This document shows positions 1 to 33,920 of a DNA stretch of 33,920 bases, one piece after another. Source of the DNA: a virus. A program made the translations under genes and the position numbers. The notes below the pieces were generated by a model. That model was given only the letters and a program-made list of their open reading frames with translations. It was not told the DNA's origin and did not search any database. Position 1 is the stretch's first letter. The number at the start of each line of letters is the position of its first letter. The stretch lies in IMG/VR virus record IMGVR_UViG_3300042154_001699, positions 1-33,920 of that record; one strand, written 5' to 3'.

Positions 1-1506
1 TGTTCCTGCTGAATTACTAAAATTTGCTAAATTTCCAGAGCCGTTATTGGTTACATATAAAGTTGCAAATCCTGTTGCATTATTTAAAAAATATCCACCA
101 ATGCCATTACCAGCAGTACCATTAATAGCACTTCCTCCAGTACCAGTAGATTCAGCATAGATTGCTTGACCTGTTGTAGAACTTGCATACACTCCAAAAC
201 CTGTTGTTGCAGTACCTCTCAAAGCCTTACCTGTTGTTGCTACACTACCAATAATATCACCACTTGTGCCTGTCATTGATAATCCAATACCATAAAGAGA
301 ACCTGTGAGCGTTTTATCTCCTGCAAAGGTTTGAGTTCCTGTTGTTACAACACCCCCAAAATTTACTGAAGCAGGTTCAAGGTTTAATACAGTACCTGTA
401 ATTGTTCCTGCATTTGCATTAGGAGTTGAACCAATTGCTGATAATGATAGCACTCCTCCATCAGCATAGTTAGGAATATTTAGCGTATTTGAAACAAATG
501 TTGCTGCACCTGAAGTACCTGTGGTTGTTAATGTTATAGTTCCTTGCTTACTATTAAAAGTACTCCAATCAGTTGAACTTAAAACACCACGATTTGAGGC
601 CGATGCAGTAGGTACATTTAAAGTAATTACAGGCGTTGTAGTTCCGTTTGCAACAGTAGATGATAAATCAGTACCACTTGTTCCTAAAGTAATAGCAGCG
701 ACGCTTGTAACCGTTCCTACACCTGCACCACCTACTAAAGCTATTGTACCCGTAGCACTTGGTAAAGTATAAGTATAAGTTCCATTGGTAATAGTAGATC
801 CTAAAGTAAGTTGACCACTTATCTTGCTAGTACCTGTAACCTCTAAACCAAAACCATTATTAGTAGTTGCTCCAATTAGTAAATTACCACCTACCCATGT
901 AGCTAAAGTTGAACTATTACCTATCCATGTTCTATTGCTTTCACTTGAACTAATACCTACACTTTGATAACCTATAAATATATTATTGCTACCTGTAATA
1001 TTATTATTTGTTCCAGTACCAAAACCAGCATACCTACCAATGGCTGTATTATTATTACCAGAAGTATTAGATGGTAAAGAATTTGCACCAATACCAACAT
1101 TGTTACCACCAGCAACATTTGAAAACATTGATTGTAAACCAAATGATGTATTATATTCTCCTATTGTATTATTATAAAGAGATTGATAACCATTAGCCGT
1201 ATTAAATACACCAGTTGTATTAGATAATAAAGATTCAAATCCGTAAACTGTATTGTTTAAAGCTCCAGGACCTTTACCTATTGTAAATCCATTTACTGTT
1301 AAATCAAAAGCTCCAGGAAGAGTAAGTTGACCAGTTACTGTTAAACCACCAGTAATATAAGCAGCAACAGTAGATAATTGCAAAGAACTAGAATTGCCTA
1401 ATCCATCCGTTATAGTTTTTAAAGAAGAATTTAGAGGGCCATTATCAGTAACCTTTAATAGTGAATCGTAGGTCGATGATATGGTTTGTCCAGTAAGTGA
1501 TGCCAT
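1..1506 (-). CDS. Tail fibre protein, N-terminal 502 codons (cut by left edge)
   Basis: The frame opens with ATG at 1506 and stays open to base 1, so the 3' end lies outside the window. The N-terminus (MASLTGQTISSTYDSLLKV) is of the type found in Bacteroidetes phage tail fibres. It is followed by Gly/Ser/Thr/Asn-rich beta repeats, including YadA-stalk-like NNTAIG motifs around residues 150-170. Low-complexity repeats such as TVTSVA, GVVTTGTQTFAGDKT and YTYTLPSATGT are shared with the gene at the other edge. The last ~115 codons are close to a perfect copy of positions 32352-32690. By inference this is the virion-proximal half of the receptor-binding fibre. The exact attachment point and receptor cannot be seen. 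The 502 codons end exactly on base 1, in frame with the right edge if the genome is circular. Confidence 0.85.
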   Translation of the reverse strand, partial: MASLTGQTISSTYDSLLKVTDNGPLNSSLKTITDGLGNSSSLQLSTVAAYITGGLTVTGQLTLPGAFDLTVNGFTIGKGPGALNNTVYGFESLLSNTTGVFNTANGYQSLYNNTIGEYNTSFGLQSMFSNVAGGNNVGIGANSLPSNTSGNNNTAIGRYAGFGTGTNNNITGSNNIFIGYQSVGISSSESNRTWIGNSSTLATWVGGNLLIGATTNNGFGLEVTGTSKISGQLTLGSTITNGTYTYTLPSATGTIALVGGAGVGTVTSVAAITLGTSGTDLSSTVANGTTTPVITLNVPTASASNRGVLSSTDWSTFNSKQGTITLTTTGTSGAATFVSNTLNIPNYADGGVLSLSAIGSTPNANAGTITGTVLNLEPASVNFGGVVTTGTQTFAGDKTLTGSLYGIGLSMTGTSGDIIGSVATTGKALRGTATTGFGVYASSTTGQAIYAESTGTGGSAINGTAGNGIGGYFLNNATGFATLYVTNNGSGNLANFSNSAGT

Positions 1507-1562
1507 TATATATAATTTGCCTTAAATTAGTTAAAATTTATGAATTAATCAACATTTTTTAT

Positions 1563-2030
1563 CTACAGTTTTTTACCAAAAGTATAGCAAAATTCTACTC
1601 CTTTTAAGTCTATAGTATTTAAAAAATAGTACCTTCCCGATATAGCTCTCTCATTTACAAACTTGGTATTATTTGATTTATAAGGAGCAGCAATTGCATT
1701 TGTATTTAATCTACTCTCGAAGTCTGTTTGTATTCTTAATGTGTCACTAGCTCTTTGCCTTGTTCCAAACTCTAAATAAATCAAATTCTTGTTAGGTCTT
1801 GCATAAGCAAATCCATTAATACTACTTTTATTATTCTGCATTCTGTAGCTTGTTGGATTAGCTGGAACAATTATATTGTTTTTATCTCCATCAATACCAT
1901 CGGAAGCATATTTAGCATTAGTTATATCTTTTATATCAGATACCGTTTTCTTTACCTTCTCTTCACTATATTCCCTTACAACATCGTAATACTTTTGGTA
2001 ATCTTTTAATACCTGCTTTAAATCACCCAT
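1563..2030 (-). CDS. HK97 gp10-like neck/tail component
   Basis: 155 aa. It sits directly after the head-closure gene, where tailed phages with HK97-type heads encode the gp10-like tail-joining protein. The N-terminus is charged and helical (residues 1-40). A central GTRQRAS-type loop after LIYLEFG (about residues 88-98) resembles the LEFGT motif common in gp10 homologues. Its start overlaps the stop of the upstream gene by one base. The stop codon lies inside a TTATCTACA sequence (1559-1567). The family assignment rests on position and the LEFGT motif; sequence similarity is otherwise weak. Confidence 0.65.
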   Translation of the reverse strand: MGDLKQVLKDYQKYYDVVREYSEEKVKKTVSDIKDITNAKYASDGIDGDKNNIIVPANPTSYRMQNNKSSINGFAYARPNKNLIYLEFGTRQRASDTLRIQTDFESRLNTNAIAAPYKSNNTKFVNERAISGRYYFLNTIDLKGVEFCYTFGKKL

Positions 2031-2386
2031 TACTTTTTCTTGTAAGCCAATACTCTTAAATAGTATTTTTTAGGATCATCTAATACTGTTGAATGAACAA
2101 TATAATCATCATCCATATATTTAATTTTATAGGATGCGTCTAATATGTACTCATTATCAACTACTAGTGACCCCCTATACCTAAGAGTAAAAGAAGTTTT
2201 ATTATTTAATACTCTTGCTCCACCTTCTAAAAATAAATCACCATCGTATGGGTCTACCTTTGCAAATGTAGTATAAGAAGTAGCGTATGTAGGTTCAGTA
2301 CCTCCTGCTGCATCTGTAGTAGTAGTATAAGTAATAATTTCTACTAGTTCCCTTAAATCTGCACTTCTATAATATGGTCTTCTCAT
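2030..2386 (-). CDS. Head-tail closure (stopper) protein, SPP1 gp16/HK97 gp7-like
   Basis: 118 aa, a normal length for the stopper that binds the adaptor ring and closes the head after packaging. The N-terminal half has the family pattern of a short leader (ADLRELVEI), a beta strand with Thr repeats, and an AKVDPYDGD-like turn. The C-terminal half has YRGSLVVDNEYILD and a closing strand (YYLRVLAYKKK). It overlaps its neighbours by one base on each side, which points to translational coupling in the head operon. Position between the adaptor and the gp10-like gene supports the call. Confidence 0.7.
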   Translation of the reverse strand: MRRPYYRSADLRELVEIITYTTTTDAAGGTEPTYATSYTTFAKVDPYDGDLFLEGGARVLNNKTSFTLRYRGSLVVDNEYILDASYKIKYMDDDYIVHSTVLDDPKKYYLRVLAYKKK

Positions 2387-2937
2387 TAGAACATTAATAT
2401 TCTTCTATAACTTGATGCAAATTGTTTAGCTCCATTGGAAAGCTCTGTAGTATAAGAAGAATCCATTACATTTTCTCTAAACTCAAAATCCATCCCAACT
2501 TGTTTCATTATAGCAATTTTTAAATCTTTTGGCAATGTAGTATATCCTGCAACATAAACTATTTCAATAGGACCTAAATTATTGTTATAAAAAGATATAT
2601 TTTTAAAGCTATTACCAATAACAAGATAATCAGTTCCTGCTACTAATAAAGTCTTTACACCAGCCTCATCTATAGAGTTAATCGAAGTAATTGATTGTAT
2701 TGGACCATAAGGTATCTCTACATTATTAGCAACCTGATTAAATGTAGAAACTAATGTTTTAGTACCAAATGAACAACCAGTAAATCTTTCTAATTTTGTT
2801 CTAGCTGATGATATTAATAATGTAAGTAATGTATCCCAAGTTGAATAATCTATATTTAAATAAGACTTCATCTCGGAAAGCGTAACAGGTTCAGTCGATA
2901 TATCGCTATTAATTTTTACATCAAGTCCTAAAGTCAT
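2386..2937 (-). CDS. Head-tail connector (adaptor), gp6-like
   Basis: 183 aa. The start of the mature domain reads EPVTLSEMKSYLNID, followed by a helix with DTLLTLLISSARTKLERFTG; this is the classic gp6/gp15 adaptor pattern (helical bundle under the portal). A PYGPIQSITSI strand and VYVAGYTTLPKDLKIAIMKQ helix follow, both typical of the family. The protein forms the ring between portal and stopper. It is coupled to both neighbours by one-base overlaps. Family assignment is from recognisable motifs and gene order. Confidence 0.85.
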   Translation of the reverse strand: MTLGLDVKINSDISTEPVTLSEMKSYLNIDYSTWDTLLTLLISSARTKLERFTGCSFGTKTLVSTFNQVANNVEIPYGPIQSITSINSIDEAGVKTLLVAGTDYLVIGNSFKNISFYNNNLGPIEIVYVAGYTTLPKDLKIAIMKQVGMDFEFRENVMDSSYTTELSNGAKQFASSYRRILMF

Positions 2938-3182
2938 TACTTAGTTTTTTTAGATATTTTTAATTCTTTTGTTTTAGCCTCAAGCTTTTCTTCTTTTTGT
3001 ACTACTTCTTGTACTATATCTTGTACTACCTCTTCAACTACATCTTCAAAATTGCGAACAAATCCTTTTTTTAGTAAAAGCTCGGCTCTTTCGTCAGATA
3101 CAATTAATTCTTCACCTTCTATAACAAATCTATTCAATACTAAATCTCTGTATGAATATTTTACTTTTATTTTCTTACTCAT
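2937..3182 (-). CDS. Small post-capsid protein with acidic coiled tail
   Basis: 81 aa. The N-terminal half (VKYSYRDLVLNRFVIEGEELIVSDERAELLLKKGFV, given here only as residues 8-43) resembles short proteins often encoded between capsid and connector genes, which carry a small beta domain followed by a helix with an ERAxxLLKKG motif. The C-terminal half is a charged, Val/Glu-rich repeat (VVEEVVQDIVQEVVQ) likely to form a coiled coil, ending in a Lys-rich tail. The function is unknown. It could be a minor head protein. Stop and start of the next gene overlap by one base. Confidence 0.6.
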   Translation of the reverse strand: MSKKIKVKYSYRDLVLNRFVIEGEELIVSDERAELLLKKGFVRNFEDVVEEVVQDIVQEVVQKEEKLEAKTKELKISKKTK

Positions 3183-3195
3183 AATTTATTTATTT

Positions 3196-3236
3196 GAAAG
3201 TAGGGGAGGAAACGATCCTCCCAGTATTATACTTTC
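3196..3236 (-). terminator. Strong hairpin after the capsid gene (attenuator or RNA stabiliser)
   Basis: On the minus strand an inner stem GGGAGGA/TCCTCCC (7 bp, 5-nt loop; 3204-3222) is capped on an outer stem GAAAGTA/TACTTTC (7 bp; 3196-3202 with 3230-3236). It begins 16 bases after the capsid stop codon and ends 14 bases before the next start. There is no run of Ts after it, so a full rho-independent terminator is doubtful. An attenuator or a 3'-end stabiliser that raises capsid mRNA relative to connector mRNA fits better (inference). Confidence 0.55.
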
Positions 3237-3251
3237 CAAACTACTTTATTA

Positions 3252-4325
3252 TTATGCTACGTTGCCTAAATCAGCAAAAACGAAAGCATCAACTCTATCA
3301 ATAGCAAGAACTTCACGCGCCTCGATACGAACAGTTACCAAGTTTTTCTGAATGTTATCAGAATCTTGCTCAAAGAACTCAACTTTAAGATCGTCAACTA
3401 CAACTCTCTTAGCCATGTTCCAATCTCCTAAAAGAACTTTGTCATCAGCAATAAAGCTAGACTTAAATATAGGAATACCAGCAATAGCAATATTACCATC
3501 AGGAGTGATTGTTACACCACCAGGGATTGAATAATCAGCAGGTTTAGTTAACAATAATCTACCCCATTGCTTAGGATTAACTACAATACCGTTAACTGCA
3601 AAATCAGCACTTTCAAGGTTTGTGATGTAATCTATGATTTGCTCTACGTCAACTGTAGCAGCTGTAGTAGTAGAACCAGTAGCAGCAGCAATAAGATCAG
3701 CATAGAACTTAGCATCTTCTGCTTTGTAGAAATCACGTAACAACATTTGTGGCAAAGCTGACTGTAGGAAAGGAAGATCCTGTAGCATTGACTTGTCAAT
3801 ACGAGCATAACCAGCAATATAACGAGCAGTATAAGTAACCGCAGTTAAATCGTAGTCAATTTGTGTTTTAGCATCACCTGGAGTTGATTGTACAGAGATA
3901 GAACCTTCTGTTCCAGTTTCACGATACAATGTGTATATACCAGTAGCAGAGCTAACAGCAGGGATAAGGCTACGGAAGTTAACCAAACGGTTAGGAATCA
4001 TAGCAACACCTGGCTGGTAAGTACGTACTGCATCACCTGTAAGGTTTCCAGCAACTGTCATGTTACCAACAGCTTTCATGTTAAGTTTAACTTTGTTACC
4101 AGCAGATACATCACTGATAGAATCAAAGTTCTTTGCAATTAGGTCTGCAAAAGACGCTTCAAAAGATTTAGCTTCCATTTTTTCTGTAGAATTTTGTTTT
4201 TGTAATTTAATTTCCATTTCGTCAAGACGAGCATCAATTGCTTGAGATTTCTCGCTGATTTGTTCTGCAACGACGTTTTTTACGTTTTCGTTTATAGCAG
4301 ATTTAAGTTGTTCAACTTTTTCCAT
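3252..4325 (-). CDS. Major capsid protein, HK97 family
   Basis: 357 aa. Residues 1-60 form a charged coiled coil (EQLKSAINENVKNVVAEQIS onwards), the delta domain that acts as internal scaffold and is normally removed by the prohead protease. Residues ~60-357 carry HK97-fold features: LIPAVSSATGIYTLYRETG (N-arm/E-loop region), ARIDKSMLQDLPFLQS, the P-domain helix region, VNPKQWGRLLLTKPADYS, and the C-terminal VEFFEQDSDNIQKNLVTV..RIEAREVLAIDRVDAFV. It overlaps the protease gene by 14 bases. Length is usual for HK97-type phages with a cleaved delta domain. A strong hairpin follows its stop codon. Confidence 0.93.
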   Translation of the reverse strand: MEKVEQLKSAINENVKNVVAEQISEKSQAIDARLDEMEIKLQKQNSTEKMEAKSFEASFADLIAKNFDSISDVSAGNKVKLNMKAVGNMTVAGNLTGDAVRTYQPGVAMIPNRLVNFRSLIPAVSSATGIYTLYRETGTEGSISVQSTPGDAKTQIDYDLTAVTYTARYIAGYARIDKSMLQDLPFLQSALPQMLLRDFYKAEDAKFYADLIAAATGSTTTAATVDVEQIIDYITNLESADFAVNGIVVNPKQWGRLLLTKPADYSIPGGVTITPDGNIAIAGIPIFKSSFIADDKVLLGDWNMAKRVVVDDLKVEFFEQDSDNIQKNLVTVRIEAREVLAIDRVDAFVFADLGNVA

Positions 4326-5118
4326 TTCTGTAATCTTCTAATAAATTGTTTAATAATAATTCAAATTTCTCATCTTCGCTTTCTTCAAGTTCAGGTGATC
4401 CTTCTTCAATAACTTCCTCTTCATCCATAACTGGCTCATCTTCCATCGGGTTTTCATCTTCAGTATCTTCTATAGATATAGTTACCGTAACGGTAGATTT
4501 ATCTTCCAATGGCTCAAGATTTTCAACTGATGCTTCTTTAAGTAAAGCAAGTTCTTTATGTAATTGTAGTAATTGAAGTTCTAGTTTGGCAAATGTTTCA
4601 TCTGTGTATTTACCGTTTTTGATTGCATTTAAAATGTTATCCATCATAAATCCTATTGTTTCATAGCTTTTCATACCTGTAATTGGTGTCATTTCATTAG
4701 CACCCCATCCTTGTAATGAAGAGCCTTCATATAATTTAACTTCTGTAATGTCATTGTATTGACCCATATTTTTTTGTTTAATGGTAACAAAACCAATAGA
4801 ATGTTCGTTAATCAATCCATCCTCTACCATCAAAAGATAATCTCTTCCAAGTGTATGGCGACCTGCCTTACTTTCGTAGTACAAACCTTTGTTATCTTCT
4901 TTTAGCTCAAGAATTTTACCTACTGATTTAGTAGCATCATGATCTAACAAGTGACGTATCCTTGAGAAGTTCTCATTAATTGTTTTAGAGAAAGCTCCTT
5001 TACGGATAATATCTCCATCGCTATCCATATTATCAAACGAAGAAAAGTATCCAGTAACAATGCCTTTTTTGACATCTACGTCTGTAATTCCCTGATTTAA
5101 ATTTTTGTATAATAACAT
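4312..5118 (-). CDS. Prohead protease, HK97 family (peptidase U35)
   Basis: 268 aa. The protease domain covers residues ~1-160: GIVTGYFSSFDNMDSDGD, GAFSKTI, the HLLDHD segment with the probable catalytic His at residue 60, and EHSIGF with the probable nucleophile Ser107. Residues ~200-260 are very rich in Glu/Asp (DTEDENPMEDEPVMDEEEVI), an acidic tail that could act as an internal scaffold extension. The enzyme cleaves the capsid delta domain and itself during head maturation. The gene lies between portal and capsid, as expected, and its 3' end overlaps the capsid start. Confidence 0.9.
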   Translation of the reverse strand: MLLYKNLNQGITDVDVKKGIVTGYFSSFDNMDSDGDIIRKGAFSKTINENFSRIRHLLDHDATKSVGKILELKEDNKGLYYESKAGRHTLGRDYLLMVEDGLINEHSIGFVTIKQKNMGQYNDITEVKLYEGSSLQGWGANEMTPITGMKSYETIGFMMDNILNAIKNGKYTDETFAKLELQLLQLHKELALLKEASVENLEPLEDKSTVTVTISIEDTEDENPMEDEPVMDEEEVIEEGSPELEESEDEKFELLLNNLLEDYRNGKS

Positions 5119-5121
5119 ATC

Positions 5122-7062
5122 TTAATTGTTTTCTATTTCTTTTAATTTGCTTATTGCCCAATTTACTCCTGCATCGCCACCCCAAGCATCCCACATTAAT
5201 CCACCACAACCTTCACTATATGGTACATCTTTATGTTGTTGGTGACGTTTAAAACTTGCCATCCTTCCTATTGTATCTCTTGATACAGGTTCACGATTAG
5301 CTAATTGATTAGCTCTTGCTTTTCCAACTGGTGTTCCGCAATCACCCCATCCATTTTCTTCTGCGTATTTTAAAGCACGTTTAGCATTATTACTTGCTGC
5401 TTCTGGGTAGTCTGAATAGCTGTCTGCTTTTTCAGTTTTTTTTTTAGCGTAAGAATCTAGGAATCTTTTTACAAAGCTCATAGCAAAAGCATTCTCATTA
5501 CCCTTTAATTCTTGCTCTTTAAATACTCTTATCCCTGTTGCAAATACTTCCTCTAGTTTCTTTGCAGTAACCCTTTTACCAGGATTGTCCTTATTAAACT
5601 CTCTAGCCATTGTAACTAATTGAGCCATTGGTTTTTCATCCTCTATAGGATTTACCGACTTATTAGCTTGTGCAATACCTATAGCTTGTTCAATAGGGTC
5701 AATATTTATTTTGTCAATAGGAGTAACTTGAATGCTTACATAAATCTTATCCATATCAGGATTTTCATTACGGCCATAACCCATTTCCTCAAGTTTCTGA
5801 TTAGGTGTTAACCACCAAGCTCTTTCAAGGTATGATATTTGTTCCTTCTTATCTTCTTGTAGTTCAGGGAATACACTTAAATCAAAATCCAAGAAATACT
5901 TTTTATTCTCTGACTTATTATAAGGAGCTACAAGCCATTTATTTAAGTCTGCTCTAGCTGATATTAATTCTGGTAAAATAGCGTCTGAAATCAAAGCTTT
6001 ACGAGCCTCATACATATTATTGTAAGTCTTGTTATCAGGATCGTTTAATAAAGCAGAGTTTACATGGTACACATTACACATCTGCCTAAGATTCATTTTC
6101 ATTGATTCAATAATAGCTAAATCAACTGGAGATAAACCTATTTGTTGCCAACCAACTTTAGATGCTGATACTATTATGTTACCTGCATTTTCAGGGCCAC
6201 TATATTCTGACTTCCATTTACGCTGCATTTCGTATGCTTGTTCTGGAGATAATTGACCATCTTCACTATTGTCATACAAGATACCCATTGCTCCAGTATT
6301 CTGGAATAACTTAACAGAGGCTGTTTGTGCATCATTTGATTGTTGCATAACTCTCATAGCTGCTCTTAGTGGAGATTGTCCATAAAGGTGAGAACCTTCT
6401 GTTGAATAATCAGGATTCCAATATTTAGAGTGCATAACCTTACTAGCAAGTAATTCCTCTTTACCATAGCTACTACTTAATGTATATCCAATTACTGGAT
6501 TATATCTACCACCACTAATAATTCTAGTTAAATGTGCGGGTAGTACATAAAGTTGTTTAAACTTACCAGCATTAGATCCTGTAACAGCACCCATGCCATA
6601 AATGTATGAATTACCAGTAATTAGTTTAAACCCAAAATAATTATCCATAAACTCGTAATACGATTGGTAATCATTAGGATCTAATAAGGTTTGTATAATT
6701 GGATGATCTTCCGATATTTCTACTAATGCCTTAGTCTTTAAGTAATTAGCTTCTTGAATATCTTGTGGCTTAGAAACATTTTGTGTATATGATTTATATT
6801 TCTGGAATGCTCTATCATCAATTACCTCATATAATATTGGAGGTGCTGTAGCTGCTTTTCTGGTGATTAAGTTAACTATTGAGTAAACATCAGAATTATA
6901 CTGATAGCCTTTTTCTACATAGTTTTCAAACGTATCTTCTCCAAAAATAGGAGCTTTTGCGATTTGATTATAAATCATCCTTGCATACGCAGGATCTATA
7001 CCTTTTTGAACCATGATAGGTTCTGGTGCTTTTGCAGCTTTAAAGAAATCGAATAATCCCAT
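5122..7062 (-). CDS. Portal protein with an extra C-terminal domain
   Basis: 646 aa, much longer than the ~400-450 aa of a usual HK97-family portal. Residues ~20-440 are the portal: YNSDVYSIVNLITRKAA, ITGNSYIYGMG, the SPLRAAMRVMQQSN helix, and a NLRQMCNVYHVNSALLNDP segment as in phage_portal (PF04860). Residues ~470-530 are a helical linker. Residues ~555-646 are a separate module with SDYPEAASNNAKRALKYAEE, GKARANQLANREPVS, and CGGLMWDAWGGDAGVNWA. Similar modules occur fused to head-maturation proteins of other phages; their role is not known to me. The portal forms the dodecameric packaging ring. It abuts the terminase gene without a gap. Confidence 0.9.
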   Translation of the reverse strand: MGLFDFFKAAKAPEPIMVQKGIDPAYARMIYNQIAKAPIFGEDTFENYVEKGYQYNSDVYSIVNLITRKAATAPPILYEVIDDRAFQKYKSYTQNVSKPQDIQEANYLKTKALVEISEDHPIIQTLLDPNDYQSYYEFMDNYFGFKLITGNSYIYGMGAVTGSNAGKFKQLYVLPAHLTRIISGGRYNPVIGYTLSSSYGKEELLASKVMHSKYWNPDYSTEGSHLYGQSPLRAAMRVMQQSNDAQTASVKLFQNTGAMGILYDNSEDGQLSPEQAYEMQRKWKSEYSGPENAGNIIVSASKVGWQQIGLSPVDLAIIESMKMNLRQMCNVYHVNSALLNDPDNKTYNNMYEARKALISDAILPELISARADLNKWLVAPYNKSENKKYFLDFDLSVFPELQEDKKEQISYLERAWWLTPNQKLEEMGYGRNENPDMDKIYVSIQVTPIDKINIDPIEQAIGIAQANKSVNPIEDEKPMAQLVTMAREFNKDNPGKRVTAKKLEEVFATGIRVFKEQELKGNENAFAMSFVKRFLDSYAKKKTEKADSYSDYPEAASNNAKRALKYAEENGWGDCGTPVGKARANQLANREPVSRDTIGRMASFKRHQQHKDVPYSEGCGGLMWDAWGGDAGVNWAISKLKEIENN

Positions 7063-8460
7063 TTATATTACATACCATTTACGTTCCTTGCCATACTTAG
7101 TAAACATCGCACATCTAATTGCATCTAAACAATGGTTGTATGTATCAATAGGTACATTTGTACTTTCCCCATTTTGCATTATCCATTGGTAGTTTTTTAC
7201 CTCTGTTGCTATATTTTTACTACGTTTGGTGTAGAACACCCTATATTCTTTTAATTTGTTAATACCAGCGAGAATAGAACCTTTACCTTTTTTCTGTGGT
7301 TTAACATTAAAATTTACTTTTAAGTCTGCTATGGATTTAGGTTCAGCAGAATCAGCAAATATTTCACTATATGGATTAACATTTAGTTTTCTCAAACTAT
7401 TTGCAATATCCTTGTTTGTCATTCTTGTGGCATAAAACAATTCATCTAGGTATATATTGTCACCTATCTTACTCATTCTTATACAGGCCGTAGGATCATT
7501 AGTAAAGCCAAAATCCATGCCATAAAAAATATCGTCACCATCAGGAAACAAATCACATTCTTGCCAATCTGGATAAACCAAACTTTCTGTAGCAGGTCTA
7601 GGGTCTTGTTGATAAAGAGAGTTGAAGATAATTGGGGATGATTCCTTAATCCTTATAAGCCTATCTGCCGACTGTCTATCTTCCCATAATGCTTCCCCAA
7701 CCTCTCGTTTATCATAATACCTTCCATCATTTAAAGATTCCCTTAATGCTGGTAATGTTATTGTATTCCAATCGTTATCTCTTTTACTTGCTCTTCCGAG
7801 TGGATCATCATTATCCCATCTTGTAGCAATTAATAGTTGTTTACCGTTATTTTGAAGTCTACTTTCTGCAACTGATGTATACCAATCCCAAACTGTTTCT
7901 CTGACATTTAATGATTTAGCCTCACTATAGTCTTTAATTAAATCATCACATATCAAAACATCAACACTAAATCCTGTTAACGATCCACCAGTACCTACTG
8001 ACTTTAAATATCCAGCATTGTTAATGACCTCAAACATATCATTATTCCTAATGGCCTCACCACTTCTAGGTTTAGCAATTTTTGTATTTGGGAATACTTT
8101 TCTATATTCTGTGCTATCAATAATCTTCTGAACTTCCCTATTGAATCTTGACGCTAAATCAGCTGTATAAGATGCGATAACAATTTTCAGATTAGGGTTT
8201 ACTCCTAGCAGGTAGGCTGGATATAATTGAGTGGCTAGTGTAGACTTACCATGTTGAGGTGGCATAGAAATCATTAGCTTCTTACTATCGTCATCAGTAT
8301 ACAGCGTCATTAGCGATCCCATAATATGGTTATGAAACCAAGTCGCATCAAAATCCTTTTTAATAAATCTTACAAAGAACGAAAAATCTTTACGAGCTAA
8401 GTCTATAGCCGCTGATTCTAATAAAGCACTATCTATTTTTAATGGTTTATCTTTTATCAT
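7063..8460 (-). CDS. Terminase large subunit
   Basis: 465 aa. N-terminal ATPase: Walker A PPQHGKST at residues 67-74, Walker B VLICDD around 168-173, and the ATRW coupling motif at 212-215. C-terminal RNase H-like nuclease: acidic residues in GMDFGFTNDPTA (Asp316), YLDELFY (Asp339) and FADSAEP (Asp370). The enzyme cuts and translocates DNA into the prohead through the portal. Its 5' end overlaps the small terminase gene by 14 bases. All catalytic motifs are intact. The packaging mode (cos or pac) cannot be decided from the protein alone. Confidence 0.95.
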   Translation of the reverse strand: MIKDKPLKIDSALLESAAIDLARKDFSFFVRFIKKDFDATWFHNHIMGSLMTLYTDDDSKKLMISMPPQHGKSTLATQLYPAYLLGVNPNLKIVIASYTADLASRFNREVQKIIDSTEYRKVFPNTKIAKPRSGEAIRNNDMFEVINNAGYLKSVGTGGSLTGFSVDVLICDDLIKDYSEAKSLNVRETVWDWYTSVAESRLQNNGKQLLIATRWDNDDPLGRASKRDNDWNTITLPALRESLNDGRYYDKREVGEALWEDRQSADRLIRIKESSPIIFNSLYQQDPRPATESLVYPDWQECDLFPDGDDIFYGMDFGFTNDPTACIRMSKIGDNIYLDELFYATRMTNKDIANSLRKLNVNPYSEIFADSAEPKSIADLKVNFNVKPQKKGKGSILAGINKLKEYRVFYTKRSKNIATEVKNYQWIMQNGESTNVPIDTYNHCLDAIRCAMFTKYGKERKWYVI

Positions 8461-8926
8461 CTAGTACACTTCCAGTTAAGTACCTTTCGGCTAATTGACG
8501 TTTCAACTCTTCATCCATGTCAGATACGTCTACTTTTGTGGTTTGTGTGGCTTGTATTTCTACATTTTGTTTATCCGACCAACCGTAATGGTTTTTTAAG
8601 GCAAATATTGCCATGGTCGCATTTGCTTGGTTTTTAAACGCTGATTCAAAAATTCTATTCTCAAATCGTTGTTTAATATATTCTATTCTTTCTACTTCGT
8701 AATCTAACTCACGTCTTTTACAGATACTCTCTAACGATGCCCACTTACTCTTAGTCATGCCAACAAGCTCTAAAGCAGAACCCATTGTAACTACTGTAGG
8801 ATCTTCGGTAATACCTTCAATTAAATCAATCTTTGCATTTATGTCTTCCAGGCTCATAAGCTCTGGTTTCATTGGGATTAATCTAGTTCTATCGTATTTA
8901 CTTAAAGCTTTAATATCTTCAAGCAT
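8447..8926 (-). CDS. Terminase small subunit
   Basis: 159 aa. It lies directly upstream of and overlaps the large subunit. Residues ~20-60 contain PELMSLEDINAKIDLIEGI and a SALELVGMTKSKWASLE segment that fits a DNA-binding helix-turn-helix. The C-terminal region ATMAIFALKNHYGWSDKQ is typical of Bacteroidetes phage small terminases (the KNHYGW motif is a recurrent hallmark). It is expected to recognise the packaging site. Assignment rests on this motif and location. Confidence 0.8.
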   Translation of the reverse strand: MLEDIKALSKYDRTRLIPMKPELMSLEDINAKIDLIEGITEDPTVVTMGSALELVGMTKSKWASLESICKRRELDYEVERIEYIKQRFENRIFESAFKNQANATMAIFALKNHYGWSDKQNVEIQATQTTKVDVSDMDEELKRQLAERYLTGSVLDDKR

Positions 8927-8928
8927 AA

Positions 8929-9186
8929 TTATAATTTAAATACGTGATGTTCTAATTCATGAAGTGCATCAGCCAATGTCCAAGGCCCAGCAGTTGTATG
9001 GATAGTACCAATGTCTGCTACGGCAAAAGTAATGTTATAATCACCATCCCTCACGTTAATATGAGTTCCAGCATCATTATTAGTCATTACACCATGAAAG
9101 TACCCCATCAAATAAATATTTGGTTTACCTGTTTGAGTAATTTTAATATTTTTGCTTACAGAATCTTTAGTAATATCAATTGCCAT
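8929..9186 (-). CDS. Unknown beta-rich protein, first gene of the head operon
   Basis: 85 aa from the ATG at 9186 (MAIDITKDSVSKN). The frame can be extended to an ATG at 9228, but the added residues look non-coding, so the shorter start is preferred. Residues ~15-70 read as alternating beta strands with Gly/Asp turns (INVRDGDYNITFAVADIGT), and the last 17 residues form a helix with His residues (LADALHELEHHVFKL). Not recognised. Position before the terminase suggests a late protein, perhaps a minor virion component. It ends two bases before the small terminase start. Confidence 0.6.
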   Translation of the reverse strand: MAIDITKDSVSKNIKITQTGKPNIYLMGYFHGVMTNNDAGTHINVRDGDYNITFAVADIGTIHTTAGPWTLADALHELEHHVFKL

Positions 9187-9238
9187 AATACATCTATTGT
9201 TTTGCAATGTAAGTAAATATTTTCTCATAATCAAGGTT

Positions 9239-9311
9239 TGTAGATAAATAATATACCAGACGGTTTTTGATTTAGTACAAACAGTTTTTGATTAGGGTAT
9301 AATGTAGATAA
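9239..9311. promoter_or_regulatory. Putative late-operon control region with direct repeats
   Basis: Just upstream of the head operon lie two direct repeats GTTTTTGATT(T)AG at 9263-9275 and 9284-9295, 21 bp apart, which is two helical turns. They are flanked by two copies of TGTAGATAA at 9239-9247 and 9303-9311. No convincing TAnnTTTG box is seen on the minus strand here. The arrangement suits an operator or activator site that switches on the head genes (inference). Confidence 0.4.
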
Positions 9312-9507
9312 GTTTATTTGTTTTTACGGTTATAAATACATACCTTAGACTTTATTATTACTGCAAGGCTTGAGCAGTTGAAAAGCTAAACTTACATCTC
9401 CTAGGTGTTTGGATCGAATAAAATAGTTATTGATTACATTTAGTATCTACGATAACAAAAGAGTATTTCTTCTAGGGGGACTTGTTTATTCTCTTCTAAC
9501 TCTAATT

Positions 9508-9539
9508 AAAAAAACATCTATCGTCGAGATTTATCTCGA
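9508..9539 (-). terminator. Weak terminator-like hairpin
   Basis: On the minus strand an inverted repeat TCGAGAT/ATCTCGA (9524-9539) is followed after nine bases by seven Ts (9508-9514). The distance between stem and T-run is larger than in a normal rho-independent terminator, so the call is tentative. Confidence 0.3.
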
Positions 9540-9685
9540 AGCGTCAGCGGAATCTTCCTTCCTTTTTTGCAAACTATATTCTTTTGCAAGTTCTTTCCAA
9601 GCTATTTTTTTCCTAGTGATAATTTTCTATAATCCTCTCCTATCTTTTTTAATAATTCCTTATTAAATATCCCCCCGATAATTTT
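9531..9685 (-). pseudogene. Short frameshifted reading frame, remnant or slippage candidate
   Basis: From 9685 down to a TAG at 9602 the minus strand reads a protein-like sequence (FNKELLKKIGEDYRKLSLGKK). At 9605-9611 there is A_AAA_AAA immediately before the TAG. After a -1 shift the frame continues protein-like (IAWKELAKEYSLQKRKED) to a stop at 9531. There is no ATG, GTG or TTG start in the open part. It may be a decayed gene or a chance AT-rich reading frame. The last stop lies in a TCGAGAT/ATCTCGA hairpin. Confidence 0.3.
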
Positions 9686-9966
9686 TTATTATATAGTATA
9701 AGATATATTTGATACTGTTGTAAATTGTAGTGGGTTGTATAGTAGTGCCAACGGGCGGTTGGGATTTTCTTTTCGCTAAAGATTTTTTCTATCTTTATAC
9801 GCTATATACTCTATTATACAGCACTATCTCAATGATCATGCAATATTTTACCACTAACCTGGCACGTGCCCTCCTGGTTAAGTAATAGGCCCTTAATACT
9901 AATGATCGAATGATCTTTATTTGTGCTATAATCTTAACAGATGCTTAATACTTTATGACATTAATA

Positions 9967-9999
9967 TGACAAATAATAAGGTAAATCTTATTATATTTG
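9967..9999 (+). promoter_or_regulatory. Early promoter, Bacteroidetes type
   Basis: TATATTTG at 9992-9999 matches the Bacteroidetes -7 box TAnnTTTG. A poor -33 element (ATGAC around 9966-9970) lies about 22 bases upstream. Transcription would begin near 10006 and enter the mini-gene cluster whose first ATG is 10105. A second TATATTTG at 9704-9711 could serve as a distal promoter. Confidence 0.5.
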
Positions 10000-10104
10000 A
10001 TGCATAGCAACAAAGGGACAGTAAAGAATGCTACCCAAAAAAAGCTATTAAACAATAAATAATATTATAAACCAAACAATTAAACCAAACTAAAAAACAA
10101 GATC

Positions 10105-10224
10105 ATGAAAACGATTAACAAAAAAAACGGCCAGGCCTTAACATTATTTGGGTCATTATTATTTTTATTAGCGGTAACATTTATAATTACTGGACTGTAT
10201 GGAATTACAACAAATCTATTTTAA
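10105..10224 (+). CDS. Mini-protein with one membrane segment
   Basis: 39 aa, MKTINKKNGQ then a hydrophobic stretch (residues 11-34: ALTLFGSLLFLLAVTFIITG within it). The ATG follows an A-rich leader (AAAAAACAAGATC) like other genes of this operon. Not recognised. As the first gene of the early transcript it may be an early host-takeover peptide acting at the inner membrane (inference). Confidence 0.55.
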   Translation: MKTINKKNGQALTLFGSLLFLLAVTFIITGLYGITTNLF

Positions 10225-10289
10225 AAACGGTATTTTAATCAATTAACAAAATTTAAATTAAACTATTTAAAAATCTAAAAAACAAAGTT

Positions 10290-10436
10290 ATGAGAAATTT
10301 TATATTAGGTTTTCAGCAAAAAATAAGTCACTACGTAATTAATGATATTATATTTATTGATTATTTAGAGGCATTCAAGTATTGTTTAAAACATAAAATT
10401 GATACTAGTCTAATCATTAAAACTAAAAAATATTAA
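10290..10436 (+). CDS. Mini-protein, unknown
   Basis: 48 aa (MRNFILGFQQKISHYVINDI...). It is preceded by the A-rich leader AAAAAACAAAGTT. There is no membrane segment; the sequence is Ile/Tyr/Lys-rich with a likely helix at residues 25-36 (YLEAFKYCLKHK). The function is unknown. Support comes from shared leader, operon position and regular spacing of 4-65 bases between neighbours. Confidence 0.5.
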   Translation: MRNFILGFQQKISHYVINDIIFIDYLEAFKYCLKHKIDTSLIIKTKKY

Positions 10437-10440
10437 GATC

Positions 10441-10614
10441 ATGAAAACAATAAAAAAGGATAGTCATGTAGAAATATTAAATCTACTTTACTATAAAACT
10501 AATAACGCTGCTTATATTAATATATTAAATCAATTTAGCCAGTTTATGAAAATTAATAATTTCACTTATATTTCAGCCTGTTATTATTTAATTAATACTT
10601 ATAAAACTATTTAA
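10441..10614 (+). CDS. Mini-protein, unknown
   Basis: 57 aa (MKTIKKDSHVEILNLLYYKT...). Starts four bases after the previous stop behind the leader AAGATC, the same six bases as before the gene at 10105. It is predicted to be helical and rich in Asn/Tyr. Not recognised. Its N-terminal MKTI is shared with the 10105 product. Confidence 0.5.
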   Translation: MKTIKKDSHVEILNLLYYKTNNAAYINILNQFSQFMKINNFTYISACYYLINTYKTI

Positions 10615-10625
10615 ACATTAAGATA

Positions 10626-10739
10626 ATGGAAAACAAAGAATATTTACTAGCTATTTTATTTATAGCATTTGCAACAGCTTTACCCGCTTTAATAATAGGC
10701 ATTACAGCGGAATATATTATAAAACGATTAAAAAAATAA
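10626..10739 (+). CDS. Mini-protein with one membrane segment
   Basis: 37 aa: short MENKEY head, a hydrophobic helix over residues 7-29 (LLAILFIAFATALPALIIGI within it), and a basic tail (KRLKK). Orientation is probably N-out or re-entrant with the basic end in the cytoplasm. Unknown function; a second small membrane peptide of the early cluster. Confidence 0.55.
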   Translation: MENKEYLLAILFIAFATALPALIIGITAEYIIKRLKK

Positions 10740-10743
10740 GACT

Positions 10744-10977
10744 ATGGAAACTAGAAAAATTTCAGCAATTGCAATGGAAATAATTAATGACTGGCAAAAA
10801 GTTAATTTTGCGGCCTTACCTTATTTAAAAGCAATGTTAAGTATTAATTATGTTAATGATAGTTACGGATACGATAATGGTAAAACTATTGTTTTATATT
10901 TCCTATCTAATGCAAGTACCTACAAAGGTGAAACGGCCAAAAAGTTAAAATTAGAATTAAAAAATATTATTAAATAA
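10744..10977 (+). CDS. Hypothetical early protein
   Basis: 77 aa. Begins METRKISAIAMEIINDWQKV, an amphipathic helix, followed by LPYLKAMLSINYVND and a GKTIVLYFLSNAS strand, then a Lys-rich terminal helix. Not recognised, but the composition is coding-like and it sits between mini-genes and the Gp88-like gene with the same leader type. It could be a small regulatory or nucleic-acid-binding protein given its basic C-terminus (inference). Confidence 0.65.
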   Translation: METRKISAIAMEIINDWQKVNFAALPYLKAMLSINYVNDSYGYDNGKTIVLYFLSNASTYKGETAKKLKLELKNIIK

Positions 10978-10998
10978 TTTAACCTAAAAAATAAAAAG

Positions 10999-11706
10999 AT
11001 GAAATTAAACTTAATTAGTAACGGAAACAGTAATGCAAAAACTATAAAAAACGAGTCAGAGACGTATATACTTTATCTGAGTCCGTTAAATTTAAATGAT
11101 AGCGGCAAGTCTGTTTGTCCTTTTGCGTCCAAAGGTTGCGGCAAAGCTTGTTTAAATAGTGCGGGACGCGGGAAATTTAGTAATGTTCAAAAAGCCAGAA
11201 GACGGAAAACAAATTTATTTTTTAACGATCCCGCTTTATTTTTTACTCAATTATTAAGCGATCTTAGTAAAATAAACGGTAAAGCTGTAAAGGAAAACAA
11301 AACTATTTTTATACGTCTAAACGGGACTAGTGATCTAGATTTTGATAAATTACTTGTAAGGTATACGGGCCATGGTCTTATTAGTTTTGGAGCTTTAAAG
11401 TTTTACGATTATACAAAGGACAAAAAGAAGGCCCATAACTTTGCCAGGTATAATGAAAATGATAAATATCGGGTAACTTATTCACGTAAAGAAACGGATA
11501 CGGATATTGAAATTAAAACATTATTAAGTTATGGCGTTAATGTAGCTATTGTTTTCGCAAATAATTTACCTAATGAATATTTAGGATATAATGTTATAAA
11601 CGGTGATCTGACAGACCTACGTTATAACGATCCCGCTGGCGTAATAATTGGGTTAAAAGCAAAAGGCAAAGCAAAAAAAGATTGCAGTGGTTTTGTAGTG
11701 GCTTAA
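10999..11706 (+). CDS. Gp88-like phage protein (Cys-containing, function unknown)
   Basis: 235 aa. The N-terminal part shows the pattern of the phage gene-product-88 family: LISNGNSNAKT (residues 5-15), then a CPFASKGCGKAC cluster (Cys40, Cys47, Cys51) followed by LNSAGRG, a helix ALFFTQLLSDLSK, and a IFIRLNGTSDLDF strand (residues 103-115). A further Cys is near the end (DCSGF). The Cys spacing suggests a metal or Fe-S site (inference). The biochemical role of the family is not established. It is followed at once by a clear terminator, so it closes the first early transcription unit. Confidence 0.65.
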   Translation: MKLNLISNGNSNAKTIKNESETYILYLSPLNLNDSGKSVCPFASKGCGKACLNSAGRGKFSNVQKARRRKTNLFFNDPALFFTQLLSDLSKINGKAVKENKTIFIRLNGTSDLDFDKLLVRYTGHGLISFGALKFYDYTKDKKKAHNFARYNENDKYRVTYSRKETDTDIEIKTLLSYGVNVAIVFANNLPNEYLGYNVINGDLTDLRYNDPAGVIIGLKAKGKAKKDCSGFVVA

Positions 11707-11726
11707 TTAATAAGATTGTAATTTAT

Positions 11727-11748
11727 AAGGCCTTAGGGCCTTTTTTTT
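11727..11748 (+). terminator. Rho-independent terminator after the Gp88-like gene
   Basis: Stem AAGGCC (11727-11732) and GGCCTT (11737-11742) with loop TTAG, followed directly by a run of Ts to 11748. It begins 21 bases after the stop codon of the Gp88-like gene. Confidence 0.85.
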
Positions 11749-11751
11749 ATA

Positions 11752-11801
11752 TTACTTGTTTTGATATGATCAATTTAAAGGCTCGAAACCTTAACAAGTA
11801 A
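11752..11801 (+). other. Potential three-way-junction RNA or cruciform element
   Basis: Outer inverted repeat TTACTTGTT (11752-11760) / AACAAGTAA (11793-11801), nine perfect pairs. Inside are two hairpins: TTGAT-ATG-ATCAA (11761-11773) and AAGG-CTCGAAA-CCTT (11778-11792), the latter with a 7-nt loop that looks like a tRNA T-loop. It starts only three bases after the terminator T-run. Confidence 0.45.
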
Positions 11802-12154
11802 CAAAGTACTAACAAAGAAAAATAATTGATTAGATAGCTTTAAAATAGCCTAATTGAATAAATCAAAGTTTAATTATATTTAATTACGTATAATATTATT
11901 TATTTAACTGTATTTATATGCAATACCTTATAATTTAAGAAAATTAAAGTAAAATAAGACGTTTTAAGACGTTATAAAATTTCACCTAATAGATTGTACT
12001 AATAAATAAAAATTATGCTTTACAGATCATTAAAACAATAAACAGAATGTAATATAAAATACTTATAAGATATGAAAAACGATTATAAAACGTATTAAAT
12101 TATGAAATATAGCTACATCCTGGATAAAGAGCCAAACGGTTTTTTATGCCTGAT

Positions 12155-12248
12155 GATTTTTGGAGGCGGGTATTTTTGGATAACTGCACACCTTCCCGAT
12201 TTTTGGTTATGGCCAGGCGATTTTTGGAGGCGATCCTTCCCGATTTTT
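12155..12248 (+). repeat. Cluster of ATTTTTGG-containing direct repeats
   Basis: GATTTTTGGAGGCG occurs at 12155-12168 and 12219-12232. CCTTCCCGATTTTT occurs at 12191-12204 and 12235-12248. The core ATTTTTGG appears four times (12156, 12172, 12199, 12220). The cluster sits 40 bases upstream of a consensus promoter, so it may bind a regulator or initiator. Confidence 0.6.
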
Positions 12249-12286
12249 TAATATAGTGGATATTTTTGAATATATTTTTTATTTTA

Positions 12287-12319
12287 TTTGCATTATATAT
12301 AATATTATACTTATATTTG
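12287..12319 (+). promoter_or_regulatory. Consensus Bacteroidetes promoter
   Basis: -33 element TTTG at 12287-12290, 21-base spacer, and -7 element TATATTTG at 12312-12319 fit the Bacteroidetes consensus TTTG-N19-21-TAnnTTTG. The start would be near 12326, giving a short leader to the ATG at 12361. Confidence 0.75.
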
Positions 12320-12360
12320 ATTTAACAAATAACTTTATAAACAATTAAAACCAAACAAGA

Positions 12361-12561
12361 ATGAGAAAATTCAATTTTTACGTAGACTATCAAGAGGATA
12401 GACTATTCAGATCGTATTTTTCGGTCGATGCCCAATTTCTAGGCGATGCTTTAGATCTTGCAGATTCTTTGATGAATGAGCCAGGACTAGACCAGTACAA
12501 CAACGAAGAGTTTAATAGTCCGATATTTTTCGGTTCACCTGTTTTTTTAAACTGTAACTAA
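12361..12561 (+). CDS. Hypothetical early protein
   Basis: 66 aa. MRKFNFYVDYQEDRLFRSYFSVDA is beta-like, followed by a helix (LGDALDLADSLMNEPG). Not recognised. It is the first gene after the consensus promoter and its ATG follows TTAAAACCAAACAAG by one base, a leader shared with the replication initiator gene. This supports early, high expression. Confidence 0.65.
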   Translation: MRKFNFYVDYQEDRLFRSYFSVDAQFLGDALDLADSLMNEPGLDQYNNEEFNSPIFFGSPVFLNCN

Positions 12562-12563
12562 AA

Positions 12564-13016
12564 ATGGAAATGGAAATGAAAATGGAAACCAAAATGGAAA
12601 TGGAAACGAAAGCGATTTTGGAAATCTTTGAGCTATTCAAAAAAGATGATACCTACCATTATAAAATCGAAGCCAATGCCCCGATAGTTTTTGGTGACGA
12701 TTTCTGCGAACTATCTATACTATTAGGATATGAAAAGACTATTCATTATATAACTATACCTACCCATGTATTTTTGAGATACGGTAATGAGATATTAATA
12801 GAGAATGGTATTTTTAAGGAGGCCAAATATGCTAGGGTTTTGGGAAGCGATATTTATGACGAAGATCAGGCAGATGAACTTACTAGCGATTACGGATCTG
12901 GATTCTATTATACTCAAATGGGACTAACTTATGATGAGAAATTTCAAATGAGTGAGTACATTATAGACAGATTAATTGGAGATTTATTCAGTGAATATAA
13001 ATATAACTTAAACTAA
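12564..13016 (+). CDS. Hypothetical protein with Met/Glu/Lys repeat at its start
   Basis: 150 aa. The first 16 residues are MEMEMKMETKMEMETK, encoded by near-perfect ATGGAA hexamers with six in-frame ATGs (codons 1, 3, 5, 7, 11, 13), so the true start is uncertain. The rest is an acidic alpha/beta domain (residues 17-150) with FELFKKDDTYHYKIEA, a hydrophobic strand IHYITIPTHVFLRYG, and an acidic loop DIYDEDQADELTSDYG. Not recognised. The overall negative charge recalls DNA-mimic or inhibitor proteins, but there is no direct evidence for that. Confidence 0.65.
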   Translation: MEMEMKMETKMEMETKAILEIFELFKKDDTYHYKIEANAPIVFGDDFCELSILLGYEKTIHYITIPTHVFLRYGNEILIENGIFKEAKYARVLGSDIYDEDQADELTSDYGSGFYYTQMGLTYDEKFQMSEYIIDRLIGDLFSEYKYNLN

Positions 13017-13027
13017 CTTAAACTAAC

Positions 13028-13237
13028 ATGAAAACATTAATTAATAACAAAGAAGTAGATCTTAATTCCATCGAATTTGATGGCATTGATATGAATGATT
13101 ATCCTGATTTTAGCGATGCTTATATTAGTGCTGCTGGTTTTCAAGATGGTACTGAATTAACAGTAGATGAATTAGAACTTCTCCAGGAAGAACTTTACTA
13201 CGATATGAATGAAATGATTATAAAAACCTTATACTAA
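13028..13237 (+). CDS. Small acidic hypothetical protein
   Basis: 69 aa, strongly acidic. NNKEVDLNSIEFDGIDMNDYPDF is followed by a helix rich in Glu/Leu (VDELELLQEELYYDMNEMII). The DGIDxxDYPDFSDAYI pattern recurs in small phage proteins of unknown role. It lies 11 bases after the previous gene and four bases before the next, in a tight early operon. Confidence 0.6.
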   Translation: MKTLINNKEVDLNSIEFDGIDMNDYPDFSDAYISAAGFQDGTELTVDELELLQEELYYDMNEMIIKTLY

Positions 13238-13241
13238 GAAT

Positions 13242-13466
13242 ATGAACTTACTAGAAAAATTAAACCCAAAGCATTTAGAAATGCTAAAGGCTGCCGAAAT
13301 TGAGTATCCATCTACAATTAAAAATTTAATTGAAGCATTAGAAAATAATAACCATTTTTTAGATTTGACATACCATAACATCCTTAATTTATATATGTAT
13401 TTAGACTTAAAAGATTATACAATAACTTCGGTTGAAAAATTATTTAATCATGGGAAAACTAATTGA
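13242..13466 (+). CDS. Small helical hypothetical protein
   Basis: 74 aa, predicted all-helical (MNLLEKLNPKHLEMLKAAEI, STIKNLIEALENN, HNILNLYMYLDL). Not recognised. Its 3' end overlaps the following membrane mini-gene by 17 bases, suggesting coupled translation. Confidence 0.6.
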   Translation: MNLLEKLNPKHLEMLKAAEIEYPSTIKNLIEALENNNHFLDLTYHNILNLYMYLDLKDYTITSVEKLFNHGKTN

Positions 13467-13563
13467 GGCAATAGTAGTTACGGTAATTGTTATATTTACT
13501 TTATACCTGACATTTAGATCAGTTGAGTTAATACTTAGATTATGGAGGTTTTTATGGAAATAG
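13450..13563 (+). CDS. Single-span membrane mini-protein
   Basis: 37 aa: MGKLIEA then a hydrophobic helix (residues 8-22, IVVTVIVIFTLYLTF) and a Trp/Arg-rich tail (LILRLWRFLWK). It overlaps both neighbours. The overlap and the good membrane helix support a real gene, although nothing else identifies it. Confidence 0.45.
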   Translation: MGKLIEAIVVTVIVIFTLYLTFRSVELILRLWRFLWK

Positions 13564-13823
13564 GCGATCTTATAAAATGTGAATGTGATTTTCAAGGATA
13601 CGAAGAGAATTATGATTTCCAAGTATCTCTACCAGTACTAAATAAAATATATACCATTAGAGATATAAAAATAATAGGTGGATTTAAAGGTATATTATTA
13701 GAGGAGATAAGGAATTTATTAGTAGACACAGAAGTTTTTGGGAAAATAGAAATACAGTTTGATTTTAATTGTTTCTCACTACTTCCAAAAGCAGATTTAT
13801 CAGAACTTAAAGAATTATTATGA
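13554..13823 (+). CDS. Hypothetical beta-rich protein
   Basis: 89 aa from ATG 13554. This start is chosen over the ATG at 13542 because GGAGG (13544-13548) lies five bases upstream, one of the few good Shine-Dalgarno sites here. The sequence is beta-rich: MEIGDLIKCECDFQGYEENY, VLNKIYTIRDIKIIGG, GILLEEI and FGKIEIQFDFNCFSLLPK. This pattern fits a small SH3-like barrel, a guess from strand spacing only. The stop overlaps the next start (ATGA). Confidence 0.6.
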   Translation: MEIGDLIKCECDFQGYEENYDFQVSLPVLNKIYTIRDIKIIGGFKGILLEEIRNLLVDTEVFGKIEIQFDFNCFSLLPKADLSELKELL

Positions 13824-14152
13824 AATTAACAGAAGAAAAAGCAGAAATGGTATTGAATAGCTTGTCTAGGATGAAGTTATTAACAACCCTAATGGATTTT
13901 GAATATAATATGGAACTTCCCGATGTGGCTAAGTCTAGCCTAGTCAGAAACCATTTAAAAAGAATCCGAGAATCAATTTCAGAAATAAATACAAACCTAT
14001 CCCACTTAGTTAAATTAAAAAATAACGATGTAGATGGATTAGATGAGTTTTCAGCAGAGATAATGGACTTGATAGGTATTGTTAGCCTAATGGATATAGA
14101 ATCTATTAAAGCGTTTAATATTGACCTTAAAAACTATTTAAAAACTAAATAA
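13820..14152 (+). CDS. Helical hypothetical protein
   Basis: 110 aa, almost entirely helical with heptad-like Leu/Ile spacing (MKLTEEKAEMVLNSLSRMKL; LKRIRESISEINTNLSHLVKL). It could form a coiled-coil dimer. Not recognised. It overlaps its upstream neighbour by four bases and is one base from the XRE gene. Confidence 0.6.
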   Translation: MKLTEEKAEMVLNSLSRMKLLTTLMDFEYNMELPDVAKSSLVRNHLKRIRESISEINTNLSHLVKLKNNDVDGLDEFSAEIMDLIGIVSLMDIESIKAFNIDLKNYLKTK

Positions 14153-14153
14153 A

Positions 14154-14369
14154 ATGAAACTAAGCGATTACAGAAGAAACAGAGGTCTAACCCAAAGAGA
14201 GGTGGCCAAAAGAATGGAAGTTACTCAAGCAATGATCTCGATGATTGAATCCAGTAACAACCCTACAATTAATACGATGAGGAACTACTTTAATGCTATG
14301 GGTTATACACTATCCATAGAGCCAAAATTTAGAGGTTATGATGCCTTATTAAAAAGCAAAGAGTTATGA
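14154..14369 (+). CDS. XRE-family helix-turn-helix regulator
   Basis: 71 aa. Residues 3-55 are a Cro/CI-type HTH: LSDYRRNRGLTQREVAKRME (helices 1-2), VTQAMISMIESSNNP (recognition helix), TINTMRNYFNAMGYTLSIEP. There is no dimerisation or cleavage domain. In the middle of an early operon it is more likely to time early gene expression than to hold lysogeny, since no integrase is present. It overlaps the next start (ATGA). Confidence 0.85.
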   Translation: MKLSDYRRNRGLTQREVAKRMEVTQAMISMIESSNNPTINTMRNYFNAMGYTLSIEPKFRGYDALLKSKEL

Positions 14370-14605
14370 CTTTTTTAACAATACTTGGATGCATTTTACT
14401 AGGATTTGGTGCATCTATAATACTAACTATGAACTTAGCTACATCTTATGTTAGGAAATTAGAAAAACAAACTTTTTGGATAAATATATATAAAAATGAA
14501 GATGGTATTTTATTTTCTGATAGAATGGTAGATACTGAAAGGGAAGCGATTTTTGATGCAGCTGGTAGAAAAGATTATGTTAAAAGAATTAAGATAAGAT
14601 TATGA
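14366..14605 (+). CDS. Membrane-anchored hypothetical protein
   Basis: 79 aa. Residues 1-24 form a membrane helix (FLTILGCILLGFGASIILTM), followed by a cytoplasmic domain with FWINIYKNEDGILFSDRM and a basic end (KDYVKRIKIRL). Not recognised. It overlaps both neighbours by four bases (ATGA), so it is translationally coupled to the XRE gene and to the DnaA-like gene. Confidence 0.6.
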   Translation: MTFLTILGCILLGFGASIILTMNLATSYVRKLEKQTFWINIYKNEDGILFSDRMVDTEREAIFDAAGRKDYVKRIKIRL

Positions 14606-14949
14606 GTTATTTTATTTATCCAGGCTTAGAAGAAAAACACAAAATATTCTGTAGGCTGAAAAGAACTACTGATGATGTTGCTACTATTATCCATATAACC
14701 TGTGAGGCACTTGAAATAAGTATGAAGGATTTAATTGGTAAGAAAAGAAATAAGGATCTTGTGGAGGCTAGGATGATAGCAGTAGGATTATTATTAGAGG
14801 TTAATGCAAATTTTGGATTAAAGAAATTAGGTTCAATATTTAAAAAAGACCATACTACTATTATTTATTATCGTGACACCCATAAAGATTTAGTTAAGTT
14901 TGATAAGTCATTTAGGATAAAAAACAATTTAGTTAAATGTTACTTATGA
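14602..14949 (+). CDS. DnaA domain IV-like DNA-binding protein (1 of 3)
   Basis: 115 aa. Residues ~32-95 follow the DnaA C-terminal DNA-binding domain: ALEISMKDLIGKKRN, ARMIAVGLLLEVN, GLKKLGSIFKKDHTTIIYY. The KDHTTIIYY stretch corresponds to the DnaA signature RDHTTVLHA that contacts the DnaA box. There is no AAA+ domain or Walker motif, and at this length none could fit. By inference it binds DnaA-box-like sites and could steer or block host DnaA or mark the phage origin. A TTATCTACA site (on the minus strand) lies nine bases after its stop. Operon neighbours are recombination genes. Confidence 0.8.
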   Translation: MSYFIYPGLEEKHKIFCRLKRTTDDVATIIHITCEALEISMKDLIGKKRNKDLVEARMIAVGLLLEVNANFGLKKLGSIFKKDHTTIIYYRDTHKDLVKFDKSFRIKNNLVKCYL

Positions 14950-14957
14950 TTTTATTT

Positions 14958-14981
14958 TGTAGATAACTTTTAGTATATTTG
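14958..14981 (+). promoter_or_regulatory. TGTAGATAA element plus TATATTTG box
   Basis: TTGTAGATAACTTTT (14957-14971) is directly followed by TATATTTG (14974-14981) only three bases before the ATG at 14985. The same 15-mer recurs at 19580-19594 near the end of dnaB. The -33 spacing is poor, and a start here would give a leaderless or nearly leaderless mRNA for the annealing protein. Confidence 0.4.
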
Positions 14982-14984
14982 ATT

Positions 14985-15539
14985 ATGGCACTTGAGGATA
15001 ACATTAGTAAAGAAATTATATTACAATCACAAATTCAACAATTAAAAATCAAACAAATGGAAACAATTAAGACGATTGAAGAAATCGAAAAGCAGTTAAA
15101 AGCTCCAATGAATTACAAGTGGAGGATTCAAAGTATCAATGATTATAAAGCAACCTGTGTTGCCTATATAGATGCAAGAGATGTAATGGATAGACTTGAC
15201 GAGGTTTTTGGAGTACATGGTTGGGAAGATGAATATGAAGAAGCTGATGGTAAGCTATTTTGTAAATTGAGCTGTCACTTTCCGAACAAACAATTTCCTA
15301 TAACTAAATCAGATACAGGATCGGAATCAAATGTAGAAAAGGATAAGGGTCTTGCGTCAGATACATTTAAAAGAGCAGCAGTAAAATTTGGTGTTGGTAG
15401 ATTCTTATACAACTTAGGTATTGAGGACTTAAAGGTTAAGAAACATACCAATGGAAAGAACTACCCAGTAGATAGTAAGGGTAATATTTTATGGACTTCA
15501 GTAGAATTAAACGATTATGTAAACTCTAAAAATAAATAA
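14985..15539 (+). CDS. Rad52/Rad22-type single-strand annealing protein
   Basis: 184 aa from ATG 14985; a TTG at 14979 is in frame but less likely. Residues 1-30 are helical; the core carries the Rad52 pattern: YIDARDVMDRLDEVFGVHGW, a KLFCKLSCHF strand, TGSESNVEKDKGLASDTFKRA and VKFGVGRFLYNLG. It anneals complementary single strands in phage recombination. It is encoded three genes before the SSB-like protein and just before a YqaJ-type exonuclease, together a complete synaptase-exonuclease pair. Confidence 0.88.
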   Translation: MALEDNISKEIILQSQIQQLKIKQMETIKTIEEIEKQLKAPMNYKWRIQSINDYKATCVAYIDARDVMDRLDEVFGVHGWEDEYEEADGKLFCKLSCHFPNKQFPITKSDTGSESNVEKDKGLASDTFKRAAVKFGVGRFLYNLGIEDLKVKKHTNGKNYPVDSKGNILWTSVELNDYVNSKNK

Positions 15540-15540
15540 C

Positions 15541-15732
15541 ATGAAACCCGAAAACATAATAAATTGGTTTTTACTAATAACAACTGTATTGGTAATTGGT
15601 AAATCTATTGACCTAATAAAAATTAGTTGGTATGAGGCATTTATCCCTTTGATATTATTAATTGTATCAGCACTTTTAATATTTATCTTAGCGGCCGCTA
15701 TTTACTTGAAAGACCAAAATGGAAAAAAGTAA
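15541..15732 (+). CDS. Two-span membrane protein, unknown
   Basis: 63 aa with two hydrophobic segments (residues 8-23, WFLLITTVLVIG within; residues 34-55, FIPLILLIVSALLIFILAAA within) and a short basic tail. It lies between annealing protein and exonuclease genes and overlaps the exonuclease gene by 14 bases. It could be an early membrane effector or a holin-like peptide, but it lies far from the lysis genes. Confidence 0.6.
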   Translation: MKPENIINWFLLITTVLVIGKSIDLIKISWYEAFIPLILLIVSALLIFILAAAIYLKDQNGKK

Positions 15733-16369
15733 GATTATCCCTCATGGGTCAGAGCAATGGAAATCGGAAAGGTATGGAAGGTTTACTCCTAGTGAACTTC
15801 ATAGACTAATGACAGAGCCAAGGATTAAGACTGAGGTTCTTAGTCAGGGAGCAATTACTTACATAAAAGAAAAGGTTACAGAAACCCTAATAGAAGATTC
15901 AAGCGAAGAAACACAATTCTCTAATGCCGCAACAGCTTGGGGTAATTCTTATGAAGATGAAGCAATCAATATGTTTTCGGATCTTGTTGATACTGAAATT
16001 ATCAGGCCAGGTCTTATTATTTACAATGATTATTTTTGCGGAACTCCTGATGGTATTGCTAAAGATAAGTCTTTTGGCATTGAGGTTAAGTGTCCTTATA
16101 ATTCGTCTATTCATTTGGATAACTTACTTCTTAGCAAAGAAGATTTTAGGAAAGCTAGGAAAGAGTATTATTATCAGATTCAAGGCTATGCAATATTAAC
16201 AGGAATCAATGATTGGTATTTTGTTAGTTATGACCCTAGGCAAAAAGAATCTTTAAGGATGGTTCACCTATCTATAAATAAAGACGAAGTAGATGTATCA
16301 TTAATTCATAAAAAACTAAAAGTAGCAAATTATTTTAAACAATCTTTATTACATAAATTAAACAAATAA
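15719..16369 (+). CDS. YqaJ-type recombination exonuclease
   Basis: 216 aa. PD-(D/E)XK nuclease pattern of the YqaJ/lambda Exo group: SEQWKSERYGRFTPSELHRL (residues 11-30), AWGNSYEDEAINMF with the first acidic residue, GTPDGIAKD (Asp around 102), FGIEVKCPY (Glu-x-Lys), and the YYYQIQGYAILTG helix. It digests one strand of linear DNA so the annealing protein can load. The gene is embedded in a run of overlapping or abutting genes in the recombination block. Confidence 0.88.
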   Translation: MEKSKIIPHGSEQWKSERYGRFTPSELHRLMTEPRIKTEVLSQGAITYIKEKVTETLIEDSSEETQFSNAATAWGNSYEDEAINMFSDLVDTEIIRPGLIIYNDYFCGTPDGIAKDKSFGIEVKCPYNSSIHLDNLLLSKEDFRKARKEYYYQIQGYAILTGINDWYFVSYDPRQKESLRMVHLSINKDEVDVSLIHKKLKVANYFKQSLLHKLNK

Positions 16370-16370
16370 A

Positions 16371-16658
16371 ATGGAAACGAAAAAATCAAAATTCTGTGGT
16401 AGTGGTCAATTAATGGGAGAGGATTTATTAGTAGATCTTAACTTAACCCAGTTAAAGGAAATCTTATTAGACGCAGAGAATGCACAATTTAAGAAGTCTT
16501 TTGTTACTAAGGATGGTACTAAGCAGGAAACTTTAAAGCTAAAGCTGGTGAAGCGTAAAGAAGCTCAAGGTTATTCTACACACTTCCTTGTTTTAAATGA
16601 TTACATAAAAGGAGAAAATGCCAAGAAAGTACAAGTCGCAGACGATCTCCCTTTCTAA
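16371..16658 (+). CDS. Small protein with SSB-type DDLPF tail
   Basis: 95 aa. The C-terminus is ADDLPF, matching the acidic tip of bacterial SSB that recruits replication and repair enzymes. The body has LVDLNLTQLKEILLDAE and beta-like KQETLKLKLVKRKE, FLVLNDYIK; I do not recognise a standard OB-fold. Its place just after an annealing protein and exonuclease suggests a single-strand DNA-binding or recombination mediator (inference). Its last 41 bases overlap the next gene. Confidence 0.6.
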   Translation: METKKSKFCGSGQLMGEDLLVDLNLTQLKEILLDAENAQFKKSFVTKDGTKQETLKLKLVKRKEAQGYSTHFLVLNDYIKGENAKKVQVADDLPF

Positions 16659-17082
16659 AGCTAAGTTTGTTGATGACTATAGATGGACTATAGCATTTGA
16701 GGCAATCAAGGATATAACAGGAGTAAACCCGAACGCTATAAGAAGAGCTAGTAGGGTAACTCCACTTCCAGCAGTTAGGATGATGGTTTCTTATGTTATG
16801 AGTTCAGAACTTGGTCAATCACCTGATTATATATCTTCACAAATAAATAAGGATAGAACTCTTACGTATTACTATATTAACCACTTTCCTGAATATATTA
16901 AAGAAGGGATTTATAAAGATTATTACGAGGCATTTCTTGAACTGTTTTACCATAAGTTAAAGTCATTAGGATATATTTGTAATTGTTGTGGTGCATTAGA
17001 TCCAGTAATAAAAGGAGATAAGCCATTAATGCCTAAAAGTGAATCAAAATTTAAAACCAAACTAGATGATATTAAAAAGTGA
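16618..17082 (+). CDS. DnaA domain IV-like protein (2 of 3)
   Basis: 154 aa. The start at 16618 lies seven bases after a good AAAGGAG Shine-Dalgarno site, inside the preceding gene. Residues ~35-95 follow the DnaA-box-binding domain: TGVNPNAIRRASR, VRMMVSYVMSSEL, SPDYISSQINKDRTLTYYYI. The DRTLTYYY segment replaces the canonical RDHTTVLHA, and the match is weaker than in the two relatives. A CNCCG cluster at residues 121-125 with no partner Cys pair is unlikely to form a full zinc site. No ATPase motifs are present. Confidence 0.6.
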   Translation: MPRKYKSQTISLSKAKFVDDYRWTIAFEAIKDITGVNPNAIRRASRVTPLPAVRMMVSYVMSSELGQSPDYISSQINKDRTLTYYYINHFPEYIKEGIYKDYYEAFLELFYHKLKSLGYICNCCGALDPVIKGDKPLMPKSESKFKTKLDDIKK

Positions 17083-17380
17083 TATTGATAAATTAGCAGA
17101 TATTTGCTGCCGAGAATTGGAGATTAATATTGATGATTTTTATAGTCCTAAACGTCATCGAAAACTTATTGACGCAAGAAGAGTTTTTTTCTACATACTT
17201 AAAGATTACCATAAAATAAGTGAACATTACGTAGAGCAGATAGTTCCTAATCTTAGAAACAGAACAACAATTATGCACTTAAATGATTCAACTAAATTTT
17301 ATCTTAAAAGCGATCTTTATATGAAACTTATTTACAAATCAATTTACGAAAAGTATACTAAAACAAAATACAATGGCTAA
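17066..17380 (+). CDS. DnaA domain IV-like protein (3 of 3)
   Basis: 104 aa. Residues ~15-80 follow the DnaA C-terminal domain: LEINIDDFYSPKRHRKLIDA, ARRVFFYILKDYH, VEQIVPNLRNRTTIMHLNDS. The NRTTIMHL motif matches the DnaA signature (xRDHTTVLHA). There is no AAA+ part. It overlaps the preceding relative by 17 bases and the next gene by eight. Position three genes before the origin-bearing initiator gene makes a role in replication control plausible. Confidence 0.75.
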   Translation: MILKSDIDKLADICCRELEINIDDFYSPKRHRKLIDARRVFFYILKDYHKISEHYVEQIVPNLRNRTTIMHLNDSTKFYLKSDLYMKLIYKSIYEKYTKTKYNG

Positions 17381-17603
17381 GAAAAAGAAAAAAGAAATAG
17401 TACCTGTAGATGTAATTGTCAATAATTGTGAATGGTGTTTTCAGTTTGATGATGACGAACCAATAGTTTTTGCTAATTCTAAGGAAGATGCAACGGAGGA
17501 CCAGAAAAAGATTACATTTACTTTAGGGAATAATACAGGATCTAATATTACATTTAAAAGCAATGAAAAAATATTAAAACTATTCGTTAGAGAACGAGAA
17601 TAA
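17373..17603 (+). CDS. Hypothetical early protein
   Basis: 76 aa. Basic start (MAKKKKKEIVPV) and then an acidic, beta-rich body (NCEWCFQFDDDEPIVF; KKITFTLGNNTGSN). A CxxC pair at residues 19-22 stands alone. Not recognised. It overlaps the preceding DnaA-like gene by eight bases and is followed by a 23-base gap with the leader TTAAAACCAAACAAG. Confidence 0.6.
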   Translation: MAKKKKKEIVPVDVIVNNCEWCFQFDDDEPIVFANSKEDATEDQKKITFTLGNNTGSNITFKSNEKILKLFVRERE

Positions 17604-17626
17604 ATTAACTTAAAACCAAACAAGTT

Positions 17627-18268
17627 ATGAATAAAGACCATGGGTATTACTTTGTAATTCCAGCCAATATCTTCCACCATAAAGATTTATCTGCTAATGC
17701 TAAATTAATGTACGGTATCGTATCTAATTTTTGTGACAGGTATGGTAAATGTACTGCATCAAATAAGTTCTTTGCAGAAGCCTTTAATAAGTCAGAAAAT
17801 ACTGTTAGTAGATGGATTAGTGAACTGGAGTTCTATGATTTATTAGATAGCTTTATAGACTTTTCAAGTGGTAATAAAAGGATTTTGACCCTATCCACAA
17901 AAATAGGGAGAGCTATCCCCAAAAATGATGAGACCTATCCCCAAAAATGGGGAGATAATACTAATATTAATAATATAAATAATAATACTATTGTCGAGAT
18001 CATCGATTTCCTAAACGATACTGCTAAAACAAACTTTAAATCTGGTAACAAATCTACTCAAGGATTTATCAATGGAAGGATAGCAGAAGGATATACCCTA
18101 GAAGATTTTAAAAGTGTTATTACAACCATGGCCAGTAAATGGATAGGTACTGAATGGGAAGAGTATTTAAGACCTTCAACTTTATTCACACCTACAAACT
18201 TTGAGAAGTATTTAAACTCTGCTGTTAAAACCAAAAAACAAAAAGAACCAATTATAATAAAAGCATAA
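17627..18268 (+). CDS. Replication initiator with winged helix domain (O-like), contains origin
   Basis: 213 aa. Residues 1-75 are a winged helix-turn-helix: YYFVIPANIFHHKDLSANAK, LMYGIVSNFCDRYGKC, FAEAFNKSENTVSRWISELE (recognition helix). The C-terminal part (about 125-205) is a DnaD-like helical region (IVEIIDFLNDTAKTNFKSG, GRIAEGYTLEDFKSVI, EWEEYLRPSTLF). The middle (residues ~88-125) is encoded by three 22-bp iterons and an AT-rich stretch, as in lambda O. The dnaB gene follows with overlapping ATGA. It is expected to bind the iterons and load DnaB. The ATG is two bases after TTAAAACCAAACAAG. Confidence 0.8.
   Translation: MNKDHGYYFVIPANIFHHKDLSANAKLMYGIVSNFCDRYGKCTASNKFFAEAFNKSENTVSRWISELEFYDLLDSFIDFSSGNKRILTLSTKIGRAIPKNDETYPQKWGDNTNINNINNNTIVEIIDFLNDTAKTNFKSGNKSTQGFINGRIAEGYTLEDFKSVITTMASKWIGTEWEEYLRPSTLFTPTNFEKYLNSAVKTKKQKEPIIIKA
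17889..18000 (+). other. Predicted replication origin: three 22-bp iterons plus AT-rich stretch
   Basis: Three direct repeats start at 17891, 17913 and 17935, exactly 22 bp apart, with core CTATCC(A/C)CAAAAAT. Copy 1 contains CTATCCACA, one base from a DnaA box, within the inverted repeat CCCTAT...ATAGGG. Copy 3 contains CCCC-AAAAAT-GGGG. They are followed by a run of almost pure A/T from 17957 to 17993. Because 22 is not a multiple of 3, the repeats encode different residues each time, so selection is on the DNA. The layout matches lambda ori inside gene O. Confidence 0.8.
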
Positions 18269-19617
18269 TGAAACAGCAACCACAAAATATAGAAATAGAA
18301 GAGCAGGTAATAGGTACTATCCTATCCCAGAGTAATAGTTTTAACATAGCAATAAATATTATAAACAAAGATTGTTTTTACAATCAAAGACTTCAAGACA
18401 TATTTGTTTCTATCCTATCATTGTATTCAACCTCTAAGCCGATAGATATTGTATCAGTAAGCAATACCCTTAGAAACAATAATAAATTAGATTCTATTGG
18501 AGGATTAGACTTCCTGATTGGATTATCTGATAAGACAAGTAATAAAACTTCTTTTGAATACCATTGCTATATACTTCTTGAACTTCATGAAAGACGTAGC
18601 GGTATTTTAACTGCAAATAAATTAATTGATGGACTTTATGATTTAAGTATTGACATTGATGAGAATATGGTAACTGCTAACCAAGTTATTTTAAGCCTCT
18701 CTAACGAAGTTTCTAATATAGGTGGCATAAGTTTAGGTGAAAGTATAATAGAATTGATTAGAGAGCAGGAAAATGAGCTTAAAGGAGATTTTAATGGATG
18801 TAGAAGTAAGTTCGTAGATTTAGATAAACTTATTGTAGGATTTAAAAACCAGCAGATGATTATTGTTGCAGGTAGACCAGGTATGGGTAAAACTACATTT
18901 GGAATTAATATTGCCTATAGACTTGCTAAGTTTGACAATACCCCAGTAGGATTTTTTAGTTTAGAAATGAGTAGTATTGAATTAACTAAAAAGTTTGCAG
19001 CTATAGAATCTCAAATATGTAACTCTAGGATAACTAACTTAGATGAACCTATTTTATTAGATTATTTTAAGAAGGCTCAAAATATTGCAGAGTTACCTAT
19101 TTATATTGACGATAAGGCTGGGTCTACAATAGATGAAATTAGATCAAGAGCAATTACGATGAAACGTAAACACAATGTTGAAATAATATTTATCGATTAC
19201 CTACAGTTGATTTCTTCAAAGGGTAATAAGGGAACAAGAGAGAATGAGATTTCCGAAATTAGTAGAAAGATAAAGTTACTCGCTAAAGAATTAAATATTC
19301 CAATAGTTGCCATTAGTCAATTATCAAGAGCCGTAGAAACTGCTGATCCTAAAGTACCTTATATGCACCACTTGAGAGAATCAGGTAGTATAGAACAGGA
19401 TGCTGATATGGTATTGATGTTATGGAGGCCAGAATACTACGATTATAAAGAGTTTGACTATAATGATGTAATGCAAGATAGTAAAGGTAAATGTGTTACC
19501 TATGTTAGAAAGAACCGTAATGGAGATATTGGGAAGGCATTAATGAATACCAATTTAGCAGTTTCCAGTTTTTATGATATTGTAGATAACTTTTCAGTCA
19601 ATAGGGATTACTTTTAA
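18268..19617 (+). CDS. dnaB: Replicative DNA helicase, DnaB family
   Basis: 449 aa, the usual length of DnaB. N-terminal helical domain (residues 1-105) begins with IEIEEQVIGTIL. RecA-like core: Walker A GRPGMGKTT at residues 202-210, VGFFSLEMS, Walker B IIFIDYLQLIS around 306-316, REISRKIKLLAKELNIPIVA, LRESGSIEQDADMVLMLWRP and YVRKNRNGD with the arginine-finger region. It unwinds DNA at the fork and is probably loaded by the initiator encoded just upstream with a one-base overlap. The 3' end contains TTGTAGATAACTTTT, also found before the annealing protein gene. Confidence 0.95.
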   Translation: MKQQPQNIEIEEQVIGTILSQSNSFNIAINIINKDCFYNQRLQDIFVSILSLYSTSKPIDIVSVSNTLRNNNKLDSIGGLDFLIGLSDKTSNKTSFEYHCYILLELHERRSGILTANKLIDGLYDLSIDIDENMVTANQVILSLSNEVSNIGGISLGESIIELIREQENELKGDFNGCRSKFVDLDKLIVGFKNQQMIIVAGRPGMGKTTFGINIAYRLAKFDNTPVGFFSLEMSSIELTKKFAAIESQICNSRITNLDEPILLDYFKKAQNIAELPIYIDDKAGSTIDEIRSRAITMKRKHNVEIIFIDYLQLISSKGNKGTRENEISEISRKIKLLAKELNIPIVAISQLSRAVETADPKVPYMHHLRESGSIEQDADMVLMLWRPEYYDYKEFDYNDVMQDSKGKCVTYVRKNRNGDIGKALMNTNLAVSSFYDIVDNFSVNRDYF

Positions 19618-19626
19618 TTATATTTG
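19594..19626 (+). promoter_or_regulatory. Possible promoter for the tRNA
   Basis: TATATTTG at 19619-19626 fits the -7 box, 16 bases before the tRNA 5' end. The -33 element is poor (TTTTCAG at 19591-19597). It starts directly after the dnaB stop codon. Read-through from the early operon is also possible. Confidence 0.4.
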
Positions 19627-19641
19627 AATAAGTTATCGGAA

Positions 19642-19747
19642 TGTGAGGTGGTGGAATTGGCAGACACGCTATCTTGTCTCGGTAGTGCTTGAGTTTTTAT
19701 TTCATCATCTTTTCTCAAGTTTGGAGGTTCGAATCCTTCCTTCACAG
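19642..19747 (+). tRNA. Class II tRNA with anticodon GUC and oversized variable arm
   Basis: Full cloverleaf: acceptor TGTGAGG/CTTCACA (one G-T pair), D arm GTG/CAC with an 11-nt loop containing GG, anticodon stem CTATC/GGTAG with loop TTGTCTC, variable arm CTTGAG/CTCAAG with a 20-nt loop (19694-19713), T arm GGAGG/CCTTC with loop TTCGAAT, discriminator G at 19747. No encoded CCA. The body resembles tRNA-Leu, but the 7-nt loop gives anticodon GUC (Asp). Position 37 is a T, which is rare. G73, G2:C71, G10, G34-U35-C36 and C38 all agree with the E. coli AspRS identity set. An altered tRNA-Leu or a non-decoding tRNA are alternatives. Confidence 0.8.
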
Positions 19748-19773
19748 CAAAATTAAATTAAATAAAATAAATT

Positions 19774-19947
19774 ATGGATCAGAACAAAGCATTAGAAATT
19801 TTAATTAACGTAGCAATAGTTGCACAATCAAAAGGAGTATTATCATTAGATGATGCAGTAGTAGTAAAACAAGCTATCGATGTATTTATTCCAAAGAAGG
19901 AAGCTGAAATAGAAGCTGAAACGGAAGATGTCCAATCCGAGGAATAA
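19774..19947 (+). CDS. Small hypothetical protein
   Basis: 57 aa (MDQNKALEILINVAIVAQSK...). An amphipathic helix is followed by LSLDDAVVVKQAIDVF and an acidic Glu-rich end (KKEAEIEAETEDVQSEE). The pattern is familiar from small Bacteroidetes phage proteins of unknown role. It starts 26 bases after the tRNA and overlaps the next gene by 20 bases. Confidence 0.6.
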   Translation: MDQNKALEILINVAIVAQSKGVLSLDDAVVVKQAIDVFIPKKEAEIEAETEDVQSEE

Positions 19948-20122
19948 TACAACAATAGAAATATTACAATTATTGGAGGACTATCTTTTAATGAATCCCA
20001 AAATAAGGTTTTGCCAGGCTCTTTATAATTTAAATATCGTCGATAAAGAAGATAGATTTTATGAGGATTCTAGCAAGACCTTAACTAGACTTAGGAGATT
20101 GATAGAAAAGAATGAGTATTGA
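19928..20122 (+). CDS. Small hypothetical protein
   Basis: 64 aa, helical: NTTIEILQLLEDYLLMNP, KIRFCQALYNLNIVDKE, DSSKTLTRLRRLIEKNEY. The YLxxNPxxRFCQALYNL pattern is a recurrent one in small phage proteins. Starts inside the previous gene behind GGAAG, and ends 11 bases inside the next gene. The function is unknown. Confidence 0.6.
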   Translation: MSNPRNNTTIEILQLLEDYLLMNPKIRFCQALYNLNIVDKEDRFYEDSSKTLTRLRRLIEKNEY

Positions 20123-20333
20123 ATATGATTCTATTGATAGTTTAGTTGGATCTGAATGGAGGTTTTCGGGGTCTACAAATGAAATTGTAAGGCTTAGAGA
20201 AGTTTCTAAAGGTACTAGTAAAATACTTGGTAGAGTGATAATTTTTGAATACTTAGATAGAGATAAAAAACCTTTTGCTACTAATGAATACAACTTCAGA
20301 AGAGACTTCTTTTGGGCAGAACGATTAAAATAA
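20112..20333 (+). CDS. Small hypothetical protein
   Basis: 73 aa, beta-rich: DSLVGSEWRFSGSTNEIVRL, SKILGRVIIFEYLD, EYNFRRDFFWAERLK. The Trp/Phe pattern and strand spacing suggest a small barrel; not recognised. It is coupled to the next gene by TAATG. Confidence 0.55.
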   Translation: MSIEYDSIDSLVGSEWRFSGSTNEIVRLREVSKGTSKILGRVIIFEYLDRDKKPFATNEYNFRRDFFWAERLK

Positions 20334-20467
20334 TGGGATATTTGGATATATTAGAAGAACAGGTTTTACAGGCAAAGAAGATTAAAGATCTAATGAGGCT
20401 TAAAAAACAAAAGGAAGAGGAACTTCATAAAATAGTAATGGCTTTACGTCAACTTATACAGAGATAA
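20333..20467 (+). CDS. Coiled-coil mini-protein
   Basis: 44 aa, one long helix rich in Lys/Glu/Leu (MGYLDILEEQVLQAKKIKDL onwards) with heptad spacing. It overlaps the upstream stop by one base (TAATG) and ends one base before the next ATG, which supports it as a real gene in the run. Confidence 0.55.
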   Translation: MGYLDILEEQVLQAKKIKDLMRLKKQKEEELHKIVMALRQLIQR

Positions 20468-20468
20468 T

Positions 20469-20678
20469 ATGGCAGATATAACAATGTGTACAGGTGATGG
20501 ATGTGATCTAAAATTAAAGTGTTATAGACATACTGCAAATCAATCAGGTTGGCAAAGTTGGTTTATGGAAGTACCTTTTAAAGATGGTAAGTGTGATATG
20601 TTTTGGGGTAATAAAGCAGAAGATAGTTATAATGACTTAAAAGTTGTATTTAGGAATGATATAATTAAAGATAAATGA
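20469..20678 (+). CDS. Cys-containing small phage protein
   Basis: 69 aa. MCTGDGCDLKLKCYRHTANQ followed by KDGKCDMFWGN. Four Cys and one His (Cys7, Cys12, Cys18, His21, Cys42) could bind one zinc (inference). Proteins with this MCxGxxCxLKxxCYRHTA pattern are common in Bacteroidetes phages but uncharacterised. The 3' end overlaps the next gene (ATGA). Confidence 0.65.
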   Translation: MADITMCTGDGCDLKLKCYRHTANQSGWQSWFMEVPFKDGKCDMFWGNKAEDSYNDLKVVFRNDIIKDK

Positions 20679-21163
20679 AAAGAATACCTGGAATACACTA
20701 CGAACTTATTGAAGAAAAAAAAAGTAATCCAATTGCTGATTTTCAAAAAGATTTACAAAAAAATATGCTTACTCAAATTATGCAATTTGATGAAGAAATA
20801 GGATTATACAATAATAAAACAAAAAATAAAAGGGTATTTGAATCTGGAAGCCAAAGGGATAACGATAGTAATAAGCCATTGCCTAGTCATTTAGATGCTT
20901 ATGTACGGTTAAGATATGGTTATCTATTAAGGATGGGAGCTAATCATTACGAGAAAGGGAACTGGAGGAAAGGTCAACCTACAGAAACAGCAATAGAATC
21001 TCTCCATAGACACTTAGCAAAGTTTGAGATTAACTTACAGAATGGAGTTGAGCAAGATGAAGATCACTTATCTGCTATTATATTCAATGTCCAGCTGATT
21101 ATGAAGAATGAGGAGAAGGAAGGTGTTAATGTAGATCAGTATTACATTCCTAATTCGAATTAA
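20675..21163 (+). CDS. MazZ-like dATP/dGTP diphosphohydrolase domain protein (DUF5664)
   Basis: 162 aa. Residues ~52-150 follow the family: FESGSQRDNDSNKPLPSHL, YLLRMGANHYEKGNWRKGQP, ESLHRHLAKFEINLQNGVEQ and DEDHLSAIIFNVQLIM, carrying the His/Glu/Asp residues expected for metal-dependent nucleotide hydrolysis. MazZ of cyanophage S-2L removes dATP and dGTP for 2-aminoadenine DNA. No PurZ or DatZ gene is seen here, so general nucleotide-pool adjustment is more likely. It is the last gene of the early operon, before the convergent junction. Confidence 0.75.
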   Translation: MKRIPGIHYELIEEKKSNPIADFQKDLQKNMLTQIMQFDEEIGLYNNKTKNKRVFESGSQRDNDSNKPLPSHLDAYVRLRYGYLLRMGANHYEKGNWRKGQPTETAIESLHRHLAKFEINLQNGVEQDEDHLSAIIFNVQLIMKNEEKEGVNVDQYYIPNSN

Positions 21164-21164
21164 T

Positions 21165-21247
21165 GTGCATTATATTACACTTTATGTCAAATAATAATAG
21201 ATAATTCGTATAAATTCAAACATTTGTGCAGTATTTTGCACTTTATG
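21165..21247. repeat. Pair of 22-bp repeats with GTGCA-N6-TGCAC dyads
   Basis: Copies at 21165-21186 and 21226-21247 differ at three positions and both end in CACTTTATG. Copy 2 has the perfect dyad GTGCA-N6-TGCAC; copy 1 has GTGCA-N6-TACAC. They lie 61 bp apart in the convergent gap and look like operator sites for a dimeric protein. TGTCAA or its complement occurs three times nearby. Confidence 0.55.
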
Positions 21248-21367
21248 ATGTTTGTCAACATATAGCTTTACAAATCTATTAAAAAAGTAAACTTATAACT
21301 TGACAAAAAAGCATTAGTGTAGATAACTATTATAAGAAGTAAGAATTTTTCTCGGTATATTTATAAC

Positions 21368-21381
21368 GTGGTTACTGTCAG
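21368..21381. repeat. 14-base element shared with 29056-29069
   Basis: GTGGTTACTGTCAG, identical to 29056-29069, here in the convergent gap between the MazZ-like and RusA genes. It is preceded by TAAC-GTG-GTTA, a short dyad. Confidence 0.5.
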
Positions 21382-21414
21382 TAGGTTGGTTTGGTTCTCC
21401 TATAGACAAAGATT

Positions 21415-21441
21415 GGGGGAGAGTATCCCCCTTTCCTTTTT
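21415..21441 (+). terminator. Terminator of the early operon
   Basis: Perfect stem GGGGGA (21415-21420) / TCCCCC (21426-21431), loop GAGTA, followed by TTTCCTTTTT on the plus strand. The stem ends only nine bases from the stop codon of the minus-strand RusA gene. It stops plus-strand transcription before it runs into the late operon. Confidence 0.75.
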
Positions 21442-21829
21442 ATATCAACTCTACCTCAATTACTAACCTATCATCGCCTTCACGATAACTATAAACAAGT
21501 TCCTTTACGTACCTTACATTATCATCTTGGAATATTTGTCCTTTAGCTAAGTCTAAGAAACACTTTGCCCATAACCCACACTTATTATCCAAATCCCAAT
21601 TCTTTAGATTTCTGTAGTATATTATACGTACTCTAACTGGTTCTGTAATTAGTCCTACCTGACTAAACTCTTCTGTATTAAGAAATGTCTTTAATTCACT
21701 AACGATTCGTTGTCTTACCGAGTAATGTATTCCTGCATAAATAGCATTATACCCTAGATATATTTTTCGTTTCTTAGTCTTTCCTATCTCTATAAAAGTA
21801 GGCGGATTATTATAATCTAGTCTTAACAT
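21440..21829 (-). CDS. rusA: RusA-family Holliday junction resolvase
   Basis: 129 aa, the usual RusA length. The catalytic region reads NLKNWDLDNKCGLWAKCFLD, then IFQDDNVRYVKELV, carrying the conserved Asp residues of RusA (DLDN and DD). The N-terminal half contains the beta strands of the fold (KRKIYLGYNAIY). It resolves branched DNA, probably before packaging. It lies at the far end of the late operon and overlaps its neighbour by 20 bases. Confidence 0.85.
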   Translation of the reverse strand: MLRLDYNNPPTFIEIGKTKKRKIYLGYNAIYAGIHYSVRQRIVSELKTFLNTEEFSQVGLITEPVRVRIIYYRNLKNWDLDNKCGLWAKCFLDLAKGQIFQDDNVRYVKELVYSYREGDDRLVIEVELI

Positions 21830-22022
21830 TAAAACTTAATAAATCTAATATACTATCTATTTCATTACAAATCTTAATTTGCAAAGCATACTTTTGTGGA
21901 GCATTACTATCTTCTAATATGTTAAGAAGCTCTCCCAAACTAATCATATATTCAACCATCTCATCAAAGGCTAATATAGATTCCTGATTTTCAAATATTT
22001 CCTTTAATTTACTCATATCCAT
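21810..22022 (-). CDS. Small helical hypothetical protein
   Basis: 70 aa, all-helical (MSKLKEIFENQESILAFDEM, SLGELLNILEDSN, ICNEIDSILDLLSF). Not recognised. It overlaps both neighbours (10 and 20 bases), so it is translated in the same run as the phosphoesterase and the resolvase. Confidence 0.6.
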   Translation of the reverse strand: MDMSKLKEIFENQESILAFDEMVEYMISLGELLNILEDSNAPQKYALQIKICNEIDSILDLLSFNVKTRL

Positions 22023-22759
22023 TCTATTTTAGATCCTAAGTTCATCGGAATAAATAAGGCTACTCGGCCATCGATAACAATACCACAACCCAAAGTAGGT
22101 TTCTTAGGATATACTTTCCCATAAGCCATAGCATAACTTCTAACGTCTATACCACAACCTACATTCATACCAAATATCATATCTCTGTCAGATGCTGAAT
22201 AAGAAACTCCACCAAAGGAATGTATATGACCTATAACTGTTGATTGACGGCTATCTCTAGCTCTATTGATTGCTCCTTGTGCCCCACTACTTCCTGTACC
22301 ATGGATATACTGAACATTATCTAACTCATGAGAATATCCCCATTTCCAACCATCAGGATAACCAAGCATTTCATTATATGATTTAAACATTGATTTTGGG
22401 ATACCAGCAGTTTGAAGTTTTCTAAATGGTAGACTAGAATGATTCCCCATACATCCATAAACATTTGGGTAAGCCTCGTACCATTGCTTATGCTCCTCTC
22501 TAGCAGCTTGTAATTCACTACCAGCAGAATGTCCATCAGGATCAGATTCGTGGTAACTAAGCGCATGAAAATCGGTATCATCGCCAATATCTACAATAGT
22601 ATCTACCTGAAACTTATTAAATACTTCGTAAACAAATTTAAAATAATCTGGGTGGGTAAATGGGGCATGACGATCGCCAATAATACCTACTACACTTGAG
22701 TTTCTAAAGCTTTTTACTAAATCGTATTCACCTTCATTTAAACGTGGTCTGTGTTGCAT
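22013..22759 (-). CDS. Calcineurin-like metallophosphoesterase
   Basis: 248 aa. All motifs of the family are present: D29-x-H31 (GDRHAP), GDxxD at 59-63 (GDDTD), GNH at 105-107, and GHIH at 177-180 with a preceding HG (153-154). It is a two-metal phosphoesterase; the substrate may be a phosphoester in nucleotides or nucleic acid. Similar genes lie in phage genomes near late or nucleotide genes. It overlaps the u-spanin-like gene by 26 bases. Confidence 0.85.
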   Translation of the reverse strand: MQHRPRLNEGEYDLVKSFRNSSVVGIIGDRHAPFTHPDYFKFVYEVFNKFQVDTIVDIGDDTDFHALSYHESDPDGHSAGSELQAAREEHKQWYEAYPNVYGCMGNHSSLPFRKLQTAGIPKSMFKSYNEMLGYPDGWKWGYSHELDNVQYIHGTGSSGAQGAINRARDSRQSTVIGHIHSFGGVSYSASDRDMIFGMNVGCGIDVRSYAMAYGKVYPKKPTLGCGIVIDGRVALFIPMNLGSKIEWI

Positions 22760-23231
22760 AGTTAATTATTTTTTGTTTAAATATAAAGATAATAACTAAT
22801 ATGCTAATAATCAATAAGGTAACTATAGCTATCTGCTTATAATTTGATTTCTTAGTTACAACCTTTGATTTCTCACGTACATAAACATTACGATATTCAA
22901 CTACTTTTTCAGTAATTTTTATAGGTATTTGTTTTGGTAATGATATTGATGATAGGTAGTAATACTTATTCTTGAGTGTTATAAGTACCTTTACTCCATC
23001 TTTATTAGTTAAGCTAAATGTGGTATCTCTTTGGGGTTGCTTAAAACTAAATTTTAAGGTATCTGACTTAATTGTGATGATTGTATCAACTATTCTAGTA
23101 GTAACCAGCTTTGTTTTGTCGATAAATATACTATCAGTCTTCGTAACTATCCTGCTGTTGAGCAATCCACACGATGATACAAGTAGCGATAATAATAAGA
23201 GGGGTATAATCCATTTATTTCTTTTTAGCAT
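22734..23231 (-). CDS. u-Spanin-like lysis protein (lipoprotein signal plus C-terminal membrane helix)
   Basis: 165 aa. Residues 1-21 form a lipoprotein signal with lipobox LVSSC (Cys21). The periplasmic body is beta-rich (TTRIVDTIITIKSD; RDTTFSLTNKDGVKVLI). Residues ~132-152 are one membrane helix (IAIVTLLIISILVIIFIF) with a short basic tail. An outer-membrane lipid anchor plus inner-membrane C-terminal anchor is the topology of unimolecular spanins such as T1 gp11, which fuse the membranes in lysis. It overlaps the holin-like gene by 17 bases. Confidence 0.7.
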   Translation of the reverse strand: MLKRNKWIIPLLLLSLLVSSCGLLNSRIVTKTDSIFIDKTKLVTTRIVDTIITIKSDTLKFSFKQPQRDTTFSLTNKDGVKVLITLKNKYYYLSSISLPKQIPIKITEKVVEYRNVYVREKSKVVTKKSNYKQIAIVTLLIISILVIIFIFKQKIINYATQTTFK

Positions 23232-23370
23232 CTGCTGTAAATATAAAACCTGCCCCTGTAGCTATAATAACACTTGCCTCTGTCCAGTTAGATTTATCTA
23301 AAAATACTGATACTAGTCCTGATATAATTATAATAAATCCTATCAAACTTGATTTCCAATTCTCTTTCAT
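23215..23370 (-). CDS. Holin-like small membrane protein
   Basis: 51 aa: MKENWKSS, hydrophobic segment (residues 9-24, LIGFIIIISGLVSVFL), short loop DKSNWTEA, second hydrophobic segment (SVIIATGAGFIFTA), basic end KKK. Two membrane helices with charged ends and place between endolysin-like and spanin-like genes suggest a class II holin. It overlaps the basic gene (ATGA) and the u-spanin-like gene. Confidence 0.65.
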   Translation of the reverse strand: MKENWKSSLIGFIIIISGLVSVFLDKSNWTEASVIIATGAGFIFTADAKKK

Positions 23371-23510
23371 TTTCCTTGACCTTTATATTTCTTTAAGTAA
23401 TTCTTACTACTTTTTATTTTAGAGCTTTTATTTTTGGAATGACGACCAGGTCTACTAACCTTTTTATTTCCATTAAAGCTTTTAACTTCTGATATTTTAA
23501 CTTTAGCCAT
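23367..23510 (-). CDS. Very basic small protein of the lysis region
   Basis: 47 aa with Lys/Arg-rich sequence (MAKVKISEVKSFNGNKKVSR, GRHSKNKSSKIKSSKNY). Similar short proteins with the KSFNGNKKVSRPGRHSKNK pattern occur in flavobacterial phages, function unknown. It overlaps the DUF5675 gene by eight bases and the holin-like gene by four (ATGA). Confidence 0.6.
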   Translation of the reverse strand: MAKVKISEVKSFNGNKKVSRPGRHSKNKSSKIKSSKNYLKKYKGQGK

Positions 23511-23958
23511 CTTTCTTTACTATTTCTAATTCAATACTTTCACCAACTAGCTTTTGTGTTAAATCCTTTTCCATAGAACCTAATATCCAGTTCTTTATTT
23601 TAGCTATTGTTGGATTAGGCTTATCTAAAAACCTAGACTTAGCAACCAATATACATCCTTCTGAATTTAAATGGGTATTACCTCCATGTATTCTAATTCC
23701 AGCGAATCCTGGTACTCCTAATACTTCTGGCATTATTCTTTTAAATCTAGGACTCATTGTAACCGATACCTCATAAGTTCCATAAGGAATAGCAGTTGCA
23801 GCATATATCTTAGTTTTCTGTATAGTCTTTAAACTCATTGATTTCTTTAATCCTCTATCTGCATCTTCTAATGTATAGCAGTAAAATACATCATCAATAA
23901 ATAAAGAGCCAATAGTTTCTGTAGAAGTAAATACTTCCCTAATTAATTTTAATTTCAT
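23503..23958 (-). CDS. DUF5675 protein, probable cell-wall enzyme
   Basis: 151 aa, a normal length for DUF5675. The central motif IRIHGGNTHLNSEGCILV (residues ~88-105) resembles the L,D-transpeptidase (YkuD) signature HG-x-S-x-G-C, with Cys104 as the possible nucleophile and His92 as partner. N-terminal residues 1-35 (LKLIREVFTSTETIGSLFID) carry the family start. Placed between a XhlA-like and holin-like gene, it is the best candidate for the lytic enzyme (inference); no amidase or lysozyme is seen elsewhere in the window. Confidence 0.75.
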   Translation of the reverse strand: MKLKLIREVFTSTETIGSLFIDDVFYCYTLEDADRGLKKSMSLKTIQKTKIYAATAIPYGTYEVSVTMSPRFKRIMPEVLGVPGFAGIRIHGGNTHLNSEGCILVAKSRFLDKPNPTIAKIKNWILGSMEKDLTQKLVGESIELEIVKKDG

Positions 23959-24245
23959 TATTTACCTATTATATCAGAAATCGTTTTTAATATACCCATA
24001 CCAATTAAAGTTAAAGCAGCATAGAAGTAAGATTTATACTTTTTTACCTCTGATCTTAATTGATTGAAATCGCTTTTTAACTCCCTATGTTCTTTAACTA
24101 AACCAACAGCATCTGGGTCGATTGGATTACCAGCAAGTAATTGATATATATCTTTTACCATATCCTTCACTTCTTTCATATCCTCTTTCAATTTCTCTAT
24201 TTCATTAGCCATAGCATCAATCTTACCTGCTTCAAAGTGTGTCAT
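23958..24245 (-). CDS. XhlA-like coiled-coil membrane protein
   Basis: 95 aa. Residues 10-70 are coiled coil (NEIEKLKEDMKEVKDMVKDI; LKSDFNQLRSEVKKYK), residues ~71-90 form a membrane helix (YFYAALTLIGMGILKTI). This is the layout of XhlA, which acts with a holin at the membrane during lysis. It shares one base with the large tail gene upstream and one with the DUF5675 gene. Confidence 0.65.
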   Translation of the reverse strand: MTHFEAGKIDAMANEIEKLKEDMKEVKDMVKDIYQLLAGNPIDPDAVGLVKEHRELKSDFNQLRSEVKKYKSYFYAALTLIGMGILKTISDIIGK

Positions 24246-26374
24246 CAGTTCTTTACTATTTCTTTATTTACATAAATTAATCCAGTTGTATCAACGTATT
24301 TGCATGAATATAATATGCAATCATTTTGTGCATTTTTAAAGTTTATTTTGTAATCCAACATAGCAAATTTTGAATCAGGACCACCAGTAATACTATAGGA
24401 AAACTTATCACCTATACCATAGTAAGTAGAAAATTTAAATGTACCTTCTATTGTTGTATTTAATAATCCTATGTTTTTTTGTAATGATTCACCAACTTTA
24501 TATTGAGAAGAATCAGCAGTACCTATTTGTGAATCCTGTACATAATCACGATACTTTGTTAAAACAGCATTACCTACAAGTGCAGCAGTTGATTTACTAA
24601 ATGTAGAATCTCTAAATGTATTATTATATCTTTCACCATTAAATAAATTAACGAATGTAGATAATTGTAACACCTCTTTATTATTATTTAATACATCCTT
24701 ATAAAAAGATCTTGATACAATATCGGAAGGAAGATTTGGTTGAATATAAGCACCAGCCTGTATTTGATTACTTGATTTTCTGAATGTTTGAATAGTTGCG
24801 TATCTTCCGTATAATGCAGGATCAAATCCAGCTCGTGTTTCAGTAGACCAAGGAGAGAATATTTGAAATATTAAAACTCCATTATTTGGTATTAGTATAT
24901 TTTTATAATTTTGATTTAATATATCAATAGCTGGAGTAGCTCCTGTTCCATTCCACCAAGTACCATCTGTTTTTAATGTATATGAAAATGGATCACCTTC
25001 TGAATTTTCGCAATATAATTCTAGTGTGGCCTTACTATAAACAGTAGCACCTCCATCGAGTACATAAATTGCATCCATTATGAAATTGGTAGATACGCAA
25101 ATATAATCTCCTGCATTTACTTCTATTTGAGTTAGTGGCTGTATAAACTTTGTATTGTTTATAACGGTATCTCCATCCTTAGAAAATTTGTATCCATAAT
25201 CATAAGTAGTAGATGTAGGAGAAAATACTGTTTTTGTTATCGCATCATCTACAGGATAACCAGCATTAAATACGTTCTGCCAACCGTTTAATATATTATA
25301 GGTGCTTATTTCTTCATAACCCCAAAGAAAACCATTGTAGATGTTTGTAGATTCTGATAAATTTGTAGATATATCTAAATACTTATAAGGTAATGAATAT
25401 CTAACAGCCTGGTTTCTTCCAACATTTCTAAATGTAGAGCTATTTAAAGCTATTAAGCTATCTGTTTCTGTTATTTCACCTAAGTATGTACCAGCAGATG
25501 AAGCATATCTCTTATAAACTCTTGATGTATTATTTATTAATCCTTCGTATGAGCTAACATACAATATATTATTTTTCTGATACATCATCAGTCCAAAACG
25601 AATACATACACCTTCTAATATATCATAATAACTCATATACTGACCTAAATTTAAAAACATTGCGTTTTTAAGAAGGTACATATCCTCTAAAGTTAAATAT
25701 ATATTTTCTGGTACACCAACTGCTGATATAGCACCATCCGTTTTAAATATCTTATATGAATCTGGGAAGTTTATTCTTATTTCGCTAAAGAGATTAGCTG
25801 AATACAATGAATTTAATAAAAGGTCTTTTAACGATACTATTTCATGAGGGAAAAATCCTATTGGATCTCCATCTTCATCTGTATCAAAATATTCAATCGT
25901 TTTTAATAATGATAAATCTGAAAAAACAAGCGTTAATTCTATTGGGCCTATTTCTCTAATTACTACATCAGATGTAGGTATATAATAACCTTTCCAAATA
26001 GTATTTTCTCCTTTTAATATATCTATATAAAATGTATCTAAATCGGCATTCAAGAACTCTAATATATCTAATCCAGCATCATCCCATATTTGGTCATATA
26101 GATTCCATATATTGTCATTATCTTCCCATACTTGATCAAGGCCACTTATATCCTGAAGTAAAACATTTAATGTAGCTACCGAGCTTATTATAGGCTTATA
26201 CGATACATCACCACTTCTTTCCGTTTCTATACTTAATGGATCTCCTGTACCATATATTTTTATTGTAGGACCAACGTAATCCTTTTTATATATATTGCAG
26301 GTGTATTTTAAGTAATCTTCACCAGTACAGTATACATCAGAGAAGGTAAATATGTATTTTATTGCGTAAGCCAT
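24245..26374 (-). CDS. Large tail tip (baseplate hub-like) protein
   Basis: 709 aa. It follows the tape measure directly, where siphophages encode distal tail and hub proteins. The N-terminal ~150 residues are beta-rich (AIKYIFTFSDVYCTGEDYLK; SGDVSYKPIISSVATLNVLL) and look like a distal-tail domain. The rest is also beta-rich with many aromatic residues. No lytic or carbohydrate-binding motif was recognised. The assignment rests on location, size and composition. Confidence 0.65.
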   Translation of the reverse strand: MAYAIKYIFTFSDVYCTGEDYLKYTCNIYKKDYVGPTIKIYGTGDPLSIETERSGDVSYKPIISSVATLNVLLQDISGLDQVWEDNDNIWNLYDQIWDDAGLDILEFLNADLDTFYIDILKGENTIWKGYYIPTSDVVIREIGPIELTLVFSDLSLLKTIEYFDTDEDGDPIGFFPHEIVSLKDLLLNSLYSANLFSEIRINFPDSYKIFKTDGAISAVGVPENIYLTLEDMYLLKNAMFLNLGQYMSYYDILEGVCIRFGLMMYQKNNILYVSSYEGLINNTSRVYKRYASSAGTYLGEITETDSLIALNSSTFRNVGRNQAVRYSLPYKYLDISTNLSESTNIYNGFLWGYEEISTYNILNGWQNVFNAGYPVDDAITKTVFSPTSTTYDYGYKFSKDGDTVINNTKFIQPLTQIEVNAGDYICVSTNFIMDAIYVLDGGATVYSKATLELYCENSEGDPFSYTLKTDGTWWNGTGATPAIDILNQNYKNILIPNNGVLIFQIFSPWSTETRAGFDPALYGRYATIQTFRKSSNQIQAGAYIQPNLPSDIVSRSFYKDVLNNNKEVLQLSTFVNLFNGERYNNTFRDSTFSKSTAALVGNAVLTKYRDYVQDSQIGTADSSQYKVGESLQKNIGLLNTTIEGTFKFSTYYGIGDKFSYSITGGPDSKFAMLDYKINFKNAQNDCILYSCKYVDTTGLIYVNKEIVKN

Positions 26375-28356
26375 TAAAAGTATCCGTTTCTATTTTTTGA
26401 TGCCCTATTCATTAATATTACTAAATCATTACCACTAACTCTAGTTTCTAATTTACCAATCATTTGACCACCATTACCAGTATCTGATATAAGCGACTTT
26501 AATTTATCTAATGGTGCAACCACCTCTGGATTATTTTTAGCACCAGCATATTCTCCTATTAAGGCATTTGTAGGACCTGAAACTATACCACCACTAGCAA
26601 ACTTAGCACCAGGGAACATACCTTTTCCACCTAGTAATCCTTGGAACATTTTAAGAAATCCACCTCCACCAGCTGTTGCTGACATTCCTCCAGTAATTGC
26701 TGCAAATATTAATGCTAATATAGCTGCTGCCGCTACTGCTGCAATTAACTTAACTATCATTTGTTTTAACATATCAATTAAACCCTTAATTCCAAAATTA
26801 CCAGTTTGAATCATAGTTTCAAAAGCACTAGATAATGGGCCAACAAGAATATTTGCAGTATCGCTCATTAAATTTCTAAAATCGATAATTTTTTTATTCA
26901 TCTCATCAAATGCCTCATTTCTCTTTTTAAGAATTTCATAAGTTGGGTCATCTGTTAATTCACCAGCTACAGAATCAGTACCTAAAGCATTTAGTTCTTT
27001 CTGTAATTCTATTGATCTTTCTTTTGCTTTTAATTCAGCTTCTGCTGCTAATTTAGCTTGTTCAGAAATTGTATTTGCTTGTAATTTTGCTGCGAATAAT
27101 TTACCTTCTTCATCATTAACACTCCTCATTGCTTTAAGTAGTGAATCCCTAACATTATTATATTCTTTAGACAGAGGAGATACACCTAATTCAATAAGTG
27201 ATTCAAGTGCTTTTTTATGAGCATCAACTAAAGTATTTGCTTTTTCTAATTCACTTGAAAATGTATCATAGTCTACTTTCTTTTTAGCATCTGCTAATTC
27301 TTTATATATTGCATTCAGTTTTTTTATTCTACCTTCTTCTGTATCTTTTTTATCTGGCTTATCTAATTGACCTATCTTTGCTAATGCAGTAAAATTACTT
27401 TCTAAATCTTTTGTTAATTTATTTATTGCCTCATCTGACTTTTGCATATCAGAATTGAAGTTTTTTAATCCAGCCTTAGCTATTGCTTTATTATATTCTT
27501 CTTGACCCTTAGCCATTTTACTACCAATAGTAGCAAATCCACCAAACATCATTGTTTCTCTTACAGTACCTAGTGCAGTATTAAATTGTCTTATCTTGCC
27601 AATAAATTTATCATATAAACCAGCTTGATCTTTTAAATCAGTACCCTCTAACTTTCTTCTTTTTGCTATCTCATCTTGTATTTCATTTTGAAGAATTTGA
27701 GCTTCTGCTTGAAGATAAATAGCACTAGTTAATCTTTTTACAGAATCAGCAGTTTCTTTACTATTTATATTTTGAAGAGTTAAATTTTTATTGAATATAT
27801 CGTAATCTTTGTTTAACTTATTTATTGCTTCTTGCCTTGCTGAATAAGATAACTCCTCATTTTTAGCTATTGACAATAAAGCGTTTAGGGTGATTACATT
27901 TGTTTGAGCAGTTGCCCTTATTTTATCTAATGAATCATTATACTTATCTGCACTCATTGATGCGTAAGCAAAGATTGTTAGAGCAGCAGTTAATAAAGAA
28001 CCCATTAATGATATAGCAGCACCAAGACCCTTAGATACATTGGTAAGCATTACTATTTGGTCAATAAGTATAGGTACGTTGTTTGATATAGCTAATAATC
28101 CAAGACCAAAACTTTGAGCAAAGAATCCAGAATCTCGTATAACCTGACCAAGAGCAAAAGAGGCTAACCTCATTCTATTCATATCTAATCCAGCAGTAGC
28201 AGCAGCCTGTCCAGTACTTTGTAAACTTTGAGTAGCTCTCGCATTTACTGCCTTAAAAGAAGAATCTAGTTTAGCTAAAGTAGTTTCAATATTTTTTATC
28301 TTAGCTACTAAATCACCTAAATCTGCTGTTATCTTAACCTGAAAATTACTATCCAT
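26374..28356 (-). CDS. Tail tape measure protein
   Basis: 660 aa. N-terminus VKITADLGDLVAKIKNIETT and coiled-coil stretches are typical. There are two hydrophobic zones (residues ~110-130, AISLMGSLLTAALTIFAY; ~545-565, LIAAVAAAAILALIFAAI) and a C-terminal FASGGIVSGPTNALIGEYAG segment, all characteristic. Repetitive charged helix regions lie between. Its length fixes the tail length; using about 1.5 angstrom per residue a tail of the order of 100 nm is expected (inference). It overlaps the upstream chaperone gene by eight bases. Confidence 0.9.
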   Translation of the reverse strand: MDSNFQVKITADLGDLVAKIKNIETTLAKLDSSFKAVNARATQSLQSTGQAAATAGLDMNRMRLASFALGQVIRDSGFFAQSFGLGLLAISNNVPILIDQIVMLTNVSKGLGAAISLMGSLLTAALTIFAYASMSADKYNDSLDKIRATAQTNVITLNALLSIAKNEELSYSARQEAINKLNKDYDIFNKNLTLQNINSKETADSVKRLTSAIYLQAEAQILQNEIQDEIAKRRKLEGTDLKDQAGLYDKFIGKIRQFNTALGTVRETMMFGGFATIGSKMAKGQEEYNKAIAKAGLKNFNSDMQKSDEAINKLTKDLESNFTALAKIGQLDKPDKKDTEEGRIKKLNAIYKELADAKKKVDYDTFSSELEKANTLVDAHKKALESLIELGVSPLSKEYNNVRDSLLKAMRSVNDEEGKLFAAKLQANTISEQAKLAAEAELKAKERSIELQKELNALGTDSVAGELTDDPTYEILKKRNEAFDEMNKKIIDFRNLMSDTANILVGPLSSAFETMIQTGNFGIKGLIDMLKQMIVKLIAAVAAAAILALIFAAITGGMSATAGGGGFLKMFQGLLGGKGMFPGAKFASGGIVSGPTNALIGEYAGAKNNPEVVAPLDKLKSLISDTGNGGQMIGKLETRVSGNDLVILMNRASKNRNGYF

Positions 28357-29034
28357 TATCTAACTTTTTAACGACCTCTTCAAAGTCTTTTTTTGTTACT
28401 GGTTCTAACTTAGGTTTTTGGGGTTTACCTAATCTATCTGTCCAAAGCGGAAGAATCTTATCGGGAGTTTTTTGATCTTGTCTTTTTCCTACGTTTGAAT
28501 TGTATATTATAGAAATTAAAGATCTAGTATGTTCCCAATCCTTTGTTTGTCTTTTGATACTACCATAAGCATATCTATTATAGTTTGCCCACGTCATATC
28601 GTAGAATTGATCGGGAAGAAGTCCAACATCGCATATAGCAAAGTCTAAAACCTCTTCCCAACCTATTTTTTTGGCTTTACGGATTTAGATGGTGATATAT
28701 TTGGAGTAATTGCTTCTTGAATTTCATTAACGCCTTCCGATATTTTTATCGATTCATGGAATAGATTAATGACATCATTTATTTGTTCAATAGGCATATC
28801 ATCTACCCATTCTAAAACATCATCCATAGTAAAATCTAGGAGTTCTTTTTTAATATAAGCGTTGTTTTTTAAGCCACAATAAATCAAATCTGTACAAAGC
28901 TTAATAGGGTTTTCGTTATCAAACTCTAATACACCAGTACCAGTAATCTTTGAATATTCCATTAAGGCGTAGTTGCCAATTTTAACACCACGCTTTTTAC
29001 CACCTAATTCTAATTGTATATATCCTGCACTCAT
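28349..29034 (-). CDS. Tail assembly chaperone G-T fusion made by -1 frameshift
   Basis: The first frame (29034-28663) ends KPKK-stop. At 28666-28672 lies the slippery heptamer A_AAA_AAA directly before the TAG. A -1 shift continues to IGWEEVLDFAICDVGLLPDQ and the 82-aa downstream frame (MTWANYNRY.., 28597-28349), which has no ATG of its own in a natural position and lacks a separate ribosome site. This is the lambda gpG/gpGT arrangement, where G and G-T guide the tube around the tape measure. The T part is also rich in Lys and Trp as in the family. It ends eight bases inside the tape-measure gene. Confidence 0.75.
28663..29034 (-). CDS. Tail assembly chaperone, G-like
   Basis: 123 aa. It begins with beta strands (YIQLELGGKKRGVKIGNYAL) followed by a helical region (CTDLIYCGLKNNAYIKKELL) and ends with a Pro/Lys-rich tail (ITPNISPSKSVKPKK). 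This layout and its place between tail tube and tape measure identify the first chaperone. The last codons carry the frameshift site. The upstream gap contains a 14-base repeat shared with the convergent junction (29056-29069). Confidence 0.8.
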   Translation of the reverse strand: MSAGYIQLELGGKKRGVKIGNYALMEYSKITGTGVLEFDNENPIKLCTDLIYCGLKNNAYIKKELLDFTMDDVLEWVDDMPIEQINDVINLFHESIKISEGVNEIQEAITPNISPSKSVKPKK

Positions 29035-29055
29035 TTTATTTTTCTTTAAGTAATT

Positions 29056-29069
29056 GTGGTTACTGTCAG
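29056..29069. repeat. 14-base element shared with 21368-21381
   Basis: GTGGTTACTGTCAG occurs here and at 21368-21381 with no mismatch. Here it lies between the tail tube stop and the chaperone start, and is part of the inverted repeat AGTAA-N6-TTACT (29049-29064). Both copies lie in non-coding DNA. Confidence 0.5.
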
Positions 29070-29080
29070 AAAAAAATTGA

Positions 29081-29488
29081 TTAGGATACTACCGATTGTA
29101 CTAATGCTCCAGTTCCTTGGAAAGATACGCTATAACCAGATGGTGATTCCATATCCGCTGTTTGAGAAATAGAAGAAATAAAAGCACTACCAGTTAATAA
29201 CATATCTCCAGCAGTCGATGTTGAGAAAGTTACAACTACGGCAGTACGAGCAATAAGCAATGCTACAAGCTCATCAGTTTCTACACTTGCAGAAGTTACA
29301 TAGTCAATAAGACCATCAGAAGATAAGGTAAATCCTCTTACACCTGCGAAAAATTCAGACCATCCACCACAATCTTTTGTAGTAGCATCTGGTAGATCTA
29401 CAGTTAATTCTAAACTAGCAGTAGTAGCCTTTAACAAAGGTACACCACCTACTTTAATTACTAAATTTGTTCCGTTAATTAATGCCAT
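29081..29488 (-). CDS. Major tail tube protein (paralogue B)
   Basis: 135 aa. ALINGTNLVIKVGGVPLLKA, then CGGWSEFFAGVRGFTLSSDG and a C-terminal PSGYSVSFQGTGAL segment match the TP901-1/Siphovirus tail tube type. It has the WSEFxxGxRxFTL motif in common with its neighbour at 29520-29930 and is clearly paralogous. It is likely to be the abundant tube subunit; which of the two dominates in virions cannot be told. Confidence 0.8.
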   Translation of the reverse strand: MALINGTNLVIKVGGVPLLKATTASLELTVDLPDATTKDCGGWSEFFAGVRGFTLSSDGLIDYVTSASVETDELVALLIARTAVVVTFSTSTAGDMLLTGSAFISSISQTADMESPSGYSVSFQGTGALVQSVVS

Positions 29489-29519
29489 TTTATTTTAATT
29501 TTAATTGTTTATAATTTGT

Positions 29520-29930
29520 TTATGCTAATGCTAATGCTAATAATTCAGTTCCTTGTAGAGTTCCAGAGTAAGTAACTATATCTTCCATTGGGCCATCAAT
29601 AGTTAAGCTACTAACATATACGTAGCCATTATATACTAAAGAACCTCCAAGGTCATCCGTAAATTTAACAAAGAATTTTGTTCTATTCTCTACTGCTGAT
29701 TCTAAATATGCTGGATCAATATCATCATCGTAATTTGTTAAACCTTCAAAATCTAAGGTAAAACTTCTTGCTCCCATAATAAACTCACTCCATCCAGATG
29801 AATCTCTTGAAGTTGCGTCTATTGAACTTGCTTCTACATTTAATGTAAAGCTACGTGAATGGCCAAATGCTTTATTTGTTGCACCATCTAATACGTATAA
29901 TACCAGGTTTGTTCCGTTTACTAATCCCAT
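29520..29930 (-). CDS. Tail tube protein paralogue A
   Basis: 136 aa. GLVNGTNLVLYVLDGATNKA, SGWSEFIMGARSFTLDFEGL and VTYSGTLQGTELLALALA follow the same plan as the downstream tube protein (shared NGTNLV, WSEF, GxRxFTL, GxxQGT). It may be a second tube subunit, a tail terminator-proximal ring or a minor tail protein. Its 3' codons repeat GCTAAT-type units encoding LALALA. Confidence 0.8.
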   Translation of the reverse strand: MGLVNGTNLVLYVLDGATNKAFGHSRSFTLNVEASSIDATSRDSSGWSEFIMGARSFTLDFEGLTNYDDDIDPAYLESAVENRTKFFVKFTDDLGGSLVYNGYVYVSSLTIDGPMEDIVTYSGTLQGTELLALALA

Positions 29931-29931
29931 T

Positions 29932-30360
29932 TTATAATTGTTCTACTATATTTCTAATTCTTATTACTTTTCTGACTTCATAAAATCCATCGTATAATTC
30001 TTCTATATATCCAGTAGATTCAAGGTTGTTTGTGATTACTTTAAAATCTGGACTTGCATCTGGAAGAGAGCTTCTATTTATTAATAATTGCATTACCGAG
30101 TTAGTAATAGCATCTGCATCAAATTTAGAATAAGTAGCTCCATTTGTTCCTGTAAATACTTGTACTGTTACTACACAATTACTATTAAAATTACTTTTTG
30201 TCGATTCATCAACTACACTAATGTTAGATATTTGTATATAAGGATATACTGCTTTATTTGGAACATTATCATAAATAGGAACGGCTACTGCATTTAAAGT
30301 AACAGCACCATTTAATTTATTGTAATAAGCCTTTCTTAAACTATATCCTACGTCTTTCAT
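29932..30360 (-). CDS. Tail completion/terminator protein (DUF3168-like)
   Basis: 142 aa. The start SLRKAYYNKLNG, the VPIYDNVPNKAVYPYIQIS turn, CVVTVQVFTGTN and ISNSVMQLLINRS-like helix (here DADAITNSVMQLLINRSSLP) are typical of DUF3168 tail terminator proteins. It caps the tail tube and joins it to the head. Gene order before the tail tube supports it. The upstream stop overlaps its start by one base. Confidence 0.8.
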   Translation of the reverse strand: MKDVGYSLRKAYYNKLNGAVTLNAVAVPIYDNVPNKAVYPYIQISNISVVDESTKSNFNSNCVVTVQVFTGTNGATYSKFDADAITNSVMQLLINRSSLPDASPDFKVITNNLESTGYIEELYDGFYEVRKVIRIRNIVEQL

Positions 30361-30785
30361 TATTTTTCTACTGGTATTTCTTCTGCTTTCGGCTCAATAA
30401 TTGGTTCAACTTGAGCTGCAACTTCAACTATTGGCTCTACTATCGGCTCAATAACACTATTCCATGGCAAAGGTAATACAACTTCAACTGGATTAATTTG
30501 TAAAGCAATATTATTTTCTAATGATAATTGCATATCTTCAACAGGCAATATTTGCTCTAACCAATTAATAACTTCCTGTTCTGTTACATCTGCATAAGGT
30601 GTAAAGTTTTGAGGATTAGGTTGAGCTACGCTTGATGCTCCATAAGTTCCTGAAAAATATGTTTTATCGCCATCTACTTGACTAGCATTATATCTCCAAT
30701 GAATAATATTAATCACATTTGGTAATCCTTCTGATTCTACTGCACAATTAAGTTGGGATATTACCCATTCAAAGTTTGTTTCCAT
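30360..30785 (-). CDS. DUF7936-like phage protein
   Basis: 141 aa. The NFEWVISQLNCAVESEGLPN start, NIIHWRYNASQVDG and FTPYADVTEQEVINWLEQIL followed by LQINPVEVVLPLPW are the family pattern. Residues ~110-141 are a Glu/Pro/Ile repeat (PIVEPIVEVAAQVEPIIEPK). It is encoded in tail gene clusters of many phages; the role is unknown, perhaps fibre assembly. It starts two bases after the GIY-YIG gene. Confidence 0.75.
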   Translation of the reverse strand: METNFEWVISQLNCAVESEGLPNVINIIHWRYNASQVDGDKTYFSGTYGASSVAQPNPQNFTPYADVTEQEVINWLEQILPVEDMQLSLENNIALQINPVEVVLPLPWNSVIEPIVEPIVEVAAQVEPIIEPKAEEIPVEK

Positions 30786-30786
30786 T

Positions 30787-31392
30787 TTATTTGATTAATG
30801 CTTTTAGTTCTTCTATCTTTCTTGGCTTTCTGCCTATTCTTTCTGGATGCTTATATTTCCATACAAATCCATACGCTTGTTTAAACTTACCTTGACAACA
30901 TCTCATAATATTTGTAGAATGTTTACCAACTTCTTTAGTAGCATCAACAAACCCATCCCATTCTTTTATAAAGTTACCTTGTAAATCGTATTGTAAAATA
31001 GGTAGTTTTTGATTATCACCCATTTTCTTTTTTGCAGATTCAGACATTTTTTTACCAATGGAAGCTTTAGATAACTTTATTCTTAATTCAGAATTTGAAC
31101 TCATATTTAGTACCCCATCTCCACCATCTGTTAAATTAACTAAACATCCTGTTTTTAAGTCAACCCTACCATATAGACTGATAAACTCCTTTTCTTTTTC
31201 TTTTGCTTCTTCTATTGTTAAATTGTCTATTAATATTTCAACATCATAATTAGTATAGTTAATAATATTAGTCCAATGTTTATTTCTGCAAGTTCTTTTA
31301 TATGCCCTTTTGTAATCATCATCAATATTACTAATCCCAATATAAAATGGTTGATTTGTGTCAAGTCTAATATGTCTATATAAATATGCCAT
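30787..31392 (-). CDS. GIY-YIG endonuclease with NUMOD domains (homing endonuclease-like)
   Basis: 201 aa. N-terminal GIY-YIG catalytic domain (YLYRHI, FYIGIS at residues 3-20, Arg at 33, EFISLYG), then two NUMOD3-like segments (SEASIGKKMSESAKKKMG-type around residues 105-125), and a NUMOD1 domain (ILQYDLQGNFIKEWD, ATKEVGKHSTNIMRCCQG, YGFVWKYK). This layout is typical of free-standing homing endonucleases such as the Seg family. It lies between the tail fibre and the structural genes and probably was inserted there (inference). No intron is seen. Confidence 0.85.
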   Translation of the reverse strand: MAYLYRHIRLDTNQPFYIGISNIDDDYKRAYKRTCRNKHWTNIINYTNYDVEILIDNLTIEEAKEKEKEFISLYGRVDLKTGCLVNLTDGGDGVLNMSSNSELRIKLSKASIGKKMSESAKKKMGDNQKLPILQYDLQGNFIKEWDGFVDATKEVGKHSTNIMRCCQGKFKQAYGFVWKYKHPERIGRKPRKIEELKALIK

Positions 31393-33920
31393 TATTTTTG
31401 TTCTAAAGATACTATTCTTGCTTCTAAATCTTTAATAATTTGGGTTTGTTCTTGAACTGCTTTTACTAACATTGGAACTAAAAAATCTGTTTTTAGTCCA
31501 AGCATTCCAGTTTTATCATCTATAATACTAACTGCTTCAGGTAGAATTTCTTGTATTTCTTGAGCTATAAATCCAAGATTATTTTTAGTTCCATTGATAT
31601 AATCGAAATACTTTGGTTTTAATTTATTTACAAATTCAATTCCATTTTCAACATTTGAAATGTTTTCTTTCATTCGTAAATCAGAACCATAAGTCCAAGC
31701 CGAAGCCTTTAAATATCCAGCACCGTCATTTCTTACCCACATAGTAGAAACTGGCGTAGAATCATAAACAATTAAACCATAATTAGAACTACTTGTATCA
31801 CTTCCTTTTATTGATAATTTTCCAAAAGGGTCGCTTAAATTTATTCCTACGTTCCCCCCACTTGTTATGCGCATACCTTCGGCTAATGTACCAATCGCAG
31901 CAGTTAAAAAGGTTAAGTCAGCCGCTCTTGTACTTCTGTCAGTAATTATTGAAGAAATTGCTGATAAATAGTCAGGGTCTAAACTTGATGAATTAAAGCC
32001 AAATGCTATACCCGCAGAAACACCATTGGCACCTGCTCCATTTCTAAGTGATAATTGGTATTCAGTTGCGGAACTTGCAGTTGTAAATACATCAAGTCTT
32101 TTACTCGGACTTGTCGTTCCTATACCTACTCTATTATTTGTACTATCTACATATAAAGTATTTGTATCAATAGTTAAATCACCACTAAACGTAGCACTTG
32201 TACCACTTAATGCTCCTGTAAGAATACCTCCTGTCAATGGTAAGTAACCACTCAAATCGGATGTCAAAGCTAAAGTACCTGTAGCTGATGGTAGCGTATA
32301 GGTGTATGTTCCGTTACCTAAATTACCTGCATTGTTTATCGTGAATTTTGTTCCTGCTGAATTACTAAAATTTGCTAAATTTCCAGAGCCGTTATTGGTT
32401 ACATATAAAGTTGCAAATCCTGTTGCATTATTTAAAAAATATCCACCAATGCCATTACCAGCAGTACCATTAATACCCGCTCCACCAGTCCCAGTAGATT
32501 CACCATAAATTGCCGTACCTGTTGTAGCACTTGCATACACTCCAAAACCTGTTGTAGCAGTACCTCTAATTGCCTTACCTGATGTTGCTACACTACCAAT
32601 AATATCACCACTTGTGCCTGTCATTGATAATCCAATACCATAAAGAGAACCTGTGAGCGTTTTATCGCCTGCAAAGGTTTGAGTCCCTGTGGTTACAACA
32701 CCTCTAGCAGTTGCACTTGCATCAGGTACGTTTAACGTAATTACAGGCGTTGTAGTGCCGTTTGCTACTGTTGATGACAAGTCAGTACCTGTAGTTCCTA
32801 AAGTTAAAGCAGCTACGCTTGTAACGCTTCCTGTGCCATAGGCAGTAGAATCAACCGAGCCATCAGCCTTTAAGAATTGACTTGAAGTTCCTCCTGATTT
32901 AATGAATGATGCGCCTGTAATATTACCACCACTTGTAATAGATGCTTTTACATTATTTCCATTAAACCCAAAATTAAATACATTACTAGAATCAACATAA
33001 GTTTGCCAATATGCTGTATTAGCAGGGTTATAAATTATACTTAAAGCTCCAGAAGTAAGATTTAAAGTGCTATTTAAAATTACGGCATCTATAAATGTTT
33101 TTTGCCCTGCAAATGTTTGCGTTCCTGTGGTAATTAAACCTCTATTACTTGCACTCGCACTCGGAATATTAAACGTATGAGTATCAACTGAACTTGAAAT
33201 ATTAAAATCAGTACCTGTACTTCCAACCGCAAAATACTGAGCCTGTTTTGTTAAGCCGTTAAGCGCCGTTAATCCATTTGAAAAGGTTGTAACTATCTCT
33301 GATAAATGATTATCCTCGGTATGTAGAGTTATCGTTCTGCCTGAATGCGTAACATAAACCCGAATCGCTAACCTGTCTGTTATTGTTAAGACAGTTTCAG
33401 GAATACCAACCGAAGTATAATAAATATCTATTGCCGTACCGTTTGTAATCCCCTCTGGCGTAGTTGCGCTAGAACCTAACAGAGTAAATGTAGTGCCGTT
33501 ATATTTGTAAACCTCTACATAAAAAGATGGTGTACCTCCGCTAGATGATGCACTGAAATACATTTCAACGTTCCAATTACCTGCCGGTATTAGTAAAGAT
33601 GCAGGGTCATTTGCATCTGTTATAAACTGAGCAATATATCCATCTGCGCCGATAGTAAAATCAGTACCTGTGCCGATAACAGGTGTTTTATTCATTTCAT
33701 AATAGGCATTGCCTCCTATTGTACCCTGACTAACAGAGCCGTTAAGATAATAGGCAACAGACGAACCACCGCCTCCGCTTGTTGGGAAATCAGCTAATGC
33801 TCCATCGCCTCTAATATACTGAGATGCTGCACCTATTGCCGTTACTGCTAAAGTCCCTGCGCTTGTAATTGGAGAGTTAGCAACCGAGAAAGCCGATGGC
33901 ATTGTTAAACCAACTGAACT
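31392..33920 (-). CDS. Tail fibre protein, C-terminal part with S74 chaperone (cut by right edge)
   Basis: The frame is open to base 33920: six codons (SSVGLT) precede the first ATG at 33902, so the 5' end is outside the window. Repeats such as PSAFSVANSP, VTSVAALTLGTTG and GVVTTGTQTFAGDKT fill residues 1-750 and are shared with the gene at the left edge. The C-terminal ~95 residues are a peptidase S74 intramolecular chaperone: SDLRMKENIS (Ser and Lys five residues apart as in endosialidase Ser911/Lys916), KPKYFDYINGTKNNLGFIAQ and the ending coiled coil VKAVQEQTQIIKDLEARIVS. It trimerises and then cleaves itself off. If the genome is circular, this and the left-edge gene are one protein of about 1344 residues. 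Confidence 0.88.
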   Translation of the reverse strand, partial: SSVGLTMPSAFSVANSPITSAGTLAVTAIGAASQYIRGDGALADFPTSGGGGSSVAYYLNGSVSQGTIGGNAYYEMNKTPVIGTGTDFTIGADGYIAQFITDANDPASLLIPAGNWNVEMYFSASSSGGTPSFYVEVYKYNGTTFTLLGSSATTPEGITNGTAIDIYYTSVGIPETVLTITDRLAIRVYVTHSGRTITLHTEDNHLSEIVTTFSNGLTALNGLTKQAQYFAVGSTGTDFNISSSVDTHTFNIPSASASNRGLITTGTQTFAGQKTFIDAVILNSTLNLTSGALSIIYNPANTAYWQTYVDSSNVFNFGFNGNNVKASITSGGNITGASFIKSGGTSSQFLKADGSVDSTAYGTGSVTSVAALTLGTTGTDLSSTVANGTTTPVITLNVPDASATARGVVTTGTQTFAGDKTLTGSLYGIGLSMTGTSGDIIGSVATSGKAIRGTATTGFGVYASATTGTAIYGESTGTGGAGINGTAGNGIGGYFLNNATGFATLYVTNNGSGNLANFSNSAGTKFTINNAGNLGNGTYTYTLPSATGTLALTSDLSGYLPLTGGILTGALSGTSATFSGDLTIDTNTLYVDSTNNRVGIGTTSPSKRLDVFTTASSATEYQLSLRNGAGANGVSAGIAFGFNSSSLDPDYLSAISSIITDRSTRAADLTFLTAAIGTLAEGMRITSGGNVGINLSDPFGKLSIKGSDTSSSNYGLIVYDSTPVSTMWVRNDGAGYLKASAWTYGSDLRMKENISNVENGIEFVNKLKPKYFDYINGTKNNLGFIAQEIQEILPEAVSIIDDKTGMLGLKTDFLVPMLVKAVQEQTQIIKDLEARIVSLEQK

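Follow-up and report, generated by a model that had tools for sequence, protein, structure and literature searches.

A predicted iteron origin of replication inside the initiator gene of an uncultured phage, probably from Bacteroidota hosts

Positions 17891-17992 of a 33,920-base virus record (IMGVR_UViG_3300042154_001699; the whole stretch is called the window below) are very probably an intragenic iteron theta origin, at which the phage initiator would bind repeats within its own gene, open the adjoining A/T tract and hand over to the phage-encoded DnaB. Tandem repeats and an adjacent A/T-rich element occur together inside the initiator gene, which is the sequence arrangement expected of an intragenic iteron origin. 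Origin activity of this segment is predicted from its anatomy, constraint on the DNA, dyads within the repeats and recurrence in the protein family; binding, melting and helicase recruitment are proposed by analogy with known systems. The best reading is that the predicted origin works like lambda ori, yet with an initiator from outside the lambda O family, with iterons resembling those of RepA_N plasmids and with a layout resembling that of SPP1 oriL. The intragenic layout is already known from other phages and plasmids, and the present case adds an uncultured phage group, for which it provides a base-exact origin prediction. The nearest relatives of the window terminase are those of Flavobacterium and Bacteroides phages, which makes a Bacteroidota host likely.

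The initiator gene and its repeats

The initiator gene (17627-18268, + strand) encodes a protein of 213 aa, in which Pfam profiles recognize a winged-helix HTH_36 domain (1.3e-7) and a Phg_2220_C domain (PF09524; 1.5e-25, 89.5 bits against a cut-off of 27), joined by a disordered linker. With matches to phrog_428 (replication initiation protein; 3.6e-42) and to TIGR02220 (96.2 bits, cut-off 66.65), the product belongs by profile to the phrog_428/TIGR02220 phage initiators. The HTH_36 domain (residues 20-71; 17684-17839, + strand) is presumed from Pfam and structural neighbours to bind the iterons, and the Phg_2220_C domain (residues 123-197; 17993-18217, + strand; Pfam and TIGR02220) is presumed to contact the helicase or primosome. 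The structure model has a pLDDT of 82.9, with a low-confidence linker at residues 94-113. Top Foldseek neighbours of the HTH_36 domain include the Rep-DNA complex 5kbj and RepA (4pt7/4pql), at an E value of only about 0.01. One profile (A1) matches RepA chains at 7e-5, and a second (A2) has no RepA match, so that the signals for structural kinship of the N-domain with RepA point both ways. The RepA_N domain (PF06970) itself gave no match in the window protein at E<=0.1.

The repeats and tract sit in the stretch that codes for the inter-domain linker. The three tandem 22-bp repeats described in the initial annotation were recovered by repeat search and unit alignment as iteron 1 (CTATCCACAAAAATAGGGAGAG, 17891-17912), iteron 2 (CTATCCCCAAAAATGATGAGAC, 17913-17934) and iteron 3 (CTATCCCCAAAAATGGGGAGAT, 17935-17956), all on the + strand, with spacings of 22 and 22 bp and 77-86% identity to copy 1. 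The core CTATCC(A/C)CAAAAAT is exact in all three copies, and the whole window holds no further copy of it, even at 2 mismatches. The self-repeat score of the array stretch (25.5) is the highest among 451 window tiles and was reached by 0 of 1000 synonymous-codon shuffles of the gene, the largest of which scored 19.0. Directly behind the array lies the A/T tract AATACTAATATTAATAATATAAATAATAATACTATT (17957-17992; 34 of 36 positions A/T), presumed from its conservation and low stability to be the unwinding element; by nearest-neighbour energy, no 40-bp stretch of the window is less stable than the one that starts at 17952. A second array, and hence a second origin, was not found elsewhere in the window, and GC skew tracks gene direction and is uninformative either way.

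The dnaB gene (18268-19617, + strand), encoding a DnaB-type replicative helicase (DnaB_C 6.2e-79, DnaB N 9e-24; phrog_19 4.5e-92), overlaps the initiator gene, its start at 18268 being the last base of the initiator stop codon. No helicase loader is recognizable between the two. The annotation's description of a lambda-like origin inside an initiator gene thus holds for the layout, with iterons, A/T tract and helicase gene in succession, and fails for kinship with lambda O: the window protein has no match to Phage_rep_O (PF04492), a profile that lambda O itself matches at 5.7e-36, and hhalign comparison of the profiles gives a probability of 0.1%, so that no homology to lambda O is detectable.

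Selection on the DNA and recurrence in the family

Comparison with near relatives indicates that it is the DNA, rather than the peptide, that is conserved in the array. Against a 78%-identical relative, changes affect 2 of about 23 synonymous sites in the repeats plus tract and about 57 of 102 elsewhere in the gene (Fisher p=4e-5; alignment-based counts are approximate). For L014 and L015, synonymous divergence amounts to 0.07 within the repeats and 0.12 within the tract, as against about 0.61 and 0.50 in the two domains, and nonsynonymous divergence within the repeats is not reduced. The three units are translated in three frames as the unlike peptides LSTKIGR, IPKNDET and YPQKWGD. It is this combination, of synonymous sites depleted of change, unreduced nonsynonymous change and unlike peptides, that supports conservation of the DNA; because the linker is disordered and tolerant, DNA constraints can dominate there. 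The claim of DNA-level conservation had originally been argued from a period that is not a multiple of three; this argument does not hold, as many relatives have 24- or 21-bp periods, and the synonymous-site comparison now carries the claim.

Array and tract persist in L014-L016 (78% protein identity); over 45 bp the A/T tract shares 97.8% identity with that of L014, compared with about 78-81% for the gene flanks. The near-identical L001-L006 also keep the array and are uninformative. At 50-51% identity, L029 and L037 carry 3 and 4 units at exactly the 22-bp period, and here too an A/T tract of similar kind comes next. Their arms are new (TCACG..CGTGA, TATAC..GTATA), and the centre CAAAAATG recurs in all units except copy 4 of L037, which has CAAAAACG. 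In the close lineage the 22-bp period therefore persists while the sequence diverges, which was the check originally suggested for the repeats.

Every unit forms an imperfect dyad whose arms converge on an A-tract; in the window's own copies these arms pair at 3-4 of 5 positions. Across 16 units of five lineages, inverted symmetry has its maximum at the exact unit centre (55% of pairs; at most 40% elsewhere). Two of the L014 units read CAAAAGTG, and in its copy 3 the arm types are exchanged, with TCTCC on the left and TATCC on the right. Because of this exchange and the symmetry peak, the unit is best read as a 5-bp arm, a 10-bp A-tract centre, a 5-bp inverted arm and a 2-bp spacer.

To place the array in its wider family, 111 representatives below 70% identity were drawn from viral and bacterial contigs and phage records, the named ones being mostly from Firmicutes. 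At a threshold set by eye (self-repeat score >=14), repeats are present in 66 of 111 linkers, 1 of 96 N-domains and 1 of 111 C-domains; several of these linkers contain low-complexity 15- or 18-bp repeats, and in 35 the period is iteron-like, at 20-25 bp or twice this length. In these 35, dyads with 5-bp arms number 8.3 per 150 nt, against 2.2 after shuffling. Among the widely varying arms are GTATC, TGTCC, TGACC and CTTCC; most centres are A-rich, and a AATAATAC-like tract often follows. In the stretch searched, the only blastn match of Fusobacterium phage FNU4 spans window positions 17890-17990, that is, the iterons and tract. Such arrays can be found from sequence alone in many relatives, and one origin design, with dyads that converge on an A-tract where a winged-helix initiator gene codes for its linker, recurs in phages of Firmicutes, Fusobacteria and probably Bacteroidota.

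The layout is not universal. An intact initiator without repeats, named at the outset as the observation that would speak against an origin, occurs in some distant relatives and in none of the window's nearest ones. Among 35 full-length representatives, the linkers of 12 score below 14, and hence an initiator is able to function in the absence of the linker-repeat layout; half of the 12 form one well-supported clade of six. No convincing repeats were found elsewhere near the initiator in this clade (L045, L052, L085), nor was a DnaA-box cluster.

Alternative explanations and known origins

It is very improbable that the repeats are an operator through which the initiator represses its own operon, with no origin function. 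Winged-helix proteins often bind dyads, and a protein bound to the iterons could also stand in the way of transcription through the gene; however, the array sits not at the start of the gene but about 265 bp into it, and an operator needs neither a conserved adjoining A/T tract nor the joint recurrence of these two elements in the family. Such arrays are, moreover, origins in lambda, SPP1 and pSK41. Still harder to credit is that the repeats have no role as DNA and simply reflect a repetitive protein linker that evolves fast. Linkers tolerate tandem duplication, as the low-complexity 15- or 18-bp repeats of several relatives illustrate, but the window units lie in three frames and thus yield no peptide repeats, synonymous change is depleted where nonsynonymous change is not, and the dyads stand nearly fourfold over shuffles.

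Host DnaA, or the DnaA domain IV-like proteins of the phage itself, might bind the repeats as degenerate DnaA boxes, which we consider very improbable. In favour of such binding, copy 1 contains CTATCCACA, one base from TTATCCACA, as the initial annotation pointed out, and ORFs with DnaA domain IV-like products are present in the phage and, in similar form, in L029 and L037. The resemblance is not conserved, however: the position reads CTATCCCCA in L004-L006 and L014-L016 and is absent in L029 and L037, and the DnaA-like letters vary among relatives (CTATCCCCA, TCACGACAA, TATACGCAA). The motif TTWTNCACA occurs once in the window (5.1 expected), at 18182 in the initiator gene, where it is not conserved in L014-L016, and it is absent from L015, L016, L029 and L037. 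In the fetched loci of Firmicute relatives, which do possess iterons, no ORF of this type was detected. A DnaA-dependent origin was rejected, since there are no conserved DnaA boxes at the array.

Several characterized replicons resemble the iteron origin predicted here. SPP1 gp38 binds oriL inside gene 38 (PMC6316719) and the ori of 80alpha appears embedded in ORF20 (PMC5499656), so that both, like the predicted origin, lie inside the initiator gene. SPP1 (gp38-gp39-gp40) also shares direct repeats, a DnaB-type helicase of its own and an unwinding element rich in A/T (PMC6316719). It differs by its loader gp39 and its additional origin oriR; in the window no loader is recognizable between initiator and dnaB, and there is no second array. 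In pSK41 the Rep boxes lie centrally inside rep, the linker coded there is dispensable, and swapping the A+T-rich tract for G+C cuts binding tenfold (PMC5703833). Iterons of RepA_N plasmids are defined as semi-palindromic direct repeats converging on a poly-A tract, a description that fits the window iterons (PMC7145576). Such plasmids (pSK41, pTZ2162) share with the window these repeats, the winged-helix N-domain and the linker position; they differ in their Firmicute hosts, as opposed to a likely Bacteroidota host, and in that the window protein lacks PF06970, has another C-terminal domain and belongs to a phage that encodes a DnaB itself. The closest experimental evidence on the HTH_36 N-domain comes from the chimeric pPR9 Rep: its N-domain is of the same family (pfam13730) and resembles the one in a phage replication protein, and this Rep sustains autonomous replication (PMC5703833).

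Lambda ori in gene O likewise consists of imperfect inverted-repeat iterons with an A-tract, followed by A/T-rich DNA, inside the initiator gene, and, when aligned with lambda iteron 4, the window units agree with it at 15-16 positions, where shuffled sequences reach at most 14. This likeness of the arms is probably convergence, because the arms change among the window's near relatives. In addition, lambda recruits host DnaB through P, whereas the window DnaB is phage-coded, and the proteins have no detectable homology.

Proposed mechanism and neighbouring genes

In the mechanism that we propose, the N-terminal winged helix of the initiator would bind every 22-bp iteron; the protein would probably act there as a dimer, occupying the pair of inverted 5-bp arms (TATCC...GGAGA) that flank the 10-bp A-tract centre. 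With the three A-tracts spaced by 22 bp, or about two helical turns, stacking of the protein on them would curve the DNA and strain the adjacent A/T tract, which would then melt. The Phg_2220_C domain would help to place the phage's own DnaB, the product of the overlapping next gene, and host primase and polymerase would follow. As no loader is recognizable, DnaB may be loaded either by Phg_2220_C or by a host protein.

A further suggestion, which we regard as tentative and rather doubtful, is that in this initiator family the A-tract centre of the iteron (C-AAAAA-TG for the lineage of the window) and the period stay constant and the arms change specificity between lineages, so that the initiator and the origin within its gene diversify jointly and can be exchanged as a single unit, and that in some phage groups small DnaA domain IV-like proteins joined this module as accessory origin or host-shutoff factors. 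A constant centre with changing arms would permit a direct test of how initiators gain new origin specificity.

Upstream of the initiator, a small ORF (17066-17380, + strand) encodes a DnaA domain IV-like HTH (Bac_DnaA_C 1.3e-8); its product is a possible accessory factor. A second such ORF on the + strand (14602-14949) also exceeds the Pfam cut-off, and a third (16618-17082) is a weak match below it. Counterparts of the 17066-17380 ORF lie upstream of the initiator in L014, L016, L029 and L037, and DnaA domain IV-like ORFs occupy this place also in the distant clade that lacks linker iterons (L045, L048, L052, L073, L085, L088). In L014, extra ORFs that the window lacks (1775-2410 and 2984-3625) are present around the DnaA-like ORFs and before the initiator, one of them resembling a DNA methyltransferase by eye only. 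About 660 bp between initiator and dnaB in L005 (2649-3306) have no match to the window, and the sequence upstream of dnaB in L012 (1-363) is likewise not initiator.

Directly behind dnaB is a tRNA-like gene (19642-19747, + strand), which scored 36.4 bits (gathering 29) in an Rfam search of a short stretch and was missed by default ARAGORN and by Rfam on the whole window. It has the long variable arm of type II and a Leu/Ser-like body, and its anticodon reads GUC (Asp) from the loop. The gene is 95-98% conserved in the relatives' fetched loci, and a stem change preserves pairing.

What the first reader, a model, noticed from the sequence alone, without database searches (positions are those of the whole stretch)
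19642..19747. Class II tRNA with Asp-type anticodon and identity set
The cloverleaf looks like tRNA-Leu with a long variable arm, but a 7-nt anticodon loop gives GUC. G73, G2:C71, G10, G34-U35-C36 and C38 are exactly the E. coli AspRS identity elements. The variable arm has a 6-bp stem and a 20-nt loop, longer than usual, and position 37 is a pyrimidine, which is rare. Asp tRNAs are class I in bacteria, so this could be a chimaera charged by AspRS, a tRNA with altered decoding, or a decoy that resists anticodon nucleases.
Basis: partly seen in the sequence, partly recalled or inferred. Interest (0 to 1): 0.7.

Follow-up and report, generated by a model that had tools for sequence, protein, structure and literature searches.

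The report
Phage long-armed aspartate transfer RNA
This phage carries what looks like an aspartate transfer RNA built on the long-armed body that bacteria normally keep for leucine, and it belongs to a family found in many phages and in some bacteria, which suggests that the textbook division of transfer RNAs into two shape classes is not strict.

Summary
At 19642-19747 (+) lies a complete class II cloverleaf with a 7-nt anticodon loop UUGUCUC (GUC), U1-A72, G2-C71, C38 and G73. ARAGORN misses it; Rfam tRNA scores 36.4 bits in a local scan. It is not a one-off. Scans of viral contigs gave 50 unique class II cloverleaves with GUC (49 with G73) and 54 with GUU (53 with G73), against 1 of 30 with G73 among those with Leu anticodons. 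Control loop patterns give few cloverleaves. GUC members carry G2-C71 (49 of 50); most GUU members do not. In 103 of 301 genomes of the family of Pedobacter sp. SYSU D00535 the pattern hits; that genome also has an ordinary tRNA-Asp. Many GUC members share a covarying domain in the variable arm, and 37 is a pyrimidine in 95 of 104 viral members. Best reading: a Leu-derived tRNA charged by AspRS that reads Asp codons in infection and, being unlike the host tRNA-Asp, escapes host tRNA damage. Charging, decoding and the benefit are inferred. More distant relatives carry, at the same locus, a tRNA-like scaffold whose middle is hypervariable and lacks an ordinary anticodon arm.

The parts
19642..19747 (+). 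class II tRNA-Asp(GUC), whole element (positions 1-73)
   Evidence: read; RF00005 36.4 bits; rule-based parse
19642..19648 (+). acceptor stem 5' strand UGUGAGG (U1, G2)
   Evidence: pairs with 19740-19746 CUUCACA; G6-U67 here is A-U in L004-L007
19649..19667 (+). U8 to C25, Leu-type D arm UGGUGGAAUUGGCAGACAC
19669..19685 (+). anticodon arm CUAUC-UUGUCUC-GGUAG; G34 U35 C36 = 19676-19678, U37 = 19679, C38 = 19680
   Evidence: L003 changes 32, 37 and 40 only, keeping GUC and pairing
19686..19722 (+). variable region, 37 nt: stem 19688-19693/19714-19719 (6 bp), loop 20 nt
   Evidence: stem of at least 4 bp in 50 of 50 viral GUC members against 29% of shuffles
19723..19739 (+). T arm GGAGG-UUCGAAU-CCUUC
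19740..19746 (+). acceptor stem 3' strand CUUCACA
19747..19747 (+). discriminator G73 (followed by CA, no encoded CCA)
18268..19617 (+). DnaB-like replicative helicase gene, 24 nt upstream; perhaps the same transcript
   Evidence: PHROG 19, E 4.5e-92; shared transcript is inference

Best explanation
A working phage tRNA-Asp on a class II, Leu-derived body. It is probably transcribed behind the DnaB helicase gene, cut out by the host's tRNA end-processing enzymes, given CCA by the host, and charged with Asp by AspRS through G73, G34-U35-C36, C38 and G2-C71, the long arm being tolerated because none of these elements lies in it. It then reads GAU and GAC during infection. The foreign body and the pyrimidine at 37 set it apart from the host's class I tRNA-Asp, so that host tRNA damage aimed at the latter would spare it. 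Shown here: the cloverleaf, the family, and the coupling of anticodon with discriminator and second base pair. Inferred: transcription, charging with Asp, decoding. Least certain: the selective reason.
For: G73 follows the GUY anticodon, although no search pattern touched position 73: 102 of 104 unique viral GUY members against 1 of 30 with Leu anticodons. G2-C71, also in no pattern: 49 of 50 viral and 51 of 53 genomic GUC members, 18 of 54 viral GUU, 3 of 30 Leu. C38 where no pattern forced it: 51 of 53 genomic GUC and 11 of 54 viral GUU; 6 of 8 viral GUC. Two class II cloverleaves with the His anticodon GUG have C73 (L547, L582), and one with AUC keeps U1-A72, C38 and G73 (L440), so the discriminator seems to track the amino acid. 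Control loops give few cloverleaves. Pedobacter sp. SYSU D00535 has five tandem copies within 1.6 kb. Close relatives change by pairing-preserving substitutions and keep GUC. Asn identity was moved to another tRNA body by the anticodon plus G73, and minimal yeast tRNA-Asp forms depend on G73 and the anticodon (PMC9976931, passages and section 29). In 29 open reading frames of the window 428 GAU and 79 GAC occur in 7884 codons.
Against: U1-A72 replaces the G1-C72 said to be strictly conserved in bacterial tRNA-Asp. A pyrimidine at 37 (41 U and 6 C of 50 viral GUC members) should weaken decoding (recalled). Many related copies have a conserved domain in the variable arm, which plain decoding does not need. 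The lowest-energy fold is not the cloverleaf. There are no expression or charging data. More distant relatives replace it by an element without an ordinary anticodon arm.
Confidence: 0.55

Rival explanations
1. A dedicated aspartyl-tRNA that is charged but used outside ordinary decoding (for example by an aminoacyl-tRNA-dependent transferase), or a tRNA-shaped regulatory RNA; the variable-arm domain is its specific part.
For: In 22 of 101 unique GUC members with G73 the variable arm holds a GGNUUGACCA hairpin, and 49 of 101 hold CUAAC against 6 in one shuffle of each; the inner helix covaries. Pyrimidine 37 is near universal. In Pedobacter sp. SYSU D00535 the genes are extra to a class I tRNA-Asp, and in the family they often sit in pairs.
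Against: The window's own arm is a plain hairpin without the motif. No partner enzyme was looked for or found. The GUU members, 42 of 54 with encoded CCA, look like ordinary decoders.
Confidence: 0.2
2. Anti-defence decoy: a tRNA mimic that absorbs or resists a host tRNA nuclease, with charging unimportant.
For: [quoted passage not shown] In L003 all three changes from the window lie in the anticodon arm (positions 32, 37, 40), GUC kept. Variable regions range from 15 to 93 nt in viral GUC members.
Against: Near-universal G73, G2-C71 and GUC are not needed in an uncharged decoy. Chromosomal spread in Sphingobacteriaceae does not fit a purely phage weapon.
Confidence: 0.1
3. Mistranslating tRNA: charged with Ser (long arm plus G73) or Leu, or converted to Asn-tRNA by GatCAB because of U1-A72, and so misreading Asp codons.
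For: The long arm and G73 are SerRS determinants, and allo-tRNAs with GUC and Ser identity exist (PMC7609411, passages and section 7). U1-A72 is the tRNA-Asn pair in Pedobacter, and three Pedobacter genomes hold GatB as well as AsnRS. That U1-A72 is a GatCAB determinant is recalled.
Against: If SerRS charged them the anticodon would be free, as in allo-tRNAs (35 of 64 codons); here full cloverleaves are almost confined to GUY among the non-Leu loops scanned. tRNA-Ser and tRNA-Leu of the same Pedobacter have G1-C72. A73, typical of Leu, is found in 1 of 104 viral GUY members.
Confidence: 0.08
4. Decaying tRNA-Leu that drifted to GUC.
For: ARAGORN misses it; the lowest-energy fold is not a cloverleaf.
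Against: Stems intact or compensated in relatives; the same combination of features in 50 viral and 53 genomic unique sequences.
Confidence: 0.04

Closest known systems
Bacterial class I tRNA-Asp (GUC)
   Same: GUC, C38, G73, and G2-C71 according to the review
   Different: 4-5 nt variable loop, G1-C72 and A37 in the ordinary one (Pedobacter copy); here a 37-nt variable region, U1-A72, U37 and a Leu-type D arm
Bacterial class II tRNA-Leu
   Same: D arm UGGYGGAAUNGGNAGACRC, class II architecture, 7 acceptor and 5 T pairs
   Different: viral Leu members found here have Leu anticodons, A73 in 29 of 30, G1 in 28 of 30 and a purine at 37 in 30 of 30
Allo-tRNAs (8/4 and 9/3 class II tRNAs; PMC7609411 section 7)
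   Same: class II with non-class-II anticodons, GUC named among the commonest
   Different: allo-tRNAs have an 8/4 or 9/3 branch and Ser identity with anticodons for 35 of 64 codons; here 7/5 and almost only GUY
Phage anti-defence tRNAs such as T5 tRNA-Tyr (PMC11555353 abstract, PMC13096335 passages)
   Same: phage-borne tRNA that may outlast damage to host tRNA
   Different: those keep the normal class for their amino acid; no anti-defence test exists for this one

Membership tests
tRNA (Rfam RF00005) | match over the gathering score | tested here: met
   36.4 bits against 29 on 19560-19830; not reported in the filtered whole-window scan
tRNA-Asp | GUC, G73, C38, G2-C71 | tested here: met
   sequence and family counts
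tRNA-Asp | G1-C72, strictly conserved in bacteria | tested here: not met
   U1-A72 in the window and in 46 of 50 viral GUC members
tRNA-Asp | class I variable loop of 4-5 nt | tested here: not met
   37 nt
tRNA-Asp | charged by AspRS, reads GAY | not testable with these tools
   no RNA data
tRNA-Leu | Leu anticodon and A73 | tested here: not met
   GUC and G73
allo-tRNA | 8/4 or 9/3 acceptor-T branch | tested here: not met
   7 acceptor pairs and 5 T pairs
tRNA-Ser / allo-tRNA | serylation | not testable with these tools
   argued against by the anticodon restriction and by U1-A72
phage anti-defence tRNA | rescues phage from a tRNA-cutting defence | not testable with these tools

The most novel reading that the evidence does not exclude
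A kind of tRNA outside the textbook scheme: class II tRNA-Asp shared by phages and Sphingobacteriaceae chromosomes, with class II tRNA-Asn (and a few tRNA-His) in other phages, in which the long arm is a docking domain with a function of its own; the phage locus is a slot for tRNA-shaped RNAs, whose extreme form is a Leu-like scaffold that displays a hypervariable RNA insert instead of an anticodon arm, used against host tRNA-targeting defences.
Probability: 0.25. Interest if true: 0.9.

Novelty: new variant of a known kind. Interest (0 to 1): 0.74.

Why it matters
Class II tRNAs are taken to be Leu, Ser and Tyr, besides Sec and the Ser-type allo-tRNAs (PMC7609411 and PMC9976931, passages and sections seen). 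A recurrent class II tRNA-Asp and tRNA-Asn, missed by ARAGORN when the arm is long, would mean that annotated tRNA sets of phages and of a common bacterial family are incomplete, and gives a natural experiment on what AspRS, AsnRS, GatCAB and the ribosome tolerate. The Pedobacter copies make charging and function testable in culturable bacteria.

Tried and rejected
BLAST of the window region and of tRNA elements against INPHARED found only short partial matches, several under annotated tRNA-Leu genes, or nothing, so no cultured phage with the element was found by those queries. The idea that the class II gene is the only tRNA-Asp of Pedobacter was tested and rejected: one genome has a class I tRNA-Asp, and two others show class I-like anticodon-to-T-arm strings in a pattern search. 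The idea of a property of the whole phylum was rejected: 3 of 395 drawn genomes, all three also present in the family search. A 4-base anticodon that uses U37 was considered; the varying base at 37 (U, C, A) argues against it. Split or intron-bearing tRNA-Leu genes were considered for hits without a T arm nearby; those rows were left out of the cloverleaf counts. Single-strand folding gave no support. A host call by terminase gave a match in 32 of 151 Sphingobacteriaceae genomes, the best two only 42-46% identical over about 270 residues, so the host stays open. Literature: ten searches in an open-licence library showed no description of class II tRNA-Asp or tRNA-Asn in the listings or passages that I saw; most subscription papers are not held. 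Papers seen: PMC9976931 (passages, section 29), PMC7609411 (passages, section 7), PMC13096335 (passages), PMC11555353 (outline and abstract); others in search listings only.

Counts are of unique sequences that passed my parser (D arm fixed by pattern, anticodon stem at least 4 of 5, T stem at least 4 of 5, acceptor at least 6 of 7), and related sequences are not independent. C38 was forced and G10 in all patterns. In one search hits within 130 nt of a locus end were dropped. In one search three of 25 long arms without the exact hairpin were left out of the alignment.

Full report
What is there. The window is one whole virus record of 33,920 nt, a tailed phage with terminase, portal, major head protein, DnaB-like helicase and an Erf-like annealing protein by PHROGs. 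Between the DnaB gene (18268-19617) and a short reading frame that begins at 19774 lies a full cloverleaf at 19642-19747. In standard numbering: acceptor UGUGAGG/CUUCACA with U1-A72 and G2-C71; U8 to C25 UGGUGGAAUUGGCAGACAC, of the kind seen in tRNA-Leu; anticodon stem CUAUC/GGUAG; loop U32 U33 G34 U35 C36 U37 C38; variable region of 37 nt with a 6-bp stem and a 20-nt loop; T arm GGAGG UUCGAAU CCUUC; G73, then CA, so CCA is not encoded. ARAGORN reports nothing in the window and the filtered Rfam scan nothing, but a local Rfam scan gives tRNA with 36.4 bits over the whole model. Free folding of the single strand prefers another shape, so the case rests on comparison.

Close relatives. Nine contigs encode a full-length helicase relative and a tenth only its first 87 residues. 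Six of them (L002 to L007; helicase 98-100% identical) carry the same element. L003 differs from the window at three bases, all in the anticodon arm: 32, 37 and 40; the last turns U30-G40 into U30-A40, and GUC is untouched. L002 adds one change in the T loop. L004 to L007 change G6 to A (G-U to A-U), one D-arm base, two bases of the variable loop, and in two of them a T-loop base. So the stems are kept or improved and the anticodon is kept. Three relatives with 84% helicase identity (L008 to L010) have another tRNA-like element at the same place.

The family. Further scans took 35 = C or G (limit reached), 35 = U with 34 not G (limit reached), GUR (53 stretches) and GUCNC with a looser D arm (70 stretches). 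I parsed complete class II cloverleaves by rule. Among unique raw hits in the held viral loci not cut by a locus end, a full cloverleaf was found for 55 of 78 (UGUY), 41 of 45 (UGUCNC), 5 of 107 (35 = C or G), 7 of 104 (35 = U, 34 not G) and 4 of 38 (GUR). Over all held viral loci there are 151 unique cloverleaves. GUC: 50, of which 49 with G73, 46 with U1-A72, 49 with G2-C71. GUU: 54, of which 53 with G73, 45 with U1-A72, 18 with G2-C71, 42 with GCCA at the 3' end. Leu anticodons: 30, of which 29 with A73 and 27 with C2-G71. The remaining 17 have scattered anticodons. Exceptions: L025 (GUC with A73 and G1-C72), L062 (GUU with U73), one UAG with G73. Of three with GUG, two have C73, as tRNA-His has (recalled), and one, with a doubtful 142-nt arm, has U73. 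None of positions 1, 2, 71, 72, 73 or 37 was in any pattern. The discriminator and second pair thus go with the anticodon as expected if AspRS and AsnRS do the charging. The sequences are related, so the Fisher value (6.6e-26 for G73) is only indicative.

A pyrimidine at 37 is a family mark: 95 of 104 viral GUY members against 0 of 30 Leu.

Bacterial copies. The same UGUY pattern in the genome collection (84,980 species by the tool's description) gave 18 stretches. Those from Pedobacter sp. SYSU D00535, P. caeni and Pedobacter sp. PLR are complete class II tRNA-Asp genes with the window's own loop UUGUCUC, five in tandem in the first. With a looser pattern 103 of 301 genomes of that family have a hit, and the reversed control pattern has none in the rows shown; in the genus 3 of 3; in the phylum 3 of 395 drawn, all three also among the positives of the family search. 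In the first genome the tRNA genes that I fetched include an ordinary class I tRNA-Asp (G1-C72, A37, G73) and two ordinary tRNA-Asn (the one printed has U1-A72, G73); its Ser, Leu and Tyr tRNAs shown have G1-C72 or, in two Leu, G1-U72. The class II genes are therefore extra there. Unique genomic GUC cloverleaves: 53, with G73 in 52, U1-A72 in 51, G2-C71 in 51, C38 in 51.

The variable arm. In viral GUC members it runs from 15 to 93 nt, in GUU 11 to 41, in Leu 9 to 28; a stem of 4 bp or more is present in 50 of 50, 47 of 54 and 21 of 30, against 29%, 40% and 26% of shuffles. Many GUC members, in phages and in Sphingobacteriaceae, share a domain there: GGNUUGACCA in 22 of 101 and CUAAC in 49 of 101 (6 in one shuffle of each). 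In the 22 aligned arms, 20 distinct rows, the inner helix is paired in 20 of 20 at six neighbouring pairs, four of which vary, with G-C/U-A and A-U/U-A exchanges; weaker pairs of the predicted structure hold in 16 to 19 of 20. The window's arm lacks this domain.

Second tRNA-like family, at the same locus in the 84% relatives. These elements have a nearly fixed 5' part (AGUCAGG plus Leu-type D arm) and 3' part (T arm plus CCUGACU), but the middle is unrelated from one to the next. In 145 loci I found 156 5' parts; 97 unique complete elements, and 37 hits with no 3' part by my rule; A73 in 83 of 97; an ordinary 5-bp, 7-nt anticodon arm in 3 of 97 (0.6% of shuffles); 25 of 4656 pairs of middles share an 11-mer. 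L008 and L009 have 98.1% identical helicase genes and matching element ends, but unrelated middles. Among 34 pairs with similar flanks, 23 have identical middles and 11 have middles no more alike than shuffled ones, with nothing between. The exact 25-mer of the 5' part is absent from 296 drawn Bacteroidota genomes. This looks like exchange of cassettes inside a tRNA scaffold. Its function is unknown; my guess is a display of anti-host RNA.

How it works. I think the window element is charged by AspRS and reads Asp codons, which are 507 of 7884 codons in 29 reading frames, and that its odd body and base 37 protect it from a host attack on tRNA. The comparison supports the identity; nothing here tests transcription, charging or decoding. 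U1-A72 is the main misfit with tRNA-Asp; since three Pedobacter genomes hold GatB and AsnRS, conversion to Asn-tRNA is a live though unlikely rival. The conserved arm domain in other members is the main reason to doubt plain decoding.

Novelty. The reviews read define class II tRNAs as Leu, Ser and Tyr, with Sec and the Ser-type allo-tRNAs. Ten literature searches showed no class II tRNA-Asp or tRNA-Asn. I file it as a new variant of a known kind.

Noticed in passing
L008, L009, L010 downstream of the helicase; 145 loci: tRNA-Leu-like scaffold (AGUCAGG...CCUGACU, mostly A73) with a hypervariable middle of 26-146 nt in place of anticodon and variable arms; between similar flanks the middles are either identical or unrelated.
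   Followed up: partly
L335-L346, L255, L260; viral L047, L074, L360, L392, L393, L401, L403, L405, L408, L413, L417: Conserved domain in the variable arm of class II tRNA-Asp (GGAYAAAC, GGNUUGACCAC, GCUAAC in most) with a covarying inner helix.
   Followed up: partly
L253:3983-5600: Five tandem class II tRNA-Asp genes in Pedobacter sp. SYSU D00535, spaced mostly about 368 nt, with promoter-like and terminator-like stretches (by eye).
   Followed up: partly
L338:861-1337 (-), L346:866-1339 (-): The tandem class II pair lies next to a divergent gene that looks like an Lrp/AsnC-family regulator (by eye, not searched).
   Followed up: no
L547, L582: Class II cloverleaves with anticodon GUG and C73, as expected of tRNA-His.
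   Followed up: no
L440: Class II cloverleaf with anticodon AUC, U1-A72, C38 and G73: an Asp-type member with A34.
   Followed up: no
L259, L264, L266: Class II genes with GUU and GCCA end in Microvirga and Mesorhizobium genomes; ARAGORN calls them tRNA-Asn.
   Followed up: no
window 30787-31392 (-): Reading frame that looks by eye like a GIY-YIG endonuclease, between structural genes.
   Followed up: no
window 19642-19747: The Rfam scan of the whole window at gathering thresholds missed this tRNA although it scores above the cut-off in a local scan.
   Followed up: partly
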